This document shows positions 1-64,000 of a DNA stretch of 64,000 nt, one piece after another. The position numbers and the translations under genes are program-made. The stretch comes from an uncultured SAR116 cluster alpha proteobacterium (GTDB lineage Bacteria > Pseudomonadota > Alphaproteobacteria > Puniceispirillales > Marisalimonadaceae). The first letter of the stretch is position 1. Each line of letters begins with the position of its first letter. Under the pieces are notes generated by a model that saw only the letters and a program-made list of their open reading frames with translations, did not search any database and was not told the origin of the DNA. Location of the stretch: positions 53,708-117,707 of the forward strand of contig CACMTN010000003.1 of the NCBI GenBank assembly GCA_902616615.1. Direction: 5' to 3'.

Positions 1-375
1 TGTATTTCAATAGGATTAATCAATGGATCTGCAGGCTTAAATGAGTTTACTGATAAATGTTTGAAAAATTTAGAGGTGATAAAATTAGCTTCTAAAGTAA
101 ATTATGAAATTAATCCAAATGATGAATATCCAAGAAATTATACTGGTAGAATAAAAATATTTATGAAAGATGGGACAATGTATTCTTCGTCACAAGAGTG
201 TTTAAGAGGTGGCAAACGTGACCCTCTTAGTACTAATGAAGTTAGAAAAAAATTTGAAGCTAATTTAAAATTTGCAAATGTAAAGTCTAGTGAGATTAAA
301 AAACTATTTAATTTTATTAAAAAAATTTTTAAATCAAAAAATCTTAACAGCTTAGACGATGTTAACTTCTATTAA
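1..375 (+). CDS. MmgE/PrpD family protein, C-terminal fragment (truncated by window start)
   Basis: Frame is open from base 1 (CISIGLINGSAGLNEFTDKCLKNLEV...); C-terminal pattern YPRNYTGRIKIFMKDG...RGGKRDPLSTNEVRKKFEANL is typical of the family. The M at 61 is a TTG inside the open frame. Confidence 0.75.
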   Translation, partial: CISIGLINGSAGLNEFTDKCLKNLEVIKLASKVNYEINPNDEYPRNYTGRIKIFMKDGTMYSSSQECLRGGKRDPLSTNEVRKKFEANLKFANVKSSEIKKLFNFIKKIFKSKNLNSLDDVNFY

Positions 376-1381
376 TTAAACCACTGCAGTTTTTTCCTAA
401 GAGTAAATCAAAAAATCTCTTCCATTTTTCTACATAATTACTTCTATTTACAACCCAATCAATATGATCAGTAGGGGGTTTGTGTGGATTTATTCTAATT
501 CCCCACAAACCATCAACCTCATTAGGAACTGCTGAATACCTGACATCTGTTATTATATTTTTATCAATGCCTTTTCCTAGATAACCTTGCGAGAACCAAT
601 CAAATCTTTTTATATCCTTATATTGTTGACTTTTTTTATTAAGATCCAAAAAATCATTGAGAAGATCAAGTTTTTTAATTTTTGTTCCTTGACAGTATTC
701 TGACTTAGAAAACAATCTTACTGCATCAACATAATAAAAACCTTCATCCTCATAAATTGTTTTCCATAAAAACAAATTTCCCAGACTAGGTTTCACAGTC
801 AAATTTTTACTTTCATGACCTCTAAAATTAGCAATTGATTTCCCAATATATTCTGCACGATTTTCTTGAAAGGCACCAAAGGTTAGATAAATGAAGATAT
901 AAAAAATACCAAAAACGGTACTTAATTTATTTTTCATAATTATTGTAAAAATTATAATTAGAAATAATGGAACACTTAAAAAAGGATCAACTACCGACAC
1001 ATAATTCCAAGAAATTCTTTCATCAGAAAATGGCCAAAAAAGCTGGGTTCCATAACTTGTACAAGCGTCTAATAAACCATGTGTGGCATAACCAAAAAAA
1101 CTAAACAGATACGTTTCACCCCAACTTAAATATTTTTTGAAAAATATCCTCGAAAATAACGTTACAATTAGAGCACCAATAGGTATAAAAATTATGGAGT
1201 GTGTAAATTGTCTATGATATTCTAATTTTAACAAAGGGTCAGAGGCAGATCTAATAAAAATGTCTAGATCAGGTGCTAAACCAGCAAGGCAACCTACTAT
1301 TGACCCTACTAAAATTTTTTTCTTATTAGATATCGTTTGAGCAAAAATTGCGCCGAATGCACCTTGAGTAACAGGATCCAT
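362..1381 (-). CDS. Membrane-bound metal-dependent hydrolase, YdjM/DUF457-like
   Basis: MDPVTQGAFGA...GLAPDLDIFIR...HRQFTHSIIF...HGLLDACTSYGTQLFWPFSDERISW motifs; multiple TM segments. Confidence 0.8.
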   Translation of the reverse strand: MDPVTQGAFGAIFAQTISNKKKILVGSIVGCLAGLAPDLDIFIRSASDPLLKLEYHRQFTHSIIFIPIGALIVTLFSRIFFKKYLSWGETYLFSFFGYATHGLLDACTSYGTQLFWPFSDERISWNYVSVVDPFLSVPLFLIIIFTIIMKNKLSTVFGIFYIFIYLTFGAFQENRAEYIGKSIANFRGHESKNLTVKPSLGNLFLWKTIYEDEGFYYVDAVRLFSKSEYCQGTKIKKLDLLNDFLDLNKKSQQYKDIKRFDWFSQGYLGKGIDKNIITDVRYSAVPNEVDGLWGIRINPHKPPTDHIDWVVNRSNYVEKWKRFFDLLLGKNCSGLINRS

Positions 1382-1484
1382 TATATAACCAAAATTATTA
1401 AATAATCTATTTATACACTAAGTTGTCTTGACTGTTCATATTTTTTTCTTTTAACATATTAATCTAATTACAAGAGACTTTTCA

Positions 1485-3101
1485 ATGAACCAAATTAAAT
1501 TAAATAATAAAGATTATGACGCCATAATCGTAGGAGCTGGTTTCTCGGGATTATACCAATTGATCTGTCTTCGTGACCAACTTAACCTTAATTGTGTGGT
1601 TTTAGAAACAGGAGATGATGTAGGTGGTACATGGTATTGGAACCGCTACCCAGGCGCTAGATGTGATACAGAAAGTCATGCCTATTCTTATTATTTTTCT
1701 GAGGAATTACTAAAAGAATGGACATGGTCAGAAAGATATCCAGGGCATGCTGAAATTAGAAGATATATGAATTTTGTTGCTAACAAATTTCATCTTAAAA
1801 AAGATATTATTTTTCAACAAAAAGTTACTAGTGCAACTTTTAATAGTAATAAAAAAAAATGGAAAGTAGTCTCTAATAAAAAAATTGAGTTTAATGCTAA
1901 GTTTCTTATATCTGCGGTCGGTTGTTTATCAAGTGCTAATATTCCAAATATAAAAGGACTAGAAAATTTCGAGGGAAAATACTATCATACTGGAAATTGG
2001 CCTAAAAATGGTGTTTCATTTGTTGACAAAAAAGTTGGTCAAATTGGAACTGGATCTACTGGTATTCAAGCTGTTCCTGTTATTGCTGAAGAAGCAAAAT
2101 ACTTAACTGTTTTCCAAAGAACTGCTAACTACAGCATTCCTGCAAGAAATAAACCTTTAACATCAGAATTTAAAAACCATGTAAAAGAAAATTCAAATAT
2201 TTACAAAAAACTAGTTAAACGTACACCTAATGCTCATCCTTTTGAAATAAGTGATCGTAAAGTTTCTGACGTAGATAAAAAAGAATTGAATGAAATTTAT
2301 GAAAAGGCCTGGGAGATTGGAGGACTTCAGTTTAGGGCAGTATTTAACGATTTAGTAACTAATATTGATGCTAATAAAACAGCCTCTGATTTTATAAAAA
2401 AGAAAATTAGAGAAACTGTTTCAAATAAAAAGTTTGCTTCAATATTGTCAGATATTGACCACCCTTATGCTGGCAAACGTCCACCCATAGACAGTAATTA
2501 TTTTGAAACTTTTAACAGGGATAACATCAATTTAGTTGATCTTCGTAGTGATCCAATTGAAAAAATAGACAAAACTGGAATTAAAACCAAGAATAATCAT
2601 TTCGAATTAGATGTAATTGTTTTTGCAACTGGCTATGATGCGATGACTGGACCGTTATTAAACATGAACATAACTGGAAAGAATAATTTAAAACTTAAGG
2701 ATACATGGAAAGAAGGGCCAAAAACTTTTTTAGGTCTTCAAGTTCCTGGATTTCCAAATTTGTTTACAATTACAGGGCCAGGTAGTCCATCAGTTTTAAC
2801 AAATATGCCGATGGCTATTGAACAACATGTAGAATGGATTCGAGATTGTATAGAATTTATGAATAAAAAAGATTATTCAACAATTGAAGCTAATACAAAT
2901 GCTGCCGAGAAATGGGGTGCGGAGGTAAATTCTGTAGCCAATAAAACACTTTTACCAACTGTAAAACATTCTTGGTATTTAGGAGCAAATATTCCTGGCA
3001 AGCCGAGAGTATTCATGCCATATGCAGGTGGTCTTCCAAGATATACCGAAGTATGTGACAATATTAAAAATAATAATTATAGAGAATTCAATTTGAATTA
3101 G
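1485..3101 (+). CDS. Flavin-containing monooxygenase, Baeyer-Villiger type (cyclohexanone monooxygenase-like)
   Basis: GAGFSG Rossmann motif, FEGKYYHTGNWP (FxGxxxHxxxWP BVMO fingerprint), second GxGxxG (GQIGTGSTG), ATGYD. Confidence 0.85.
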   Translation: MNQIKLNNKDYDAIIVGAGFSGLYQLICLRDQLNLNCVVLETGDDVGGTWYWNRYPGARCDTESHAYSYYFSEELLKEWTWSERYPGHAEIRRYMNFVANKFHLKKDIIFQQKVTSATFNSNKKKWKVVSNKKIEFNAKFLISAVGCLSSANIPNIKGLENFEGKYYHTGNWPKNGVSFVDKKVGQIGTGSTGIQAVPVIAEEAKYLTVFQRTANYSIPARNKPLTSEFKNHVKENSNIYKKLVKRTPNAHPFEISDRKVSDVDKKELNEIYEKAWEIGGLQFRAVFNDLVTNIDANKTASDFIKKKIRETVSNKKFASILSDIDHPYAGKRPPIDSNYFETFNRDNINLVDLRSDPIEKIDKTGIKTKNNHFELDVIVFATGYDAMTGPLLNMNITGKNNLKLKDTWKEGPKTFLGLQVPGFPNLFTITGPGSPSVLTNMPMAIEQHVEWIRDCIEFMNKKDYSTIEANTNAAEKWGAEVNSVANKTLLPTVKHSWYLGANIPGKPRVFMPYAGGLPRYTEVCDNIKNNNYREFNLN

Positions 3102-3104
3102 TTG

Positions 3105-3581
3105 TTAATCATCAATAGTATTTTTTATTTGATTAATTTTAGTCCTAATTTTTTTCATTCTTTCTTCAAGTACGTTTTTCTTAGGTGGGTTATTTGAGTC
3201 AAATTGGTCTAAGAGATTTGACATTTCATTTGCTAATTCATTACTTTGTCTATTCGAGTCTAAAAGTCTTATCTGAGTTTTTCTAATTAATGCACTTAAT
3301 ACGACATTTGATTTAATCATTTTTGTAAAGTATGATTTAGGTATTTTTTTGGCTACTAACTTTTGTGCACATACTTTAGCGGTAACTGTTCTTGGAACGT
3401 TAAGTAAAATGGAAGTTTCACCAAATATTTCTCCCATGCCAAGCCTATTAAGTTTCAATCCATCTTTGGTTTCAATATTTACATATCCTTCTAAAATTAA
3501 GTATGCCTCAGAGGCCTCGTTTCCAGCTTCATATATTACTTCACCAGGTTCCCAAATTGCTGATTTACCATTGTCTTGCAT
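3105..3581 (-). CDS. Cyclic nucleotide-binding domain protein
   Basis: EPGEVIYEAGNEASEAYLILEGYVNI...LGMGEIFGETSILLNVPRTVTAKV = cNMP-binding fold. Confidence 0.85.
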   Translation of the reverse strand: MQDNGKSAIWEPGEVIYEAGNEASEAYLILEGYVNIETKDGLKLNRLGMGEIFGETSILLNVPRTVTAKVCAQKLVAKKIPKSYFTKMIKSNVVLSALIRKTQIRLLDSNRQSNELANEMSNLLDQFDSNNPPKKNVLEERMKKIRTKINQIKNTIDD

Positions 3582-3614
3582 CTAATACTCCTCCTAAAGA
3601 AAAAGTAAAAATAT

Positions 3615-3776
3615 TTACACTGGAATATCTAGTGGCTTCATCCAAAAAATATATCCATAAAATATCAAGTAACAATAAAATAATAAATAAGCCCACCATG
3701 GTTTAGGTTTAAAAGTTTTGCTTTTTTCTTCAATAACCTCTAATTCTTCTTTATAATTTTTATAATAGTTCATCAT
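3615..3776 (-). CDS. Small membrane protein (53 aa), uncharacterised
   Basis: Own translation: MMNYYKNYKEELEVIEEKSKTFKPKPWWAYLLFYCYLIFYGYIFWMKPLDIPV*; single TM, below the 60-aa ORF cutoff. Confidence 0.45.
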   Translation of the reverse strand: MMNYYKNYKEELEVIEEKSKTFKPKPWWAYLLFYCYLIFYGYIFWMKPLDIPV

Positions 3777-3821
3777 AAAATTTGATCTACCCAATTAACT
3801 TCTCCACCATAAATTTAAATT

Positions 3822-4424
3822 TTAAATATCTAAAAATATTGTTTCTTCTTCGCCTTGTAAAAATATATCAAATAAATAGCTATGCTTAGAAATTTTTTTG
3901 GCAATTAAACTATTTACATTACAATTATTTATTATAGATAGAAGTGGATCATTTTTCAATTCGTCACCTTCAAAATATATTCTAGTATTAAGTGTCATAT
4001 TAAGGCCTCTTGAGGAAATAGATAATGAAATATATGGACTATGAATTTTTCCATCAAATCCCTTAAATGATCCAGGTTTAACTGTTTTCAATATAAACTT
4101 TTTTGTCAAATTATTTGGAATAAACCTAGCAAAACCACTTTCTTCTTTGAATTCTCCTTTTTCATCACACTGCCAAGTTTCTAGCATGACATCATCTAAA
4201 GCAACACCATTACCGTCAAAAACAGAACCTTCAATAGTTATTAATTCGCTTTCATTTTTACTCTTAAATGGTATTTCTCCCAAATCATTTTTATAAAGTT
4301 TTTTAATTTTAATTGCATTAGGCATACAACCTATATGAAGAAAAGGGCCTGCAGTTTGAAAAGGGGTTTCATCAAGATTTTCTTTTGAAGTAGTCAAATT
4401 AAAGGCCTTCTCTTCTATTTTCAA
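3822..4424 (-). CDS. pcaG: Protocatechuate 3,4-dioxygenase alpha subunit
   Basis: TAGPFLHIG...DDVMLETWQCDEKGEF...SPYISLSISSRGLNMTLNTRIYFEGD; overlaps pcaH. Confidence 0.88.
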   Translation of the reverse strand: MKIEEKAFNLTTSKENLDETPFQTAGPFLHIGCMPNAIKIKKLYKNDLGEIPFKSKNESELITIEGSVFDGNGVALDDVMLETWQCDEKGEFKEESGFARFIPNNLTKKFILKTVKPGSFKGFDGKIHSPYISLSISSRGLNMTLNTRIYFEGDELKNDPLLSIINNCNVNSLIAKKISKHSYLFDIFLQGEEETIFLDI

Positions 4425-5145
4425 AATATGTTTGTTTAATACCCCTTAAAACGATATTAAATTTATAAGCTAATAGATTTTGTGTATTTGATCTAGAGGT
4501 GTCCAATGCCCCAATTAAACTTTTTTTTGCTTTTTCATCTGCAATAGAATTAACCATTGGGCAATCTTGGATGAGAGGATCGCCCTCAAAATACATTTGC
4601 GTTATTAATCTTTGTCCAAAACTTTTGCCAAATATAGAAAAATGAATATGCATTGGTCTCCACTCAATTCCACGATTTGGATAAGGATATGGTCCAGGTT
4701 GAATAGTTAAAAATTCATAATAACCACTTGATGTAGTCAAACACCTTCCACAACCAGCAAAATTAGGATCAATTGGTGCTGTATTTTTATCATTATTGTG
4801 TAAATATTTACCAGCTGAGTTAGCTTGCCAAATTTCTATAAGTGCTCCTTCGATTGGTTTAGAAAATTGATCCAACACATTTCCATAGACAATAATTTTA
4901 TGACCAAGAGGAGAATTTTTATTTTTAGAAAAATTTAAGGTTAAATTGTTGTCTAGTTCACCAATAACATTTTCGTCAAAGATCGGCCCTAAAATTTCAC
5001 TATCTGAGGATGGAAACGAAATTTTTTTATTTTTAGGAGCTCTAAAAATACTAGATTTATAATCAGGAAAATCTACTTCTGGTTGTTTTTTATAATTTCT
5101 TCTTATTAGTGATTTAACATTCATACTTTTTCCCAAATTTACCAA
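4399..5145 (-). CDS. pcaH: Protocatechuate 3,4-dioxygenase beta subunit
   Basis: IEIWQANSAGKYLH...PNFAGCGRC...YPYPNRGIEWRPMHIHFSIFGKSFGQRLITQMYFEGDPL (Tyr/His Fe-ligand region). Confidence 0.92.
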   Translation of the reverse strand: MVNLGKSMNVKSLIRRNYKKQPEVDFPDYKSSIFRAPKNKKISFPSSDSEILGPIFDENVIGELDNNLTLNFSKNKNSPLGHKIIVYGNVLDQFSKPIEGALIEIWQANSAGKYLHNNDKNTAPIDPNFAGCGRCLTTSSGYYEFLTIQPGPYPYPNRGIEWRPMHIHFSIFGKSFGQRLITQMYFEGDPLIQDCPMVNSIADEKAKKSLIGALDTSRSNTQNLLAYKFNIVLRGIKQTYFENRREGL

Positions 5146-5162
5146 ATTATTTTTGATTAAGG

Positions 5163-6332
5163 TTAATAAGGTAAACCAACGTAATTTTCTGCTAAAACTC
5201 TTTGAGATGCAACTGAATTTTCTAGATATTCTATTTCAGAGTCCTGTATTCGTTGATCAAAAGAAGACTGTTCCGGAAATTTATGAAAAGTTGTTGTCAT
5301 CCACCAGCTAAATCTTATAGCTTTCCAAACTCTTGATAAGGCATTGTGCGAATACATTTTTAAATCATCATTTGTATTAAATTGGTAATATTTTTTTAGA
5401 GCGTTATGTAAATAATATACATCTGAAACAGCTAAATTTAGACCTTTGGCTCCAGTTGGAGGCACTATATGAGCAGCGTCACCAACTAAGAATAATTTTT
5501 CCCAACTCATAGGCTCACAAACAAATGAACGCAGTGGAGCAATAGATTTTTCGATAGAAACTCCTGTTATAATTGTGTCTGCAGCTTCAGTTGGAAGTCT
5601 CTTTTTTAGTTCATCCCAAAATTTTTCATCTGTCCAGTGCTCAATTTTTTCATTTAATGGAGTTTGTATGTAATATCTACTCAATTTTTTGTTTCTCATG
5701 GACGCTAATGCAAAACCATTACCATGATTTGCATATATTAATTCATCACTTACTGGTGGCGTTTCTGATAAAATCCCTAACCAACCAAACGGATATATTC
5801 TTTCATAATTTTTAATTATTGATTTTGGTATAATGCTTCTACTTACTCCATGAAAACCGTCACAGCCAGCGATCCAATCACACATAATTTTCTTTTCATT
5901 ACCATTTTTTTTGAAAGTTACAAATGGAGTTTCTGTATTAACAGCTTGAGGTAAAACGTCCTCAGCATTATTTATTATTTCGCCGTTTTCTTTTTTTATT
6001 ATGCTATATAAATCCTTAGTTACCTCTGTTTGCCCGTAAACCGTTACATGTTTATTAGTTAGTTTTTTTAAATTAATTCTAAAACCATGATTTTTAAATG
6101 ATAGTTGTATACCGTCATGTTTAAAACCCTCTCTTTCAAGCCTATTCGAAACACCAGCTTTTTTAAGCATTTCAATTGTTCCACTTTCCAAAACCCCGGC
6201 TCTAATTCTACCAGTAACATGCTCTTCTGATTGTTTTTCGAGAACTACATTATTAATGCCGTCAATAGACAAAAGTCTTGATAATAGCAAACCTGACGGA
6301 CCACCTCCAATTATTACAACATTTGTCCTCAT
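5163..6332 (-). CDS. pobA: 4-hydroxybenzoate 3-monooxygenase
   Basis: GGGPSGLLLSRLL...RIRAGVLESGTIEML...LVGDAAHIVPPTGAKGLNLAVSDV. Confidence 0.93.
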   Translation of the reverse strand: MRTNVVIIGGGPSGLLLSRLLSIDGINNVVLEKQSEEHVTGRIRAGVLESGTIEMLKKAGVSNRLEREGFKHDGIQLSFKNHGFRINLKKLTNKHVTVYGQTEVTKDLYSIIKKENGEIINNAEDVLPQAVNTETPFVTFKKNGNEKKIMCDWIAGCDGFHGVSRSIIPKSIIKNYERIYPFGWLGILSETPPVSDELIYANHGNGFALASMRNKKLSRYYIQTPLNEKIEHWTDEKFWDELKKRLPTEAADTIITGVSIEKSIAPLRSFVCEPMSWEKLFLVGDAAHIVPPTGAKGLNLAVSDVYYLHNALKKYYQFNTNDDLKMYSHNALSRVWKAIRFSWWMTTTFHKFPEQSSFDQRIQDSEIEYLENSVASQRVLAENYVGLPY

Positions 6333-6355
6333 AAAGATTAATCCTCAATTAATAA

Positions 6356-6742
6356 TTATTTTAAATAGGTAACTAACAAAACAATACTTCCAATTATCTG
6401 TAGAAAATTTATAAACACTGAAAATTTATGCAATTTGTTAAACTTACTTTCTTCTCCCAAATCTTTCGATTTATTAATCATGGGCATCAAGACTTGCCTT
6501 GAGAAAACAAATCCAACCATAATAAGTAAAAAAATTAACATGGATAATTTATTGTAATAATATGTTGAAAGGATTAGACCGATTGCGCTCAGAACAAAAC
6601 CATAAAGATAATATTTTGGAAAAAAAAATCTAAGAAATTTAGATGACTGTTTTTCATCCAAGACTTTAAACACAGAAGTAGCTACCACTAATGGAAAAAA
6701 AATCATAAAACTTAATATTGCCGCAGCCACCAATGTTAACAA
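6356..6742 (-). CDS. DUF4149-like membrane protein
   Basis: Four TM segments; FFPLVVATSVFKVLDEKQSSKFLRFFFPKYY pattern. Confidence 0.55.
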   Translation of the reverse strand: MLTLVAAAILSFMIFFPLVVATSVFKVLDEKQSSKFLRFFFPKYYLYGFVLSAIGLILSTYYYNKLSMLIFLLIMVGFVFSRQVLMPMINKSKDLGEESKFNKLHKFSVFINFLQIIGSIVLLVTYLK

Positions 6743-6838
6743 ATTTCTCTCCTGTCAAATGAATAATTTTTATTTTCTTATATCAATTATTATCATAAAG
6801 TATACTTTGTTTTAATAAAGTTATCATGAGCAATAATA

Positions 6839-7381
6839 ATGAACAAAAATATCATACATTATTCTGTAGATACATTAATTTCGGAAAAAGAAATAAAGAA
6901 ACGCATTATTGAATTGGGCAAAGATGTCAACCTTTTCTACAAGGAGACAAAAAAACTTTTAGTCGTTGGATTATTGAGAGGGTCTTTTGTATTTATTGCT
7001 GATTTAGTTAGAGAGCTTAAAATACCTGTTGAAGTTGATTTTATGACTGCCTCTAGTTATGGAAACTCTATGCAATCTTCAAATAATATTAGAATTTTGA
7101 CAGATTTAAATACCGATATTAAGAACTTAGATGTACTATTAGTAGAGGATATTATTGATACAGGACACACTCTCAATCAAGTAATCAAGTTACTAAAAAG
7201 TAGGAGACCTAAAAGTTTAGAAGTATGTTGCTTATTAAATAAATTTTCGCGACGGGAAACTGATATTGAAACTAAATGGGTAGGCTTTGATATTCCAGAC
7301 GAGTTTGTTGTTGGTTATGGAATTGATTTCGCACAAGATAATCGACATTTGCCATTCATAGGTAAAGTGGTGCAAGAATAA
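6839..7381 (+). CDS. hpt: Hypoxanthine phosphoribosyltransferase
   Basis: VVGLLRGSFVFIADLVREL...VLLVEDIIDTGHTL PRPP-binding motif...FVVGYGIDF. Confidence 0.92.
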   Translation: MNKNIIHYSVDTLISEKEIKKRIIELGKDVNLFYKETKKLLVVGLLRGSFVFIADLVRELKIPVEVDFMTASSYGNSMQSSNNIRILTDLNTDIKNLDVLLVEDIIDTGHTLNQVIKLLKSRRPKSLEVCCLLNKFSRRETDIETKWVGFDIPDEFVVGYGIDFAQDNRHLPFIGKVVQE

Positions 7382-7490
7382 GTTGGGAATAGCTTTAATT
7401 ATTTACCTTATTTAGGATAATCGTGGAGATTTTAAAAAGCTATTCCCTTCATAATGAGTTTTGCAAATTATATGCCAAAAAAATTTATAT

Positions 7491-7814
7491 TTATTCTATT
7501 TTACTAAAATCTTTTAAATCAATTCTAGGAGAGTATTCAACCTCACATTCTCCTTCTGTAAATGAAACTGTTCCTCCCATTTCTCGAATATCTTGCCAAA
7601 ATTGATTAGTCCACCCAGCCCTTTGTTTGTTTACGAATTCCTTATCTTTGAAAAGATGAAATATCTCTATTGAGTTTTCGGTAACATTTGTAAAAGCTCT
7701 AATTATCATGTCTCCATCTTGAAACATATCTTTGCTTCTACTTTTTAGAGCATTTATTATAGCCTCTTTTGCCAATTTATTTTGAAACTTGATTGATCTT
7801 GTCACAGCCCACAT
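7491..7814 (-). CDS. Hypothetical small protein (possible dimeric alpha+beta barrel)
   Basis: Conserved-looking intact ORF, no confident family. Confidence 0.5.
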   Translation of the reverse strand: MWAVTRSIKFQNKLAKEAIINALKSRSKDMFQDGDMIIRAFTNVTENSIEIFHLFKDKEFVNKQRAGWTNQFWQDIREMGGTVSFTEGECEVEYSPRIDLKDFSKIE

Positions 7815-7851
7815 TATTTCCTCCTATATAACTCTAAAGATTAATATATTA

Positions 7852-8991
7852 TTAACCCCACGGTTTGATTACTATTTTTATTGCATCATCTATTCTTTCT
7901 CTTGCATATTTCAAAGCAGTAGGTAGTTCTAACAAATTAAAAGTATGAGTGTGTACTAGTTTTGCATTAAATCTTTTTTCTTTCATAAATTGCATAGCTC
8001 TGTGTGTAGCACTTTTACCCTCACCTCTTATTCCAAACATATAAATATTATTTATAACCATATATGGAATGTTAATTTCAACTGGTTTGTGAGGGAACGC
8101 AGCAAGGCATATTTTACCTCCTCTATTTGTCATCATAATTGCATCATTCAAAGCTTCTTTTGTTCCTGCACACTCAATGACATAATCACAACCTTTTTCT
8201 CCAACTATTTTTTTTACACTTTGAACAATTTCTTTTTCATTCTTAACATTAAGCGTAAAATCTGCACCAAGCTGTCTTCCTATTTTAAGTCTACTTTCTC
8301 TAGTTCCAATTAATATTACTGGTCCTGCACCTAGAGCTTTTGCTACTGCAACACCTAATAATCCAATTGGACCAGGGCCTATTACAACTAAACTTTCCCC
8401 AGCTACTAATCCTCCTAATTCTGTAAGACCATACATTGTAGTTCCTGCTGTAACTACTAAGGTTGCTTCTTCGTCAGACATACTATCTGGAACTTTTATA
8501 AGTGTATTTACATTATTTACAGCAAATTGTTTAAATCCACCATCTGTTGTAAAGCCGTTTGCTCTGTGACCTTTATTTACATTTCCATAGTTTAGACCAT
8601 AGTTATGGCATGAAGTATACATTCCCATCCTACATCTTTTGCATTGACCACAACCAGAATGAATTTCTACCGTCACCCTATCGCCAATATCAAATTCATC
8701 AACTGAAGGGCCTAATGCCACAACTGTACCCATGTACTCGTGTCCAGGAGTGAAGTTTTTATTAAATGGTAATCCACCTTCTATTAGTGCTGGCGGTCCA
8801 TGACTTATCACATCAAGATCTGTTGCACAAATAGCTACTGCGTCAATCTTGACTAGAACTTCTGCTTTACCTGGCATAACGATAGGCTTGTCGATTAACA
8901 TCAGCTGGTCTGGATTTCCTAAGACCCATGCTTTCATTTTTTCTGGTAAAGGAAACTTATCTGAGGTTTTTCCATTAAATCTAACTGTCAT
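7852..8991 (-). CDS. Zinc-dependent alcohol/polyol dehydrogenase (MDR family)
   Basis: GHEYMGTVVALG...CGQCKRCRMGMYTSC...GPGPIGLLGVAVAKALGA. Confidence 0.88.
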   Translation of the reverse strand: MTVRFNGKTSDKFPLPEKMKAWVLGNPDQLMLIDKPIVMPGKAEVLVKIDAVAICATDLDVISHGPPALIEGGLPFNKNFTPGHEYMGTVVALGPSVDEFDIGDRVTVEIHSGCGQCKRCRMGMYTSCHNYGLNYGNVNKGHRANGFTTDGGFKQFAVNNVNTLIKVPDSMSDEEATLVVTAGTTMYGLTELGGLVAGESLVVIGPGPIGLLGVAVAKALGAGPVILIGTRESRLKIGRQLGADFTLNVKNEKEIVQSVKKIVGEKGCDYVIECAGTKEALNDAIMMTNRGGKICLAAFPHKPVEINIPYMVINNIYMFGIRGEGKSATHRAMQFMKEKRFNAKLVHTHTFNLLELPTALKYARERIDDAIKIVIKPWG

Positions 8992-9055
8992 AATAAATCC
9001 TTAATAAAATTCAATGAATCCATTTAATGTGTGATTTGTCAAATAAGATTAAATA

Positions 9056-9928
9056 TCAAATCTTATCTTTTAATTTATATTCCCGCCATGTTGTAAATAA
9101 TCCTGAGCCTATTACTATTAGTGAGCCTACAATAATCATCAAATTTATGCTTTCAGAAAAAATTGTAACTCCAATAATTGATCCAAATACTAACTGAAGA
9201 TACGAAAATGGTTGTACAACTGAAGCTTCAGCTACTTGTAATGTTTTAACCATCATAAAATGCGAAGTTGCACTTAAAAGACACATAATAAAAAGCCACA
9301 AATAATCCTCTCTAAGAATATCATCCCATATGAAAAGACTTATAATACTCATTGTTACGGTACCACCAATGCCTGTCCAAACGAAACTCGTTACTGAAGG
9401 ATCTGATTTTGAAACATATCGCGTCAAGATAAGATAGACTGCAAACATGATCGCACCAATGATTGCAAAAACAGATCCTTCTGAAATAACATTTGTAGTT
9501 GGTCTTAAAATTATAATTACCCCTATAAATCCTATAAATATTGCTAACCATCTCCTCCACCCAAACTTTTCTCCCAGGAAAGGAACTGACAAACCGGCGA
9601 CTATCAATGGGTAACAGGCTATAATTGCATGAGTTTCAACTAGACCTAATAAAGTGAATGTGTAAACAACTAAGCAATTATTTAACGAAAGAATTACACC
9701 TCTAGAAAATTGAATGTATGGTTGATTTGTTTTTAAAATTTCTGATATTGGATTTTTAATAAACAGACATGAAATTAAAATAACTAAAGCAATAAACCAG
9801 TAACGCATTGTCACAAGTGTAAATACATTATTATTTTCAGCAAGATATCTAGAAAATCCATCCATGCTTGAAAACATAAATGTTGTAATAACCATAAGGC
9901 CTATTCCATAAAGAACATTATTTTGCAT
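9056..9928 (-). CDS. DMT/EamA family transporter
   Basis: About 10 TM segments; two EamA repeats (FLGEKFGWRRWLAIFIGFIGVIIILRP). Confidence 0.85.
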   Translation of the reverse strand: MQNNVLYGIGLMVITTFMFSSMDGFSRYLAENNNVFTLVTMRYWFIALVILISCLFIKNPISEILKTNQPYIQFSRGVILSLNNCLVVYTFTLLGLVETHAIIACYPLIVAGLSVPFLGEKFGWRRWLAIFIGFIGVIIILRPTTNVISEGSVFAIIGAIMFAVYLILTRYVSKSDPSVTSFVWTGIGGTVTMSIISLFIWDDILREDYLWLFIMCLLSATSHFMMVKTLQVAEASVVQPFSYLQLVFGSIIGVTIFSESINLMIIVGSLIVIGSGLFTTWREYKLKDKI

Positions 9929-9984
9929 TAAAAGAACTCAATAAGAGAGATAAAGTTAGTATATATTAACAAAAAAATTTATAA

Positions 9985-10018
9985 CAAGAAAAAAATAGAG
10001 ACCCAAAGGTCTCTATTT
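9985..10018 (-). terminator. Intrinsic terminator for the minus-strand operon ending at 10081
   Basis: 11-bp perfect stem AAATAGAGACC-(TTTG)-GGTCTCTATTT followed on the minus strand by T-rich TTTTTCTTG. Confidence 0.75.
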
Positions 10019-10080
10019 CAATAAGGAGGAATATATAATAATTACTTAGTAATATTTAAAACGACGCATAAAAAAAATGT

Positions 10081-11004
10081 TTAGTTATTATTTAAGGATT
10101 TTTGCAGATTTAAGATGTTTTTTATATGTAAGTTAGCTTCTTCAATTTGAAATTGATCAAAGTCTTTAATAGGTTCTCTACAATAATTTGTGTTAAAAAT
10201 TCCTTCATTTACACGCAACATTTTTGAAAATTTGATAGATATATCTATATGCTGATGTGTAAAAGATAAAATTGGTAAAATTTGAGAAAATAATCTTCTC
10301 GAATCCTCTTTTTTATTTTCTAAATATAAATCATAGATTTTGTTATAGATTAGCTCCATAGTTGAAGGAATAAGAGCATGCACCCCTCTATTTAAGGCTT
10401 CGATCATCCCCATAATTGCCCATCCACCGCTCAGATGTAATCGGTGATTAGTTATATCTAAAACTCTTGTATATTTTGGACCTGAATTAAGGACCTCAAT
10501 TTTCAAACTTTTAAATTTATCAACTTTTTTATGTAATAAAATTATATCTTCATCACTCATTCCATAATCAGTCCATGATAAATCTTGTATCATAAGATTG
10601 TCAGGACCAACTTGAGCAATTTCATTAAAACATTGTGCCAATTCGCTGCCAAAAATATTTTCAGGCGCTTGACATAATATCCAATCAGCACCCAATTCCT
10701 TTGCATTTTTTGACAAAGAAATTCTTTCCATCTGATTTTTAGCAGTGCAACTTACAATGATTGGAATTCTATTTTTATTGTAAGTTACACACTCATTCAA
10801 TAAAATATTTTTTTCATCAAAACTGAGACTTGAATTCTCCCCAGCGACTGCACCAACAAGCATACCAGCACATCCAGTTGCAATAGTATGGTCAATTAAT
10901 TTTCTTAAACACGGTATGTCAATTTTATTTTTTTCATTAAATGGTGTGTGCAAACTGGGTATGATACCCTGCAAATATGGAATATCTTTTGATAATTCAG
11001 CCAA
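10081..11004 (-). CDS. Dihydrodipicolinate synthase/N-acetylneuraminate lyase family protein
   Basis: GIIPSLHTPFNEKNKID...GAVAGENSSLSFDEK...IPIIVSCTA. Confidence 0.85.
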   Translation of the reverse strand: MAELSKDIPYLQGIIPSLHTPFNEKNKIDIPCLRKLIDHTIATGCAGMLVGAVAGENSSLSFDEKNILLNECVTYNKNRIPIIVSCTAKNQMERISLSKNAKELGADWILCQAPENIFGSELAQCFNEIAQVGPDNLMIQDLSWTDYGMSDEDIILLHKKVDKFKSLKIEVLNSGPKYTRVLDITNHRLHLSGGWAIMGMIEALNRGVHALIPSTMELIYNKIYDLYLENKKEDSRRLFSQILPILSFTHQHIDISIKFSKMLRVNEGIFNTNYCREPIKDFDQFQIEEANLHIKNILNLQKSLNNN

Positions 11005-11344
11005 TTAATGTACCGTTTTCAAGTTTGACATCAGGACTTAATAAATGAACATCATTACCAGAGATTGCACCAAGTACAAGAACTTCAGAGGTAAAACCTG
11101 CAATTTTTTTTGAAGGTAAGTTGCAGACCGCTACCACCTGTCTATCAATTAATTCTTCTAACGAATAATTAGTAATTTGAGCCGATGTTTGTTTTATACC
11201 AATAGCTTTACCAAAATCAATTTTTAAAATATATGCTGGTTTTATTGCTTTTGTGTTGTTTGAGGCATCTAAAATAGTTCCTAAAACAATACTCAATTTC
11301 GTAAAATCATCTATAGAAATTTGTTCTTTATTTAATAAGTCCAT
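10997..11344 (-). CDS. csaA: CsaA-like tRNA-binding domain protein
   Basis: IDDFTKLSIVLGTILDA...AYILKIDFGKAIGIKQTSAQIT...QVVAVCNLPSKKIAGFTSEVLVLG. Confidence 0.88.
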   Translation of the reverse strand: MDLLNKEQISIDDFTKLSIVLGTILDASNNTKAIKPAYILKIDFGKAIGIKQTSAQITNYSLEELIDRQVVAVCNLPSKKIAGFTSEVLVLGAISGNDVHLLSPDVKLENGTLIG

Positions 11345-11697
11345 TATTTTAACTTTTTGTTTAACTCAACTAAGTTATTCAATTTAGACATATTTTGTAC
11401 CATTTGAGATTTTAATATTCCACCCGAGTCTATAATAATATTTCTATAACAAACATCGCCATCTATTATCCCTGTTGCTTTTAAATGTAAAGTTTCGGTT
11501 TCAATATCAGCATTAATTACACCCTCAACAAAAATTTTTTCAGCAGATACTGCTCCATTAAATACACCAGTTTTTTTTATAAATAAGTTTTTTACGAATA
11601 AAGTTCCGTCAAATCTACCCAAAAGCTCAATATCTTCTGATCCAGAATAAGATCCTTTAAATGACGAGTTTTTTGATATTTTAATTAATTTATTCAA
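11344..11697 (-). CDS. Bactofilin (polymer-forming cytoskeletal protein)
   Basis: Beta-helix pattern ELLGRFDGTLFVKNLFIKKTGVFNGAVSAEKIFVEGVINADIETETLHLKATGIIDGDVCYRNIIIDSGG. Confidence 0.85.
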   Translation of the reverse strand: MNKLIKISKNSSFKGSYSGSEDIELLGRFDGTLFVKNLFIKKTGVFNGAVSAEKIFVEGVINADIETETLHLKATGIIDGDVCYRNIIIDSGGILKSQMVQNMSKLNNLVELNKKLK

Positions 11698-11761
11698 TCT
11701 AATTTTCCAATTAACTGATTTTGGAGATAATTTTGAAATAAATCAATAGAAATTGATTTTT

Positions 11762-12133
11762 CTATTCATTGTTTCCAATACATTTTAAAATTATATTTTT
11801 AGTAAAAATTTCATTATAGTTATTATTAATTGATCTTAAATTAGCATTGAATGCTAATGATTTGTCTTTAATTATAAACACATAATTTAATATTGGATTT
11901 TCATTAGTTGATATCTCGCTGATGGCCATTAAAGCTATTTTTGAATTCTCTACAATTTTATATTCTACTGGCTCGCCCTTTTGATCTTCGTATTTTACTG
12001 ATTCACCTTTTACAGTCATTTTAGACAAATGGCCATGTTTTTTGTCTATGCATGAGTATTCAAGAGCATGACTTATAGATGAGAAATATAGTAAAAAAAG
12101 TATAGAATAAAAAAATTTCATCAAACTTTCCAT
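11762..12133 (-). CDS. Hypothetical exported protein
   Basis: N-terminal signal-like segment; no recognised family. Confidence 0.5.
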   Translation of the reverse strand: MESLMKFFYSILFLLYFSSISHALEYSCIDKKHGHLSKMTVKGESVKYEDQKGEPVEYKIVENSKIALMAISEISTNENPILNYVFIIKDKSLAFNANLRSINNNYNEIFTKNIILKCIGNNE

Positions 12134-12220
12134 ATTGAAACTAAATTAGTACAAAATATTTAAAATTGTAGAAAAAAATCTTATAATATTTTTAAATAAA
12201 CTTACGAAAAAATAAAAAAA

Positions 12221-12358
12221 ATGAATAGTAAAAATTTATCATTATTTATCTTTTGGGGTATAGCTTTTATTGTAATTACCTGGTTGCTGCCTTTTTTAGC
12301 AAGAGATACTCAAATTTTTAATAGCCTTTTGTCATATTGTATATCAATTATAAAATGA
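12221..12358 (+). CDS. Small single-TM protein (45 aa) upstream of the SCO gene
   Basis: Own translation: MNSKNLSLFIFWGIAFIVITWLLPFLARDTQIFNSLLSYCISIIK*; below ORF-track cutoff. Confidence 0.4.
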   Translation: MNSKNLSLFIFWGIAFIVITWLLPFLARDTQIFNSLLSYCISIIK

Positions 12359-12413
12359 CAAACTTTTAAAAAAATGTATTAAAGTGTGACCTAAAATTAC
12401 AAACTGATTTATA

Positions 12414-13022
12414 ATGGATTTTGCAAGAAAAAAATTAATCTTACTTTCATCAATAATAATTTCTTTCATTATTATTTTGATTTTAACTTTTCTTTTTGCA
12501 GAATATCTATCACGCAAACATGCTCCACAAAAAATATCAGAGATAATCGATAAAGTTCATTTAATTGATCATCATGGAAAACCTTTTAAGAAAAGCGCTC
12601 TAAAAAATAAACCCTCATTGTTATTTTTTGGGTTCACAAATTGTCCAGAAATTTGCCCTACGACACTAGCTGATTTATCAGAAATTATTAGCGAAGTAAC
12701 ATTAAGCGATGATGAAATAAATATAATTTTTGTTACCTTAGACCCCAAAAGAGATAATAAACAACATCTCAAAGATTATATCCAATATTTTGATGGAAAT
12801 ATTATTGGTGTAACAGGCGATAAAATTGAGATTAAAAAATTTGCAGAAAATTGGGGAGTTTTTTATGAAACTGTCAAAACTTCAAATAATAATTATACCT
12901 TAAACCATACTGCAACTGTATTCATGATTGATGAATTAGGAAATTTTAGAGGAACAATATCCTGGGGTGAAAATGAAACTTCTATAATTCAAAAAATTAA
13001 TAAGTTAAGAAAACTTAATTAA
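12414..13022 (+). CDS. SCO1/SenC family copper chaperone/thioredoxin-fold protein
   Basis: FFGFTNCPEICPTTL (CxxxC), VTLDPKRD, LNHTATVFMID. Confidence 0.92.
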   Translation: MDFARKKLILLSSIIISFIIILILTFLFAEYLSRKHAPQKISEIIDKVHLIDHHGKPFKKSALKNKPSLLFFGFTNCPEICPTTLADLSEIISEVTLSDDEINIIFVTLDPKRDNKQHLKDYIQYFDGNIIGVTGDKIEIKKFAENWGVFYETVKTSNNNYTLNHTATVFMIDELGNFRGTISWGENETSIIQKINKLRKLN

Positions 13023-13794
13023 CAATATATCCTAAACTAATTAGTTTATTCTTCACTCTATCTGATGATAAAAATTTTAAAAATAATCTGGCCTTTGATT
13101 TTTTCTTTCCATTTTTTAGTAAAATAGCGTCTTGTTTTATAGGAGTATATAAATTCTGAGGAATATCCCAAACTTTACCTTTTTTATTTTTAATAATAAA
13201 ATCAGATTTGGCTATAAAACCTATATCTAAATTCCCATAATAATTCATTAGAAAAACTTGATTAACATTTTTACTTAAAACAAGTTTTTTTTCTAATACA
13301 TTAAAAATTTTGAGAGATTTTAATACTTCCTTAGCGGCCATGCCATAGGGTACATATTTTGGATTTCCTAAACCAATATATTTAATTTTTTGCGATAAAA
13401 TTATATTTGGAAATGTAAAATCAAAGAGGTCCTTATTTGCGCTAAACAAGAGTAATTTTCCAATTGCGTAAGTAAATCTTGTTCCTTTAATTCCTTTGGA
13501 AGTATTCTCAAGTTTTTTTGGAAGTTCTTGATCAGCTGATAGAAAAATATCTAAAGGAGCCCCATTTATGATCTGAGCGTATAAACTTCCACTAGAACCA
13601 CTTGAAAGAAAAACCTTACTATTATTTTTATTTTCAAAGGTTTTTTTTATAAAATTAATAGGTATTAAAAAGTTTGAAGCAACACCTACATGGATTTCTG
13701 TTGCAATCAGATTTTTATAAGGAAAAATCACCAAAAAAATCGAAATATATAATACAGTTATAAGTATTTTTATTTTTTTAATTAAGAAACACAT
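13015..13794 (-). CDS. modA: Molybdate ABC transporter substrate-binding protein (orphan)
   Basis: VGVASNFLIPINFIKKTFE...SSGSSGSLYAQIINGAPLDIFLSADQE. Confidence 0.88.
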   Translation of the reverse strand: MCFLIKKIKILITVLYISIFLVIFPYKNLIATEIHVGVASNFLIPINFIKKTFENKNNSKVFLSSGSSGSLYAQIINGAPLDIFLSADQELPKKLENTSKGIKGTRFTYAIGKLLLFSANKDLFDFTFPNIILSQKIKYIGLGNPKYVPYGMAAKEVLKSLKIFNVLEKKLVLSKNVNQVFLMNYYGNLDIGFIAKSDFIIKNKKGKVWDIPQNLYTPIKQDAILLKNGKKKSKARLFLKFLSSDRVKNKLISLGYIVN

Positions 13795-13798
13795 TAAG

Positions 13799-14014
13799 TT
13801 AATTAAATAGTGAGGTTACATAATAAATCAAAAATATAAATATTGATAATGACAAAATAAAAATTACTAAAATTGTTTGTACATAATCTTTAATTAATAC
13901 TGTAATTAATTGTTTTGTTTCTTTGAATCCATAGAAAAGCAAACAAAACACAAGCGAAAAAGGAAAGGTTAAAAAAAATACCGTAGAATAGAACCAAAAT
14001 TTAAAGAAACCCAT
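13799..14014 (-). CDS. Hypothetical small membrane protein (71 aa)
   Basis: Two predicted TM helices; adjacent to modA. Confidence 0.4.
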   Translation of the reverse strand: MGFFKFWFYSTVFFLTFPFSLVFCLLFYGFKETKQLITVLIKDYVQTILVIFILSLSIFIFLIYYVTSLFN

Positions 14015-14071
14015 TTCTTTAAATTTATTCTTCTCTTGAATGGAACTGATTGTATGCTCCTTAAAAAAAAT

Positions 14072-14851
14072 TTAATTTAAATGTAACTCATCATTAACTG
14101 AAATAGTTCCAGTTTTTTTTACCTTTGCATAAACTCCCAAATCTAAATGACCAAAATAAGAATTAATTTCATTGGGTATATTGATGTCTCTAATAGCATT
14201 TTCAGGATTTACATTTGTTGCTGCACATCTTTGAGTTCTTTTAAAAACTTCTAAAATACTTTCGCCAATTTTAATTTTCTTACCAACCCAATCAAATTCC
14301 TTCCAGGGATCAATATCATCAATCAATAAATTTGCTCTAAATCTAGATATGGCAATTTTTTTTCCTATTTTTTTTTCAAAATCAACAATTGTGTTTAGAT
14401 TAATTATAGAAATGGCCTTTTCTGGAAGATCGGAAAAGGAATGTTTAAGGTTTTTAGTGTTTTCGTTTTTTCTTCCCTTGACTAACTTTGGTTTATTATT
14501 GTCACCTAAATTTAAGAATTTTTGAAAAAAAACTTCAACCTTGTTAATGTTTGATTCATTGACAAGTATTTCGTCTAAAACTATTTTTTTATCAACTTTA
14601 ATAATTAATCTTTTTGATTTGCTAATAAACTTTGTATTTAATTTAGCTAATTTATCTTCTTTAACTAGAGCTAAAAAATTAGTTTTTCTTAAATAGACTG
14701 GATTAATTTCATCAAACGCTACATGCGATCTAGCAAATGCATACTCACGGTCTCCAGGCAAAACTTGATTTTCTTCTAATAAAATTTCGTTTAAATTTTC
14801 GCCAGAGAGACCTTTTATTGGATATCTAAAAATTTTTTTGAGTATGGACAT
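14072..14851 (-). CDS. MOSC domain-containing protein
   Basis: IFRYPIKGLSGE...DREYAFAR...SRFRANLLID...EVFKRTQRCAATNVNPE. Confidence 0.88.
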   Translation of the reverse strand: MSILKKIFRYPIKGLSGENLNEILLEENQVLPGDREYAFARSHVAFDEINPVYLRKTNFLALVKEDKLAKLNTKFISKSKRLIIKVDKKIVLDEILVNESNINKVEVFFQKFLNLGDNNKPKLVKGRKNENTKNLKHSFSDLPEKAISIINLNTIVDFEKKIGKKIAISRFRANLLIDDIDPWKEFDWVGKKIKIGESILEVFKRTQRCAATNVNPENAIRDINIPNEINSYFGHLDLGVYAKVKKTGTISVNDELHLN

Positions 14852-14954
14852 ATAAAAGTTTTTAAAATTAATCTAAACAAATTACCAAATTATAATTGTG
14901 TTTAATGGTTCATCAAATCCAGATTTTAATTCACAATTCAACATTTTCATATAA

Positions 14955-15377
14955 CTATGATGCTGTTTCAAATAAAACCTCAGGGTTAGACATTGTTTTA
15001 ATTTCAAGAACATTTCCATTTGGATCTTCTAAAAAAAAAGTTTCTTGTTCAAACTTAGAACCTATAAACCTTCTATAAGGTTTATCAAAATAATCCATAT
15101 CACTTGCTTCTATTCTTTTTTTTACCTCTTCAAAATCATTTTCTTCAAGATGCACTCCAAAATGAGGTACACAAACGTCACCCATATCAACATCGTGTCT
15201 TTCTCTAAATTGTTTTGACTTTGTTTCGTGTAATGTTAATTCATTTCCCCAAAAATTAATATCAATCCAACGACCCTCTTCCTGATTTCCAGTTTGACAA
15301 CCTAATATATCACAATAAAATTTTAATGCAGTTTTAATATTTCCAGCAGGTATTGCTAGATGAAAACAGTTAGTCAT
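14955..15377 (-). CDS. VOC (glyoxalase/dioxygenase) family protein
   Basis: CFHLAIPAGNIKTALKFYCDILGCQ...PHFGVHL...FFLEDPNGNVLEIK. Confidence 0.88.
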   Translation of the reverse strand: MTNCFHLAIPAGNIKTALKFYCDILGCQTGNQEEGRWIDINFWGNELTLHETKSKQFRERHDVDMGDVCVPHFGVHLEENDFEEVKKRIEASDMDYFDKPYRRFIGSKFEQETFFLEDPNGNVLEIKTMSNPEVLFETAS

Positions 15378-15486
15378 TATTTATCTCCTAATATAAATCT
15401 AGTTAACCAAGTTCAAACATCGCAATTACGTAAGCGATTTTTTTAGTAGATATTTATAATATTTTATAAGTATGAATAAGTCAAAA

Positions 15487-15921
15487 TTAGCTTATGGACT
15501 TCAAAAGTGTTTTTAATAATTTTTTTGATTTACCATAAACTTTTACTTTTTTAATTTTATCTAAGTTACTTTTATCATCTCCGACAATAACTATACCTAT
15601 CATTCCCATAGCTTTATGTGGAGTGCATTGATATAAATATACACCAGGTTTAGTGAATTTATAATTGGCATCTTTACTTATTTTTGATTTGAATTTAGAC
15701 ACTCCTTTTGGCATGCCAATAAATTCTACATTATGACCTTTATCTACTGACTTCCAAGTTACTTCATCATTAACTTTAATAGAAACAACTTTTTTAGCGT
15801 AAACCATTTTTTCTTTTCCAAGCTTATTTAACATATCAATGGTATGGTTTTCTGCATAAGCAAAATTTGAAACTAATAAACACATGAACACTGTTAAAAC
15901 AGAGAATTTTGGTATAAGCAT
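15487..15921 (-). CDS. Pseudoazurin-like blue copper protein
   Basis: Signal peptide; KGHNVEFI and YQCTPHKAMGMIGIV give the Cu ligand set His/Cys/His/Met. Confidence 0.88.
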   Translation of the reverse strand: MLIPKFSVLTVFMCLLVSNFAYAENHTIDMLNKLGKEKMVYAKKVVSIKVNDEVTWKSVDKGHNVEFIGMPKGVSKFKSKISKDANYKFTKPGVYLYQCTPHKAMGMIGIVIVGDDKSNLDKIKKVKVYGKSKKLLKTLLKSIS

Positions 15922-16181
15922 TTTTTTCCTCTTAATTATTTATATACATATAATTATTTTGATTTAAATTTCAAACCCATATTATAATAATTGAAGTAGA
16001 AAATAATAATGCATAAAATTATAATATACAATTTGTGAAAAAATATAATCAAGATTAAATTCATAAAAAATAATTCAAAAAATTGTTTGTTTCTTATTAA
16101 TTGATTTTGTAAGTGAAGTAGTTTTAATAGAAAATGCTGGTTATTGGATGACAGTCGAAAAATCTTAATACGTTAATAAAA

Positions 16182-16526
16182 TTAGAACTTCATTTCAGAG
16201 AGCAGAACTGCTAGTTGTGCACCATGCATGTCTCTATCAAAAATGTCTCCTTGTATTATTTTCCTAGGAAAAGAAAATTTAATTACATTTAAATTCTCAA
16301 TCTCAAATCTCTTCAAATCTTGTTCACTAATCATAAATAAACTTGAAATTTTTGAATTTTTTAATTTATTACAAACATCTTTATATACCTTTTTATCTCC
16401 ACAAAATACATCAATAGTAATCCAAAAAGGTCCTGCATTCTTTGATCTTATTTTTTTTACTTTTTCACCTAGAGTTGACAAATTATATCTCTGAAATTTT
16501 AATTTGAAATGCATCCATTGGGTCAT
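16182..16526 (-). CDS. DUF4387 domain protein
   Basis: IRSKNAGPFWITIDVF...LNVIKFSFPRKIIQGDIFDRDMHGAQLAVLL; overlaps the AtuA-like gene. Confidence 0.8.
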   Translation of the reverse strand: MTQWMHFKLKFQRYNLSTLGEKVKKIRSKNAGPFWITIDVFCGDKKVYKDVCNKLKNSKISSLFMISEQDLKRFEIENLNVIKFSFPRKIIQGDIFDRDMHGAQLAVLLSEMKF

Positions 16527-17838
16527 CCAATTCTAAAATATGGTTCATTGCAAATTCATAAACGCACCCCCTATCCGAATGAACTGGAGAAAATGGAAAT
16601 GCAAAAGTTGGGAGTTCTTCATAAATGGAAAGTGGAAAATGTAATAAAAATGGATTTATTAATTTTGCTAATTCGGTAGATATTTTATTTTTTGATGTGA
16701 TTAGACACAAAACACCTACTTCAACTGGGCTTCCTTGTTTTTTTTCTAGCTCTCCCAAAATTGAATTGAGGCCTATATGTCTGAATTCAAGAGAATATTC
16801 TGAAGATGCTATATCCATTCTTTTGTTAATTTCTTTTTTTAAGAATTTTGATAGCTTATTTGTCCATTTTTTTATGTTTTTTACATAATTATTATCTCTT
16901 AATAATACTAATAAAGAAGTTTGGTATCCTGAAACCCTAGCTCCTTCTAATTTAACACAGTAGTTTTTTGATGAATTCCAGGTTGCTCCCTCAACTCGGA
17001 CCTTTTTTTTATCAATATTATAATAATTTGAGTAAGTTACATCCATATACCCACCTGGTTCATGTAAAATATAAGGATCAGCATTTTCATAAAGCATATG
17101 TGCAGCAACTGTTTCAGAAGTGCAGAATGCATTTTTAGACATTGGCTCAACAGTAAATCCAGCTTTATCAAATTCTACCATGACAACTCCAGTTGTAGGG
17201 TTTGTTGAACATAGGGCGCCACACTCAGCAATTTTAGCACCATGCCAAGAAGAACCTGGATTAGCCCCTTTCATTAATGGCAAAGCAGAAATAATTGCAG
17301 TGTCAGTTGTTCTGCCTGCAAGTATGATATCAGCACCTGTATTAATGCACTCTTGTATTTGTTCAGCACCTGCAAGCGCGACTATATTTGTCATTTCGTC
17401 AATTACTGTATTATTAAGCTTAGGGGCAGGATTTAAAGAAAGAATTTTATTTAATTTATAACTTTCTTTAATATAGCTTTTTTCTTGATCGCAATATAAT
17501 TTTGCAATTTTTAAATGTTGATCTAACTCTTCAGCTAATTCTATTGTAATATTCTCCATCCAATCAACCATTCCATTAGTTCCACAAGTACCACAAGAAC
17601 CAATAACTAGTGGCACATTAGCTTTTTCTCTGGCAATCATAAGACTTTTCCATTCTGCTTTTATTGCAGAACGTGAATATTTTGATGTCCCCGAACCTAG
17701 AGAAAATGGACCACTATCTGTAGAGCCTCCATCAATACTAATAATATCGGGATTATTTTTAATGCCATGATTTAGAGCTTCTAAATCAAAACCTAAACCT
17801 AGAACTCCTGATGGTACTAAAACTTTAATAGGTATCAT
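16483..17838 (-). CDS. AtuA-like (acyclic terpene utilisation / DUF1446) protein
   Basis: SIDGGSTDSGPFSLGSG...IGSCGTCGTNGMVDWM...AECGALCSTNPTTGVVMVEFD. Confidence 0.82.
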   Translation of the reverse strand: MIPIKVLVPSGVLGLGFDLEALNHGIKNNPDIISIDGGSTDSGPFSLGSGTSKYSRSAIKAEWKSLMIAREKANVPLVIGSCGTCGTNGMVDWMENITIELAEELDQHLKIAKLYCDQEKSYIKESYKLNKILSLNPAPKLNNTVIDEMTNIVALAGAEQIQECINTGADIILAGRTTDTAIISALPLMKGANPGSSWHGAKIAECGALCSTNPTTGVVMVEFDKAGFTVEPMSKNAFCTSETVAAHMLYENADPYILHEPGGYMDVTYSNYYNIDKKKVRVEGATWNSSKNYCVKLEGARVSGYQTSLLVLLRDNNYVKNIKKWTNKLSKFLKKEINKRMDIASSEYSLEFRHIGLNSILGELEKKQGSPVEVGVLCLITSKNKISTELAKLINPFLLHFPLSIYEELPTFAFPFSPVHSDRGCVYEFAMNHILELDDPMDAFQIKISEI

Positions 17839-17902
17839 TATAAAACTATAAATATATTTTATTGATTTGGGAACTTATTTGTCTTTAATTAACATAATGA
17901 CT

Positions 17903-18838
17903 TTAATTGATGCAATACATCCAATTTTTTTCATTGATAACTTCACCTATGAATAAAAATGGCTCATTTCCAGTTTTTTTTGCATAATCTATTAAATCAG
18001 CACTTTTATCTGATTTTATAGTTAATCTATTATTTTTAAAAAATCCTTTTGTTCCAGCTAGCACTACAAATTCAGATGACAAATCTACTAAACCACTTTT
18101 TGGTTGTTTTGGAACCATTATCTTCTCGTATTTGTATCCCCATGAATTCAAGCAATTTATAGAAATATCAATATATTTGGCCTTAACTTTCATTAAGCAT
18201 TGTTGAAAAATATTTTTATTTATGCCTTCTAAACTACGAATAGGGTAATCAAAATTAATATTCCCTTTCAAGGAAAGATTTTTCCACTTATTAATCTGAT
18301 TATCTGATGGAAAAATAATAATTGTATTAAAATGTAATTTTGATTTTACTAAAATTTCTAGCTTAATTTCTGAATTAAATTTTGGATGATCTAAAACTTT
18401 AGTCTCAATATTTCGAGAATTAAGTTTTTGTTTATGTAATTTTATAATTTTATTTATATCATTTCTTTGAGATGACGCTGTTACAATTTTGTTTTTAAAA
18501 AGTTTAACAAACTTTTTACCTCCCTCTTCTTCTCCGTAGTATTTATGATACTGATTGTCTAGAACACTTAATTGATATAATGAGTCAAAAGACGGTGGAG
18601 CTAATTCTCTTATTTCCATTATATTATTGTTAGAACCAATTGAATGCCATTTTGAAAGAGTGCCTCTTGACATCCCAAGTTTTTGAGCTAACTCAACTTG
18701 ACTATTTTCTAACTGATTCAACGCATTCGTAATTGCTTCAGCCATTTCAAATATACTATTTTTGACTTTATTTTTGGCTAAATTAATTTTTATTACATGA
18801 TCATCAAGTGACATTATATTTGAAATTTGTGTGTTCAT
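17903..18838 (-). CDS. HTH-domain protein with MT-A70 methyltransferase-like C-terminus (apparently degenerate)
   Basis: QVELAQKLGMSRGTLSKWHSI (HTH); C-terminal FDYPIRSLEGI...LNSWGYKYEKIMVPKQPKSGLVDLSSEFVVLAGTKGFF resembles the MT-A70 distal half; no DPPW motif visible. Confidence 0.55.
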   Translation of the reverse strand: MNTQISNIMSLDDHVIKINLAKNKVKNSIFEMAEAITNALNQLENSQVELAQKLGMSRGTLSKWHSIGSNNNIMEIRELAPPSFDSLYQLSVLDNQYHKYYGEEEGGKKFVKLFKNKIVTASSQRNDINKIIKLHKQKLNSRNIETKVLDHPKFNSEIKLEILVKSKLHFNTIIIFPSDNQINKWKNLSLKGNINFDYPIRSLEGINKNIFQQCLMKVKAKYIDISINCLNSWGYKYEKIMVPKQPKSGLVDLSSEFVVLAGTKGFFKNNRLTIKSDKSADLIDYAKKTGNEPFLFIGEVINEKNWMYCIN

Positions 18839-18877
18839 TTTTAAATTTATATTATTTTACAGTTAAATGAATTTTTA

Positions 18878-19246
18878 CTAAAATTTTTTGCCACCTTTCT
18901 GAAGGCGGTTAGCAAGTTTATGATCCGCTCGTGATTTATTGTACTCTAATTTTTCGTAAATTGTTTCACCTAAATTAAAATTCCTCGATTCAGCTAGGTC
19001 AAATATTCTAATGACAGCGTCAGCAAGTTCAACCTCCATCATTGATTTGTGTTTTAAATGATTATCCATTAATCCTTTTCTTGCACCTTCCATAGCCTCG
19101 CTAATTTCTGAATGTATTAAACATAATAATTCTCCGATATTTCTATCTTTTTTTCTACCTTCAGCATCATGCCACCAACCGCCCTTAACAGCTGCTTTAT
19201 GGCAATCTTTTGCACAGCCATTTACCCCCAAGATATTTTTATTCAT
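18878..19246 (-). CDS. MazG-like NTP pyrophosphohydrolase-family protein
   Basis: ELLCLIHSEISEAMEGARKG...EVELADAVIRIFDLAE (EExxE / ExxD-like metal sites). Confidence 0.8.
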   Translation of the reverse strand: MNKNILGVNGCAKDCHKAAVKGGWWHDAEGRKKDRNIGELLCLIHSEISEAMEGARKGLMDNHLKHKSMMEVELADAVIRIFDLAESRNFNLGETIYEKLEYNKSRADHKLANRLQKGGKKF

Positions 19247-19272
19247 AAATTAATCCTTCAAGTAATTAGGTT

Positions 19273-19581
19273 TTAAAAATTAGACATTATTAAAAAACTT
19301 GCCATACCTATAGATATTGTGACAAGAACATTATTCCAAATTAATGCAACTAATATTGCTATAAAAGCAGCATATAATTTAAAATTGTCAATTAAAAATA
19401 AATTCTTATTTTCAATAATTGATAAGTCACTGACTATAATAGGAGTTAAAACGGCTAAAGGAATATATTTGAATGACTCTTTCACAAATAGCGGTAAATC
19501 ACTCGAAATTATACCTGAAAGAGGAATAAATCTTATCAAAAAAGTTATTACACCACATAAAATAATTAATAACCAAGTCAT
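19273..19581 (-). CDS. azlD: AzlD family branched-chain amino acid transport protein
   Basis: Four TM; FLIRFIPLSG...VKESFKYIPLAVLTPIIV. Confidence 0.82.
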   Translation of the reverse strand: MTWLLIILCGVITFLIRFIPLSGIISSDLPLFVKESFKYIPLAVLTPIIVSDLSIIENKNLFLIDNFKLYAAFIAILVALIWNNVLVTISIGMASFLIMSNF

Positions 19582-20267
19582 AATTTTTTATCCAATTTAC
19601 TGATAAATATTCCTGCTAAAATACCAAAAAGTCCTGATAAGATTATCCAGAAATTTATATCTAAATTTTTAAAAATAAGCGCTGAAATTCCTGCCGTAAT
19701 TACTGTAATAAGAGTTGATTTGGATTTAATCATTGGAACAATTATGGCAATAAAGGTAAGTGGAATAATGAATTGTAAATCCAAAAATTCTGGTAAATCA
19801 TTACCTATTAAAACACCAAATAATGTAGAAATTTGCCAAGATACAAATAACGTGATACCAGAACCCAAGAGATGATAGTGAAGTATAGGGTTTTCTGAGT
19901 GGTTTATAAATTTTCTAATTGAAACAGCATAAGCTTCGTCAGTGAGTAAATAAGCAAGCATCACTCGCCAACTTACAGATAATTTATTTAAATATTCTAT
20001 CATTGAAATACTATACAATAGATGCCTTGAATTAATTGCTCCCACAGTTGCGACTATAACTCCAAATGGAGTGGAATTTGATAGAAGTTGAACAAATGCT
20101 ATCTGACTAGCTCCTCCAAAAATAATTGAGGACATCAGCAGAGCTTGAAAGAAAGTTAGACCACTTTCAATAGCCATAACTCCATATATAATTCCAAAGG
20201 GGAAAACACCTAATTGTATTGGTAGCTCTTCAAGAACACCTTGTTTAAATATTTGCAATTTTTTCAT
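19578..20267 (-). CDS. azlC: AzlC family branched-chain amino acid exporter subunit
   Basis: PFGIIYGVMAIESGLTFFQALLMSSIIFGGASQIAFVQLL...INSRHLLYSIS...TDEAYAV. Confidence 0.88.
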   Translation of the reverse strand: MKKLQIFKQGVLEELPIQLGVFPFGIIYGVMAIESGLTFFQALLMSSIIFGGASQIAFVQLLSNSTPFGVIVATVGAINSRHLLYSISMIEYLNKLSVSWRVMLAYLLTDEAYAVSIRKFINHSENPILHYHLLGSGITLFVSWQISTLFGVLIGNDLPEFLDLQFIIPLTFIAIIVPMIKSKSTLITVITAGISALIFKNLDINFWIILSGLFGILAGIFISKLDKKL

Positions 20268-20357
20268 AACATTTATTATAAACTTTTTATGATTAACAAA
20301 ACTGATATATAATTATACTTTTAAAAATTATAAACCCAAAATTTAGAGAATTAAAAT

Positions 20358-21011
20358 TTGTTAAAATCTGAACGAGCAAAATTTATAGTGGAGTTTTTGG
20401 AACAAACATATCCAAGCACGCCAGTTCCACTTAACAATAAAAATGTTTTTGAGCTTTTAGTTGCTGTATTGCTTAGTGCACAATGTACAGATGAACGTGT
20501 AAATAAAGTAACTCCCTCATTATTCAAAATTGCCGACAATCCTTTTGATATGGAAAAAATTCCTGTTGAAAAGATTTATAAAATTATAAGGCCATGTGGG
20601 CTTGCTCCACAAAAATCCAAAGCTATTTCAAATCTTTCTAAAATTCTCGTTAGCAAATTTGATGGTATTGTTCCCAAGGATTTGGTTGAATTGGAGAAAT
20701 TGCCAGGTGTTGGTCACAAAACGGCAAGTGTGGTAATATCTCAAGGATTTGGCATACCAGCTTTTCCAGTAGATACACACATTCATAGGCTTGCTCAGAG
20801 ATGGGGTTTAACTAGCGGAAAAAATGTCAAAACAACCGAGACTGATTTAAAACGATTATTTCCTAAAGAGAAATGGAATAAGCTTCATTTACAAATAATA
20901 TTTTATGGGCGTCAATTTTGTTCTGCATGGAGTTGTGACGGGACAATTTGTAAAATATGTACAACTTGTTACCCAAAAAGAAAAAAACCTGTCAGAACTA
21001 AGAAAAGTTAA
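20358..21011 (+). CDS. nth: Endonuclease III (TTG start)
   Basis: LLSAQCTDERVNKVTP...LPGVGHKTASVV...PVDTHIHRLAQRWGLT...C-x6-C-x2-C-x5-C FeS cluster. Confidence 0.93.
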   Translation: MLKSERAKFIVEFLEQTYPSTPVPLNNKNVFELLVAVLLSAQCTDERVNKVTPSLFKIADNPFDMEKIPVEKIYKIIRPCGLAPQKSKAISNLSKILVSKFDGIVPKDLVELEKLPGVGHKTASVVISQGFGIPAFPVDTHIHRLAQRWGLTSGKNVKTTETDLKRLFPKEKWNKLHLQIIFYGRQFCSAWSCDGTICKICTTCYPKRKKPVRTKKS

Positions 21012-21013
21012 AA

Positions 21014-22534
21014 CTATATAAGTTGAAGTTGATTATTTCTTTTTGTTGATTTTTTTCTTGTTCTACTTCCTAAATTTTTAAAAACTATGTTTGAATTTTT
21101 TCTATACCCCTCTTTTTTAAATATAGATGATAGTTTTATTTTTGCATCTCTTATTGCAGTAGCATGATCAACAATTGGTTTAGGATAATCTTTTCCAATT
21201 AAACAATTAACATTTACTTGTGTCTTCAGATCCATTTTCCAGGGCTCATGAACCCACATTTTTGGAACATTTTTAAGTTCAAAAACCCATCTTTTTATAA
21301 ATTCGCCATTAACGTCATGATCTATTGATTGCTTTATTGGGTTATATATTCTTAATGTGTTTATACCTGTTACTCCAGATTGCATTTGCAATTGGCTGTA
21401 ATGAATTCCTGGCTCATAATCTGTAAAGGTCTGAGCTAAATGGTGTCCCGTTTTTTTCCAATCAAGCCAAAGATCATAACTTGCAAAACTTACCAACATT
21501 GCCCTCATTCTGAAGGTAATCCATCCATTGTAATTTAAACTTCTCATGCAAGCATCTATAAAAGGATAGCCAGTCAGCCCCTCTTTCCATGCTTTATAAT
21601 ATTCTAAATTCATATCATCCTTTCTCAATTCATTATAAAAAGGATGCATACAAGAAAATTCTATTGAAGGTTGAGTTTCTAATTTTTGAATGAAATGGCA
21701 CCTCCACGAGAGACGAGATTTAATTGCATTTAGGTTTTTATTACAAATTTTTTTATTATTTTGTAGGGAGTTATTTTTTTTTAAATTCAATAGTTTTATT
21801 ATTTCTTTTGAAGAGATAGTCCCCCAAGTCAAATGAGGAGAAATGCGAGAGCATGTTTTTTCAGATATTCCTGGTTTGGAAATATTAAATAAATAATTTT
21901 TACTTCTATCATTAATAAAACTTTTTATTATTTTGAGAGCTTCATCTCTACCACCTTTTTGAACTTTACCTGTAAAATCATTTTTAAAAATAGGACTATC
22001 TTTTTTAGGTATGGATCCAACTTTAATTCCTTTAATAGGAACTAAAGAGATAGGTTTAGGAATCAAATTTTCTTTCATTCTGAGATTTCTAATTTTTAAC
22101 CAATCATCTCGATTTTTCAGATTTCTAACTGTACCGTTAGTGGGATGTTCTATTAATGAAACATTATTTTCTTTACACCAATTTTTTACATTTATATCCC
22201 TATCATAAGTCCATCTGTTTCCTGTTTCTTCATGTGCATATATAGAAATAATACTAAATTGGGTTAATAAATTATTAAAAACTTCTATAACAGATCCTGT
22301 GCGTAAAATTAAAGATTGGCCAATTTTTTTTAGGTCGTTTCTTAGCACTATCAAACTGTCATGAATAAAACACCAATGTCTTCTATTAGAAAAAGGTTGT
22401 TTCCAATATTCATCTTCCACTATATAAATTGGTAATATAGGTTTTAAGGTTTTTGAAGCTTCAAATAATGGTCTGTGGTCAGTAATTCTCAAGTCTCTCT
22501 TAAACCATACTATTAGTACTTCAGATTTTTGCAT
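21014..22534 (-). CDS. Cryptochrome/photolyase family protein
   Basis: VWFKRDLRITDHRPL...SRISPHLTWGTIS...WRCHFIQKLE...DWKKTGHHLAQTFTDYEPGIHYSQLQMQSG...NTLRIYNPIKQS. Confidence 0.9.
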   Translation of the reverse strand: MQKSEVLIVWFKRDLRITDHRPLFEASKTLKPILPIYIVEDEYWKQPFSNRRHWCFIHDSLIVLRNDLKKIGQSLILRTGSVIEVFNNLLTQFSIISIYAHEETGNRWTYDRDINVKNWCKENNVSLIEHPTNGTVRNLKNRDDWLKIRNLRMKENLIPKPISLVPIKGIKVGSIPKKDSPIFKNDFTGKVQKGGRDEALKIIKSFINDRSKNYLFNISKPGISEKTCSRISPHLTWGTISSKEIIKLLNLKKNNSLQNNKKICNKNLNAIKSRLSWRCHFIQKLETQPSIEFSCMHPFYNELRKDDMNLEYYKAWKEGLTGYPFIDACMRSLNYNGWITFRMRAMLVSFASYDLWLDWKKTGHHLAQTFTDYEPGIHYSQLQMQSGVTGINTLRIYNPIKQSIDHDVNGEFIKRWVFELKNVPKMWVHEPWKMDLKTQVNVNCLIGKDYPKPIVDHATAIRDAKIKLSSIFKKEGYRKNSNIVFKNLGSRTRKKSTKRNNQLQLI

Positions 22535-22754
22535 GTTTAGCTTTACGACCGTAGACTCTTTCTCTCCAAACTTGAAAACTCGTCTTTTTTAAACTTGACC
22601 TCATTATTTTTATAACTTCTTTTTCACTTAAATTAGTTTGTAACTTAATGGAGTCAAAACTTGTTTTATCACACCATGCCATTTCAATAATACTATTTAC
22701 ATCATAACCATTATTATTTGTTTTCATTTCATTTTGATCCTGTTTCTTCTGCAT
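22521..22754 (-). CDS. TIGR03643 family protein
   Basis: [53 protein letters not shown]. Confidence 0.85.
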
Positions 22755-22867
22755 TTTTCACTACAATACTTAACTTCGTCCCAAACTCTTTGCCATTTCT
22801 TTCTCCATGTGAATGGTTTTTTGCAAACAATGCAAATTTTGGTGGGTAAATTTTCTTTTTTAATCAT
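22724..22867 (-). CDS. DUF2256 zinc-finger-like small protein (47 aa), absent from ORF track
   Basis: Own translation: [47 protein letters not shown]; CxxC...Cxxx[21 protein letters not shown]; overlaps TIGR03643 gene by 31 nt. Confidence 0.88.
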
Positions 22868-22879
22868 ATAAGTTCTCTT

Positions 22880-23350
22880 TTAGTTATTATCAATATCTGT
22901 TGTCTTAACTAAAAGAGCTGTATGTAGACCTGAAGCAGCTATCTTACCAGAAGAAGAATATAATCTACCTTCTATAGAAACTATCTGTTTACCTAATTTG
23001 ATAATTTTAGCACTACCAAATACTTTCCCTTCAAATAATGGTCTATGAAAAGTTATATGAATATCTGTTGTGCTAGGTAAATATTCGTCTTTTGTTAAAA
23101 TATTTACACTTATGGATGTAATTTCATCTATTGCACTTGCAATCATTCCACCTTGAACAGAGTTAAATGGATTTAAACATTGTTTTGAAAATTCAAGTTC
23201 ATATTTATAAAACCCATCCTCTAAATTCAAAAATTTCGTATTTAAAAATTTATGAGTTCCACCTGAATTAGCTCTTTGTAGTGATTTTTCTAAACTTTTA
23301 TCTTTCACATTAATTACCTTTTTTATAAGTTTATTATAATGTTTAATCAT
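22880..23350 (-). CDS. PaaI-type hotdog-fold thioesterase
   Basis: NPFNSVQGGMIASAIDEITSISVN...TDIHITFHRPL. Confidence 0.8.
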   Translation of the reverse strand: MIKHYNKLIKKVINVKDKSLEKSLQRANSGGTHKFLNTKFLNLEDGFYKYELEFSKQCLNPFNSVQGGMIASAIDEITSISVNILTKDEYLPSTTDIHITFHRPLFEGKVFGSAKIIKLGKQIVSIEGRLYSSSGKIAASGLHTALLVKTTDIDNN

Positions 23351-23396
23351 TTTAAAAAAAGTAGATATTGTAACAATAAGCTTTAAAGGAGGATTT

Positions 23397-23687
23397 ATGC
23401 CTAAAGGTTATTTTTTGAGTGCGCACCGCTCACCAGCGGATCCTGAAAAAAGACAAGCATATCTTGATCTTGCTGGACCTGCCATTTTAAAAGGTAATGG
23501 TAAAATTTTAGCTAGCACTAATGATGTAGATGCTCACGAAAATGGGGTGTCTGAACAAACTGTACTAGTTGAATTTGAGAGTCTGGAAAAAGCAAAAGAT
23601 TTTTATTATGGTTCTGACTATCAACTAGCATTAAAAGCCCTTGATGGTGGTGCAGACAGAGATATTAGAATTTTTGAAGGCAAGTAA
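23397..23687 (+). CDS. DUF1330-like protein
   Basis: GYFLSAHRSPADPEKRQAYLDLAGPAI...VLVEFESLEKAKDFYYGSDYQLALKAL. Confidence 0.8.
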   Translation: MPKGYFLSAHRSPADPEKRQAYLDLAGPAILKGNGKILASTNDVDAHENGVSEQTVLVEFESLEKAKDFYYGSDYQLALKALDGGADRDIRIFEGK

Positions 23688-23701
23688 TTTAAAAAAAATA
23701 A

Positions 23702-24598
23702 TTACTTTTGGTTTGTCATTCTGTCATAAGTTTTAAACAAAGATTGATTTCCATTTTTTCCTTCATTATGCGCTCGTGATCCTAAATAAAGAGTTTGAAC
23801 TAGAGATAAGCCTGGTAAGGGAACACCACTCTCAAAGGCAGCCTCACTTGCTAATCTTAAATCTTTTAGTTGTAAATCTATTCTGAACCCTGCTTGATCA
23901 TTTTTATCAATTACTTGATTACCTAAATTCTCTAACATCCACGAATTAGCTGATCCACCCATAAGAGTTTCTCTTAAAAGATTTAAATTACCACCCTTAG
24001 ATTTACATAAAGCAAATGCCTCACACATAGCTTGAATATGTGAGCCAACCATAATTTGGTTACACATTTTAAAAATTTGACCCATACCAGATTTTCCAGC
24101 ATAAATTACATTCTTCCCGAAACAACTAAGTATATTTACAGATTTTTTAAAAGCATCTTTCTTACCCCCTACCATAATTGACAAGTTTGCATTCTGGGCT
24201 CCTTTTACACCCCCACTTACTGGGGCATCTAAAAACTCAACTTGCAGTTTTTGCAGAAGTTTACCTATATTTATTGCAGATGATGATGAAATCGTACTCA
24301 TATCTATTACTGTTGTGCCAGGCTTTAAGTAAGAATTTATTCCTGTACGATCGTTAAAAACACTTTCAACATCATTTGTGTCTGGCAGAATAGATATTAT
24401 AAAATTATTATTTGCTATAGCTCTTAAATTGTTTACAGCTTTAATTTTTTCTTTTTCTAATCTTTTTGTAATCTTTGGATTAATATCATATACTTTAACA
24501 TCATAACCCTGCTTTACTAAATTTTTTAGCATTGGCAATCCCATGTTACCTGCACCAATGAAACCAATTGACTGATTAGTCTTATCCTTAGCCTTCAT
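23702..24598 (-). CDS. 3-hydroxyisobutyrate dehydrogenase family NAD(P)-dependent oxidoreductase
   Basis: IGFIGAGNMGLPMLKNL...DAPVSGGVKGAQNANLSIMVGG. Confidence 0.9.
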   Translation of the reverse strand: MKAKDKTNQSIGFIGAGNMGLPMLKNLVKQGYDVKVYDINPKITKRLEKEKIKAVNNLRAIANNNFIISILPDTNDVESVFNDRTGINSYLKPGTTVIDMSTISSSSAINIGKLLQKLQVEFLDAPVSGGVKGAQNANLSIMVGGKKDAFKKSVNILSCFGKNVIYAGKSGMGQIFKMCNQIMVGSHIQAMCEAFALCKSKGGNLNLLRETLMGGSANSWMLENLGNQVIDKNDQAGFRIDLQLKDLRLASEAAFESGVPLPGLSLVQTLYLGSRAHNEGKNGNQSLFKTYDRMTNQK

Positions 24599-24829
24599 AT
24601 ATTATTCTTCCACAATTTAAGTTTAATTTTACTGACAAAAACTAGTATTATTTATAATAAAGATTACATTTATAATCCAATTGAATCTTAAAATATCAAC
24701 CTCCAATTTAATTGTAAATATGTAAGTAGATCCAAACATTTAACATGCTAATTGTAATGACTTGAAATAGTTGCCTAAAAATGTATCATTTTAATATTGT
24801 ATCAGTAATAATGTATATGGGGGTGTTGC

Positions 24830-25129
24830 ATGAAGGATACAAAACAATCCTTGTCTGAATTGTGGGCGCTTCTTAGAAATAAGGAAAAAGAGTTTGGACT
24901 AGACAATCTTTCCCTAATAGAACGAGAGATATTTCAAGGAATATTAAATCTTCAAGGTAAAAACGAAAAAATTAGTCTTGACATTATTTTAAAAAATTGT
25001 CCTCATCCAAGAGCAACTTTCTTTAGATGTTTTAAGAAACTACGTTATGAAGAAATTATAGAAGTTACAAAAGATGTTAATGATTCTAGGAAATCGTTTG
25101 TCAATGTTAAACCAAAATTTTTGTATTAA
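24830..25129 (+). CDS. Small winged-HTH-like putative regulator
   Basis: LSLIEREIFQGILNL...ISLDIILKNCPHPRATFFRCFKKLRYEEIIEVTKD; lies just upstream of the porin gene. Confidence 0.55.
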   Translation: MKDTKQSLSELWALLRNKEKEFGLDNLSLIEREIFQGILNLQGKNEKISLDIILKNCPHPRATFFRCFKKLRYEEIIEVTKDVNDSRKSFVNVKPKFLY

Positions 25130-25178
25130 TCGATGAGAACTAAATTTAAATTATAAAAATACTACAATGTTGCACAAA

Positions 25179-25259
25179 TATCACATGAATTGATAAAAAT
25201 ATCAATGTGATACTTATTTGGCTTTAAAAAGAGCGTTATTTAAGATATCAATATGATAC
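25179..25259. promoter_or_regulatory. Three related dyad-like sites upstream of porin
   Basis: TATCACATGAATTGATA (25179), TATCAATGTGATAC (25200), TATCAATATGATAC (25246); the last two are direct repeats 46 bp apart. Confidence 0.5.
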
Positions 25260-25290
25260 CGAACGTTGCGTATCCCCGTAATTTTTGGGA

Positions 25291-25319
25291 GGCGCCATCA
25301 TTAACCATATTTTGGCGCC
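25291..25319 (+). promoter_or_regulatory. Leader hairpin in porin 5' region
   Basis: GGCGCCA (25291-25297) ... TGGCGCC (25313-25319), 7-bp GC-rich stem, 15-nt loop. Confidence 0.5.
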
Positions 25320-25354
25320 GACTTTTAAACTTTAACGCTTTTAAGGAGATTATA

Positions 25355-26335
25355 ATGCGTAAATTACTTTTAGGTACAACAGCTTTAGCTGCTGCTGCCA
25401 CTCTTACAGCAAACACTGCTCTTGCAGACGTTTCTATAACTGGTGCTGCAGAATTTAAGTATTTGTCAAGAAGTTCAAATGACAATGCTAAAGATGGTAC
25501 AACAATGACTTCTGATAATGAACTTACAATCACAATGACACAAAAGACTGATTCTGGTCTAGATCTAACATATAGAATAGATTTTGATGCAGATCCAGGT
25601 GAAGATGCAGCTTTGCCTGTTGATGAGTCATCATTAGCAATTGCTGGTGGTTTTGGTAAAATCGTATTAGGCTTTGACGATGATGCTGCTGATGCTTACA
25701 ACATTGATGAAATGGATTTAATTGCAGAAGAGCCAACAATTTCTATAACTTCTGCTTCTATTGGATCATCTTCATCAATTTCATCCGATGATGAAAATAA
25801 AGTAGCTTATCATCTTCCTGCAATGGGTGGATTAACAGCTGGTATTTCTCACACTGACCGTACGGCAGCTGGTGGAACAGACACAACTTCTTACGGTGCT
25901 AAGTACGCTATGTCAGCAGCTGGTGCATCAATCACATTGGGTTATGCAGCTGTTCAGGATGAGAATGCAACACAGGATGTTGACATGGAAAACATGGGTA
26001 TGAAGATCGTATCCGGTGATGTATCTGTAATTATCTCTCAAGGTTCATACGAAGCTCTAGATGAAGACAGAGAAAACCAAGGTGCTTCAATATCATACAC
26101 AATGCCAAATGGTATGGTAATTGGTGCTTTTACATTTAAATCAGAAGATGATTTAGATGTTGGTGAAGAATATACAACAGCTGGTGCTGAAGTTCAGTAC
26201 ACAATTGCTTCTGGATTAAAAGCAACTATAAGTGTTACTGACTATGACTATAAAGTTATTGCTGGAAACCACGAGGGATCGCCTAGTGCTGATTCAGGTA
26301 CAGCAACACAACTTACAATTGGGGCATCATTCTAA
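25355..26335 (+). CDS. Gram-negative porin
   Basis: RBS AAGGAG then ATG at 25355; signal peptide MRKLLLGTTALAAAATLTANTALA; GGFGKIVLGFDD..., C-terminal aromatic LTIGASF. ORF-track start at 25253 is over-extended. Confidence 0.9.
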   Translation: MRKLLLGTTALAAAATLTANTALADVSITGAAEFKYLSRSSNDNAKDGTTMTSDNELTITMTQKTDSGLDLTYRIDFDADPGEDAALPVDESSLAIAGGFGKIVLGFDDDAADAYNIDEMDLIAEEPTISITSASIGSSSSISSDDENKVAYHLPAMGGLTAGISHTDRTAAGGTDTTSYGAKYAMSAAGASITLGYAAVQDENATQDVDMENMGMKIVSGDVSVIISQGSYEALDEDRENQGASISYTMPNGMVIGAFTFKSEDDLDVGEEYTTAGAEVQYTIASGLKATISVTDYDYKVIAGNHEGSPSADSGTATQLTIGASF

Positions 26336-26355
26336 TTGCTTTAATAATATCTTAG

Positions 26356-26380
26356 AAAAGGCGACTTCGGTCGCCTTTTT
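26356..26380 (+). terminator. Intrinsic terminator after porin
   Basis: AAAAGGCGAC-TTCG-GTCGCCTTTTT, UUCG tetraloop stem and T-tract. Confidence 0.92.
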
Positions 26381-26443
26381 CTTTCTTAATATTCATTTTT
26401 TTTGAATAGATTTGAAGCAAAAATTATTCTAGAGTTAATTTAA

Positions 26444-27019
26444 ATGATTAATAAGCTTTTTGACAATCTTATTTCTAACGCGATTGTATTAATAGTTTAC
26501 GTTATAACTTTATTATTATGGAACTTTAATTTTGATTTTGAAAGTCTATTGTCTTACGTATTTTTTCCATTTGGGATAATAATCTTAGGCTATCTTTTTT
26601 TTGGCAATAAAATTATTTATGCATTCATTTCTGGACATATAATTTATTTTTTTATATGTAATAGTTATAATCTAAACTTATATCTCCCTAATTATTTGTT
26701 CTCATCTATTTCGTATATAATTTGCGTACCTGTTACATTATTTATGTTTAAAGTTTTAAATTTTACAGTAGGAGTAGGAAACATTTATATACTTGACAAA
26801 ACAAACATTTATCACGTCTTGTTAATAACTTTATTTGTTTCAGTTATATTTTTTATCTTAGTTATCAGTTTTGGTCTATTTAATAAAACATCGATCTTAA
26901 GTGTTAATTTTATATTAGGTAATTTAATAGGTGGATCACTATTAATAATCTTACTAAAAATTTTAGTAATTATTTCAAATTTTTTTAGAAAACTGTTTCG
27001 GTTTTACATTAGATTTTAA
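26444..27019 (+). CDS. Hypothetical multi-TM protein
   Basis: Intact 191-aa ORF, about 6 TM segments. Confidence 0.5.
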   Translation: MINKLFDNLISNAIVLIVYVITLLLWNFNFDFESLLSYVFFPFGIIILGYLFFGNKIIYAFISGHIIYFFICNSYNLNLYLPNYLFSSISYIICVPVTLFMFKVLNFTVGVGNIYILDKTNIYHVLLITLFVSVIFFILVISFGLFNKTSILSVNFILGNLIGGSLLIILLKILVIISNFFRKLFRFYIRF

Positions 27020-27491
27020 GATCTAATCTTGGTTTCCAAAACGGACGGAACAATTCAATTTTTGGACAACGATTCATTACAACTTTTAAACCTGCATTTT
27101 CAGCGAGACGAGCCGCTTCGTGATTAACAACACCAATTTGACCCCATAAAACTTTTGCACCAATCTCAATTGCTTCTTCAGCTATACTATATAAATCTTC
27201 TGATCTTCGAAATACTTCAACCATGTCAACTGGCTGATTAATTTTTTTTAAATTTGGGTAAACCTTTAAACCTCTTATTTCTTTTAATCCAGGTTTTGGG
27301 TTTACTGGTATCATATCATAGCCTGTTTCATGCAACACTCTTAGAACCCCATAGCTAAACTTTGTTTTATCAGGACTTGCTCCAACCATTGCGATAGTCT
27401 TTACAGAACTTAAAATATCTTGAAGATAATTGTCTTTATATGGTTCGTCATGATTCATATTAGTCATCTTTAATTTCCGTGAAAGTTGCAA
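27009..27491 (-). CDS. CoA-binding domain protein (YccU-like)
   Basis: KTIAMVGASPDKTKFSYGVLRVLHETGYDMIPVNP...LWGQIGVVN...NRCPKIE. Confidence 0.88.
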   Translation of the reverse strand: MQLSRKLKMTNMNHDEPYKDNYLQDILSSVKTIAMVGASPDKTKFSYGVLRVLHETGYDMIPVNPKPGLKEIRGLKVYPNLKKINQPVDMVEVFRRSEDLYSIAEEAIEIGAKVLWGQIGVVNHEAARLAENAGLKVVMNRCPKIELFRPFWKPRLDLKI

Positions 27492-27834
27492 TATCAGATT
27501 TTAATTCGTGTGGCGCGAGTGGATCAATAAATGGATTACGATATAATTTATCATGACTTTCCACTCCTATGTCAAAAGTACAATTTGATTTAGCTCTTGC
27601 CACACATAATATTACATAACCATCATTAATTTGCCTATTATTAAGTGCAACTTGGGATTTTTGGTCAACTTTACCTTTAATTAATTTGGCAGCACACGTA
27701 ATACATCCCCCATATTGACAACCATATGGTAAGTCAAGACCAAGTGCGCGTAATTCTAATAATAAAGGTCTATTACCTTTAACCTCATATGTGCTGTTAT
27801 TACGATTTGCTATTGTAATTTTCTTCATAGCCAA
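27460..27834 (-). CDS. Plant-type 2Fe-2S ferredoxin
   Basis: LDLPYGCQYGGCITCAAKLIKG...VILCVARAKSNC. Confidence 0.88.
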   Translation of the reverse strand: MAMKKITIANRNNSTYEVKGNRPLLLELRALGLDLPYGCQYGGCITCAAKLIKGKVDQKSQVALNNRQINDGYVILCVARAKSNCTFDIGVESHDKLYRNPFIDPLAPHELKSDIATFTEIKDD

Positions 27835-29180
27835 ATATCACTTGTACAGTCACCCCCTGGATAACGACTTTCGTGACAACGACTTGGACCATTTGGTTCA
27901 TCACCAAAGTTTACAACAAAATCATTATTTATTTTCATACCACCATTTTCCACATCACAGTCGATCATGAGCATTACACCACCTTTGGTTCTAATTTCTG
28001 GATAAAATTGATTATCCCAAGTTGAAAAAAGTGATGTAGTTACATACATCCTTTTCCCATCTAAAGATAATTGATACATCTGTGGACCCCCAGCAACTTT
28101 AACCCCATTTACTATTGGCGCTTTTCCCAAAAGACCACCCATCCAAACTTGACCAGTTAAAACTGGTTTGTGTGGGTCTGTAATATTATATTGTCTCATA
28201 TCACCATGAAGCCAATTGTTAATATAAAGATATTTATCATCCATAGACACTAAAAGAGCTGACATTACCCCTGGTATTGGAATGGGCCAATCTGAATGAG
28301 GCTCATTGTCAATGTCTATAATCTTTTCCCATTCCCAATTTCCATTTTCAGACTTCCAAAAATGTATTACATTTGCGCTTAAGGCTGCACCACAAAATCC
28401 ATGACTACTATTGGGGTTATGTAAAAATTTAACCTCTAAAGGTATTAGGCCATCTTCTCCTAAATACATTGTTTGAATTGGCTTTTTTTTCTTAAAATCC
28501 CAAATATGTATTCTTCTTCCATATTTAAGATGGCCAACTTCTTCAAGATCAAAACCTGGCATAAATGTGTTTGGAGCCGCCCATTCTGAACTAACCATTA
28601 CATTATGGCGTGGCTGATACCAAAAGTCATAACTAAATGGTATATCTCCCATCGAATTTTCCCAACGTCCTATAATTTCAAAATCTTTGTTAAGATGTAG
28701 ATAACCTCCTGGAGCCTCACCTTTAGCGTCTCCTAGAAAAGAGATGATTATTTCCGAACCCAAACAATGAACAGTATGAGGTCCTGATAAATTGGTTTTG
28801 GACTTAATTTCTGAACCTTGGATAACTTTATATAAGTTGGGTGCTTTTGGATTTGTTGCAGTATCAACAACATAAATATTATTAGATCTAACACCAGGAA
28901 CAATTAAATATTTTCTACTCATACTATTATCATCATGGCAAGATGAACATGCGTTCCACCCCATATGGTGAAGTTCATCTCCTATTCCTGGCATTTCTAG
29001 TCTATGTATTACTTTTGAGTAATTTTCACTATTTGGGTCAACATCAACTGTAGCTAAATAATCAGGTTTTTGAATACCAGTTCCAGTATAAATAGCTATG
29101 GTGTAAAGTAATTTTTCACTTGGTGCTCTAATTGCCTCTGAAGGACTTGCGTACCCTGGACCACAACATAATCCTTCCAT
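27825..29180 (-). CDS. Selenium-binding protein 56 family (methanethiol oxidase-like)
   Basis: CCGPGYASPSEAIRAPSEKLLY...HHMGWNACSSCHDD...GPHTVHCLG...SRYPGGDCTSDIW. Confidence 0.9.
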   Translation of the reverse strand: MEGLCCGPGYASPSEAIRAPSEKLLYTIAIYTGTGIQKPDYLATVDVDPNSENYSKVIHRLEMPGIGDELHHMGWNACSSCHDDNSMSRKYLIVPGVRSNNIYVVDTATNPKAPNLYKVIQGSEIKSKTNLSGPHTVHCLGSEIIISFLGDAKGEAPGGYLHLNKDFEIIGRWENSMGDIPFSYDFWYQPRHNVMVSSEWAAPNTFMPGFDLEEVGHLKYGRRIHIWDFKKKKPIQTMYLGEDGLIPLEVKFLHNPNSSHGFCGAALSANVIHFWKSENGNWEWEKIIDIDNEPHSDWPIPIPGVMSALLVSMDDKYLYINNWLHGDMRQYNITDPHKPVLTGQVWMGGLLGKAPIVNGVKVAGGPQMYQLSLDGKRMYVTTSLFSTWDNQFYPEIRTKGGVMLMIDCDVENGGMKINNDFVVNFGDEPNGPSRCHESRYPGGDCTSDIWL

Positions 29181-29251
29181 AATTAATCTCCCAGAAATAT
29201 TGATTAATGTTTGAAAATTACAACAAAAAACCCAGAGGTAAAAGGTAATTT

Positions 29252-30157
29252 TTAACTTAAATTGTTAATGTAATCTTTGATACCTCTTTCTATGGAATAT
29301 TTAGGTTCCCATTTAATATCTTTCTTTACTTTTTTTAAACTAAAAAGTTTTCTATCACTTATTGAATTGTGATTAGAAAAATTCACTTGTAAATTGTCTA
29401 TATATCGACTTATTTCGTTAAAAATTGTTAGGTATGATGGAAAATCAGGTCCTGAAATATTATAATCATAAAAATGTTCTTTTTTATGAAATATACATTT
29501 TTCTATACATGAAACAACGTCATTTACATATACATATGGCCAACAAAAATTACTTTTAAATGGTAATGTAATTTGGTTATTTTTAATTCCTGAATTTATT
29601 ATATCATTAATAAAACAGAGTGTTGATCTTCGATGTCCATAGATAGTCGATAACCTAAGAGAAATTATATCTAATTTATAATTTTCATAATACTTCTTTA
29701 ATAATAAATCACATGAAGCCTTTGTTGCCCCATATAGATTTTCTGGAGCAAATCTGTAATCTTCTGTTGTATCACTTTCTGCTAGCTCTCCATATGCTGA
29801 AATAGAAGAACAGAAGATAAATCTATTAATTTTTTTATAAATTCTAGCAGCTTCAATTAAATACATAGTAAAAAAAACATTATTTTCGATAATTATATTT
29901 GGATTTTCATTTGCCAACATTGGACCAGAAATTCCACCAGTATGAATAATTTTTGTTATATCGTACTTTTCTAATAAACTTGTAACATCCTCAACACTAT
30001 TTAAAGAAATTGAAATATGCTTATAGTTTTTGTTACTTTCTGGGTTAATAACCGGGTCAAGACCAACAATTAGATTACTTTTGTTTAAAAGTTTTGTAAC
30101 TAAGGGAGCACCAACTAAACCAGATGAACCTGTAATAAGGATGTTTTCAACATTCAT
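29252..30157 (-). CDS. NAD-dependent epimerase/dehydratase
   Basis: ILITGSSGLVGAPLVTKLL...SSISAYGE...YGATKASCD. Confidence 0.88.
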   Translation of the reverse strand: MNVENILITGSSGLVGAPLVTKLLNKSNLIVGLDPVINPESNKNYKHISISLNSVEDVTSLLEKYDITKIIHTGGISGPMLANENPNIIIENNVFFTMYLIEAARIYKKINRFIFCSSISAYGELAESDTTEDYRFAPENLYGATKASCDLLLKKYYENYKLDIISLRLSTIYGHRRSTLCFINDIINSGIKNNQITLPFKSNFCWPYVYVNDVVSCIEKCIFHKKEHFYDYNISGPDFPSYLTIFNEISRYIDNLQVNFSNHNSISDRKLFSLKKVKKDIKWEPKYSIERGIKDYINNLS

Positions 30158-30262
30158 ATTTCCCTCTACATTTTTTTTATAATTTTTAATAATTTTATTA
30201 TTGAAAACTTAACAAGCTTATTGATAAATTAAAATAATTAATCTTTTTTGAAAGAGGTTTAA

Positions 30263-30868
30263 ATGAAATTGTATTTTGCGCCTAATTCACGCGCGGTTAG
30301 AATAGCCTGGCTTCTTGAAGAATTAGGGATGGACTATGAAATAGAAAAATATTCAGTAGGCGATAAAGCTCTAAGAACTCCAGAATATTATAAATTACAT
30401 CCTATGGGAAGAGTTCCTGTACTGGAGGATGAGAGTATTAAAATTTATGAGTCTGGTGCAATTGTGGAATACCTACTATCTAAATATGATAAAGGAAAAT
30501 TTTGTCCTGACAAAACAGACCCAACCTTTCCTTATTATCTACAATGGCTTCATTATGCTGAAGGCTCAATTATGCCACAAGTTAATACAATTGTTGTAGA
30601 GACTATCTTACTACCTCCTGAACGAAAGAACGAAGTTAACATTGCAAGAGCTTTTAAACTTTTAAATGTTGCACTATTAAACGTAAATAATAACTTAGAA
30701 AATAAAGACTTTTTAACTGGTACATTTTCTGGAGCTGACATAATGACAGGACACGCATGTATAGGGGCAAAAAGAGTAGGTGCAGACATTTCAAATATGA
30801 CTAATGTAGAAAATTATATTAATCGTTTATTGTCTAAGCCTGCATTACAAAAAGCTATGAAAATTTAA
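30263..30868 (+). CDS. Glutathione S-transferase family protein
   Basis: MKLYFAPNSRAVRIAWLLEELGMDYE...HPMGRVPVLEDE...YESGAIVEYLLSKY. Confidence 0.9.
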   Translation: MKLYFAPNSRAVRIAWLLEELGMDYEIEKYSVGDKALRTPEYYKLHPMGRVPVLEDESIKIYESGAIVEYLLSKYDKGKFCPDKTDPTFPYYLQWLHYAEGSIMPQVNTIVVETILLPPERKNEVNIARAFKLLNVALLNVNNNLENKDFLTGTFSGADIMTGHACIGAKRVGADISNMTNVENYINRLLSKPALQKAMKI

Positions 30869-30873
30869 TTTGT

Positions 30874-32541
30874 TTAAATTAAATTATTTATGAGATCATA
30901 ATCAATATCATCCCTTGTGATAGGGCTGTTTTTATGAATTTTATACTTAATAATTAATTCACTAATTTTAGATCTATAGGCTAAATCTTCACAATAGTTT
31001 CCCTCTTCAATAAGGAAAATAGCTGAACTCAAGTAATATAAAGATGTCGTTATTTGCCTTGATGAAGAAGTAAAATCTTCCTTTACTTCATTTTCAACAA
31101 AATCAAAAACATCTTCTATGACAGATAATAAATGTTTCTCGTATTTTTTTTCAGAATTAATTTTGATGGAATCTATGAGAAAATTTTTAAATATATGTAA
31201 ATTGTTGTCTTTTTTAAGAGCTCTAATTGTATCCAAAGAAATTATATTGCTAGTACCTTCCCAAATAGAACCAAGATGGGAGTCTCTCAAAATTTTTGGA
31301 TCAAGCCAATCTTCTATATAGCCTAAGCCACCTCTGATCTCCATTGCATCTCCAGCAACTTTTCTAACATCTCTACATGCTCTAAATTTAATAAGGGGTG
31401 TTATTATCCTAAAAATTTTCTGCGAAACAATATCTCCTTTATCTGCTTTATTTAAGAGATCTGCTGCTTTAAATACGATAGATCTAGAAGCTTCTGTAAT
31501 TATCAGTATCTTTAAAAGTTGTTTTTGTATTAAAGGAAGATCAATTAATTTTTTATTAAATGCAAGACGATTAATTGAAATAAACAAGCTTTCTTGAAGA
31601 CACCTTTGCATCATACCAGATGCTCTAACCCCATTAGATAACCTCGACATATTTATCATGTCGGTCATTTGTTTAAAACCCTCATCAGGGTTACCTACAA
31701 GATAAGCAAATGCTCTATTTAATTTAATCTCACCACTTGCAAAAGATCTTCCTCCTAATTTATCTTTTAATCTTATAATCTCGTAATTATTTAAATCTCC
31801 ATTTTCAAGTTTTTTTGGCAAAAGAAATAATGCAAGCCCTTTTGTGCCACTGATGTTTTTATTATGTCTAGCAAGAACCATAGCAAGATCAGCATCTGGA
31901 TTAGAGCAAAACCACTTATCTCCTGTTAAAAACCAATTTCCATCCTCATATTCAGCATATGTATCAATAGACCCTACGTCTGATCCTGCATGTTGTTCTG
32001 TCATAAACATGGCACCTTGAAATAGATGATCTAGATCTTGTGAAGTTAATTGATCAAAAAATTTATCAATTAATTTTTTATCTCCAAATTTTGTAAGAGT
32101 TCGTGTTAAAGAATCTGTCATACTTAATGGACAACAAAGACCAAATTCACTTTGAACGAATAAAAAAGTAAGTCCATATTTTACTATGGGCGGAAGTGGT
32201 TGTTGCATTCCAAAAACACCATGCCTGTGCGACATAGCTGCTAAACCAAATTTTTCAAAAGCAAATTTTTCAATTTTTATAAAGTCTGGGTGTTTTTCAA
32301 TATCATTTGATAATTCACCAACTCTTGATCTTTTTTTCAATTTTGGAGGATGCTTATCAGCTGACAAGGCTAATTCTTCTAATTCAGAACCTACAACTTC
32401 TCCTAACTCAATAAACTTATTCTCAACTTGTTCAAATAATTCCTTTCCACAGTAATATTCTAATAATTTTGAAAACGACTTATCCCTTAAATAAGCGTTT
32501 ATTCCTTTACTATCTGGAATATTGTTTGAAGAAAGAACCAC
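30874..32541 (-). CDS. Acyl-CoA dehydrogenase family, AidB-like
   Basis: GAMFMTEQHAGSDVGS...WFLTGDKWFCSNPDADLAMVLAR...GGLGYIEDW...IWEGTSNIISLD. Confidence 0.87.
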   Translation of the reverse strand: MVLSSNNIPDSKGINAYLRDKSFSKLLEYYCGKELFEQVENKFIELGEVVGSELEELALSADKHPPKLKKRSRVGELSNDIEKHPDFIKIEKFAFEKFGLAAMSHRHGVFGMQQPLPPIVKYGLTFLFVQSEFGLCCPLSMTDSLTRTLTKFGDKKLIDKFFDQLTSQDLDHLFQGAMFMTEQHAGSDVGSIDTYAEYEDGNWFLTGDKWFCSNPDADLAMVLARHNKNISGTKGLALFLLPKKLENGDLNNYEIIRLKDKLGGRSFASGEIKLNRAFAYLVGNPDEGFKQMTDMINMSRLSNGVRASGMMQRCLQESLFISINRLAFNKKLIDLPLIQKQLLKILIITEASRSIVFKAADLLNKADKGDIVSQKIFRIITPLIKFRACRDVRKVAGDAMEIRGGLGYIEDWLDPKILRDSHLGSIWEGTSNIISLDTIRALKKDNNLHIFKNFLIDSIKINSEKKYEKHLLSVIEDVFDFVENEVKEDFTSSSRQITTSLYYLSSAIFLIEEGNYCEDLAYRSKISELIIKYKIHKNSPITRDDIDYDLINNLI

Positions 32542-32646
32542 TTTTAAACCTAATTATAATAGCTATGATGAAATTTTAAGTTTGAATTACATAACAATGT
32601 AATGCTTGTAATCATATAACTAACAAGACTTAAATTACAAAGTATT

Positions 32647-32904
32647 TCAATTTTTTGTTAGTTGATATACTTCGTGTGATAAGCCAAGCTCTTTTTCCAT
32701 TTGTTTAAATTCATCTGATGTCATAAATTGACCAACCATATCAGGGTTAAAAACTTCTGTACTAATCATTGCTGTGTTATCATCTACCTTACCAACAATC
32801 GTATTTCTCATCATTTGAGACTGAACTTCTGCATCTGCATCAAATTTTTTTTTCCATTCATCGTAAGTTGTATTTTTAATCTTCACAATTATAAGAGTGT
32901 TCAT
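32647..32904 (-). CDS. Hypothetical small alpha+beta protein
   Basis: MNTLIIVKIKNTTYDEWKKKFDADAEVQSQMM...; ABM-like pattern. Confidence 0.55.
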   Translation of the reverse strand: MNTLIIVKIKNTTYDEWKKKFDADAEVQSQMMRNTIVGKVDDNTAMISTEVFNPDMVGQFMTSDEFKQMEKELGLSHEVYQLTKN

Positions 32905-32929
32905 GTATCAATCCTTTGATTTTTGTTAT

Positions 32930-33211
32930 CTAATCAGTTACGTCCATTACATTTGACATCTCTTTTATGTCATTATGAAACATGCCTGCCATATCACCTA
33001 AGGTGTCTAAAATAGCTTGAGGAGAGTTCGCTTTCCACCAACAATACATGACCATATCATTCTTTTCATTATTCCAATTCATTTGAAAATTTGCATTTTC
33101 ATTTTTCATATTTTTACGCACATCATCTGTGGTCATGTCTTTCATTGCTTCAAAATACTGCTCTCTCATTTCTTCAGACTTAAATTTATGTTCTACCATG
33201 TAATCTTTCAT
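32930..33211 (-). CDS. Hypothetical small protein
   Basis: Intact 93-aa ORF adjacent to the above. Confidence 0.5.
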   Translation of the reverse strand: MKDYMVEHKFKSEEMREQYFEAMKDMTTDDVRKNMKNENANFQMNWNNEKNDMVMYCWWKANSPQAILDTLGDMAGMFHNDIKEMSNVMDVTD

Positions 33212-33382
33212 TTATTATTTCCTAAAATTTATATATTATTATGGTTAATTTTTTTATAACTTCAAAATCTTATTTTAATAAAATTAATTAACTATTCTAT
33301 TTTAATAGTATTTAAATTATTTAATTAAATAATTAATTAACAGTTAAATGTTGCATTATAATTAAAATTTTTAATTTTTTTC

Positions 33383-33413
33383 TTTACCTTCCTCTTAGGG
33401 AAGGGTTTAAAGA
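33383..33413 (+). promoter_or_regulatory. CueR/MerR-type copper-responsive promoter (P1)
   Basis: TTTACC-19 bp (TTCCTCTTAGGGAAGGGTT)-TAAAGA; imperfect dyad ACCTTCC...GGAAGGGT; upstream of DUF4396/cyt c/MCO operon. Confidence 0.7.
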
Positions 33414-33429
33414 TTTAAATGAGGTTAAA

Positions 33430-33873
33430 ATGATTATTCAAGATGTCATACAGATAAACTGGTTCTGCCAACATACTTGGTTACAGTCGTCTAAAAATAC
33501 TTTGTGGTGTTTGCTTGGATGTTGTATTGGAGATTTTGGTACAATTGCATATTTTCAATTCATGGAGATTGAATGGCCCGTTATATTAATCATGTCGCTG
33601 GCCATTGTTAATGGAATATTGACATCTATCGCACTTGAAACTTTTATACTTTCAAAGCAAATGTCTATGAAATTAGCCTTTAAAACAGCAATAGGGATGT
33701 CTTTAGTTTCTATGATTTCTATGGAATTAGCTATGAATTTAACTGATGTTGCACTTACTGGTGGTGCTATTTTAACATGGTGGGTTATTCCTTTTATGCT
33801 TATCGCAGGATTTATAACACCCCTACCATACAATTACTGGCGATTAAAAGCTTTAGGCAAAGCATGTCATTAA
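33430..33873 (+). CDS. DUF4396 membrane protein
   Basis: NTLWCLLGCCIGDFGTIAYFQ...LAFKTAIGMSLVSMISMELAMN. Confidence 0.8.
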   Translation: MIIQDVIQINWFCQHTWLQSSKNTLWCLLGCCIGDFGTIAYFQFMEIEWPVILIMSLAIVNGILTSIALETFILSKQMSMKLAFKTAIGMSLVSMISMELAMNLTDVALTGGAILTWWVIPFMLIAGFITPLPYNYWRLKALGKACH

Positions 33874-34364
33874 ATTTTAAAAGTTTTATTAAAAATAAAT
33901 CTTTATTTCTAATAATTATTCCTTCAATAATTTTAATTTTAGGAATGGTTATCTACTTGGCTAAGGAAAAGGTTGCTGAAGCATCTATTACTTTAATCCC
34001 TGATAATAAAGAAGCTATTTCATTAGGAAAATCTGTATATGTTCAAAATTGTGCATCATGCCATGGTGCAAAATTAGAAGGTCAAAAAGATTGGATGTCC
34101 AGACTCCCAGATGGATTAATGCCTGCTCCTCCTCATGACGAGACGGGTCACACTTGGCATCATAGTGATAAATATTTATTCCTGATTACAAAATACGGTA
34201 TTGAGGATATTATAGGTCAAAATTATCCTAATAATATGCCCGCTTATAAAGATATCCTCTCGGATAAAGAAATTATATCAGTATTATCTTATATAAAAAG
34301 TACTTGGCCAAACAAAGTTAAAAAAATCCACGATCAAATCAATGATCGTGAGAAATCAAAGTAA
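33864..34364 (+). CDS. Membrane-anchored/secreted c-type cytochrome
   Basis: NCASCHGAKLEGQ (CxxCH), NNMPAY distal Met; ATG at 33864 overlaps upstream stop, ORF-track start 33777 over-extended. Confidence 0.88.
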   Translation: MSLNFKSFIKNKSLFLIIIPSIILILGMVIYLAKEKVAEASITLIPDNKEAISLGKSVYVQNCASCHGAKLEGQKDWMSRLPDGLMPAPPHDETGHTWHHSDKYLFLITKYGIEDIIGQNYPNNMPAYKDILSDKEIISVLSYIKSTWPNKVKKIHDQINDREKSK

Positions 34365-34382
34365 AATTTAATTAAATTATTA

Positions 34383-35780
34383 ATGGAAATAAATATGCTA
34401 TCTCGACGTGAATTTTTAAATTTTTCAGCAGCGACAATTGCTTTAACATCTTTACCTAATCAAATTCAATCTAACCAATTAATTCGTAATTATAAGCTAA
34501 CAGCTGAGATTACCCCACATTTATTCGATAAGAAAGGTGTCTTGGATAGCTTGTGGTTGTATAACAAACAATCACCTGGGCCAGTCATTGAGGCAAAAGA
34601 AAACGATGTCATAAGAGTTGAGTTTGTTAATAATTTAGATGGGGCCAGCACAATCCACTGGCATGGTATAAAAAATATTAATAAGATGGATGGTGTTCCA
34701 TATTTAACTCAGGACCCAGTACAGCCTGGAGAAACTTATATATATGAATTTCCAGTTAATAATGCAGGAACATTTTGGTATCATGCACATTTTGAAACTT
34801 GGAAACAAATTTCGAAAGGTTTATATGGACCTCTGATAGTCAAAAACCATTTAGATAAACAATTTGATAATGATATCATTATATTAGCTGATGATTGGAG
34901 ATTGAATAAAAATTATCAATTAGATAAAAAATCATTAGGCTCACTTCATGATTGGTCACATGCAGGAAGAATTGGAAATTGGCTTACTATTAATGGAAAA
35001 AAATTTCCTGAATACTCTGTAAATAAAAATGGCTATGCAAGATTAAGATTTATTAATGCCTCTAATGCAAGGATACTTTCATTTGGCTCTAGTTTAAATG
35101 GAATGAAGATCATCTCAATAGATGGCATGTCGGTTGAACCATTCATTCAAGATAAATTTGATTTGGGGCCAGGACAAAGGATTGATTTGTTAATAAAAAC
35201 TGATGATATGTCAACAATTGATTTCTTTGAAGTCAGTGGTAAAAAACCGTTAAATGCTTTCAAGCTAAATGTTAATCAAAGTAGTAAAAAAAATATTCTA
35301 AAAAAAGAAATAAAACTACAATCTTTAAAAAAAATACCACCGTATAAAAATCCAAAAATATTAAAAATTCATATGCAAGGCGGTGCAATGGGAAATCTTG
35401 CTAAAGCCTATTTTGAAGGTGAAGAAAAAAATTTTCGTTCATTAGCAATGGAAGATAAAAAATTCTGGGCGTTTAATAAAGAGGTAGGTAAGTATGAACA
35501 TTCACTCGCAAGTATAAAAAAAGGAGAGATAATAATTTTAGATGTTTGGAATGACTCAAGATGGCCACATAGTATGCATCTGCATGGTAATCATTTTTAT
35601 GTTGAGTCAAAAGAATTTTCTGGAGATGATAAACTAATCCTCAGAGATACATATCTAATGCAACCAGGTGAAAAATCAAAATTTATATATTTAGCAGATA
35701 ATCCTGGTAAATGGCTTTTTCATTGTCACATGTTGGAACATGCAGCTTCTGGTATGATAGGTTACATAGAAGTAGTTTAA
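34383..35780 (+). CDS. Multicopper oxidase, Tat-type signal
   Basis: SRREFLNFSA; IHWHGI, WYHAHFE, HSMHLHGNHF, HCHMLEHAASGM Cu-site motifs. Confidence 0.93.
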   Translation: MEINMLSRREFLNFSAATIALTSLPNQIQSNQLIRNYKLTAEITPHLFDKKGVLDSLWLYNKQSPGPVIEAKENDVIRVEFVNNLDGASTIHWHGIKNINKMDGVPYLTQDPVQPGETYIYEFPVNNAGTFWYHAHFETWKQISKGLYGPLIVKNHLDKQFDNDIIILADDWRLNKNYQLDKKSLGSLHDWSHAGRIGNWLTINGKKFPEYSVNKNGYARLRFINASNARILSFGSSLNGMKIISIDGMSVEPFIQDKFDLGPGQRIDLLIKTDDMSTIDFFEVSGKKPLNAFKLNVNQSSKKNILKKEIKLQSLKKIPPYKNPKILKIHMQGGAMGNLAKAYFEGEEKNFRSLAMEDKKFWAFNKEVGKYEHSLASIKKGEIIILDVWNDSRWPHSMHLHGNHFYVESKEFSGDDKLILRDTYLMQPGEKSKFIYLADNPGKWLFHCHMLEHAASGMIGYIEVV

Positions 35781-35787
35781 TTTAAAA

Positions 35788-36975
35788 TTAAGTACGTACC
35801 AAAACTGTGTCCATTAAGCCTTTTCCTCTGATCTGAATAGTTTTTCGCTCTATATTACTATCTTTATAGTTTACTAAATCGAAAGTATTTTTAGACATAT
35901 GAATACAGTCAGGTGTTCCATAGCTCTCTAATCTTGCAGCAGTATTAATAGTATCGCCCCATACATCAAAAGCAAATTTTGACTTTCCAATAACTCCAGA
36001 TATAGCAGGGCCTGAATTAATTCCTATTCTAAGTTTTATGGGATTACCATTATGATCTTTGAATTGAGCAGATATTTTTATCATTTCCTTGGCAAGATTA
36101 AATAAAGTTAGAGCATGATCTTCTTTTTGGACTGGCATGCCTGAAACAACCATATATGAGTCGCCAATTGTTTTTATTTTTTCTACACCATATGCTTCAG
36201 TTAAGTCATCAAACTGAGAAAACATGTCATTTAAAAAACCAACAATTTTCTCTGATGAAATTTTTTCAGACATTTCAGTAAAACTAACTATGTCTGCAAA
36301 TAAAACAGATATTTCAGGATTATCCATAGATATGGTTTTGATATTATTTTTTAGCTTTTCTGCAATTGATTTAGGCATAATATTATGAAGAAGTTTTTCA
36401 GATTTGTTACGCTCTTGTTCTAAAAAGATAGAATACATCCCCATAGGTAATCCTAAGACAAGTAAACTGCCAACTATATTGCTGACACCAATTATAGACT
36501 CTGTTAAATCATTGATCTGATAAAGAGGTTCCATTTCAGAAAAAGAAATAAACATATATGAATAGATTGAAATAAAGACCAAAGCTAAAAAGGCTTTAAG
36601 CCTAATATCTAAAGGGACAGCTATAATTAATATTGCTAAGTTAATATACCAAAGGTGAAAAAATGAATTCCAACCAATCAAAAAAATAAATGCTGTAGCC
36701 GAACCTACGCCAGCAATGCAAGACAATATAACTCCAAATTTTGCAAAACCTAAAGTATGTAGAATAAATCCAAACGCTATAAATGAAGCAAAAAACAATT
36801 CAGAAAGAACTAAAGGTTCCCAATTTTGAATGGTCAAATAAAATAGAAAATCCCTTCCAATAAGCCCTACTCCACCAGCTATAAAACCTAACTGCATTGC
36901 TAGAAAGGCAGGTTTCCATTTTTCTGGATATCTTAAAGGGGGAACGCTTAATATATTAACAATAAAATTAATCAT
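35788..36975 (-). CDS. Membrane class III adenylate cyclase
   Basis: N-terminal multi-TM region then VLFADIVSFTEMSE...VEKIKTIGDSYMVVSG...FDVWGDTINTAARLES (metal Asp, K/D adenine-selectivity residues, NxxxR). Confidence 0.9.
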   Translation of the reverse strand: MINFIVNILSVPPLRYPEKWKPAFLAMQLGFIAGGVGLIGRDFLFYLTIQNWEPLVLSELFFASFIAFGFILHTLGFAKFGVILSCIAGVGSATAFIFLIGWNSFFHLWYINLAILIIAVPLDIRLKAFLALVFISIYSYMFISFSEMEPLYQINDLTESIIGVSNIVGSLLVLGLPMGMYSIFLEQERNKSEKLLHNIMPKSIAEKLKNNIKTISMDNPEISVLFADIVSFTEMSEKISSEKIVGFLNDMFSQFDDLTEAYGVEKIKTIGDSYMVVSGMPVQKEDHALTLFNLAKEMIKISAQFKDHNGNPIKLRIGINSGPAISGVIGKSKFAFDVWGDTINTAARLESYGTPDCIHMSKNTFDLVNYKDSNIERKTIQIRGKGLMDTVLVRT

Positions 36976-37001
36976 GTATTAAAGTCCATTTATAATTATA
37001 A

Positions 37002-37032
37002 AGACTAAACCTTTCTGTTGGGGTAAGGTAAA
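37002..37032 (-). promoter_or_regulatory. CueR/MerR-type copper-responsive promoter (P3) for the adenylate cyclase
   Basis: Minus strand: TTTACC-19 bp (TTACCCCAACAGAAAGGTT)-TAGTCT with ACCTT-N11-AAGGT dyad. Confidence 0.62.
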
Positions 37033-37136
37033 GAAAAAAATTAAAATAATTAAAGTAATATTTTATAAGTAACTGTATTTTTAAAAAAACCAGAAAAATA
37101 TTGTAAATTTAAATTGGTAATATTGAATTATAATAG

Positions 37137-37358
37137 ATGAGCGAGTTTGTTTTAGTCATTTTAGTAACGATGGGTCTAAGTAAGGTTCCCTCTACCTATG
37201 AAATAAGGGTTCCAAAAAAAACCTACAAACAATGTGTAGAAGATTCTAAAACTTATAAATTTCCATTTGAAGAGCTGCATAAAGTTATATCTGTAAAAAC
37301 TAGATGTGAAAAAGTGATTGGAAATCAAAGACAATTGGAAAATGACAAATCTATTTAA
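37137..37358 (+). CDS. Hypothetical small protein
   Basis: 73-aa ORF in the copper island; family unknown. Confidence 0.4.
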   Translation: MSEFVLVILVTMGLSKVPSTYEIRVPKKTYKQCVEDSKTYKFPFEELHKVISVKTRCEKVIGNQRQLENDKSI

Positions 37359-37466
37359 AATTATTTTCAAATTATAAAAATAAATAAGGTTTCATTTTAT
37401 TTATTTTATTAAATTTTTGTTACGAAGAATAATATTTTAAAAATTATTTAAAAAAATAAAATAGCA

Positions 37467-37497
37467 TTGACCTTCCCCTAAGGGTAAAGCTTATATG
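37467..37497 (+). promoter_or_regulatory. CueR/MerR-type copper-responsive promoter (P2)
   Basis: TTGACC-19 bp (TTCCCCTAAGGGTAAAGCT)-TATATG; very similar to E. coli PcopA (from memory). Confidence 0.75.
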
Positions 37498-37542
37498 TTA
37501 TAATAAACCAAGTTATTATTAATAAATTATCTTGATTTCGAT

Positions 37543-38202
37543 ATGTTTTTTAAAAATCGGAGTAAATATATGATGAAGATACTAGTGATCTGTGTATTAA
37601 GTTTATTTTTAAATTTCTCAACTGCTACAGCTCACTCGCCAGTAGGATTTGTGGTTCCAAAAGATGGGTCTATAATCAAAAAGGCTCCAGAAAAAATGGA
37701 AATCGTTTTTACTGCACCGGCAAAACTCATTAAGGTTGAGTTTTCAAAAGTTACATCAAACCAAAAAAAGTCATTAATTAGTGGCCTGCTTGGAAACGAA
37801 ACTTTAACTCCAATAAAATTAAATAAAGATCATCTTATGAATGAATCAAGACGACATATTATCAGTCTACCTAAATTAGACGATGGTATATATAAAACAG
37901 CATGGCGCGCACTTAGTGAAGATGGTCACGCTATTAAGGGTGAGTTTATATTTGAGGTGTCACCCGAAGGTACAGATGTATCAGGTGCTGATGTAAAATT
38001 GTTAATTGGTGAAGGTCAAGTTAAACGTGTAAGAGGGACAAAAATAACAATAAAACATGGACCGTTAGGAGAGTTAATGCCAGCGATGACAATGGAATTT
38101 AGTGTCTCAGACAAAAAAGTAATCTCAAACTTTAAAAGGGGAGACAAAGTTAGGTTTCAAGTTAATAAAGAATTAGAACTTATTAAAATTGAATTAAATT
38201 AG
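37543..38202 (+). CDS. CopC-like domain fused to CusF-like domain
   Basis: AHSPVGFVVPKDGSIIKKAPEKMEIVF...WRALSEDGHAIKGEFIFEV (CopC), then GEGQVKRVRGTKITIKHGPLGELMPAMTMEFSVSDK...FKRGDKVRFQV (CusF). Confidence 0.85.
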   Translation: MFFKNRSKYMMKILVICVLSLFLNFSTATAHSPVGFVVPKDGSIIKKAPEKMEIVFTAPAKLIKVEFSKVTSNQKKSLISGLLGNETLTPIKLNKDHLMNESRRHIISLPKLDDGIYKTAWRALSEDGHAIKGEFIFEVSPEGTDVSGADVKLLIGEGQVKRVRGTKITIKHGPLGELMPAMTMEFSVSDKKVISNFKRGDKVRFQVNKELELIKIELN

Positions 38203-38216
38203 AAAACTAAGAAAAT

Positions 38217-38537
38217 ATGTATATAAAAAAAGAAATAACTACAAAAACCAATTCTAAAAAGGCTATTTTTACCTCTGCTAACTATTTTAATTTTCAAAAT
38301 TTTTTATTCACTTTTAAAGCTCTTGTTTTCTTAATGATTGTTAAAACCATTTCGTTTTCAGTAATTGCCAAAAGTGAAGAGAATTCAACAAATAAAAATA
38401 TATATATATCAATTTTTGACTCTTATGAAAAATGGGAATGGGAGGACACATCAGACTGGATTATTTCAAATAAAACAGTCGATGAGATTGGAGGGTGGCA
38501 ATATTACTCTCGTGAAAAAAGCAAGGAAAAAAAATAG
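38217..38537 (+). CDS. Hypothetical membrane-anchored/exported protein with W-rich C-terminus
   Basis: TM/signal then YEKWEWEDTSDWIISNKTVDEIGGWQYYSRE. Confidence 0.6.
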   Translation: MYIKKEITTKTNSKKAIFTSANYFNFQNFLFTFKALVFLMIVKTISFSVIAKSEENSTNKNIYISIFDSYEKWEWEDTSDWIISNKTVDEIGGWQYYSREKSKEKK

Positions 38538-38544
38538 GTTAGCG

Positions 38545-39945
38545 ATGAAATTGAGAATTTTTTATTTTGGCTTAATATTTTTAATATCTGGTTGTTCGTC
38601 TTATAAATTTGATCAAAGTTTAAATAATATTAATAGCAACAAAGATATTGTTATTGCTGGTAAAATAACCGCAGCTATTAACCAGGAACAACAAAATGAA
38701 TTATTTAATAATTCAAAAGAGCTTCTAAATTCAGAAGTTGGTGAAAAGGAAGCTGTAGAATTAATGCTTTCCAAAAGTCCTAGTTTTCAATCCCTTTTAT
38801 TTAAATATCGCGGAAGTGGGTCAGCTGCTGCTCAAAAGGGAAGGATTTCTAATCCAGTGTTTTCGTTTGAACGAATGGTGAAGGGTTCTGAAATAGAATA
38901 TGGGAGGTTTCTGAGTTTTGGACTCCTTGATTTGCTTTCACTTCCAACTAAACAAAAATCCTCAAAACTTGCTGTTGATTTGAATGATATAAATTTTGCT
39001 TCTGAAATTTATGGGGCAATTAGTGATGTAAGAATGTCTTGGTTTGAAGCAGTTGCTTCAGAACAACAACTAACTCTTTATGATAATGCCTTTGTTGCTC
39101 TTTCTGCGAATGCTGAACTTGCTAAACGAATGAAAAAAACTGGTAATATGACAACTAGTGATAGAGTTCGTCAACAATTAATCTATTCGGAATCCACTGT
39201 AGCACTTGCTAAAGCAAAAATGAGAAAAATATCTAGTAGGGAAAACTTAATACGTCAAATAGGTCTAACCGAGAGTGAAGCTAATAATTTAACCATACCT
39301 AAAAAATTACCAGAATTACCAAAAACACCAATATCAATAGAGAAAATTGCTGATAAAATTAGTAACAGATTTGACGTAAAAACTGCTCGTATTGAATATG
39401 AATTGCTATTGGAACAGTTAGGAGTTGAAAAAATCAATTCTTACACAGATATCGAATTTGGATATAGAAATGATAGAATAAAAGATGATGGAGTTATCTC
39501 AAACAAAAAAGGCTATGAACTTGAAATTAAAATCCCAATCTTCGATTGGGGTAATCTTCAAAGAGATACAATTCAAGCAGATCTAATTGCTAAGCAAAAA
39601 ATTTATGAGAATATCGTACTAGCTGCAGCGTCTGAACTTCGTGAGGCTTATCAAAACTATAGGACAGCCTTTGATATCGCAAAACATTATTATGATCAAA
39701 TTATTCCAATGCACGAAATACTCTTAGAAGAAGCAACTTATAATTATAATGGAATGATAATTGGAATATTTGAGTTGATGCAAAGTGGGCTTGAGAAATC
39801 AACAGCTGAGATAAAAGCTACAGACGCATTACAAAACTTATTTACTGCAGAACTAAACTTAAATAGTGTTGTTCTAGGTAGAAAACTAGGGGCAAAATCA
39901 AGAACCACAGAAATTGCCTCTAATAAAGCTAAAAAAGGGCATTAG
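38545..39945 (+). CDS. TolC-family outer membrane efflux lipoprotein
   Basis: ATG at 38545; LIFLISGCSSYKF lipobox; OEP repeats (GYELEIKIPIFDWGN). ORF-track start 38365 overlaps the previous gene and is over-extended. Confidence 0.85.
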   Translation: MKLRIFYFGLIFLISGCSSYKFDQSLNNINSNKDIVIAGKITAAINQEQQNELFNNSKELLNSEVGEKEAVELMLSKSPSFQSLLFKYRGSGSAAAQKGRISNPVFSFERMVKGSEIEYGRFLSFGLLDLLSLPTKQKSSKLAVDLNDINFASEIYGAISDVRMSWFEAVASEQQLTLYDNAFVALSANAELAKRMKKTGNMTTSDRVRQQLIYSESTVALAKAKMRKISSRENLIRQIGLTESEANNLTIPKKLPELPKTPISIEKIADKISNRFDVKTARIEYELLLEQLGVEKINSYTDIEFGYRNDRIKDDGVISNKKGYELEIKIPIFDWGNLQRDTIQADLIAKQKIYENIVLAAASELREAYQNYRTAFDIAKHYYDQIIPMHEILLEEATYNYNGMIIGIFELMQSGLEKSTAEIKATDALQNLFTAELNLNSVVLGRKLGAKSRTTEIASNKAKKGH

Positions 39946-39976
39946 TGAAAAATAATAGCAAAAAATGGAGACTTAA

Positions 39977-41383
39977 GTGAAAACAAGACGCGAATTTATA
40001 AAGATGTCTGCATTAGCAGGCACAGCAATAGCAGGTGCATCCGTTGCTACCTCGTCACTCGCGGGGTTACCCGAGCCGGTGATACAAACATCTGCAGACA
40101 CAATCAGTCCAAATAAGTCGAAAGAAACATCCGAGTATAATCCCGTTGTTACACTTAATGGATGGACATTGCCTTACAGAATGAACGGTAACTTTAAAGA
40201 GTTTCATTTAGTTGCTGAACCTGTTGTTCGTGAACTAGCACCTGGAATGAATGCTAATCTTTGGGGATATAATGGTCAAAGTCCTGGCCCTACAATTGAA
40301 GTTTTTGAGGGTGATAAAGTTAGAATTTTCCTTACAAATAAATTACCAGAACATACAAGTATTCATTGGCACGGCCAAAGACTACCTAATGGAATGGATG
40401 GAGTAGCAGGACTAAATCAGTTAGCTGTAAGTCCTGGTAAAACCTTCGTATATGAATTTGAAGCAAAACGACCAGGAACCTTTATGTACCATCCTCATGC
40501 TGACGAAATGACTCAAATGGCAATGGGTATGATGGGATTTTGGGTTACTCATCCCAAAAAAAAACATCCATGGATTAGCAAAGTAGATAGAGACTATTGT
40601 ATTTTACTAAATGCGTTTGATATTGTCCCAGGCTCAGAGACACCAAAAATAATGACCATGCTTGATTTCAATTTATGGGCTTGGAACAGCAGAATTTTTC
40701 CTGGAATTTCACCCCTTATAGCAAGAAAAAATGACCGTGTTAGAGTAAGAATTGGAAACTTAACAATGACAAACCATCCTATACATGTCCATGGAATAGA
40801 GTTTGAGGTAACAGGTACAGATGGTGGACCAACTCGACCAGAAAGTCGATGGAAAGAAGTAACTAGTGATATAGCAGTTGGCCAAATGAGGCAAATAGAG
40901 TTTATTGCTGATGAAGAAGGAGACTGGGCAATGCACTGTCACAAAAGCCATCATTCAATGAATGCTATGGGTCATAATGTACCTACAATGATTGGTGTTG
41001 ACCATAGAGGAGTATCAGAAAAGATTAAGAAGTTAGTTCCAGATTATATGGTTATGGGTGAACGAGGAATGGCTGATATGACTGAAATGACTATGCCATT
41101 ACCAGATAATACTATCCCAATGATGACAGGAGATGGTCCTTATGGCTCTGTTGAAATGGGAGGTATGTTTAGTATACTTAAGGTTAGAGCTGATCAAGCC
41201 CCAGGTGATTACACTGATCCCGGCTGGTTTAAAAACCCTGTAGGTAAACAGGCTTATGAGTATAAAGGAGAATTGCCAAAAATATCAAAAATAAATGGAA
41301 CAGGCAATCCACTTATGTCTTCAAAACCTAAAATAAAAACAACTCAATTTACAGCTGTAAAACCAAATTATAGGAAAAGTTAA
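39977..41383 (+). CDS. Multicopper oxidase, Tat signal (GTG start)
   Basis: MKTRREFIKMSALAG; SIHWHGQRLPNGMDG, MYHPHADE, HPIHVHGIEF, MHCHKSHHSMNAM. Confidence 0.92.
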   Translation: MKTRREFIKMSALAGTAIAGASVATSSLAGLPEPVIQTSADTISPNKSKETSEYNPVVTLNGWTLPYRMNGNFKEFHLVAEPVVRELAPGMNANLWGYNGQSPGPTIEVFEGDKVRIFLTNKLPEHTSIHWHGQRLPNGMDGVAGLNQLAVSPGKTFVYEFEAKRPGTFMYHPHADEMTQMAMGMMGFWVTHPKKKHPWISKVDRDYCILLNAFDIVPGSETPKIMTMLDFNLWAWNSRIFPGISPLIARKNDRVRVRIGNLTMTNHPIHVHGIEFEVTGTDGGPTRPESRWKEVTSDIAVGQMRQIEFIADEEGDWAMHCHKSHHSMNAMGHNVPTMIGVDHRGVSEKIKKLVPDYMVMGERGMADMTEMTMPLPDNTIPMMTGDGPYGSVEMGGMFSILKVRADQAPGDYTDPGWFKNPVGKQAYEYKGELPKISKINGTGNPLMSSKPKIKTTQFTAVKPNYRKS

Positions 41384-41414
41384 TAAATACATCTAAGGAT
41401 GTTAAAGGGTATAG

Positions 41415-42287
41415 TTGATGGATGTATGGATCGTTTTCACTCCTATTTTGAAAGTTCTACTTTATTTGGCTGGATTAGCAGTAGTTGGAACAAAATTGTT
41501 TGATCTTCATTTTAGTAAGTTTCAAACTATAGACAACATAGAATACTGTAACTTTTTATCTAAAAAAAGTTGTTTGTATGGCCTTATAATATCAGTTGGG
41601 ATGATATTTTCCATAGCAGGTAATTTAGGTGGAGAATTATTGAGTATTTTAGACCCAATTATTTTAGAGCTTGCTTTAACATCAAAGGCAGGATATGCAG
41701 CAATTTTTGCATTAATTGGTTTTATACTAATTGGAATTAGCACAAGACATGAAATAGTCTCTATTAAGTTCCTTGGGTGGCTAGGTATTGGTTTTGTTCT
41801 TTTATCATTTATTTACACAGGTCATTCCCAAAAATCTGGTATCTTAGCACAGATTTTACTTTTATTTCATCTCATTTGTGTGGCGTTTTGGATTGGATCT
41901 TTTATACCATTATACAATATGTGCTCATCTGCTAAAACAAGTAATCTTCATGTAATAGCCCACAGATTTGGTATTTTAGCTATTTTTTATTTGGCTGTTT
42001 TAATAATATCTGGAGGTTCATTTGCATATATTTTGATGAATGACATTGGTTTATTATTGAGCACTTCTTATGGTAACGCATTTTTAATTAAAATGTCTTT
42101 AGTTTCTTTATTACTTTTATTTGGAGCTCTAAATAAATTTAAAAATGTTCCATTAATAAAAAACGAGCCTACAGTTGGCTCGTTTCAACTAAAAAAATCT
42201 ATTCGCATTGAAATGTTCATTGCATTACTCATTTTATCCTTAACTAGTATTCTTACAACTTCGATGACATTACCTATGGGTGGTTAA
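41415..42287 (+). CDS. copD: CopD family copper resistance membrane protein
   Basis: Multi-TM; YTGHSQKSG...LLLFHLICVAFWIGSFIPLY. Confidence 0.85.
   Translation: MMDVWIVFTPILKVLLYLAGLAVVGTKLFDLHFSKFQTIDNIEYCNFLSKKSCLYGLIISVGMIFSIAGNLGGELLSILDPIILELALTSKAGYAAIFALIGFILIGISTRHEIVSIKFLGWLGIGFVLLSFIYTGHSQKSGILAQILLLFHLICVAFWIGSFIPLYNMCSSAKTSNLHVIAHRFGILAIFYLAVLIISGGSFAYILMNDIGLLLSTSYGNAFLIKMSLVSLLLLFGALNKFKNVPLIKNEPTVGSFQLKKSIRIEMFIALLILSLTSILTTSMTLPMGG
42155..42185 (-). terminator. Minus-strand intrinsic terminator inside the copD 3' end
   Basis: Minus strand: AAACGAGCC-AACTGTA-GGCTCGTTT then TTTATT; 9-bp perfect stem plus T-tract, downstream of the amidase gene. Confidence 0.7.
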
Positions 42288-42346
42288 AATCATTAATTTA
42301 GATCAGACCTTGCTTATAGATGAAATTTTGAATTTTATACTTTAAT

Positions 42347-43762
42347 CTATATAAAATCCGCTCTAATAATTTCTTTTTTTCTAATATTTTCCCAGTCAGT
42401 TTTTATGAGAAAATCATGGGCAATATCAGAGATGAACTGATCTGCGTTGTAACGTCCAACTATTTGGAAACCAATTGGAAGGTTTGTTTTTGACAAACCA
42501 CATGGAACTGATATTGCTGGATTGCCTGAAACGTTAAATGGTGATCGAGCATGTCTCATATAGTATTTATTAATTTGTGAGATATCACCAACATTGAAAG
42601 GAAGATCAAAATTTGTAGGTGTGATTAAAATATCAAAATTTTCCAACACTTCATGGATGTTTTGAGTTAGTTCTTTTTTTTTATTTTTAGCATTTTTATA
42701 ACTTTCATCTAAGATATGTTTACCTTTATATAATCTTTCAAATGTTAATTTATCTATTAGATCCTTCCTTAGTTCTAATTCTTTATTAAACTGTTTATAA
42801 CCTTCTTTAGCCATTATTGTACCATTTACTTCGTGGTAAGTTTTAAGATTATCAAGATTTACTTTTGAAACTACCGATCCATTTTGTTCAAATACTTTGA
42901 TAGTTTTTTCAAACGATACAACTACTTCTTCATTTGCTATAAAATCTTTATTATAAAAATGTTCAATAACACCTATCTTAAGATTTTTTAAATGGTGATT
43001 TACTGTATTTAGAGTTTTTTTAAGTACCGAAAAAATAAGTGATATGTCTTTTCCAGTTCTTGCCATTGGGCCAACTGTATCGATAGTCTTAGCTAATGGT
43101 TGTATACCCCTCATTTCTATAGAATTATATGTTGGTTTTAGACCCACAATTCCACACATTGACGAAGGATTTCTTATTGAGCCACCTGAATCAGTCCCCA
43201 ATGCAAATGGTACAAGATATCCTCCAACTGCAGACCCAGATCCACTTGAAGATCCACCAGCTGTTTTATTAAAATCCCAGGGATTACTTGCTGGTTTATC
43301 AACACCTGAGAATGTTGGGGCACCTATTGCTAATTCATGTGTATGTAATTTCCCAATATAAATTGCTCCTTCATCTATTAATTGATTTACAACAGTTGAG
43401 TTATTTTTTTTTACTTTAGAATTCTCAAAAAGCTTAGATCCATTCATAGTTTTTTCTTGCTGAACGTCTATAACATCTTTTACTCCAAAAGGGATTCCTT
43501 CAAGTTTTCTCTCGGTATTATTTAAGTAATGTACTTCTGAGAATTTGGCCTGTTTCAAAGCCTTTTTCTCAGCTATCGAGATAAATGCATTAAGCTTCGG
43601 ATTAAGCTTTTTAATTACATCAAATGTGTTTTTTAAATTTTCTATTGGTGATAGCTTTTTAGACTTGTATAGATTTATCAAATCGCAGGCTGATAAAAAA
43701 ATTGTATCATGCATTTTCCTTAAATTCTTTTCCTTTAATAAAATTAATTCTTTTGATAACAA
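42347..43762 (-). CDS. Amidase signature family protein
   Basis: FGVKDVIDV...TAGGSSSGSGSAVGGYLVPFALGTDSGGSIRNPSSMCGIVGLKPT. Confidence 0.92.
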   Translation of the reverse strand: MLSKELILLKEKNLRKMHDTIFLSACDLINLYKSKKLSPIENLKNTFDVIKKLNPKLNAFISIAEKKALKQAKFSEVHYLNNTERKLEGIPFGVKDVIDVQQEKTMNGSKLFENSKVKKNNSTVVNQLIDEGAIYIGKLHTHELAIGAPTFSGVDKPASNPWDFNKTAGGSSSGSGSAVGGYLVPFALGTDSGGSIRNPSSMCGIVGLKPTYNSIEMRGIQPLAKTIDTVGPMARTGKDISLIFSVLKKTLNTVNHHLKNLKIGVIEHFYNKDFIANEEVVVSFEKTIKVFEQNGSVVSKVNLDNLKTYHEVNGTIMAKEGYKQFNKELELRKDLIDKLTFERLYKGKHILDESYKNAKNKKKELTQNIHEVLENFDILITPTNFDLPFNVGDISQINKYYMRHARSPFNVSGNPAISVPCGLSKTNLPIGFQIVGRYNADQFISDIAHDFLIKTDWENIRKKEIIRADFI

Positions 43763-43793
43763 AAAGTCATTAATTTAAATAATGATTTTTTAA

Positions 43794-44591
43794 CTAACCT
43801 CGTGGTCTTGACGATAGTGAGCATCCACCGTCAACTACCATTAGATGGCCTGTAACATATCTTGCCCAACTTGAAGATAAATACACAACAGCTTTTCCAA
43901 TATCCCAGCCATCTCCCTCCATCTGTATCAGAGAAGCGTTTTGCCTTTGAGAACGATGTTGCTTGGTCATCCCACTTGAGTAAACCATAGGTGTATAAAC
44001 TGGACCAGGAAGAATGCAATTTACTCTTATTCCATCTGCTCCATGATCCACTGCCATAGCTTGACTAAGTGATAAAATAGCTCCCTTAGAGGCAGAGTAT
44101 GTAGTGAAGCCCCTTGGTCTAGTAGCAGAAATAGAAGATATATTCACAATTGATCCCCCATTTCCTGACTTTATCATTTCCGGAATAGCATATTTTGACA
44201 TCAGAAACATTGGTTTAAGATTAATATCCATAACATGATCCCAATTTTCTTCTGGTTCATCAACTACAGATAGCTTGCTAGCAATACCTATATTGTTATC
44301 CAATATATCTAATCTTCCCCATTTACTTATAACAAAATCTACAACTTTTTTGCATTGTTCAGATTTTGTTAAATCTCCACTAATACTTGTTGCTTCTCCG
44401 CCTCTGTCTTTAATCATTTGAACAGTGTTTTTTGCTAATGCGTCATCCTTATCAGCAACGAGCACTTTTGCACCAGCCTCAGCTAATAATATAGAAGCTG
44501 CTCTCCCATTTCCTATTTCTTTTCCAACTGCTCCGCCTCCAGCAACAATCGCGACTTTATCTTTAAGACCAAAATCAAGAGATTCAATCAT
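43794..44591 (-). CDS. SDR family oxidoreductase
   Basis: Start MIESLDFGLKDKVAIVAGGG; NNIGIA, YSASKGA; ORF extends to 44639. Confidence 0.9.
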   Translation of the reverse strand: MIESLDFGLKDKVAIVAGGGAVGKEIGNGRAASILLAEAGAKVLVADKDDALAKNTVQMIKDRGGEATSISGDLTKSEQCKKVVDFVISKWGRLDILDNNIGIASKLSVVDEPEENWDHVMDINLKPMFLMSKYAIPEMIKSGNGGSIVNISSISATRPRGFTTYSASKGAILSLSQAMAVDHGADGIRVNCILPGPVYTPMVYSSGMTKQHRSQRQNASLIQMEGDGWDIGKAVVYLSSSWARYVTGHLMVVDGGCSLSSRPRG

Positions 44592-44698
44592 TATTCTTAC
44601 TCCAAAAATAACTGTCAATTTTATATTAATTTTACACATTAATAGTATGAAATAAAAAAATTATTTATTTAAATTTAATTTAAACCTATTGTTAATTT

Positions 44699-45715
44699 AT
44701 GATGAAAAATAAAAAAAAAATTTGTGTAGTAGGCTCAAGTGGCTTAGTCGGATCTAGCATTGTCAGGTATGCTCTAGAAAGAGGCTATTTTGTAAATGGA
44801 ACTCTTACAGATAAGTCAGATATAACTAAGGTCAAGTATTTAAAAAAACTCAAAAATTCTAGGAACTTAGAATTGTTTAGCGCCAAAATGGAAAACGAAA
44901 AAGATTTTATAAATCCGATGGATAATACAGATGCTGTTTTTATAGCATGTCTAATACCTACATATAAGGGTAAAGACGGGACTCCATCCAAAGAAATGGA
45001 CGATAAAAGAGGCTATGAAGAAATAATTAATCCGACAGTTAATGGATGTTTAAATATAATAAAATCAGCTAAAAATAAAGGTATAAAAAATATTATTATA
45101 TGTTCTTCTACATCTAGTACAAACCCTATACCACCTGTAGAATTTAAAAATGAAATAGAACATTGGTCCGATGAAAAAGAACAATGTAAAGCCAAAAAAT
45201 ATACATCTGCTACTAAAACAGTTATGGAGAAAATGGCTATTAAATATTGTGAAGAAAACAATATTAGACTTTCAATTATTTTACCTACAGGGTTATATGG
45301 TGATCCCGTTTTACCTATGCATCTAAAGCATAACCCCTTCATCTGGCTAAAAAGAGTGATTGATGGAGGTAGTCCTAGACATGAAAAAATACCTAATGAT
45401 TCTGCTTCGATGATACATTTAAAGGATCTTGCAAAAATATTTTTAGCAGTATACGAGAACCCTAGTGCATCTGGTAGATATTTTGGAGTCTATAAAAGTC
45501 TTCATTGGGAAGATATTTATAATGAATGTAAAAAATTAATACCAAACATGAAAATGCCTCAAGGTTTTTCTGAAGCACCTGTAAAACCAACTACTTTTGA
45601 TTTTACTAGAAGAGATTCACTTAACGTAAAAATAAAAGATTTTTCTACAACTTTAAAAGAAACGGTTGATTGGCTAAAAACAAACCCTTTTTCAAAAGAA
45701 ATAGGTAATGAATAG
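44699..45715 (+). CDS. NAD-dependent epimerase / dihydroflavonol reductase-like
   Basis: ICVVGSSGLVGSSIVRYALERGYFVNGTL...CSSTSSTNP...YTSATKTVMEK. Confidence 0.85.
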   Translation: MMKNKKKICVVGSSGLVGSSIVRYALERGYFVNGTLTDKSDITKVKYLKKLKNSRNLELFSAKMENEKDFINPMDNTDAVFIACLIPTYKGKDGTPSKEMDDKRGYEEIINPTVNGCLNIIKSAKNKGIKNIIICSSTSSTNPIPPVEFKNEIEHWSDEKEQCKAKKYTSATKTVMEKMAIKYCEENNIRLSIILPTGLYGDPVLPMHLKHNPFIWLKRVIDGGSPRHEKIPNDSASMIHLKDLAKIFLAVYENPSASGRYFGVYKSLHWEDIYNECKKLIPNMKMPQGFSEAPVKPTTFDFTRRDSLNVKIKDFSTTLKETVDWLKTNPFSKEIGNE

Positions 45716-45785
45716 ATTAGAACTTGTTTTATTTTCATTATTCATACTTTTTTTACCAACGATATTGTATTGGGTTGATATTTAA
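45708..45785 (+). CDS. Putative 25-aa single-TM microprotein
   Basis: Own translation: MNRLELVLFSLFILFLPTILYWVDI*; ATG overlaps upstream stop. Confidence 0.25.
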   Translation: MNRLELVLFSLFILFLPTILYWVDI

Positions 45786-45824
45786 TTCTTTTATTTTTTC
45801 CAATAACATAAATAGGATCTTAAT

Positions 45825-46439
45825 ATGAACAATTTCAAAGAAAGAGATTTTTTCCATGAAGGTATGAGAGAATTTCAAGATCTTTTTGATGGCCGAAGAA
45901 CAGCTGAAGCTATAGAAAAAAATAGAAAACATTATGAATTTTGGGATGATGAAATAGAATTAATAAAAAATTCTAAGTTTTTCTTTATTGCTAGTTCATG
46001 GAATGGATATATTGATTGTAATATAAAATCAGGAGACCCAGGTTTTGTAAAAATAGTTGAAAAAGGAATTATTGAGTATCCTGAATATGACGGAAATTCA
46101 ATGTATCGTACTGCTGGCAACATTTCTAAAAATCCAAATGTAGCTTTACTATTTTTGAACTTTGATGGGAAAAGTCGAAGAATTAGGATAAATGGTCATG
46201 CAACTATCCATCATGACAACAAATCTCTAGAAAATCATTTTGGTGCAAAGTTTGTTGTGAGAATTAATTGCGAAATATATCCAAACTGTCCAAGGTATAT
46301 TCCGAATCTAGAAAAAGATGAACCGTCAGCTTTTGTGCCAAGAAAAGGCAAAGGAGTTCCACCTGCTCCTGAATGGAAAGAAAGAGATTACATTAAAAAT
46401 ATTTTACCAAAGGATGATCCTCACAAAAGTCGAAATTAA
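45825..46439 (+). CDS. Pyridoxamine 5'-phosphate oxidase family protein
   Basis: FFIASSWNGYIDCNIKSGDPGFVKIV...NGNSMYRTAGNISKNPNVALLFLNF-type split-barrel pattern. Confidence 0.82.
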   Translation: MNNFKERDFFHEGMREFQDLFDGRRTAEAIEKNRKHYEFWDDEIELIKNSKFFFIASSWNGYIDCNIKSGDPGFVKIVEKGIIEYPEYDGNSMYRTAGNISKNPNVALLFLNFDGKSRRIRINGHATIHHDNKSLENHFGAKFVVRINCEIYPNCPRYIPNLEKDEPSAFVPRKGKGVPPAPEWKERDYIKNILPKDDPHKSRN

Positions 46440-46751
46440 TTGTAGTTTCAGAGTGCCTAAGATTGATTCGAGTAGTATTTAAATTTATGCAATACTCTTA
46501 ATAATTCGATAAAAATATATGCAAAACTTTTAATCAAATAATAATTTTTTACATAAAGTTTTCTTTTAAAATACTAATAAAATTATGATTTAGCTAGAAA
46601 GTTTACGAATATATGATTGCTTATTTTTTAAGCAAAAATTTTTCTTGCTAACTTTTAATTGACTCATGATTTTATTTTATCGATCCTAAGATACTTTAGA
46701 AGGTTATTGGGGAATAGCATTCTAGAGATAAAATAAATTGGAGGAGAAATA

Positions 46752-48095
46752 ATGAATAAGTTTATTAATTATATTTTTTATAGTCTATTTTTTTTATTAT
46801 TTTCAAACTTAGTTAATGCTGACACAATAAAATTTTGGACTACAGAAGAGCAACCTGCGCGCCTTGCAAAACAAAATGCAATGGCTGCAGATTTCTGGCA
46901 AAAGACTGGTCACGAAGTAGAGGTTATACCTGTATCGGAAAAAGATCTAGGTAAAAGAGCAACAGCTGCATTTGCTGCAGGCGATTTACCTGATGTTATT
47001 TATCATACACTACAATATGTTTTGCCATGGTCAGAGGCTGGTATTTTAGACGTAGAAACTAATGATGACATAGTTAATTCTTTGATGAAAAGGACCTTTG
47101 CACCAGGCGCTATTAAAATGGCGCAATTTGACGGAAAAACTGCTGCAGTACCAGTTGACGGTTGGACACAAATGGTAGTTTATCGTAAGGATATTTTTGA
47201 TGCAGCTGGATTAGCTCCACCAAATAGCTATGCAAACATTGAAAAAGCAATTGATAAGTTACATAACCCACCAAACATGTACGGTTTTGTTGCAGCAACT
47301 AAGGTTGATGAAAATTTTATGAGCCAAGTTTTGGAACATGTTTTTTTAGCTAATGGGGTATCGCCTGTTAATAAAAATGGTTTCAGCCCACTAGACGAAA
47401 AAGCAACTTCTGAAGTTTTAAATTTTTATAAAAAAATTGCTAAAGCTTCCCCAGCTGGCGAATTATACTGGAAACAGTCTAGAGCAATTTATTTTGCTGG
47501 TAAAGCTGCTATGATTATATGGTCACCTTTTATTTTAGATGAATTAGCTGGTTTAAGAAACTCCGCACCACCAACAATCAATGATGACCCAACTTCAAAG
47601 GCTTTAGCACAAAAGACTGGAATTGTAACAACTTTTGGAGGTCCATCTAATCCTGCAGGCGCTGCTTGGGCGGACATACGTTATTTTGGAGTAACCTCAG
47701 ACGCAAATACTGAGGTTGCTGCAGAGTTTGTTAAATATTCAATGAAAGATGGATATACAGCAACACTGTCAATTGCACCAGAGGGCAAATTCCCAGTTCG
47801 TAGGGGCGAGCCTTTTAATACAGCAAAATATGTTGATGCATGGTCAAAGTTACCAGTTGGAGTTGATAGAAAGGCTCCTCTATCAGAATTATATTCAGAT
47901 CTTACAATTAATAAAATTGTTTCTGGACTTCAAACTGCTGACAGATGGGGTGTTAAAGAGGGCCAATTATCTTTAGCATCAAAAATTATAAATTCTCAAA
48001 TTATTAATAGAGTGGTTCGTGAATTTATTGATGATCAGATTGATGTTAACACTGCTGTAAGCAAGTTAAATAAAGAACTTTCAAAAATAAATTAA
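46752..48095 (+). CDS. ABC transporter sugar-type substrate-binding protein
   Basis: Signal peptide; DVIYHTLQYVLPWSEAGIL...AVPVDGWTQMVVYRKDIFDAAGLAPP. Confidence 0.9.
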   Translation: MNKFINYIFYSLFFLLFSNLVNADTIKFWTTEEQPARLAKQNAMAADFWQKTGHEVEVIPVSEKDLGKRATAAFAAGDLPDVIYHTLQYVLPWSEAGILDVETNDDIVNSLMKRTFAPGAIKMAQFDGKTAAVPVDGWTQMVVYRKDIFDAAGLAPPNSYANIEKAIDKLHNPPNMYGFVAATKVDENFMSQVLEHVFLANGVSPVNKNGFSPLDEKATSEVLNFYKKIAKASPAGELYWKQSRAIYFAGKAAMIIWSPFILDELAGLRNSAPPTINDDPTSKALAQKTGIVTTFGGPSNPAGAAWADIRYFGVTSDANTEVAAEFVKYSMKDGYTATLSIAPEGKFPVRRGEPFNTAKYVDAWSKLPVGVDRKAPLSELYSDLTINKIVSGLQTADRWGVKEGQLSLASKIINSQIINRVVREFIDDQIDVNTAVSKLNKELSKIN

Positions 48096-48103
48096 ATTAT
48101 TTG

Positions 48104-48130
48104 TTAGACGATCTTTATAAGGTCGTCTAA
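48104..48130 (+). promoter_or_regulatory. Intergenic stem-loop between SBP and permease genes
   Basis: TTAGACGATC-TTTATAA-GGTCGTCTAA (10 bp with one G-U). Confidence 0.6.
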
Positions 48131-48159
48131 CCTTATATTATAATTTCAAGTATTTTTGA

Positions 48160-49443
48160 ATGACAAATATCGTCAAAAAAAATCAAAACACTTTATTAGA
48201 AAAAGAAAAAAAACTTGGTCTAATACTCCTACTACCAACTATTTTAATAGTATTATCTGTAGTTATATTTCCACTCTTAGCTAATTTTTGGATTTCCTTT
48301 AAACCAATATCCTTGGGAGATCTACGTCCACCAAAGCTTATAGTAAAAGAACGCATTAAAGGAAAATTATCTGACAAAAATCAGCTTGCAGAAATTCAAT
48401 ATAGATATAGAAATTCATCAATTAAATATGATCTTGAAAATGTAATAATTAAAGACATGATACCAAATGGTTTCACCGTTAAAGATTTGCAACCAGCCCA
48501 ATTTTGTAAGTTAAAATTAAAAGAGTTGACGTGTAATTTAGATAATGTTTCCTCAAGATCGTCTGGAAAGATAATTCTTAAAGTGCATAAGAATGATCAA
48601 TGGCAAAAAGAACTAGATAACCCAAAAAAAACAAAACCGTTAGTGACTTTTTCAAGTAAAAATATACTAACATCTTTTGAATTTAACACTGAAAATTTTA
48701 AAAAAGTTTTTTCTGCTTCCGAATTTTTTGAAGTATTTAAAGTCTCTTTTTACTATACTATATTTGGTACCGCTGGAGCACTGTTGGTTGGACTTCTAGC
48801 AGCACAAATTTTACAAAAATCTTTTAGGGGGAGGTCTATTGTTCGTGGTTTACTTCTTTTCCCTTATGTCTCCCCAGTAATAGCGGTAGCTTTTGCGTGG
48901 GTAATATTATTTGATCCTTTTTCAGGTATTGTAAATGCAATGTTGGTTCAAATGAATGTCATTGACAAACCAATTAATTTTTTTGGACAAAAATATACTG
49001 ACATAATTATTTTTGGTTATGTCTTTAAATTTCCTTTAGCTTTATCAATGGTTATAGCTTTTGAAATTTGGAGATATTTTCCTCTTTCCTTTTTATTTAT
49101 TCTTGCACGTATGCAGTCATTTCCTGAGGAAGTATATGATGCAGCCAAAATAGATGGGGCGTCACCATTACAACAATTCTATTATATTTCACTTCCATTT
49201 TTGATTGGTATTATGTCTATTTTATTCTTACTAAGATTCATATGGACCTTTAATAAATTTGATGACATTTTCTTACTCACTGGCGGCAACGCAGGAACAA
49301 GAACTTTTACTGTGAATGTTTATGAACAAGCATTTGCAATTTCTAATCTTGGAGCAGGAGCAGCTGTAGCAGTAGTAATTTTTATATTTCTACTTACATT
49401 CTCTTTACTTTTTATTAGATATTCAAAAAAGGAAACATTTTAA
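48160..49443 (+). CDS. MalF/UgpA-type ABC permease with large extracytoplasmic insertion
   Basis: EVYDAAKIDGASPLQQFYYISLP EAA loop; about 110-residue non-TM insertion after TM1. Confidence 0.88.
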   Translation: MTNIVKKNQNTLLEKEKKLGLILLLPTILIVLSVVIFPLLANFWISFKPISLGDLRPPKLIVKERIKGKLSDKNQLAEIQYRYRNSSIKYDLENVIIKDMIPNGFTVKDLQPAQFCKLKLKELTCNLDNVSSRSSGKIILKVHKNDQWQKELDNPKKTKPLVTFSSKNILTSFEFNTENFKKVFSASEFFEVFKVSFYYTIFGTAGALLVGLLAAQILQKSFRGRSIVRGLLLFPYVSPVIAVAFAWVILFDPFSGIVNAMLVQMNVIDKPINFFGQKYTDIIIFGYVFKFPLALSMVIAFEIWRYFPLSFLFILARMQSFPEEVYDAAKIDGASPLQQFYYISLPFLIGIMSILFLLRFIWTFNKFDDIFLLTGGNAGTRTFTVNVYEQAFAISNLGAGAAVAVVIFIFLLTFSLLFIRYSKKETF

Positions 49444-49444
49444 G

Positions 49445-50668
49445 ATGTTTTGGAAATATGGTTTATTTTTTTCGATTTTGTCTGGAGGTGTATGGGGTGT
49501 TTTTTGGCAAATTTTCTTCACTGTAGTTGGCATTTTAATCCTTGGAACTCCACTAAGTTTAGAGTTAAGCCAAATTATGATTATTGGACCAATAGCAGGA
49601 ATTTTATACATCAAAAGTCAAAAACTTTTATCCATAAAATTCCATTTGACCGTAATAATTATAATTACTTTGCTTATTTTTGTTTCTCACTCTGGAAACC
49701 CATATCAAGCAGAAGATGAAAATCAACTAATAATATTTATGTTAATCTTATTAACTTCATTTTTTTTATGGTTAAGTTTGAACCATTCTTTATATAATTT
49801 AAGTCCTGGAAAATTGTCAAAGCATGATATTGAAAGTTTTTTCATAAAATTTATATGGGGTATAGGTTTAATCATACTAATTTTAATTACCTTAATTCCC
49901 TTTTATATAATGATTATTACTAGTTTAAAAAATCAACAGAGCTTGATTTTAAACCCTCTAGATTTGTCTATTAATTTAAATACTGATTTAAAAACTCTTT
50001 TTAATTCTTACATCGAATTGTTTACTAATTTCAATTTTCATTTGTTTTTGATTAATTCTTTCATTGTATCCTGCACAACAGTCATTATAACTTTATTTTT
50101 TTCAATTCCAGGAGCGTATGCACTTGCTAGATTGAGGATACCCAACAAAAAAATTTTTTCAGGTACTGTAATTTTAATTTATTTAATTCCTTCTATAGTT
50201 TTAATTATTCCACTCTATGCAATTTTTTCTTATATAGGCTTAAGAAATTCTTTATTAGGTCTAATACTAGTTTACCCAGCAACTACAATTCCTGTTGCGC
50301 TGTACATGCTAAGAGGTTATTTCAGCGCATTATCAAGCGAAATTGATGATGCTGCTTTAATGGATGGTCTCTCTCGTATTCAGATAATTTTGAAAATAGC
50401 TATACCTCTATCTAAACCAGCTATTGTTAGTGTTGGGTTATATGTATTCATGATTGCTTGGAATGAATTCTTAATTGCATTCATGTTTTTGGATGATCCC
50501 AATATATTTACATTGTCCAGGGGTATCATGTCTTTAAACTCTTCAGAAATTCCACAACAACACCTAATGGCGGGTGCCGTAATAGCAACAATTCCTGTGA
50601 TGATAATTTTTCTTTATTTAGAAAAATTTTTAATATCTGGTCTTTCAGCAGGTGGAGTTAAAGGATAA
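49445..50668 (+). CDS. MalG/UgpE-type ABC permease with extra N-terminal TM region
   Basis: EIDDAALMDGLSRIQIILKIAIPLSKP EAA loop; about 140-residue hydrophobic N-terminal extension. Confidence 0.88.
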   Translation: MFWKYGLFFSILSGGVWGVFWQIFFTVVGILILGTPLSLELSQIMIIGPIAGILYIKSQKLLSIKFHLTVIIIITLLIFVSHSGNPYQAEDENQLIIFMLILLTSFFLWLSLNHSLYNLSPGKLSKHDIESFFIKFIWGIGLIILILITLIPFYIMIITSLKNQQSLILNPLDLSINLNTDLKTLFNSYIELFTNFNFHLFLINSFIVSCTTVIITLFFSIPGAYALARLRIPNKKIFSGTVILIYLIPSIVLIIPLYAIFSYIGLRNSLLGLILVYPATTIPVALYMLRGYFSALSSEIDDAALMDGLSRIQIILKIAIPLSKPAIVSVGLYVFMIAWNEFLIAFMFLDDPNIFTLSRGIMSLNSSEIPQQHLMAGAVIATIPVMIIFLYLEKFLISGLSAGGVKG

Positions 50669-51957
50669 TGATTAGAGATAAATTTCAAAATGCAGTTGAA
50701 ATAATAACCAAAAATGACCGTGGTGGATATACTGTCCCAACTTCTAAACTTTATCCACACCAATGGAATTGGGACTCTGCTTTTACAGCTTTGGGTATTT
50801 CTACTTATGACAAAAATAGAGCATGGCAAGAATTAATTTTTTTGTTTAAAGCACAATGGAAAAATGGAATGATACCTCATATAATTTTTCATAAAAATAA
50901 TCCAAATTATTTTCCTGGTCCAAATCATTGGCAAATTAAATCAAATGCTAATACTAGTTGTCACTCTCAACCACCAGTGTTGGCAAGCATAATTTGGGAT
51001 ATGGTAAAAAATGGAAATAATTATGATTTACAGAAAGGTAAAAGTCTTTTTAAATCTTTAATGGCTTATCACGAATGGTTTTTTTCAGCAAGAGATCCAA
51101 ATAATGAGGGTTTTATCAGCATAATTCACCCTTGGGAGTCTGGAAGGGATAATTGTCCTGATTGGGACTTAGGTTTACATAGTGTCAATGTTCCAGATAA
51201 TTTTGGAGATTATATTAGATGCGATATATCACATGTAGAAATATCTCAGAGACCTACAAATAAAGATTATGATAAATTTATGTCTATAGTCCAATATGGA
51301 AGAAACTGTAATTGGGACACAAAAAAAATGTATGATGAGGGTCCTTTCTTGGCAATTGATCCAGGAATAAATTTTATTTTTTTAAAGGCAAATAAAGATC
51401 TTTTATCATTAGCAAAATTATTTAATTATAAAAACACAGTAAATAAAATTGAGAGTTGGATAAATAAACTTGAGGACGGTTGCCAAAAATTTTGGAATGA
51501 TGAAGTAAAAGCATTCACCGCATTTGACATAAGAAGCAGTCAATTCTGCGATGCTATAACTAATGCATCAATGCTTTGCTTATATGCTGGCACAGGTTCA
51601 GATAAGCAAAAAAATTATACAATTAAGCATTGTGAACGAATTTTAAATAATTGTGTTTATGGAATGCCAAGCGTTGATCCAAAACATAAAAAATTCGAAA
51701 GTGAAAGATATTGGAGAGGTCCAGTTTGGTCAATCATGAATTATATGATCTCATATGGTTTAGAGCATGAAGGTGAATACTCACTAGCCAAAAGAATTAA
51801 GGATGATACTATTAAACTTATAGAGGTTGGTGGTATGCATGAATATTTTAACCCACATACAGGAAAAGGCCTAGGTGGACATGACTTCTCATGGACTGCT
51901 GCAATTTTATTAGTACTTGGTAGAGATAGTTCTAAATTAAAATTAACAAACAATTAG
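50668..51957 (+). CDS. GH63/mannosylglycerate-hydrolase-like glycoside hydrolase
   Basis: LYPHQWNWDSAFTALGI...FKAQWKNGMIPHIIFHKNNPNYFPGPNHWQ...HPWESGRDN...SERYWRGPVWSIMNYM. Confidence 0.82.
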   Translation: MIRDKFQNAVEIITKNDRGGYTVPTSKLYPHQWNWDSAFTALGISTYDKNRAWQELIFLFKAQWKNGMIPHIIFHKNNPNYFPGPNHWQIKSNANTSCHSQPPVLASIIWDMVKNGNNYDLQKGKSLFKSLMAYHEWFFSARDPNNEGFISIIHPWESGRDNCPDWDLGLHSVNVPDNFGDYIRCDISHVEISQRPTNKDYDKFMSIVQYGRNCNWDTKKMYDEGPFLAIDPGINFIFLKANKDLLSLAKLFNYKNTVNKIESWINKLEDGCQKFWNDEVKAFTAFDIRSSQFCDAITNASMLCLYAGTGSDKQKNYTIKHCERILNNCVYGMPSVDPKHKKFESERYWRGPVWSIMNYMISYGLEHEGEYSLAKRIKDDTIKLIEVGGMHEYFNPHTGKGLGGHDFSWTAAILLVLGRDSSKLKLTNN

Positions 51958-51967
51958 TGAGCACATA

Positions 51968-53023
51968 ATGGCTTCTATTATTTTACAAAATATCTCAAAA
52001 TGGTTTTCTAGTAATCAGGTAATTAAAAATGTTGACCTAAACATTAAAGATGGAGAGTTCATTGTATTTGTAGGTCCCTCGGGATGTGGAAAATCGACAC
52101 TTTTAAGAATTATCTCTGGTCTTGAAGATTTAAATAATGGAACTGTTTTAATTGATGATTTGGATGTAACAGATAAAATTCCATACGATCGAGGCCTATC
52201 AATGGTTTTTCAATCTTATGCACTATATCCGCACATGAATGTTTTTGATAACATAGGTTTTTCACTGAAAACCTCAGGCGTAAACAGTGATATTTTAAAG
52301 AAAAAAGTTGGAGAAGTTGCAAAAATTCTTCAATTAGAAGATCTGTTGCATAGACTACCTAAACAACTATCTGGAGGACAAAAACAAAGAGTTGCAATTG
52401 GAAGAGCAATTATTAGGAAACCCAAAGCTTTCTTGTTTGACGAACCACTTTCTAATCTAGATGCAGCACTGAGAGTTGAAATGCGTTTGGAAATTTCAAA
52501 ATTGCATAAAGAACTTGGAGTTACCACAATTTATGTTACTCACGACCAAGTCGAAGCAATGACACTCGCAGATAAGATAGTAGTTCTTAACGAAGGAAAA
52601 ATTATTCAAATTGGTTCTCCACACAAGCTTTACAATCATCCAAAAAATTTATTTGTTGCTGAATTTATTGGCACACCAAAAATGAATATTTTAAACTGCA
52701 TTAAAAAAGAAGAATATATTTATTTAGACGAAAATAAAAAAACTAATATTAAAACTAAAAAAGAAAAAATATTCAAACTGGGAATACGACCGGATAATAT
52801 AGAAATTTGCAAATCTGAAAAAAACATATTGAGTGGACAAATAAAATTTTGTGAATACTTAGGTTCTGAACAATACGTTTATGTTGATTGTGGAATTAAT
52901 AATAAGCTAATTATAGTAAAAATAGACCCAAACATTAAAGTTGTTCTAAATGAGAAGATAGGCTTGAAATTTATCTCTAAATATGTGCACTTTTTTTCTA
53001 AGGATGGTCTAAGGTTAATTTAA
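51968..53023 (+). CDS. ABC transporter ATPase, MalK/UgpC type
   Basis: VGPSGCGKSTLLRIISGLE, LSGGQKQRVAIGRAI, FLFDEPLSNLDAALR, C-terminal TOBE-like region. Confidence 0.93.
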   Translation: MASIILQNISKWFSSNQVIKNVDLNIKDGEFIVFVGPSGCGKSTLLRIISGLEDLNNGTVLIDDLDVTDKIPYDRGLSMVFQSYALYPHMNVFDNIGFSLKTSGVNSDILKKKVGEVAKILQLEDLLHRLPKQLSGGQKQRVAIGRAIIRKPKAFLFDEPLSNLDAALRVEMRLEISKLHKELGVTTIYVTHDQVEAMTLADKIVVLNEGKIIQIGSPHKLYNHPKNLFVAEFIGTPKMNILNCIKKEEYIYLDENKKTNIKTKKEKIFKLGIRPDNIEICKSEKNILSGQIKFCEYLGSEQYVYVDCGINNKLIIVKIDPNIKVVLNEKIGLKFISKYVHFFSKDGLRLI

Positions 53024-53198
53024 AATGTTTATTCTTAAATCGCGGTTGTTCAACTTTCATAATTTCATAAATTTGTGAGTTTATTATGGTCAAAAATAAA
53101 AAAGTTTATTACTTAGAAATTTACTAGCAAAGTAACTTGATTTAATTAAACCTTAATGTGCTTAATTAAATTTTAATTTTAGTAGTGTGTAAGAAAAA

Positions 53199-54050
53199 AT
53201 GAAAACAAAAAATACTAAGAAGATAATGACTGTTTCTGGAGAATATAGTGTAAGAAATTTTACTGTCGCAGACATTCAGTTATACAAAGGTAAACGTCAA
53301 CTTACGAAAACAATTCCTTTTTCAGAAGAAGAAGCTGAAGCTGCTGAGACTGCAGGCATTGAGACACTTAATATAAGACATAATCCAGAAAGACCTGAGA
53401 TTTCAAAAGCTCTAAGAGCTGCTGCTCCAAATACATTTATGAGTTTTGCACTTCCGATGCAGTCTGCTAAATCCGAATATGATGCTTTAAAATTGTCTTT
53501 TGATGCGATGGAACTTGGAGCCGATTCTGTAATATGCGGAACATGGGGTGTAAAGTTTATTGAAGCTGTCGCTCATGCAGGCATACCAACTGAAGGTCAC
53601 ATAGGACTTGTGCCTAGACGAAGTACTTGGACAGGAGGCTTTAAGGCAGTAGGAAAAACAGTAGAACAAGCTAAAAAACTATATGATGATATTAAAATTC
53701 TTGAAAATATAGGTGTATGGGCTGTTGAAGTCGAAGTTATACCAGAAAATATTATGGCCATTCTATCTCCACAAACTTCATTAATTACATCATCTCTAGG
53801 AAGTGGTGTTGGAGATATACAATTTTTATTTGCAGAAGATATTTTAGGTAACACTAAAGGACCATATCCACGTCATTCAAAGCAGTATGCTGATCTTTAT
53901 GAGTTAAAACAAAAGTTACAACAAACCAGAATAAATGCTTTCAAAAATTATATTAAAGATGTAAAGGATAATAAATTTCCATATAAGGACGTTACAGTAA
54001 GCGCTAATAATGACGTTGTAAATTCACTTGAAAATTATATAAAAAAATAA
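53199..54050 (+). CDS. Divergent PanB (ketopantoate hydroxymethyltransferase)-like protein
   Basis: GIPTEGHIGLVPRRSTWTGGFKAVGKT...DIKILENIGVWAVEVEVIPENI resembles PanB distal half; canonical VGDSLG absent. Confidence 0.7.
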   Translation: MKTKNTKKIMTVSGEYSVRNFTVADIQLYKGKRQLTKTIPFSEEEAEAAETAGIETLNIRHNPERPEISKALRAAAPNTFMSFALPMQSAKSEYDALKLSFDAMELGADSVICGTWGVKFIEAVAHAGIPTEGHIGLVPRRSTWTGGFKAVGKTVEQAKKLYDDIKILENIGVWAVEVEVIPENIMAILSPQTSLITSSLGSGVGDIQFLFAEDILGNTKGPYPRHSKQYADLYELKQKLQQTRINAFKNYIKDVKDNKFPYKDVTVSANNDVVNSLENYIKK

Positions 54051-54086
54051 AAAATTAATTTTGTAATTATAAAAGGAAGAATACTT

Positions 54087-54569
54087 ATGAATATGATATC
54101 TAAGAGTTTTGATCCAAAACTAGTAGAATGGCGAAATGTTAAAGATCCAGAAAATAAGGAGTTTAAAGTTGACTTTGATTATAGTCTTCTAGGATATGAC
54201 ATTAAATCAGGGCGCCTTGATATGCTACTAAGGTATGCTAATTTAAGTCACTGTAGACGACATAGACATGTAGCTTCAACATTAACGATGGTTTTAGAAG
54301 GTGAACAACACTTAACTGAATGGCAATCAGACGGATCCAAAAAATCTATCGTAAGAAAAAAAGGAGATTATGCTATAGCAGGTGCTGATGCACTTCCACA
54401 TGATGAGCGTGGAGGCGAACATGGGGGAACAGTCCTATTGTCAATGAATGCGCCTGATGGAATACTATTTGAATATTTTGATGAAAATATGGAAAATGGA
54501 TGGACATTATCGATAGAAGAATATGTAGACAATTGGAAAAAAGGAATAATATACGGACAGAGAAAATAA
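54087..54569 (+). CDS. Cupin domain protein
   Basis: LSHCRRHRHVASTLTMVLEGEQHLTEWQSDGSKKSIVRKKGDYAIAGADALPHDERGGEHGG. Confidence 0.75.
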   Translation: MNMISKSFDPKLVEWRNVKDPENKEFKVDFDYSLLGYDIKSGRLDMLLRYANLSHCRRHRHVASTLTMVLEGEQHLTEWQSDGSKKSIVRKKGDYAIAGADALPHDERGGEHGGTVLLSMNAPDGILFEYFDENMENGWTLSIEEYVDNWKKGIIYGQRK

Positions 54570-54582
54570 GAAGAATTTTTTA

Positions 54583-55152
54583 ATGATAAAAATCTTATTA
54601 TTAATGACAATTTTTGTAATTTCTAATAATTCTTTTGCTCAAAATAATACTATTGATATTGACAAACTTTGTTTAGGTAAGACTTGTACTAAACCTATAA
54701 AAGAATTTAAAATTTCAAATTTTTTTTTTAAAACAAGAAACTGTGAAACTAAAGACTATAGAAAATGTCTGCTATGGTTTGGAAATAAGGAAAACAAAGT
54801 TAAAATTAGTTGGGTCAAATATTACAGAATAATTAATGGCCCAATTCCAACCAAGTCAACTTGTATAAAAGGAAAACCAGTTTGGTTTCAAGATATACCT
54901 TTTCCGAATAATAAGGATCTAAATATCAATATTTTAAAATTTTTTCGAAAATTTAATTATCAAAATAAAGAAAAAATGTACTTTAATGAACCAATTATTA
55001 AAACATTTAACTATTTTTCAGAATCCGACAAATCCTTGGGAGTATTAGTTCAAAGTAAGAACTTTAAAGGTATTAGAAAAAAACAAATCTATGTATTTAA
55101 CACCGAAGGGGATAATTTTGAGGTTGTTAAACCACTTTGTAAAAATGATTAA
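54583..55152 (+). CDS. Hypothetical exported Cys-containing protein
   Basis: Signal peptide MIKILLLMTIFVISNNSFAQ. Confidence 0.55.
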   Translation: MIKILLLMTIFVISNNSFAQNNTIDIDKLCLGKTCTKPIKEFKISNFFFKTRNCETKDYRKCLLWFGNKENKVKISWVKYYRIINGPIPTKSTCIKGKPVWFQDIPFPNNKDLNINILKFFRKFNYQNKEKMYFNEPIIKTFNYFSESDKSLGVLVQSKNFKGIRKKQIYVFNTEGDNFEVVKPLCKND

Positions 55153-55276
55153 AATGACAATTTTAATGAGCGTGATTTAAATTTGTAATTTACAAACGCT
55201 ATCTATGAAAATTATGCAATCAAATTACAAATATACTTTTGAATGAGCAGCGTAATCAATTTATAGCTACTTAGGG

Positions 55277-56782
55277 TTAAGACTTTGATTTTAAATCCTT
55301 CAAAACTTCAGAAACGACCTTAATTGCAATTTTATTGTCTTCAATCTCTGACTTATCAATAGATAAAGACAAACCCGGAATATTTCTTTGAATCAAATTA
55401 TCATTTTCCTGCGAAAATTTTACAACTTCATATGTTTGAACCGGATAAGAAATACCCTTCACATTAATAGCCTCTTTTTTTTCACAGATAATTTTATTTC
55501 GAATTAATAAATATGTGTCTTCTGACAATAAAATTTTGTTAATACCAGCTCTTGCCTCAAGCCTAGATGCTAAGTTTACACCGTTGCCAATAATCGTGTA
55601 GTCCAGTCTATCTTCAGAACCAAAATTACCAACTGTGCACACTCCAGTATGGATTCCCATTCGAGCATTTAAAGGTTTTGCTAATCCTTTTTTTCTCCAT
55701 GAAATTCTAAGCTTGTTGAGTTCATCTAACATGTCCATTGCCATCGAAACACACGCGATTGCATCTTCTTCGTCTCCCCTTGAATTAGGGTCTCCAAAAA
55801 AAACTAAAATCGCATCACCAATAAATTTGTCTATTGTCCCACCCCATTTAATGGCGACATCAGACATTTTTGTTAGATATTGGGTTAGAAGTTCTGTTAA
55901 AACCTCTGGTTCTAATCTTTCAGTTAATTCTGTAAAACCTTGCAAATCTGAGAAAAAGACTGTCAAAGGCTTTCGCTTTGTTTGGACCTTTACGTCTAGT
56001 TTGCCTGAAAATATTGACTCATAAACTTGAGGTGAAAAGTATTTTGACAACTTTTCTGAAAGTGTTTTCAATTCAGAAGTTCTTTCCTCAACCTTTTTTT
56101 CGAGATTTATGTTTAAACTCTCTAGTTCTTGATGAGCTTTATTTAATTCTTTTAATCTTTTTTGCTCAAGTTGATAAAGCCTTGCATTTTCTAAAGCACT
56201 AGCAGTTTGATTTGCTAATATTCCAATCAATATTTCATCAGATTTATCAAAAATGTTCATTTTTTCACTTTCAACAGAAAATACACCGACAAGCTCATTA
56301 TCTATAAGCATTGGGATTGCGACCTGACTTTCCGCGTTTTTTAGACCTGGCAATTCAACTTTGTCCTGTAATTTATTTTTATTAGTAATTTGAACTTGTT
56401 CACGAATTGCTTGCATGTAACTTCTCTGCATTCCTAAATTTGCCATTCTCATGAGTTTTTTCTTTTCAGCAACTATGCCAATTACTCCAACACCAAATTC
56501 AACTTTTGCACCAATCCCTCTTTTTTCATATCCATAAGTTTCTAAAACGTTGAGATGTTTTTTATTTTCAGAAACTAGTAAAATCATAGAATGTTTAAAT
56601 CCAAAAAATTCATTCATTAATGATAGCATTGAAGAAGCAATTAAGTTTAAATCGAGAGATTTATTTATTTGATTAGAAATTTGTTTGATTATTTCGATTT
56701 CTTTTGATTTTCTATCAAGAAGAATTTTAATATTTTCTAATTCATTTTTAGATTGTGAAATTTTATCCATGCAAACTGACAT
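55277..56782 (-). CDS. GAF-domain class III nucleotide cyclase
   Basis: GAF region (VAIPMLIDNELVGVFSVES), coiled coil, then VFFSDLQGFTELTE...GTIDKFIGDAILVFFG...YTIIGNGVNLASRLEA. Confidence 0.9.
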   Translation of the reverse strand: MSVCMDKISQSKNELENIKILLDRKSKEIEIIKQISNQINKSLDLNLIASSMLSLMNEFFGFKHSMILLVSENKKHLNVLETYGYEKRGIGAKVEFGVGVIGIVAEKKKLMRMANLGMQRSYMQAIREQVQITNKNKLQDKVELPGLKNAESQVAIPMLIDNELVGVFSVESEKMNIFDKSDEILIGILANQTASALENARLYQLEQKRLKELNKAHQELESLNINLEKKVEERTSELKTLSEKLSKYFSPQVYESIFSGKLDVKVQTKRKPLTVFFSDLQGFTELTERLEPEVLTELLTQYLTKMSDVAIKWGGTIDKFIGDAILVFFGDPNSRGDEEDAIACVSMAMDMLDELNKLRISWRKKGLAKPLNARMGIHTGVCTVGNFGSEDRLDYTIIGNGVNLASRLEARAGINKILLSEDTYLLIRNKIICEKKEAINVKGISYPVQTYEVVKFSQENDNLIQRNIPGLSLSIDKSEIEDNKIAIKVVSEVLKDLKSKS

Positions 56783-56812
56783 ACTTCATAATTTAAAAAA
56801 ATTTAATAAAAA

Positions 56813-57196
56813 CTACTCACTTATTGATATAACTTTATACACATCAGCCGCTCTTAATTTAAAGATACCTGTCATACCCGTCATAGACGCTATAGCTTGT
56901 AATTTCATATCCATTTCATCAAATAATTCACCTTCGGTCTCTTCATGATCAAATTTCAATTCTAAGTTGTATTGTTTTAATGTGCTAGGATCTGAAATTG
57001 TTGCATAGGCATATGGATTTTCAGAAATATTTTTCTTTGTCTTATTAAAAAACTGAAATGAGAGAGCTACATGGTTTTCATCTACATACCATATCTGGGA
57101 TATCACAGTGGTATTTGGCTCACCATCAGATGAACAACTTGTAATCCAACTTGGAAACATTCCTTGTAACGCTGGCATGTGCTTATCTTTAATCAT
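56813..57196 (-). CDS. Pyridoxamine 5'-phosphate oxidase-like FMN-binding protein
   Basis: WITSCSSDGEPNTTVISQIWYVDENHVALSFQFFNKTKKNISENPYAYATISD. Confidence 0.75.
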   Translation of the reverse strand: MIKDKHMPALQGMFPSWITSCSSDGEPNTTVISQIWYVDENHVALSFQFFNKTKKNISENPYAYATISDPSTLKQYNLELKFDHEETEGELFDEMDMKLQAIASMTGMTGIFKLRAADVYKVISISE

Positions 57197-57663
57197 TTGG
57201 TTTCACTATTAGTTATTTCTTTACCAGCATCTGGGCCTGGTGTTTGAATATAGACTTTGTCAACTTTAAAAGTTATGCCAAGGTCTGGCACTTTCCCAAA
57301 TTTATCTAAAGCAGCATCTTTTGACAAACCAACACTAGTGATAACATCAATAACATTATTTCTATAATTTTCTGATATTTTAAGATCTTCATTATTTAAT
57401 TTTTCTGAGGAGACAAATTGGCCTTTAAAATTATAAGCTTCATGACTTATCATACCAACAAAAAAACTAACCCTTCCAGACTCACTTAAATATTGCAAAA
57501 CATTTTTGCACTCAGAATTTATTACAAAACAAGTAAGTGTGGATTGTATGTTATCAATTTTTACACCTAAAGTGTCTACATGCACTGTTTTATTGTTTTT
57601 GGACGAAACTCCAAAATGACCTAATCCCTGCTCTAATGCATTTATTGTTAAGTTCGGTATCAA
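57193..57663 (-). CDS. Probable split-barrel (PPOX-class) protein
   Basis: LSESGRVSFFVGMISHEAYNFKGQFVSSEKL; 4-nt overlap with downstream gene. Confidence 0.55.
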   Translation of the reverse strand: MIPNLTINALEQGLGHFGVSSKNNKTVHVDTLGVKIDNIQSTLTCFVINSECKNVLQYLSESGRVSFFVGMISHEAYNFKGQFVSSEKLNNEDLKISENYRNNVIDVITSVGLSKDAALDKFGKVPDLGITFKVDKVYIQTPGPDAGKEITNSETK

Positions 57664-57845
57664 AATTTTTCCAAAAGTTTAAATTATTAACAAACTAGTT
57701 TAAATTTAATTTAAAACATATAAAAAGTAAATTAATTGGGTACTTAAATTATGAAAAATTTAATATGAAAAATTGTAAATATTTGTGAAGTAGACTAAGA
57801 AATTGTTTTGCTTGTATATAGTGTAAATTTTAATAGAGTTACAAT

Positions 57846-58454
57846 CTAAGGTGAGAGCCACTCACCTTGCCAATTTGTTGTCTTTTTATAATGAGCACGA
57901 ATATGTTTTATACCCAAAAGCAGTAGTTGAATTGATTGTATATCACATAATAATACGGCAAAACGTTTCTGATCTGGTGCATGATCATAGTCAAAGGGAC
58001 CTTCAATCACACTACCAGGGTTAGGAATAGTTCCATAAGCGACCCTTGAGTAAGTTGGAACATTTCTCCAGTTTTTAATGGTAGTGTCTCCAACCTTCAC
58101 TTCAACAATAATTTCCATCTGAATTTGTAATTGCACTTTTGGCAACCAAATGTGAATTCCTGCGCGAGGGTTCTCCTCGAGTGCAATCATTTTTGAAGAA
58201 GCGGTGTCAGTATGGAATTCTATCTGGTTATTTTTTTGGTCACACCGTCTCATCACTAAGGTGCGAGCATTTGGGAAACCATTAGCACTTGAAGTCACAA
58301 AGGTAGGATTTCTTGCGGGCGATTTTTTATCTGCCTTACCACGATAAATTTGTGCCCAGCCAAAGTTTAAAAAATCATCTAATTTTTGAAAATCTTTCAT
58401 TTCTATAATACTTAAAATTGAATATTTGGGTTGTAAACTATAATTATTTAACAA
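57846..58454 (-). CDS. Pyridoxamine 5'-phosphate oxidase family protein
   Basis: NPTFVTSSANGFPNARTLVMRRCDQKNNQIEFHTDTASSKMIALEENPRAGIHIWLP. Confidence 0.85.
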   Translation of the reverse strand: MLNNYSLQPKYSILSIIEMKDFQKLDDFLNFGWAQIYRGKADKKSPARNPTFVTSSANGFPNARTLVMRRCDQKNNQIEFHTDTASSKMIALEENPRAGIHIWLPKVQLQIQMEIIVEVKVGDTTIKNWRNVPTYSRVAYGTIPNPGSVIEGPFDYDHAPDQKRFAVLLCDIQSIQLLLLGIKHIRAHYKKTTNWQGEWLSP

Positions 58455-58551
58455 AACAAGTATGTATGAAAAGAAAAAATACTCTTTTTCATACTTAGAC
58501 TATAGCATAATTAATAGAAATAAATATGTAGTTAGAAAATTCTAATCACCA

Positions 58552-58734
58552 ATGCCTAGAATAAGATCAAAACAATGTTATAAATGCTCTACATATAAAG
58601 ATATTTTGTATCGTTGTAGATACGATGAAATCAAGTATTGGGTTTTTCTTTGTGGAAATTGTCTTATGAAGATAAAATTTGAATTTAACAATACCTATCA
58701 ATATGGTGGTACTTGGAAGGGTAAGAAGAAATAG
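58552..58734 (+). CDS. Small zinc-ribbon-like protein (60 aa)
   Basis: CYKC...CGNC and terminal YQYGGTWKGKKK. Confidence 0.6.
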   Translation: MPRIRSKQCYKCSTYKDILYRCRYDEIKYWVFLCGNCLMKIKFEFNNTYQYGGTWKGKKK

Positions 58735-58737
58735 CTA

Positions 58738-59466
58738 TTATCTTGCTAACTTTATAAATACATCCCCCATACCAGATTTTAATTCATCAATTGGAGTACT
58801 ATTTCTATATGGACAAAATCTTCCTGTTATCTTATTAGCATATATCTTTCTTAAATCAGAAGGCTCACAGTATTTTGCTTCATGTAACATTCCAATTATT
58901 AATTTACCATCTTGTATTCCCACTTGTTCATCATCTAATTGATTTCCTCTACAAAAATAATTCTTGTTAACTTTTTTAGGAAAATCACTCTTTGTACATG
59001 GATTATCTATGACCAATGCGTATACAAACTTGTTACCTTCTTTAAATGCCCTTGTTATCTTTTTAACTTTAGCGTATTTCATTAAGTCACATACGCAAGG
59101 CCAACAGCATTTGTAGTAGTAACCACAAACTTCTTTTTCAGTTATATCCTCTTTTATATTTATAAATTGTGGTGTTGAACCTTCTGCAATCAAAGATCCT
59201 GAAACAGCACAATAATGTTTATTATATTCTTTAAACTCTGAAAAATTCTTATATTTATCTGAAATATGTTTATAAAATTTTGGTCCCGCTGCATTCCTGT
59301 TTCCATCTGGAAAAATTGATCGCCAGTCTTTAGATAGACTTTGGTAATATTTACCTTTGTTATCATTTGCTGTAGAAACAACCACATTTGTAATAATAAA
59401 TAATAAAGATAAAATGAAATAATGGGCGAGTCTTAAAACCAATCTAAATACCTTTTCTAAAAACAT
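58738..59466 (-). CDS. Exported Cys-rich protein, unknown function
   Basis: Signal-like TM; ITEKEVCGYYYKCCWPCVCDLMKYAKV Cys cluster; overlaps upstream gene. Confidence 0.6.
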   Translation of the reverse strand: MFLEKVFRLVLRLAHYFILSLLFIITNVVVSTANDNKGKYYQSLSKDWRSIFPDGNRNAAGPKFYKHISDKYKNFSEFKEYNKHYCAVSGSLIAEGSTPQFINIKEDITEKEVCGYYYKCCWPCVCDLMKYAKVKKITRAFKEGNKFVYALVIDNPCTKSDFPKKVNKNYFCRGNQLDDEQVGIQDGKLIIGMLHEAKYCEPSDLRKIYANKITGRFCPYRNSTPIDELKSGMGDVFIKLAR

Positions 59467-60862
59467 AAGTTTTATTAAGTTGATTTATATTAAAATTATC
59501 TGATGACCCGTCAGTCCATCTAATTGTTACACTATTAACTTTTTCTCCATCTCTTAGTCCGTAATGAGCAACGGGCTCCATCTGACATAAATAACCAGAT
59601 CCAGCATCAATGGTTTTTGCGTGATTTCTCATATTAGTATTGAGTATAACAGTAGCTCCTCTTGCTGGTGCATTGAAGGGTGTTTTTGGTAAAATTCTTA
59701 AAAATCTGAAAGATTTTTTAATATCTGCTTTAAATAAAGAAAGTGGTTGCAACCCTGATTCACCATGTGAAACTAGTAATTCAAGAATGCCATCGTTGTC
59801 TATATCTGCTACAGCGGCACCTGTACCTAATCCTAAAGGTTCTAGTCCGTTACTTAGTTGAATTTGTTTTAATTCTCCATCACTTAAGATCTTAAAAAGT
59901 TTATTTGGCTCTCCAATGTTATTTATAAAAATTTCGTCAAAACCATCATTATCAAAGTCGGCTGAAATTATAGTTCTTACTCTTGATGGAATTTTGAATT
60001 CAGAATTAGCGATATCATTAAACTGATTTCTGTTATTTAGAAAAATTCTGTGTTCTCCATTCCAATTACCACTAACAATATCTAACTTACCTCTATATAA
60101 AAAATCAGTTAGCGTTGTACCGCGACCATTTTCAAACGTGTCCTCAACACCTATAATATCTGCAACATCTTTGAACGTACCATTTTCATTTATATAAAGA
60201 AAGTTTGGTCCTCTCTCATTTGCTGCAAAAATATCCATATAATTACTTAAGATATGGCCTGCAACAACTGCTCTTCCACCAGTAATTCTGTTGATGTTTA
60301 GGAACGGTGCTTGGTCTACGATACTTCCATTTTGCAGTTCATAAAAACGGGTTGGGCCACCATAATTAGCAACATAAATTCCATACTTCCCATCACCATT
60401 TCGATCTACACAAACAACTGATCTTCCCGCTGTTAAATTTAACGAACTTAAGTTTTTGTCAAGTTGAAATAAATCTATTACACCTTTGTTTTTATCAAGT
60501 AATCGATCAGAAAACTGTTTTTGACCACTATATGTATCTGTATTAAGAAAATATAATTCTTCAAAACCATCCTTATCAATATCGCATGCAGCTACCCCAA
60601 TCGTGGATCTAGCTTGGTCAGCAAACAAATTGTCTGTATTAATATTTTCTAAAAAACCATTCTTGTGGGATAAGATCAAATTAGGAAATTTAAATCCTGT
60701 AACAATGAATTCAAACTTTCCATCTTTATTAAAATCAGTTACAGAAACCCCATAACTTAATCTTTTTTGATTATTTTTTATTGAGGAAGATATATCTTGA
60801 AAAAATTCACCAAAAGAAGGATTAAACATAAAAATAAAGATTAGTGTAAATATTGTTTTCAT
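59444..60862 (-). CDS. FG-GAP/VCBS repeat protein with ASPIC/UnbV C-terminus
   Basis: Repeated DxNxDGxxE-type motifs (DFNKDGKFEF, DIDKDGFEEL, DFDNDGFDEI, DIDNDGILEL); C-terminal NSVTIRWTDGSSDNF. Confidence 0.88.
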   Translation of the reverse strand: MKTIFTLIFIFMFNPSFGEFFQDISSSIKNNQKRLSYGVSVTDFNKDGKFEFIVTGFKFPNLILSHKNGFLENINTDNLFADQARSTIGVAACDIDKDGFEELYFLNTDTYSGQKQFSDRLLDKNKGVIDLFQLDKNLSSLNLTAGRSVVCVDRNGDGKYGIYVANYGGPTRFYELQNGSIVDQAPFLNINRITGGRAVVAGHILSNYMDIFAANERGPNFLYINENGTFKDVADIIGVEDTFENGRGTTLTDFLYRGKLDIVSGNWNGEHRIFLNNRNQFNDIANSEFKIPSRVRTIISADFDNDGFDEIFINNIGEPNKLFKILSDGELKQIQLSNGLEPLGLGTGAAVADIDNDGILELLVSHGESGLQPLSLFKADIKKSFRFLRILPKTPFNAPARGATVILNTNMRNHAKTIDAGSGYLCQMEPVAHYGLRDGEKVNSVTIRWTDGSSDNFNINQLNKTYVFRKGI

Positions 60863-61011
60863 TGGGCTTATATATTATTTATATAAAAATTTTCAATGGA
60901 TTAGATTTTTAAAATGAAGAGTTGTAATTTGCAAGGTTAAGATTATATGAATTTCATAGATATTATTTACCCATAATATCTTCAAGTAATTTCAGTTCAG
61001 TTGTTCGTAAA

Positions 61012-61749
61012 ATGAAGAATATCCAAAAAATTTCGGCTTGTTTAGTGCATATCTTTACTGGTTCAGGAATAATTTTTAGCTTTATGGCATTAGTGTCCGT
61101 TATTGAGGGTTATAAATTATTGACTTTTATGTTTTTGGGTATTGCATTGCTGGTTGACATTGTTGATGGTACCTTGGCTCGAAAATACAAAACTGAAATG
61201 ATTTTTCCAAATATCGACGGAAAGACGCTAGATACAATAATTGATTACATAAATTACATTTTTATACCTTGTACAATGATTTTTAAGTTTAAGTATTTAC
61301 CTCCTAACTTTACGATAATCATACCAATTGTCGTCATTTGTGTTTCTCTTTATTCTTATGTAAACACCAAGTTAGTTGATACATCATTTTCGTACCTAGG
61401 ATTTCCTTCTATATGGAATGTAGTTTTATTATACTTAGAAATTTTGAATTTTAATCAATGGATGAACTTATTTATAATCTTACTATTTATATTACTTAAG
61501 TTTGTTCCATTTAAAGTTTTGCACCCAATGCGAAATATTGCCCTAAAAAAAACTAATATCATTTTTTTATTTGGAACACTTCTTACAAGTTCAATTTTGT
61601 TAATGAGTAAATTAGAAATAAAATTTATAAATGATTTTTATATTTATTTTTTTAGTTTATGGCTAATATTTAATAGTTATTTTATTTTATTTGTAATTTT
61701 TTCTAATTTATTATCATCAAAACTTTATCAAAAATTAAAAAAAACCTGA
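61012..61749 (+). CDS. pcs: Phosphatidylcholine synthase-like CDP-alcohol phosphatidyltransferase
   Basis: DIVDGTLAR...GKTLDTIID (DxxDGxxAR...GxxxDxxxD), LGFPSIWNV, VPFKVLHPMR. Confidence 0.82.
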   Translation: MKNIQKISACLVHIFTGSGIIFSFMALVSVIEGYKLLTFMFLGIALLVDIVDGTLARKYKTEMIFPNIDGKTLDTIIDYINYIFIPCTMIFKFKYLPPNFTIIIPIVVICVSLYSYVNTKLVDTSFSYLGFPSIWNVVLLYLEILNFNQWMNLFIILLFILLKFVPFKVLHPMRNIALKKTNIIFLFGTLLTSSILLMSKLEIKFINDFYIYFFSLWLIFNSYFILFVIFSNLLSSKLYQKLKKT

Positions 61750-61769
61750 CGAACCAATAATGTATTTTA

Positions 61770-61814
61770 AATACCTATCAATACGGTAGTCATTGGAAGA
61801 GTAAGAATAAATAA
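61770..61814 (+). pseudogene. Remnant of a second copy of the small zinc-ribbon gene 3' end
   Basis: AATACCTATCAATACGGTAGTCATTGGAAGAGTAAGAATAAATAA encodes NTYQYGSHWKSKNK*, matching NTYQYGGTWKGKKK* at 58690-58734. Confidence 0.6.
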
Positions 61815-61837
61815 GAAGCATTAAAAATTTACAACAA

Positions 61838-63805
61838 CTACTCATGCCACCCTAAAGTATCCATTACTTCGATAATTTTCTTAAATTGTTTAGACCATAT
61901 AAAATTAGCTGGGTTTGTCCTACCTGTAAACATAGCTTTTGTATATTTATTTTCCAATTGATTGTATTCTAGTAAATATTTTTTCTGATTTTCAAAATCT
62001 TTTTCATGTTCGAAAACATACAAAAGAAATACGTGTGCATATCCAGAATTTCCGCAAAAAGGGCTTTTGCAATTATCAATTTCATCAGAAGTTTGTCTGT
62101 TTAAAATAATTTTTTTAGCTAATTGCTTTACTGCTTCTAGATCATCATTTAAAAAACTTGCTTGCATATAAAAAGACGTAAATGTATCAGTAGGGTTGTC
62201 GTCTAGTTCAAATAATTTTTTAAAAGAAGCAGTTGCTTGCTCAAACTTGTTACAAAGGGTAAAAACTTCTCCTGCTAATCCATATTGATAAGAATTATTA
62301 TTTATCAGGCTGTAACCTTTTTCAGCAAATTCTCCAGCTTTTTTGAGCCCACCCCATTCATTGGCTCTATCTCCGTCACGATTTAAGATATGTGCTGAAG
62401 CTAAAAAATAACCTTGCGCTAAATATGCATCAGCTTTGTCAGGATTTATTTCAATTGCTTTAGTTGCAAACTCCATTGCTTTTAAAAAGCATGCAGTTGA
62501 CGCTGCCCTTCGTTCTTTTTTTGATGCTTTATTACTTTTTGGTTTACAAAATCCGAGTCTAAATTTGTAATGATGTTTCCATGCTTGACTTAAATTATGC
62601 GCATATCCATTTGGATTAATTTTATATAGCTTGTCTAAGGCTTTTTCATAATCAGAATAACCTTCTCTAGACCACTTTTCCCTTTCTTTTGCAGCAAATT
62701 GCAGAAGTCTTAATTCTTCTATTGTTTCAATGTCATCATTTGACACACGAATTTTGTCTTCTCTAAGATTAAATTTAGATAGAACTGAAAGTACTAATTC
62801 GTCTTGGACTTTAAATAGATTGTCAGTTTTAGAATTTTTTAATTGTGAAAGAAGAATTTGATTATTTTTAATATCACGAATTTCAATATTAGTTCTCATG
62901 TCTTTGCCAAAAACCGTTACAGAACCACTCAGTATGTATCTCACGTTGTAACTCTTAATTAATTCTTTCTTTTGCAGATTTTTTTTTGCTACTAATAGGC
63001 TAGTATTCTTAGAAAGCACTTTCAAATTATCATACCCTGATAAACCACTTACAAAAAGATCAAGCATACTCTCTGATATAAAATTATGTTTAGATGAATT
63101 TGCTAAATTTTGAAATGGAAGGACAAGAACGACTTGTTTGTCTTCTAAGCTAGGATCTTTTAAATTTTCATTGTTTTTGTAAAATTGAAACGAGATAAAT
63201 CCTATAAACAACACTACTATTAATCCAATAGAACTAAGAGCGACCAAGTTTTTCTTAGCTCTAGTTTTACTAGATCTTTTTTGTGAAGAGTCTAAGAGTA
63301 CATCAAATGCATGAAATTCGTTTTGTTTTACTTTTTGAATACCAAGATCATTGAATGTAATTTTTGTTTTAGGCACCACAAAATCGTATACACTCTTAGA
63401 TATAGATATTCCATTAGGTTGTGCAAGGGCTTCCAAACGTGCCGCAATATTAACACCATCTCCAATAAGATTTCCATCTTTGTTAACTACGTCACCCATA
63501 TTGATACCAATGCGAAATTCTAACTTTATACCAGTTTTATTAGATTGATTCCTTTTTTTGATTTTATTCTGGAATTCAACACCACATTCTACAGCATTTA
63601 CCGCACTTGCAAATTCAGCTAAAACCGAATCCCCAGCTGTATTAAACACAGATCCATTATATTTGTTTAAAAGTTTTTTTAAAATTTTTTCGCATTCATT
63701 ATAGCTGTGCACTGTTCCGTTTTCATCTACTTCCATATGTTTGGAGTAGCCCACAACATCAATAACAAATATAACAGCTATTTTACGAATAATCTCGACA
63801 GACAT
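61838..63805 (-). CDS. Class III nucleotide cyclase with TM and TPR-like C-terminal region
   Basis: VIFVIDVVGYSKHME...GSVFNTAGDSVLAEF...NLIGDGVNIAARLEA; TM; TPR-like ATKAIEINPDKADAYLAQGYFLA. Confidence 0.88.
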   Translation of the reverse strand: MSVEIIRKIAVIFVIDVVGYSKHMEVDENGTVHSYNECEKILKKLLNKYNGSVFNTAGDSVLAEFASAVNAVECGVEFQNKIKKRNQSNKTGIKLEFRIGINMGDVVNKDGNLIGDGVNIAARLEALAQPNGISISKSVYDFVVPKTKITFNDLGIQKVKQNEFHAFDVLLDSSQKRSSKTRAKKNLVALSSIGLIVVLFIGFISFQFYKNNENLKDPSLEDKQVVLVLPFQNLANSSKHNFISESMLDLFVSGLSGYDNLKVLSKNTSLLVAKKNLQKKELIKSYNVRYILSGSVTVFGKDMRTNIEIRDIKNNQILLSQLKNSKTDNLFKVQDELVLSVLSKFNLREDKIRVSNDDIETIEELRLLQFAAKEREKWSREGYSDYEKALDKLYKINPNGYAHNLSQAWKHHYKFRLGFCKPKSNKASKKERRAASTACFLKAMEFATKAIEINPDKADAYLAQGYFLASAHILNRDGDRANEWGGLKKAGEFAEKGYSLINNNSYQYGLAGEVFTLCNKFEQATASFKKLFELDDNPTDTFTSFYMQASFLNDDLEAVKQLAKKIILNRQTSDEIDNCKSPFCGNSGYAHVFLLYVFEHEKDFENQKKYLLEYNQLENKYTKAMFTGRTNPANFIWSKQFKKIIEVMDTLGWHE

Positions 63806-64000
63806 AATTTTAGAATAAGTAGATACAAATTTTTTACAAGATTGAAATAATTAGAAACTCAATATAGGAGTAAAAAAGTTTTGATGATACCTTATTTACT
63901 CCCTTATATTTTAAGTTGAAATTATTTATTAGATATTTAATAACACTCTCGATGACATTAAAGTTCCAGCATTACTTGCTTTTAAAACAATTTTTTGAAA

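Follow-up and report, generated by a model that had tools for sequence, protein, structure and literature searches.

The analysed window, a 64-kb stretch of a SAR116 genome (G000; 63 contigs totalling 1.73 Mb, completeness 75%), carries a gene for a class III adenylate cyclase flanked by two operons that Pfam and NCBIfam profiles identify as copper operons (Table 1). The initial annotation of this DNA had placed the cyclase between two copper operons with the same type of promoter, and this arrangement was confirmed. The letters it had read on the minus strand upstream of the cyclase are likewise all present: TTTACC, a spacer of exactly 19 bp, TAGTCT, and an ACCTT-N11-AAGGT dyad between the -35 and -10 elements. 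The box starts 57 bp from the ATG at 36975. A 19-bp spacer is a described feature of CueR/MerR promoters (PMC7911910).

Table 1. Genes and promoters at the cyclase locus, in window coordinates.
Feature	Coordinates	Strand	Evidence and remarks
CueR-type promoter, left copper operon	33383..33413	+	TTTACC, 19-bp spacer, TAAAGA; 41.5 bits
DUF4396 membrane protein, gene 1 of left copper operon	33430..33873	+	PF14342 7.5e-35
Cytochrome c protein, left copper operon	33777..34364	+	PF00034 1.5e-11
Multicopper oxidase MCO1, convergent with cyclase	34383..35780	+	Cu-oxidase domains
Class III adenylate cyclase, 395 aa	35788..36975	-	PF00211 7.9e-54
CueR-type promoter, cyclase	37002..37032	-	-35 TTTACC 37027-37032; 19-bp spacer 37008-37026; -10 TAGTCT 37002-37007; dyad 37009-37029
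Small conserved ORF between cyclase and copC, travels with right copper operon	37137..37358	+	homologues in relatives
CueR-type promoter, right copper operon	37467..37497	+	TTGACC, 19-bp spacer, TATATG; 36.5 bits
CopC-CusF fusion	37543..38202	+	PF04234 and PF11604
TolC-type outer-membrane efflux protein	38365..39945	+	PF02321 2.2e-14
Multicopper oxidase MCO2	39977..41383	+	Cu-oxidase domains
CopD	41415..42287	+	PF05425 3.1e-17

Some gene models at the locus need qualification. The true start of the cytochrome c ORF probably lies downstream of its overlap with the DUF4396 gene. The start of the TolC-type gene is uncertain, and a small ORF (38217-38537) overlaps it. The best NCBIfam match of MCO1 is the CopA-type multicopper oxidase, with a score below the cut-off, and the small ORF next to copC has no family match in Pfam or NCBIfam. 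Two further proteins with class III cyclase domains are encoded inside the window (55277-56782 and 61838-63805), and PF00211 has eight matches in the whole window genome.

The N-terminal half of the cyclase is hydrophobic, its hydrophobic stretches falling within residues 22 to 186, and a single cyclase domain makes up the C-terminal part. The initial reading of its motifs as catalytically intact, with adenine-type K and D, agrees with the complete class III catalytic set found here: the metal-binding aspartates D228 and D272, the adenine-type pair K266 and D337, and the transition-state residues N344 and R348. Among solved structures, eukaryotic enzymes aside, its closest single-chain relative is the mycobacterial membrane adenylate cyclase 7yzi; residues 70-390 align to residues 113-444 of that chain. 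Two members of the clade to which the window belongs, from different subclades, have a TGA at Trp109 (G037, L058 and G030, L059). The G030 gene carries a second stop as well, and in the G037 gene Asn replaces the first metal Asp. The other six clade members have an intact cyclase. The disrupted copies may represent gene decay or dispensability, or errors of single-cell amplification.

The dyad ACCTT-N10..12-AAGGT occurs once in the 64-kb window, where shuffled sequence averages 0.20 occurrences. A CueR-type 27-mer, allowed up to three mismatches, was run against all 1.73 Mb of the genome. The cyclase box was the sole match without mismatches and the two copper-operon boxes had two; the remaining matches at three mismatches were at the level of a reversed-pattern control. 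This 27-mer had been composed with the cyclase box in view, and the independent test was a weight matrix trained without cyclase boxes. To avoid circularity, its training set was limited to the boxes of SAR116 relatives before DUF4396/multicopper-oxidase and copC operons. In the window, the matrix gave 41.5 bits for the left copper operon, 36.5 for the right one and 34.8 for the cyclase, and the next independent site reached 4.1 bits. Read as a rightward promoter, the cyclase site scored only 8.1 bits, and this orientation was rejected. By the copper-operon matrix, the cyclase shares its operator type with the genuine copper operons in this organism.

The same matrix was applied to 0.87 Mb of examined loci, many of them overlapping and the set enriched for copper loci. 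Above 20 bits, each site preceded a copper operon, cueR or the cyclase or was a reverse-strand shadow of such a site, with the sole exception of one G008 site with no recognised target. This exception (L160:1744-1770, G008:C2) is a strong box of 33.2 bits beside phosphonate-type genes, with no recognised copper gene downstream.

The cyclase is present in 14 genomes of the genus. In the clade of the window, every one of the eight members, counting the window itself, has the box upstream of the gene, 53-58 bp from the ATG. At least seven of them have a -10 element of the form TAnnnT, and the remainder have TACAAT or a similar sequence. Sequence-specified positions of these boxes are kept at 94-100%, as against 63-97% in the leader. 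One clade member (L060; G031:C53) retains the box although the DNA further upstream belongs to a different neighbour: specified positions are 94% identical, whereas unspecified positions, leader and upstream DNA are 63-67% identical. This pattern of a retained box amid diverged DNA argues for selection on the box. The 9.4-kb contig concerned is an inverted duplication that contains the cyclase and MCO1 twice each, and is probably an amplification chimera.

A ninth orthologue with a box (24.8 bits) was found in G028. This cyclase is 77% identical to that of the window, with only 51% identity at third codon positions, and sits amid unrelated metabolic genes; no homologue of the window copper genes was found within 8 kb of it. 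The other 13 orthologues have no box; five of them belong to the genus and eight to other families within the order. Conservation of the box upstream of orthologous cyclases thus held for the whole clade and G028 and did not extend to these 13. On the orthologue tree, presence and absence of the box require two changes, which may be two separate gains or a single gain combined with losses. A class-wide search of 386 genomes (E<=1e-60) revealed no such cyclase outside the SAR116 order, to which close orthologues are confined among the sampled alphaproteobacteria.

The box could be real and still represent inherited promoter DNA of a copper operon, the cyclase having moved into a copper locus and acquired copper-dependent expression without a signalling role. 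Every cyclase of the window clade adjoins MCO1, in G034 a copC box occupies the same interval between MCO1 and the amidase gene, and the two disrupted cyclases mentioned above would fit a gene of this kind. However, G028 carries a box with no copper genes within 8 kb, which weakens hitchhiking as an explanation, and the box is retained while the surrounding DNA diverges. Moreover, the cyclases of G010 and G021 lie near the MCO1 operon and have no box of their own; proximity alone therefore supplies no box. We regard inherited promoter DNA as unlikely.

The regulator itself was sought in relatives. The 27-mer pattern at up to two mismatches was matched in 41 of 58 family genomes. What followed the strong matches whose surroundings were inspected was a DUF4396 operon, a copC operon, a multicopper oxidase gene or the cyclase, with the one G008 exception; weaker, chance-type matches are also present in these genomes. 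In G006, G008, G018, G045 and G056 the box sits between cueR and a divergent DUF4396 operon. The two copies of the relatives' CueR that were scanned both pass the NCBIfam TIGR02044 cut-off (151.3 vs 147.4 bits), and the protein aligns with E. coli CueR without gaps. Cys112, Cys120 and Ser77, which are marks of monovalent-metal sensors in the MerR family, are kept in the CueR of all 20 genomes read. Ser77 of CueR-type MerR sensors has also been described elsewhere (PMC7911910). A weaker box-like site of 15.3 bits just before cueR in G035 (L106:4293-4319) possibly reflects autoregulation. No gene heads the box-bearing copper operons of the group more constantly than DUF4396, which also adjoins cueR in several genomes; a copper role for this family is a lead.

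Six of the nine genomes with a cyclase box (G028, G030, G036, G037, G038 and G042) have a cueR homologue, for which the initial annotation had suggested a search elsewhere in the genome; none was found in the window genome as assembled, nor in G031 or G039. In G036, G038 and G035 the gene is flanked by purN on one side and an EamA transporter gene on the other. These neighbours are also missing from G000, G031 and G039, so the whole cueR segment is either unassembled or deleted there. As G000 is only 75% complete, the missing cueR says little in that genome; its absence from G039, rated 99% complete, is a real caveat for control by CueR.

A different regulator of the MerR family might work on the box instead, since the operators of MerR, ZntR and CueR are alike and the only MerR protein found in the window genome and in G039 is one encoded beside ihfA. 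This protein, however, exceeds no metal-sensor family cut-off and has no metal-site region. The same type of box lies between cueR and the divergent copper operon in relatives, and the missing purN and EamA genes of G000 and G039 point to loss or non-assembly of the segment; a regulator other than CueR is very improbable. A functionless chance match is a scarcely credible explanation of the box: the motif is short and absent from 13 orthologues, but its score exceeds that of the next independent site in the window by about 31 bits, and it is conserved at the correct spacing across the clade.

The right copper operon (copC-TolC-MCO2-copD, 37543-42287) has a history of its own. Another genus (L166, L167, L175) has an almost identical operon, in which MCO2 is 97.7-97.9% and CopD 92-93% identical to the window proteins and the core of the promoter box at 37467 is identical. 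DUF4396, cytochrome c and CueR, compared in the same way, are 58-83% identical. Because its genes are so much more alike than these, the comparison suggests a recent horizontal transfer of this operon. In L057 the operon is missing from an otherwise same locus.

The predicted membership of the cyclase in the CueR regulon of this SAR116 clade is well supported. We consider it likely that rising Cu(I) leads CueR to switch on the cyclase and the copper operons alike, and that the enzyme makes cAMP; CueR binding, copper induction and cAMP synthesis are here inferred from what is known of the two families. Under this model, CueR would sit between -35 and -10 elements that are spaced too far apart, and would distort the 19-bp spacer when cytoplasmic Cu(I) rises. 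RNA polymerase would then transcribe the cyclase along with both flanking copper operons, and the membrane class III adenylate cyclase would make cAMP as a homodimer.

Cyclic-nucleotide-binding domains gave three to six matches per genome, and all of the proteins read have no DNA-binding domain. No CRP-type receptor was found among them, the HTH_Crp_2 profile giving weak and partial matches only; this is absence of evidence and not proof. As no CRP/FNR-type factor was found, cAMP would most likely act via stand-alone cNMP-binding proteins. One such protein of 158 aa is encoded in the window (3105-3581; PF00027 1.5e-14) and has an FGE...PRT stretch resembling a phosphate-binding cassette, which makes it a candidate cAMP target; a 129-aa family is another of this stand-alone kind. 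Any naming of the target, or of the purpose of the link between copper and the cyclase, is a guess. We put forward only tentatively, as a possibility somewhat short of probable, a complete relay from copper to cAMP, in which CueR would turn Cu(I) stress into cAMP, stand-alone cNMP-binding proteins and not CRP would read it, and two lineages would have maintained the promoter on the cyclase, in one case at a distance from any copper operon. If true, a common ocean bacterium converts copper stress into a global signal, beyond detoxification. The orthologues with and without a box offer naturally matched controls for one and the same cyclase.

We know of no copper link for the mycobacterial Cya/Rv1625c-type cyclases. 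The SAR116 cyclase resembles these enzymes (PDB 7yzi, 7yzk) in its hydrophobic N-terminal half, single cyclase domain and complete catalytic set, and differs from them in that its close orthologues occur, among the sampled alphaproteobacteria, in the SAR116 order only.

The CueR regulon of E. coli includes copA and cueO, and the regulator has relatives such as HmrR; known CueR regulons are made up chiefly of genes for copper export, oxidation and chaperones, and few extensions are known. Like E. coli CueR and HmrR, the CueR of the SAR116 relatives is a MerR-family Cu(I) regulator with C112, C120 and S77. The predicted SAR116 regulon also shares with that of E. coli the 19-bp spacer, the dyad between -35 and -10, and copper oxidase and export genes among the targets; it differs by including a nucleotide cyclase. 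The cyclase is thus an unusual target of a well-known regulator. The initial annotation had known of no described link between copper and cAMP for a CueR regulon, and a literature search, with most subscription journals outside its scope, likewise found no paper tying CueR to a nucleotide cyclase. The closest parallel comes from Pseudomonas aeruginosa, where CueR is reported to control a type VI secretion system (PMC6907878). In both cases CueR would control functions beyond the direct export and oxidation of copper; the target in P. aeruginosa is a secretion system, whereas in SAR116 it would be a second-messenger enzyme.
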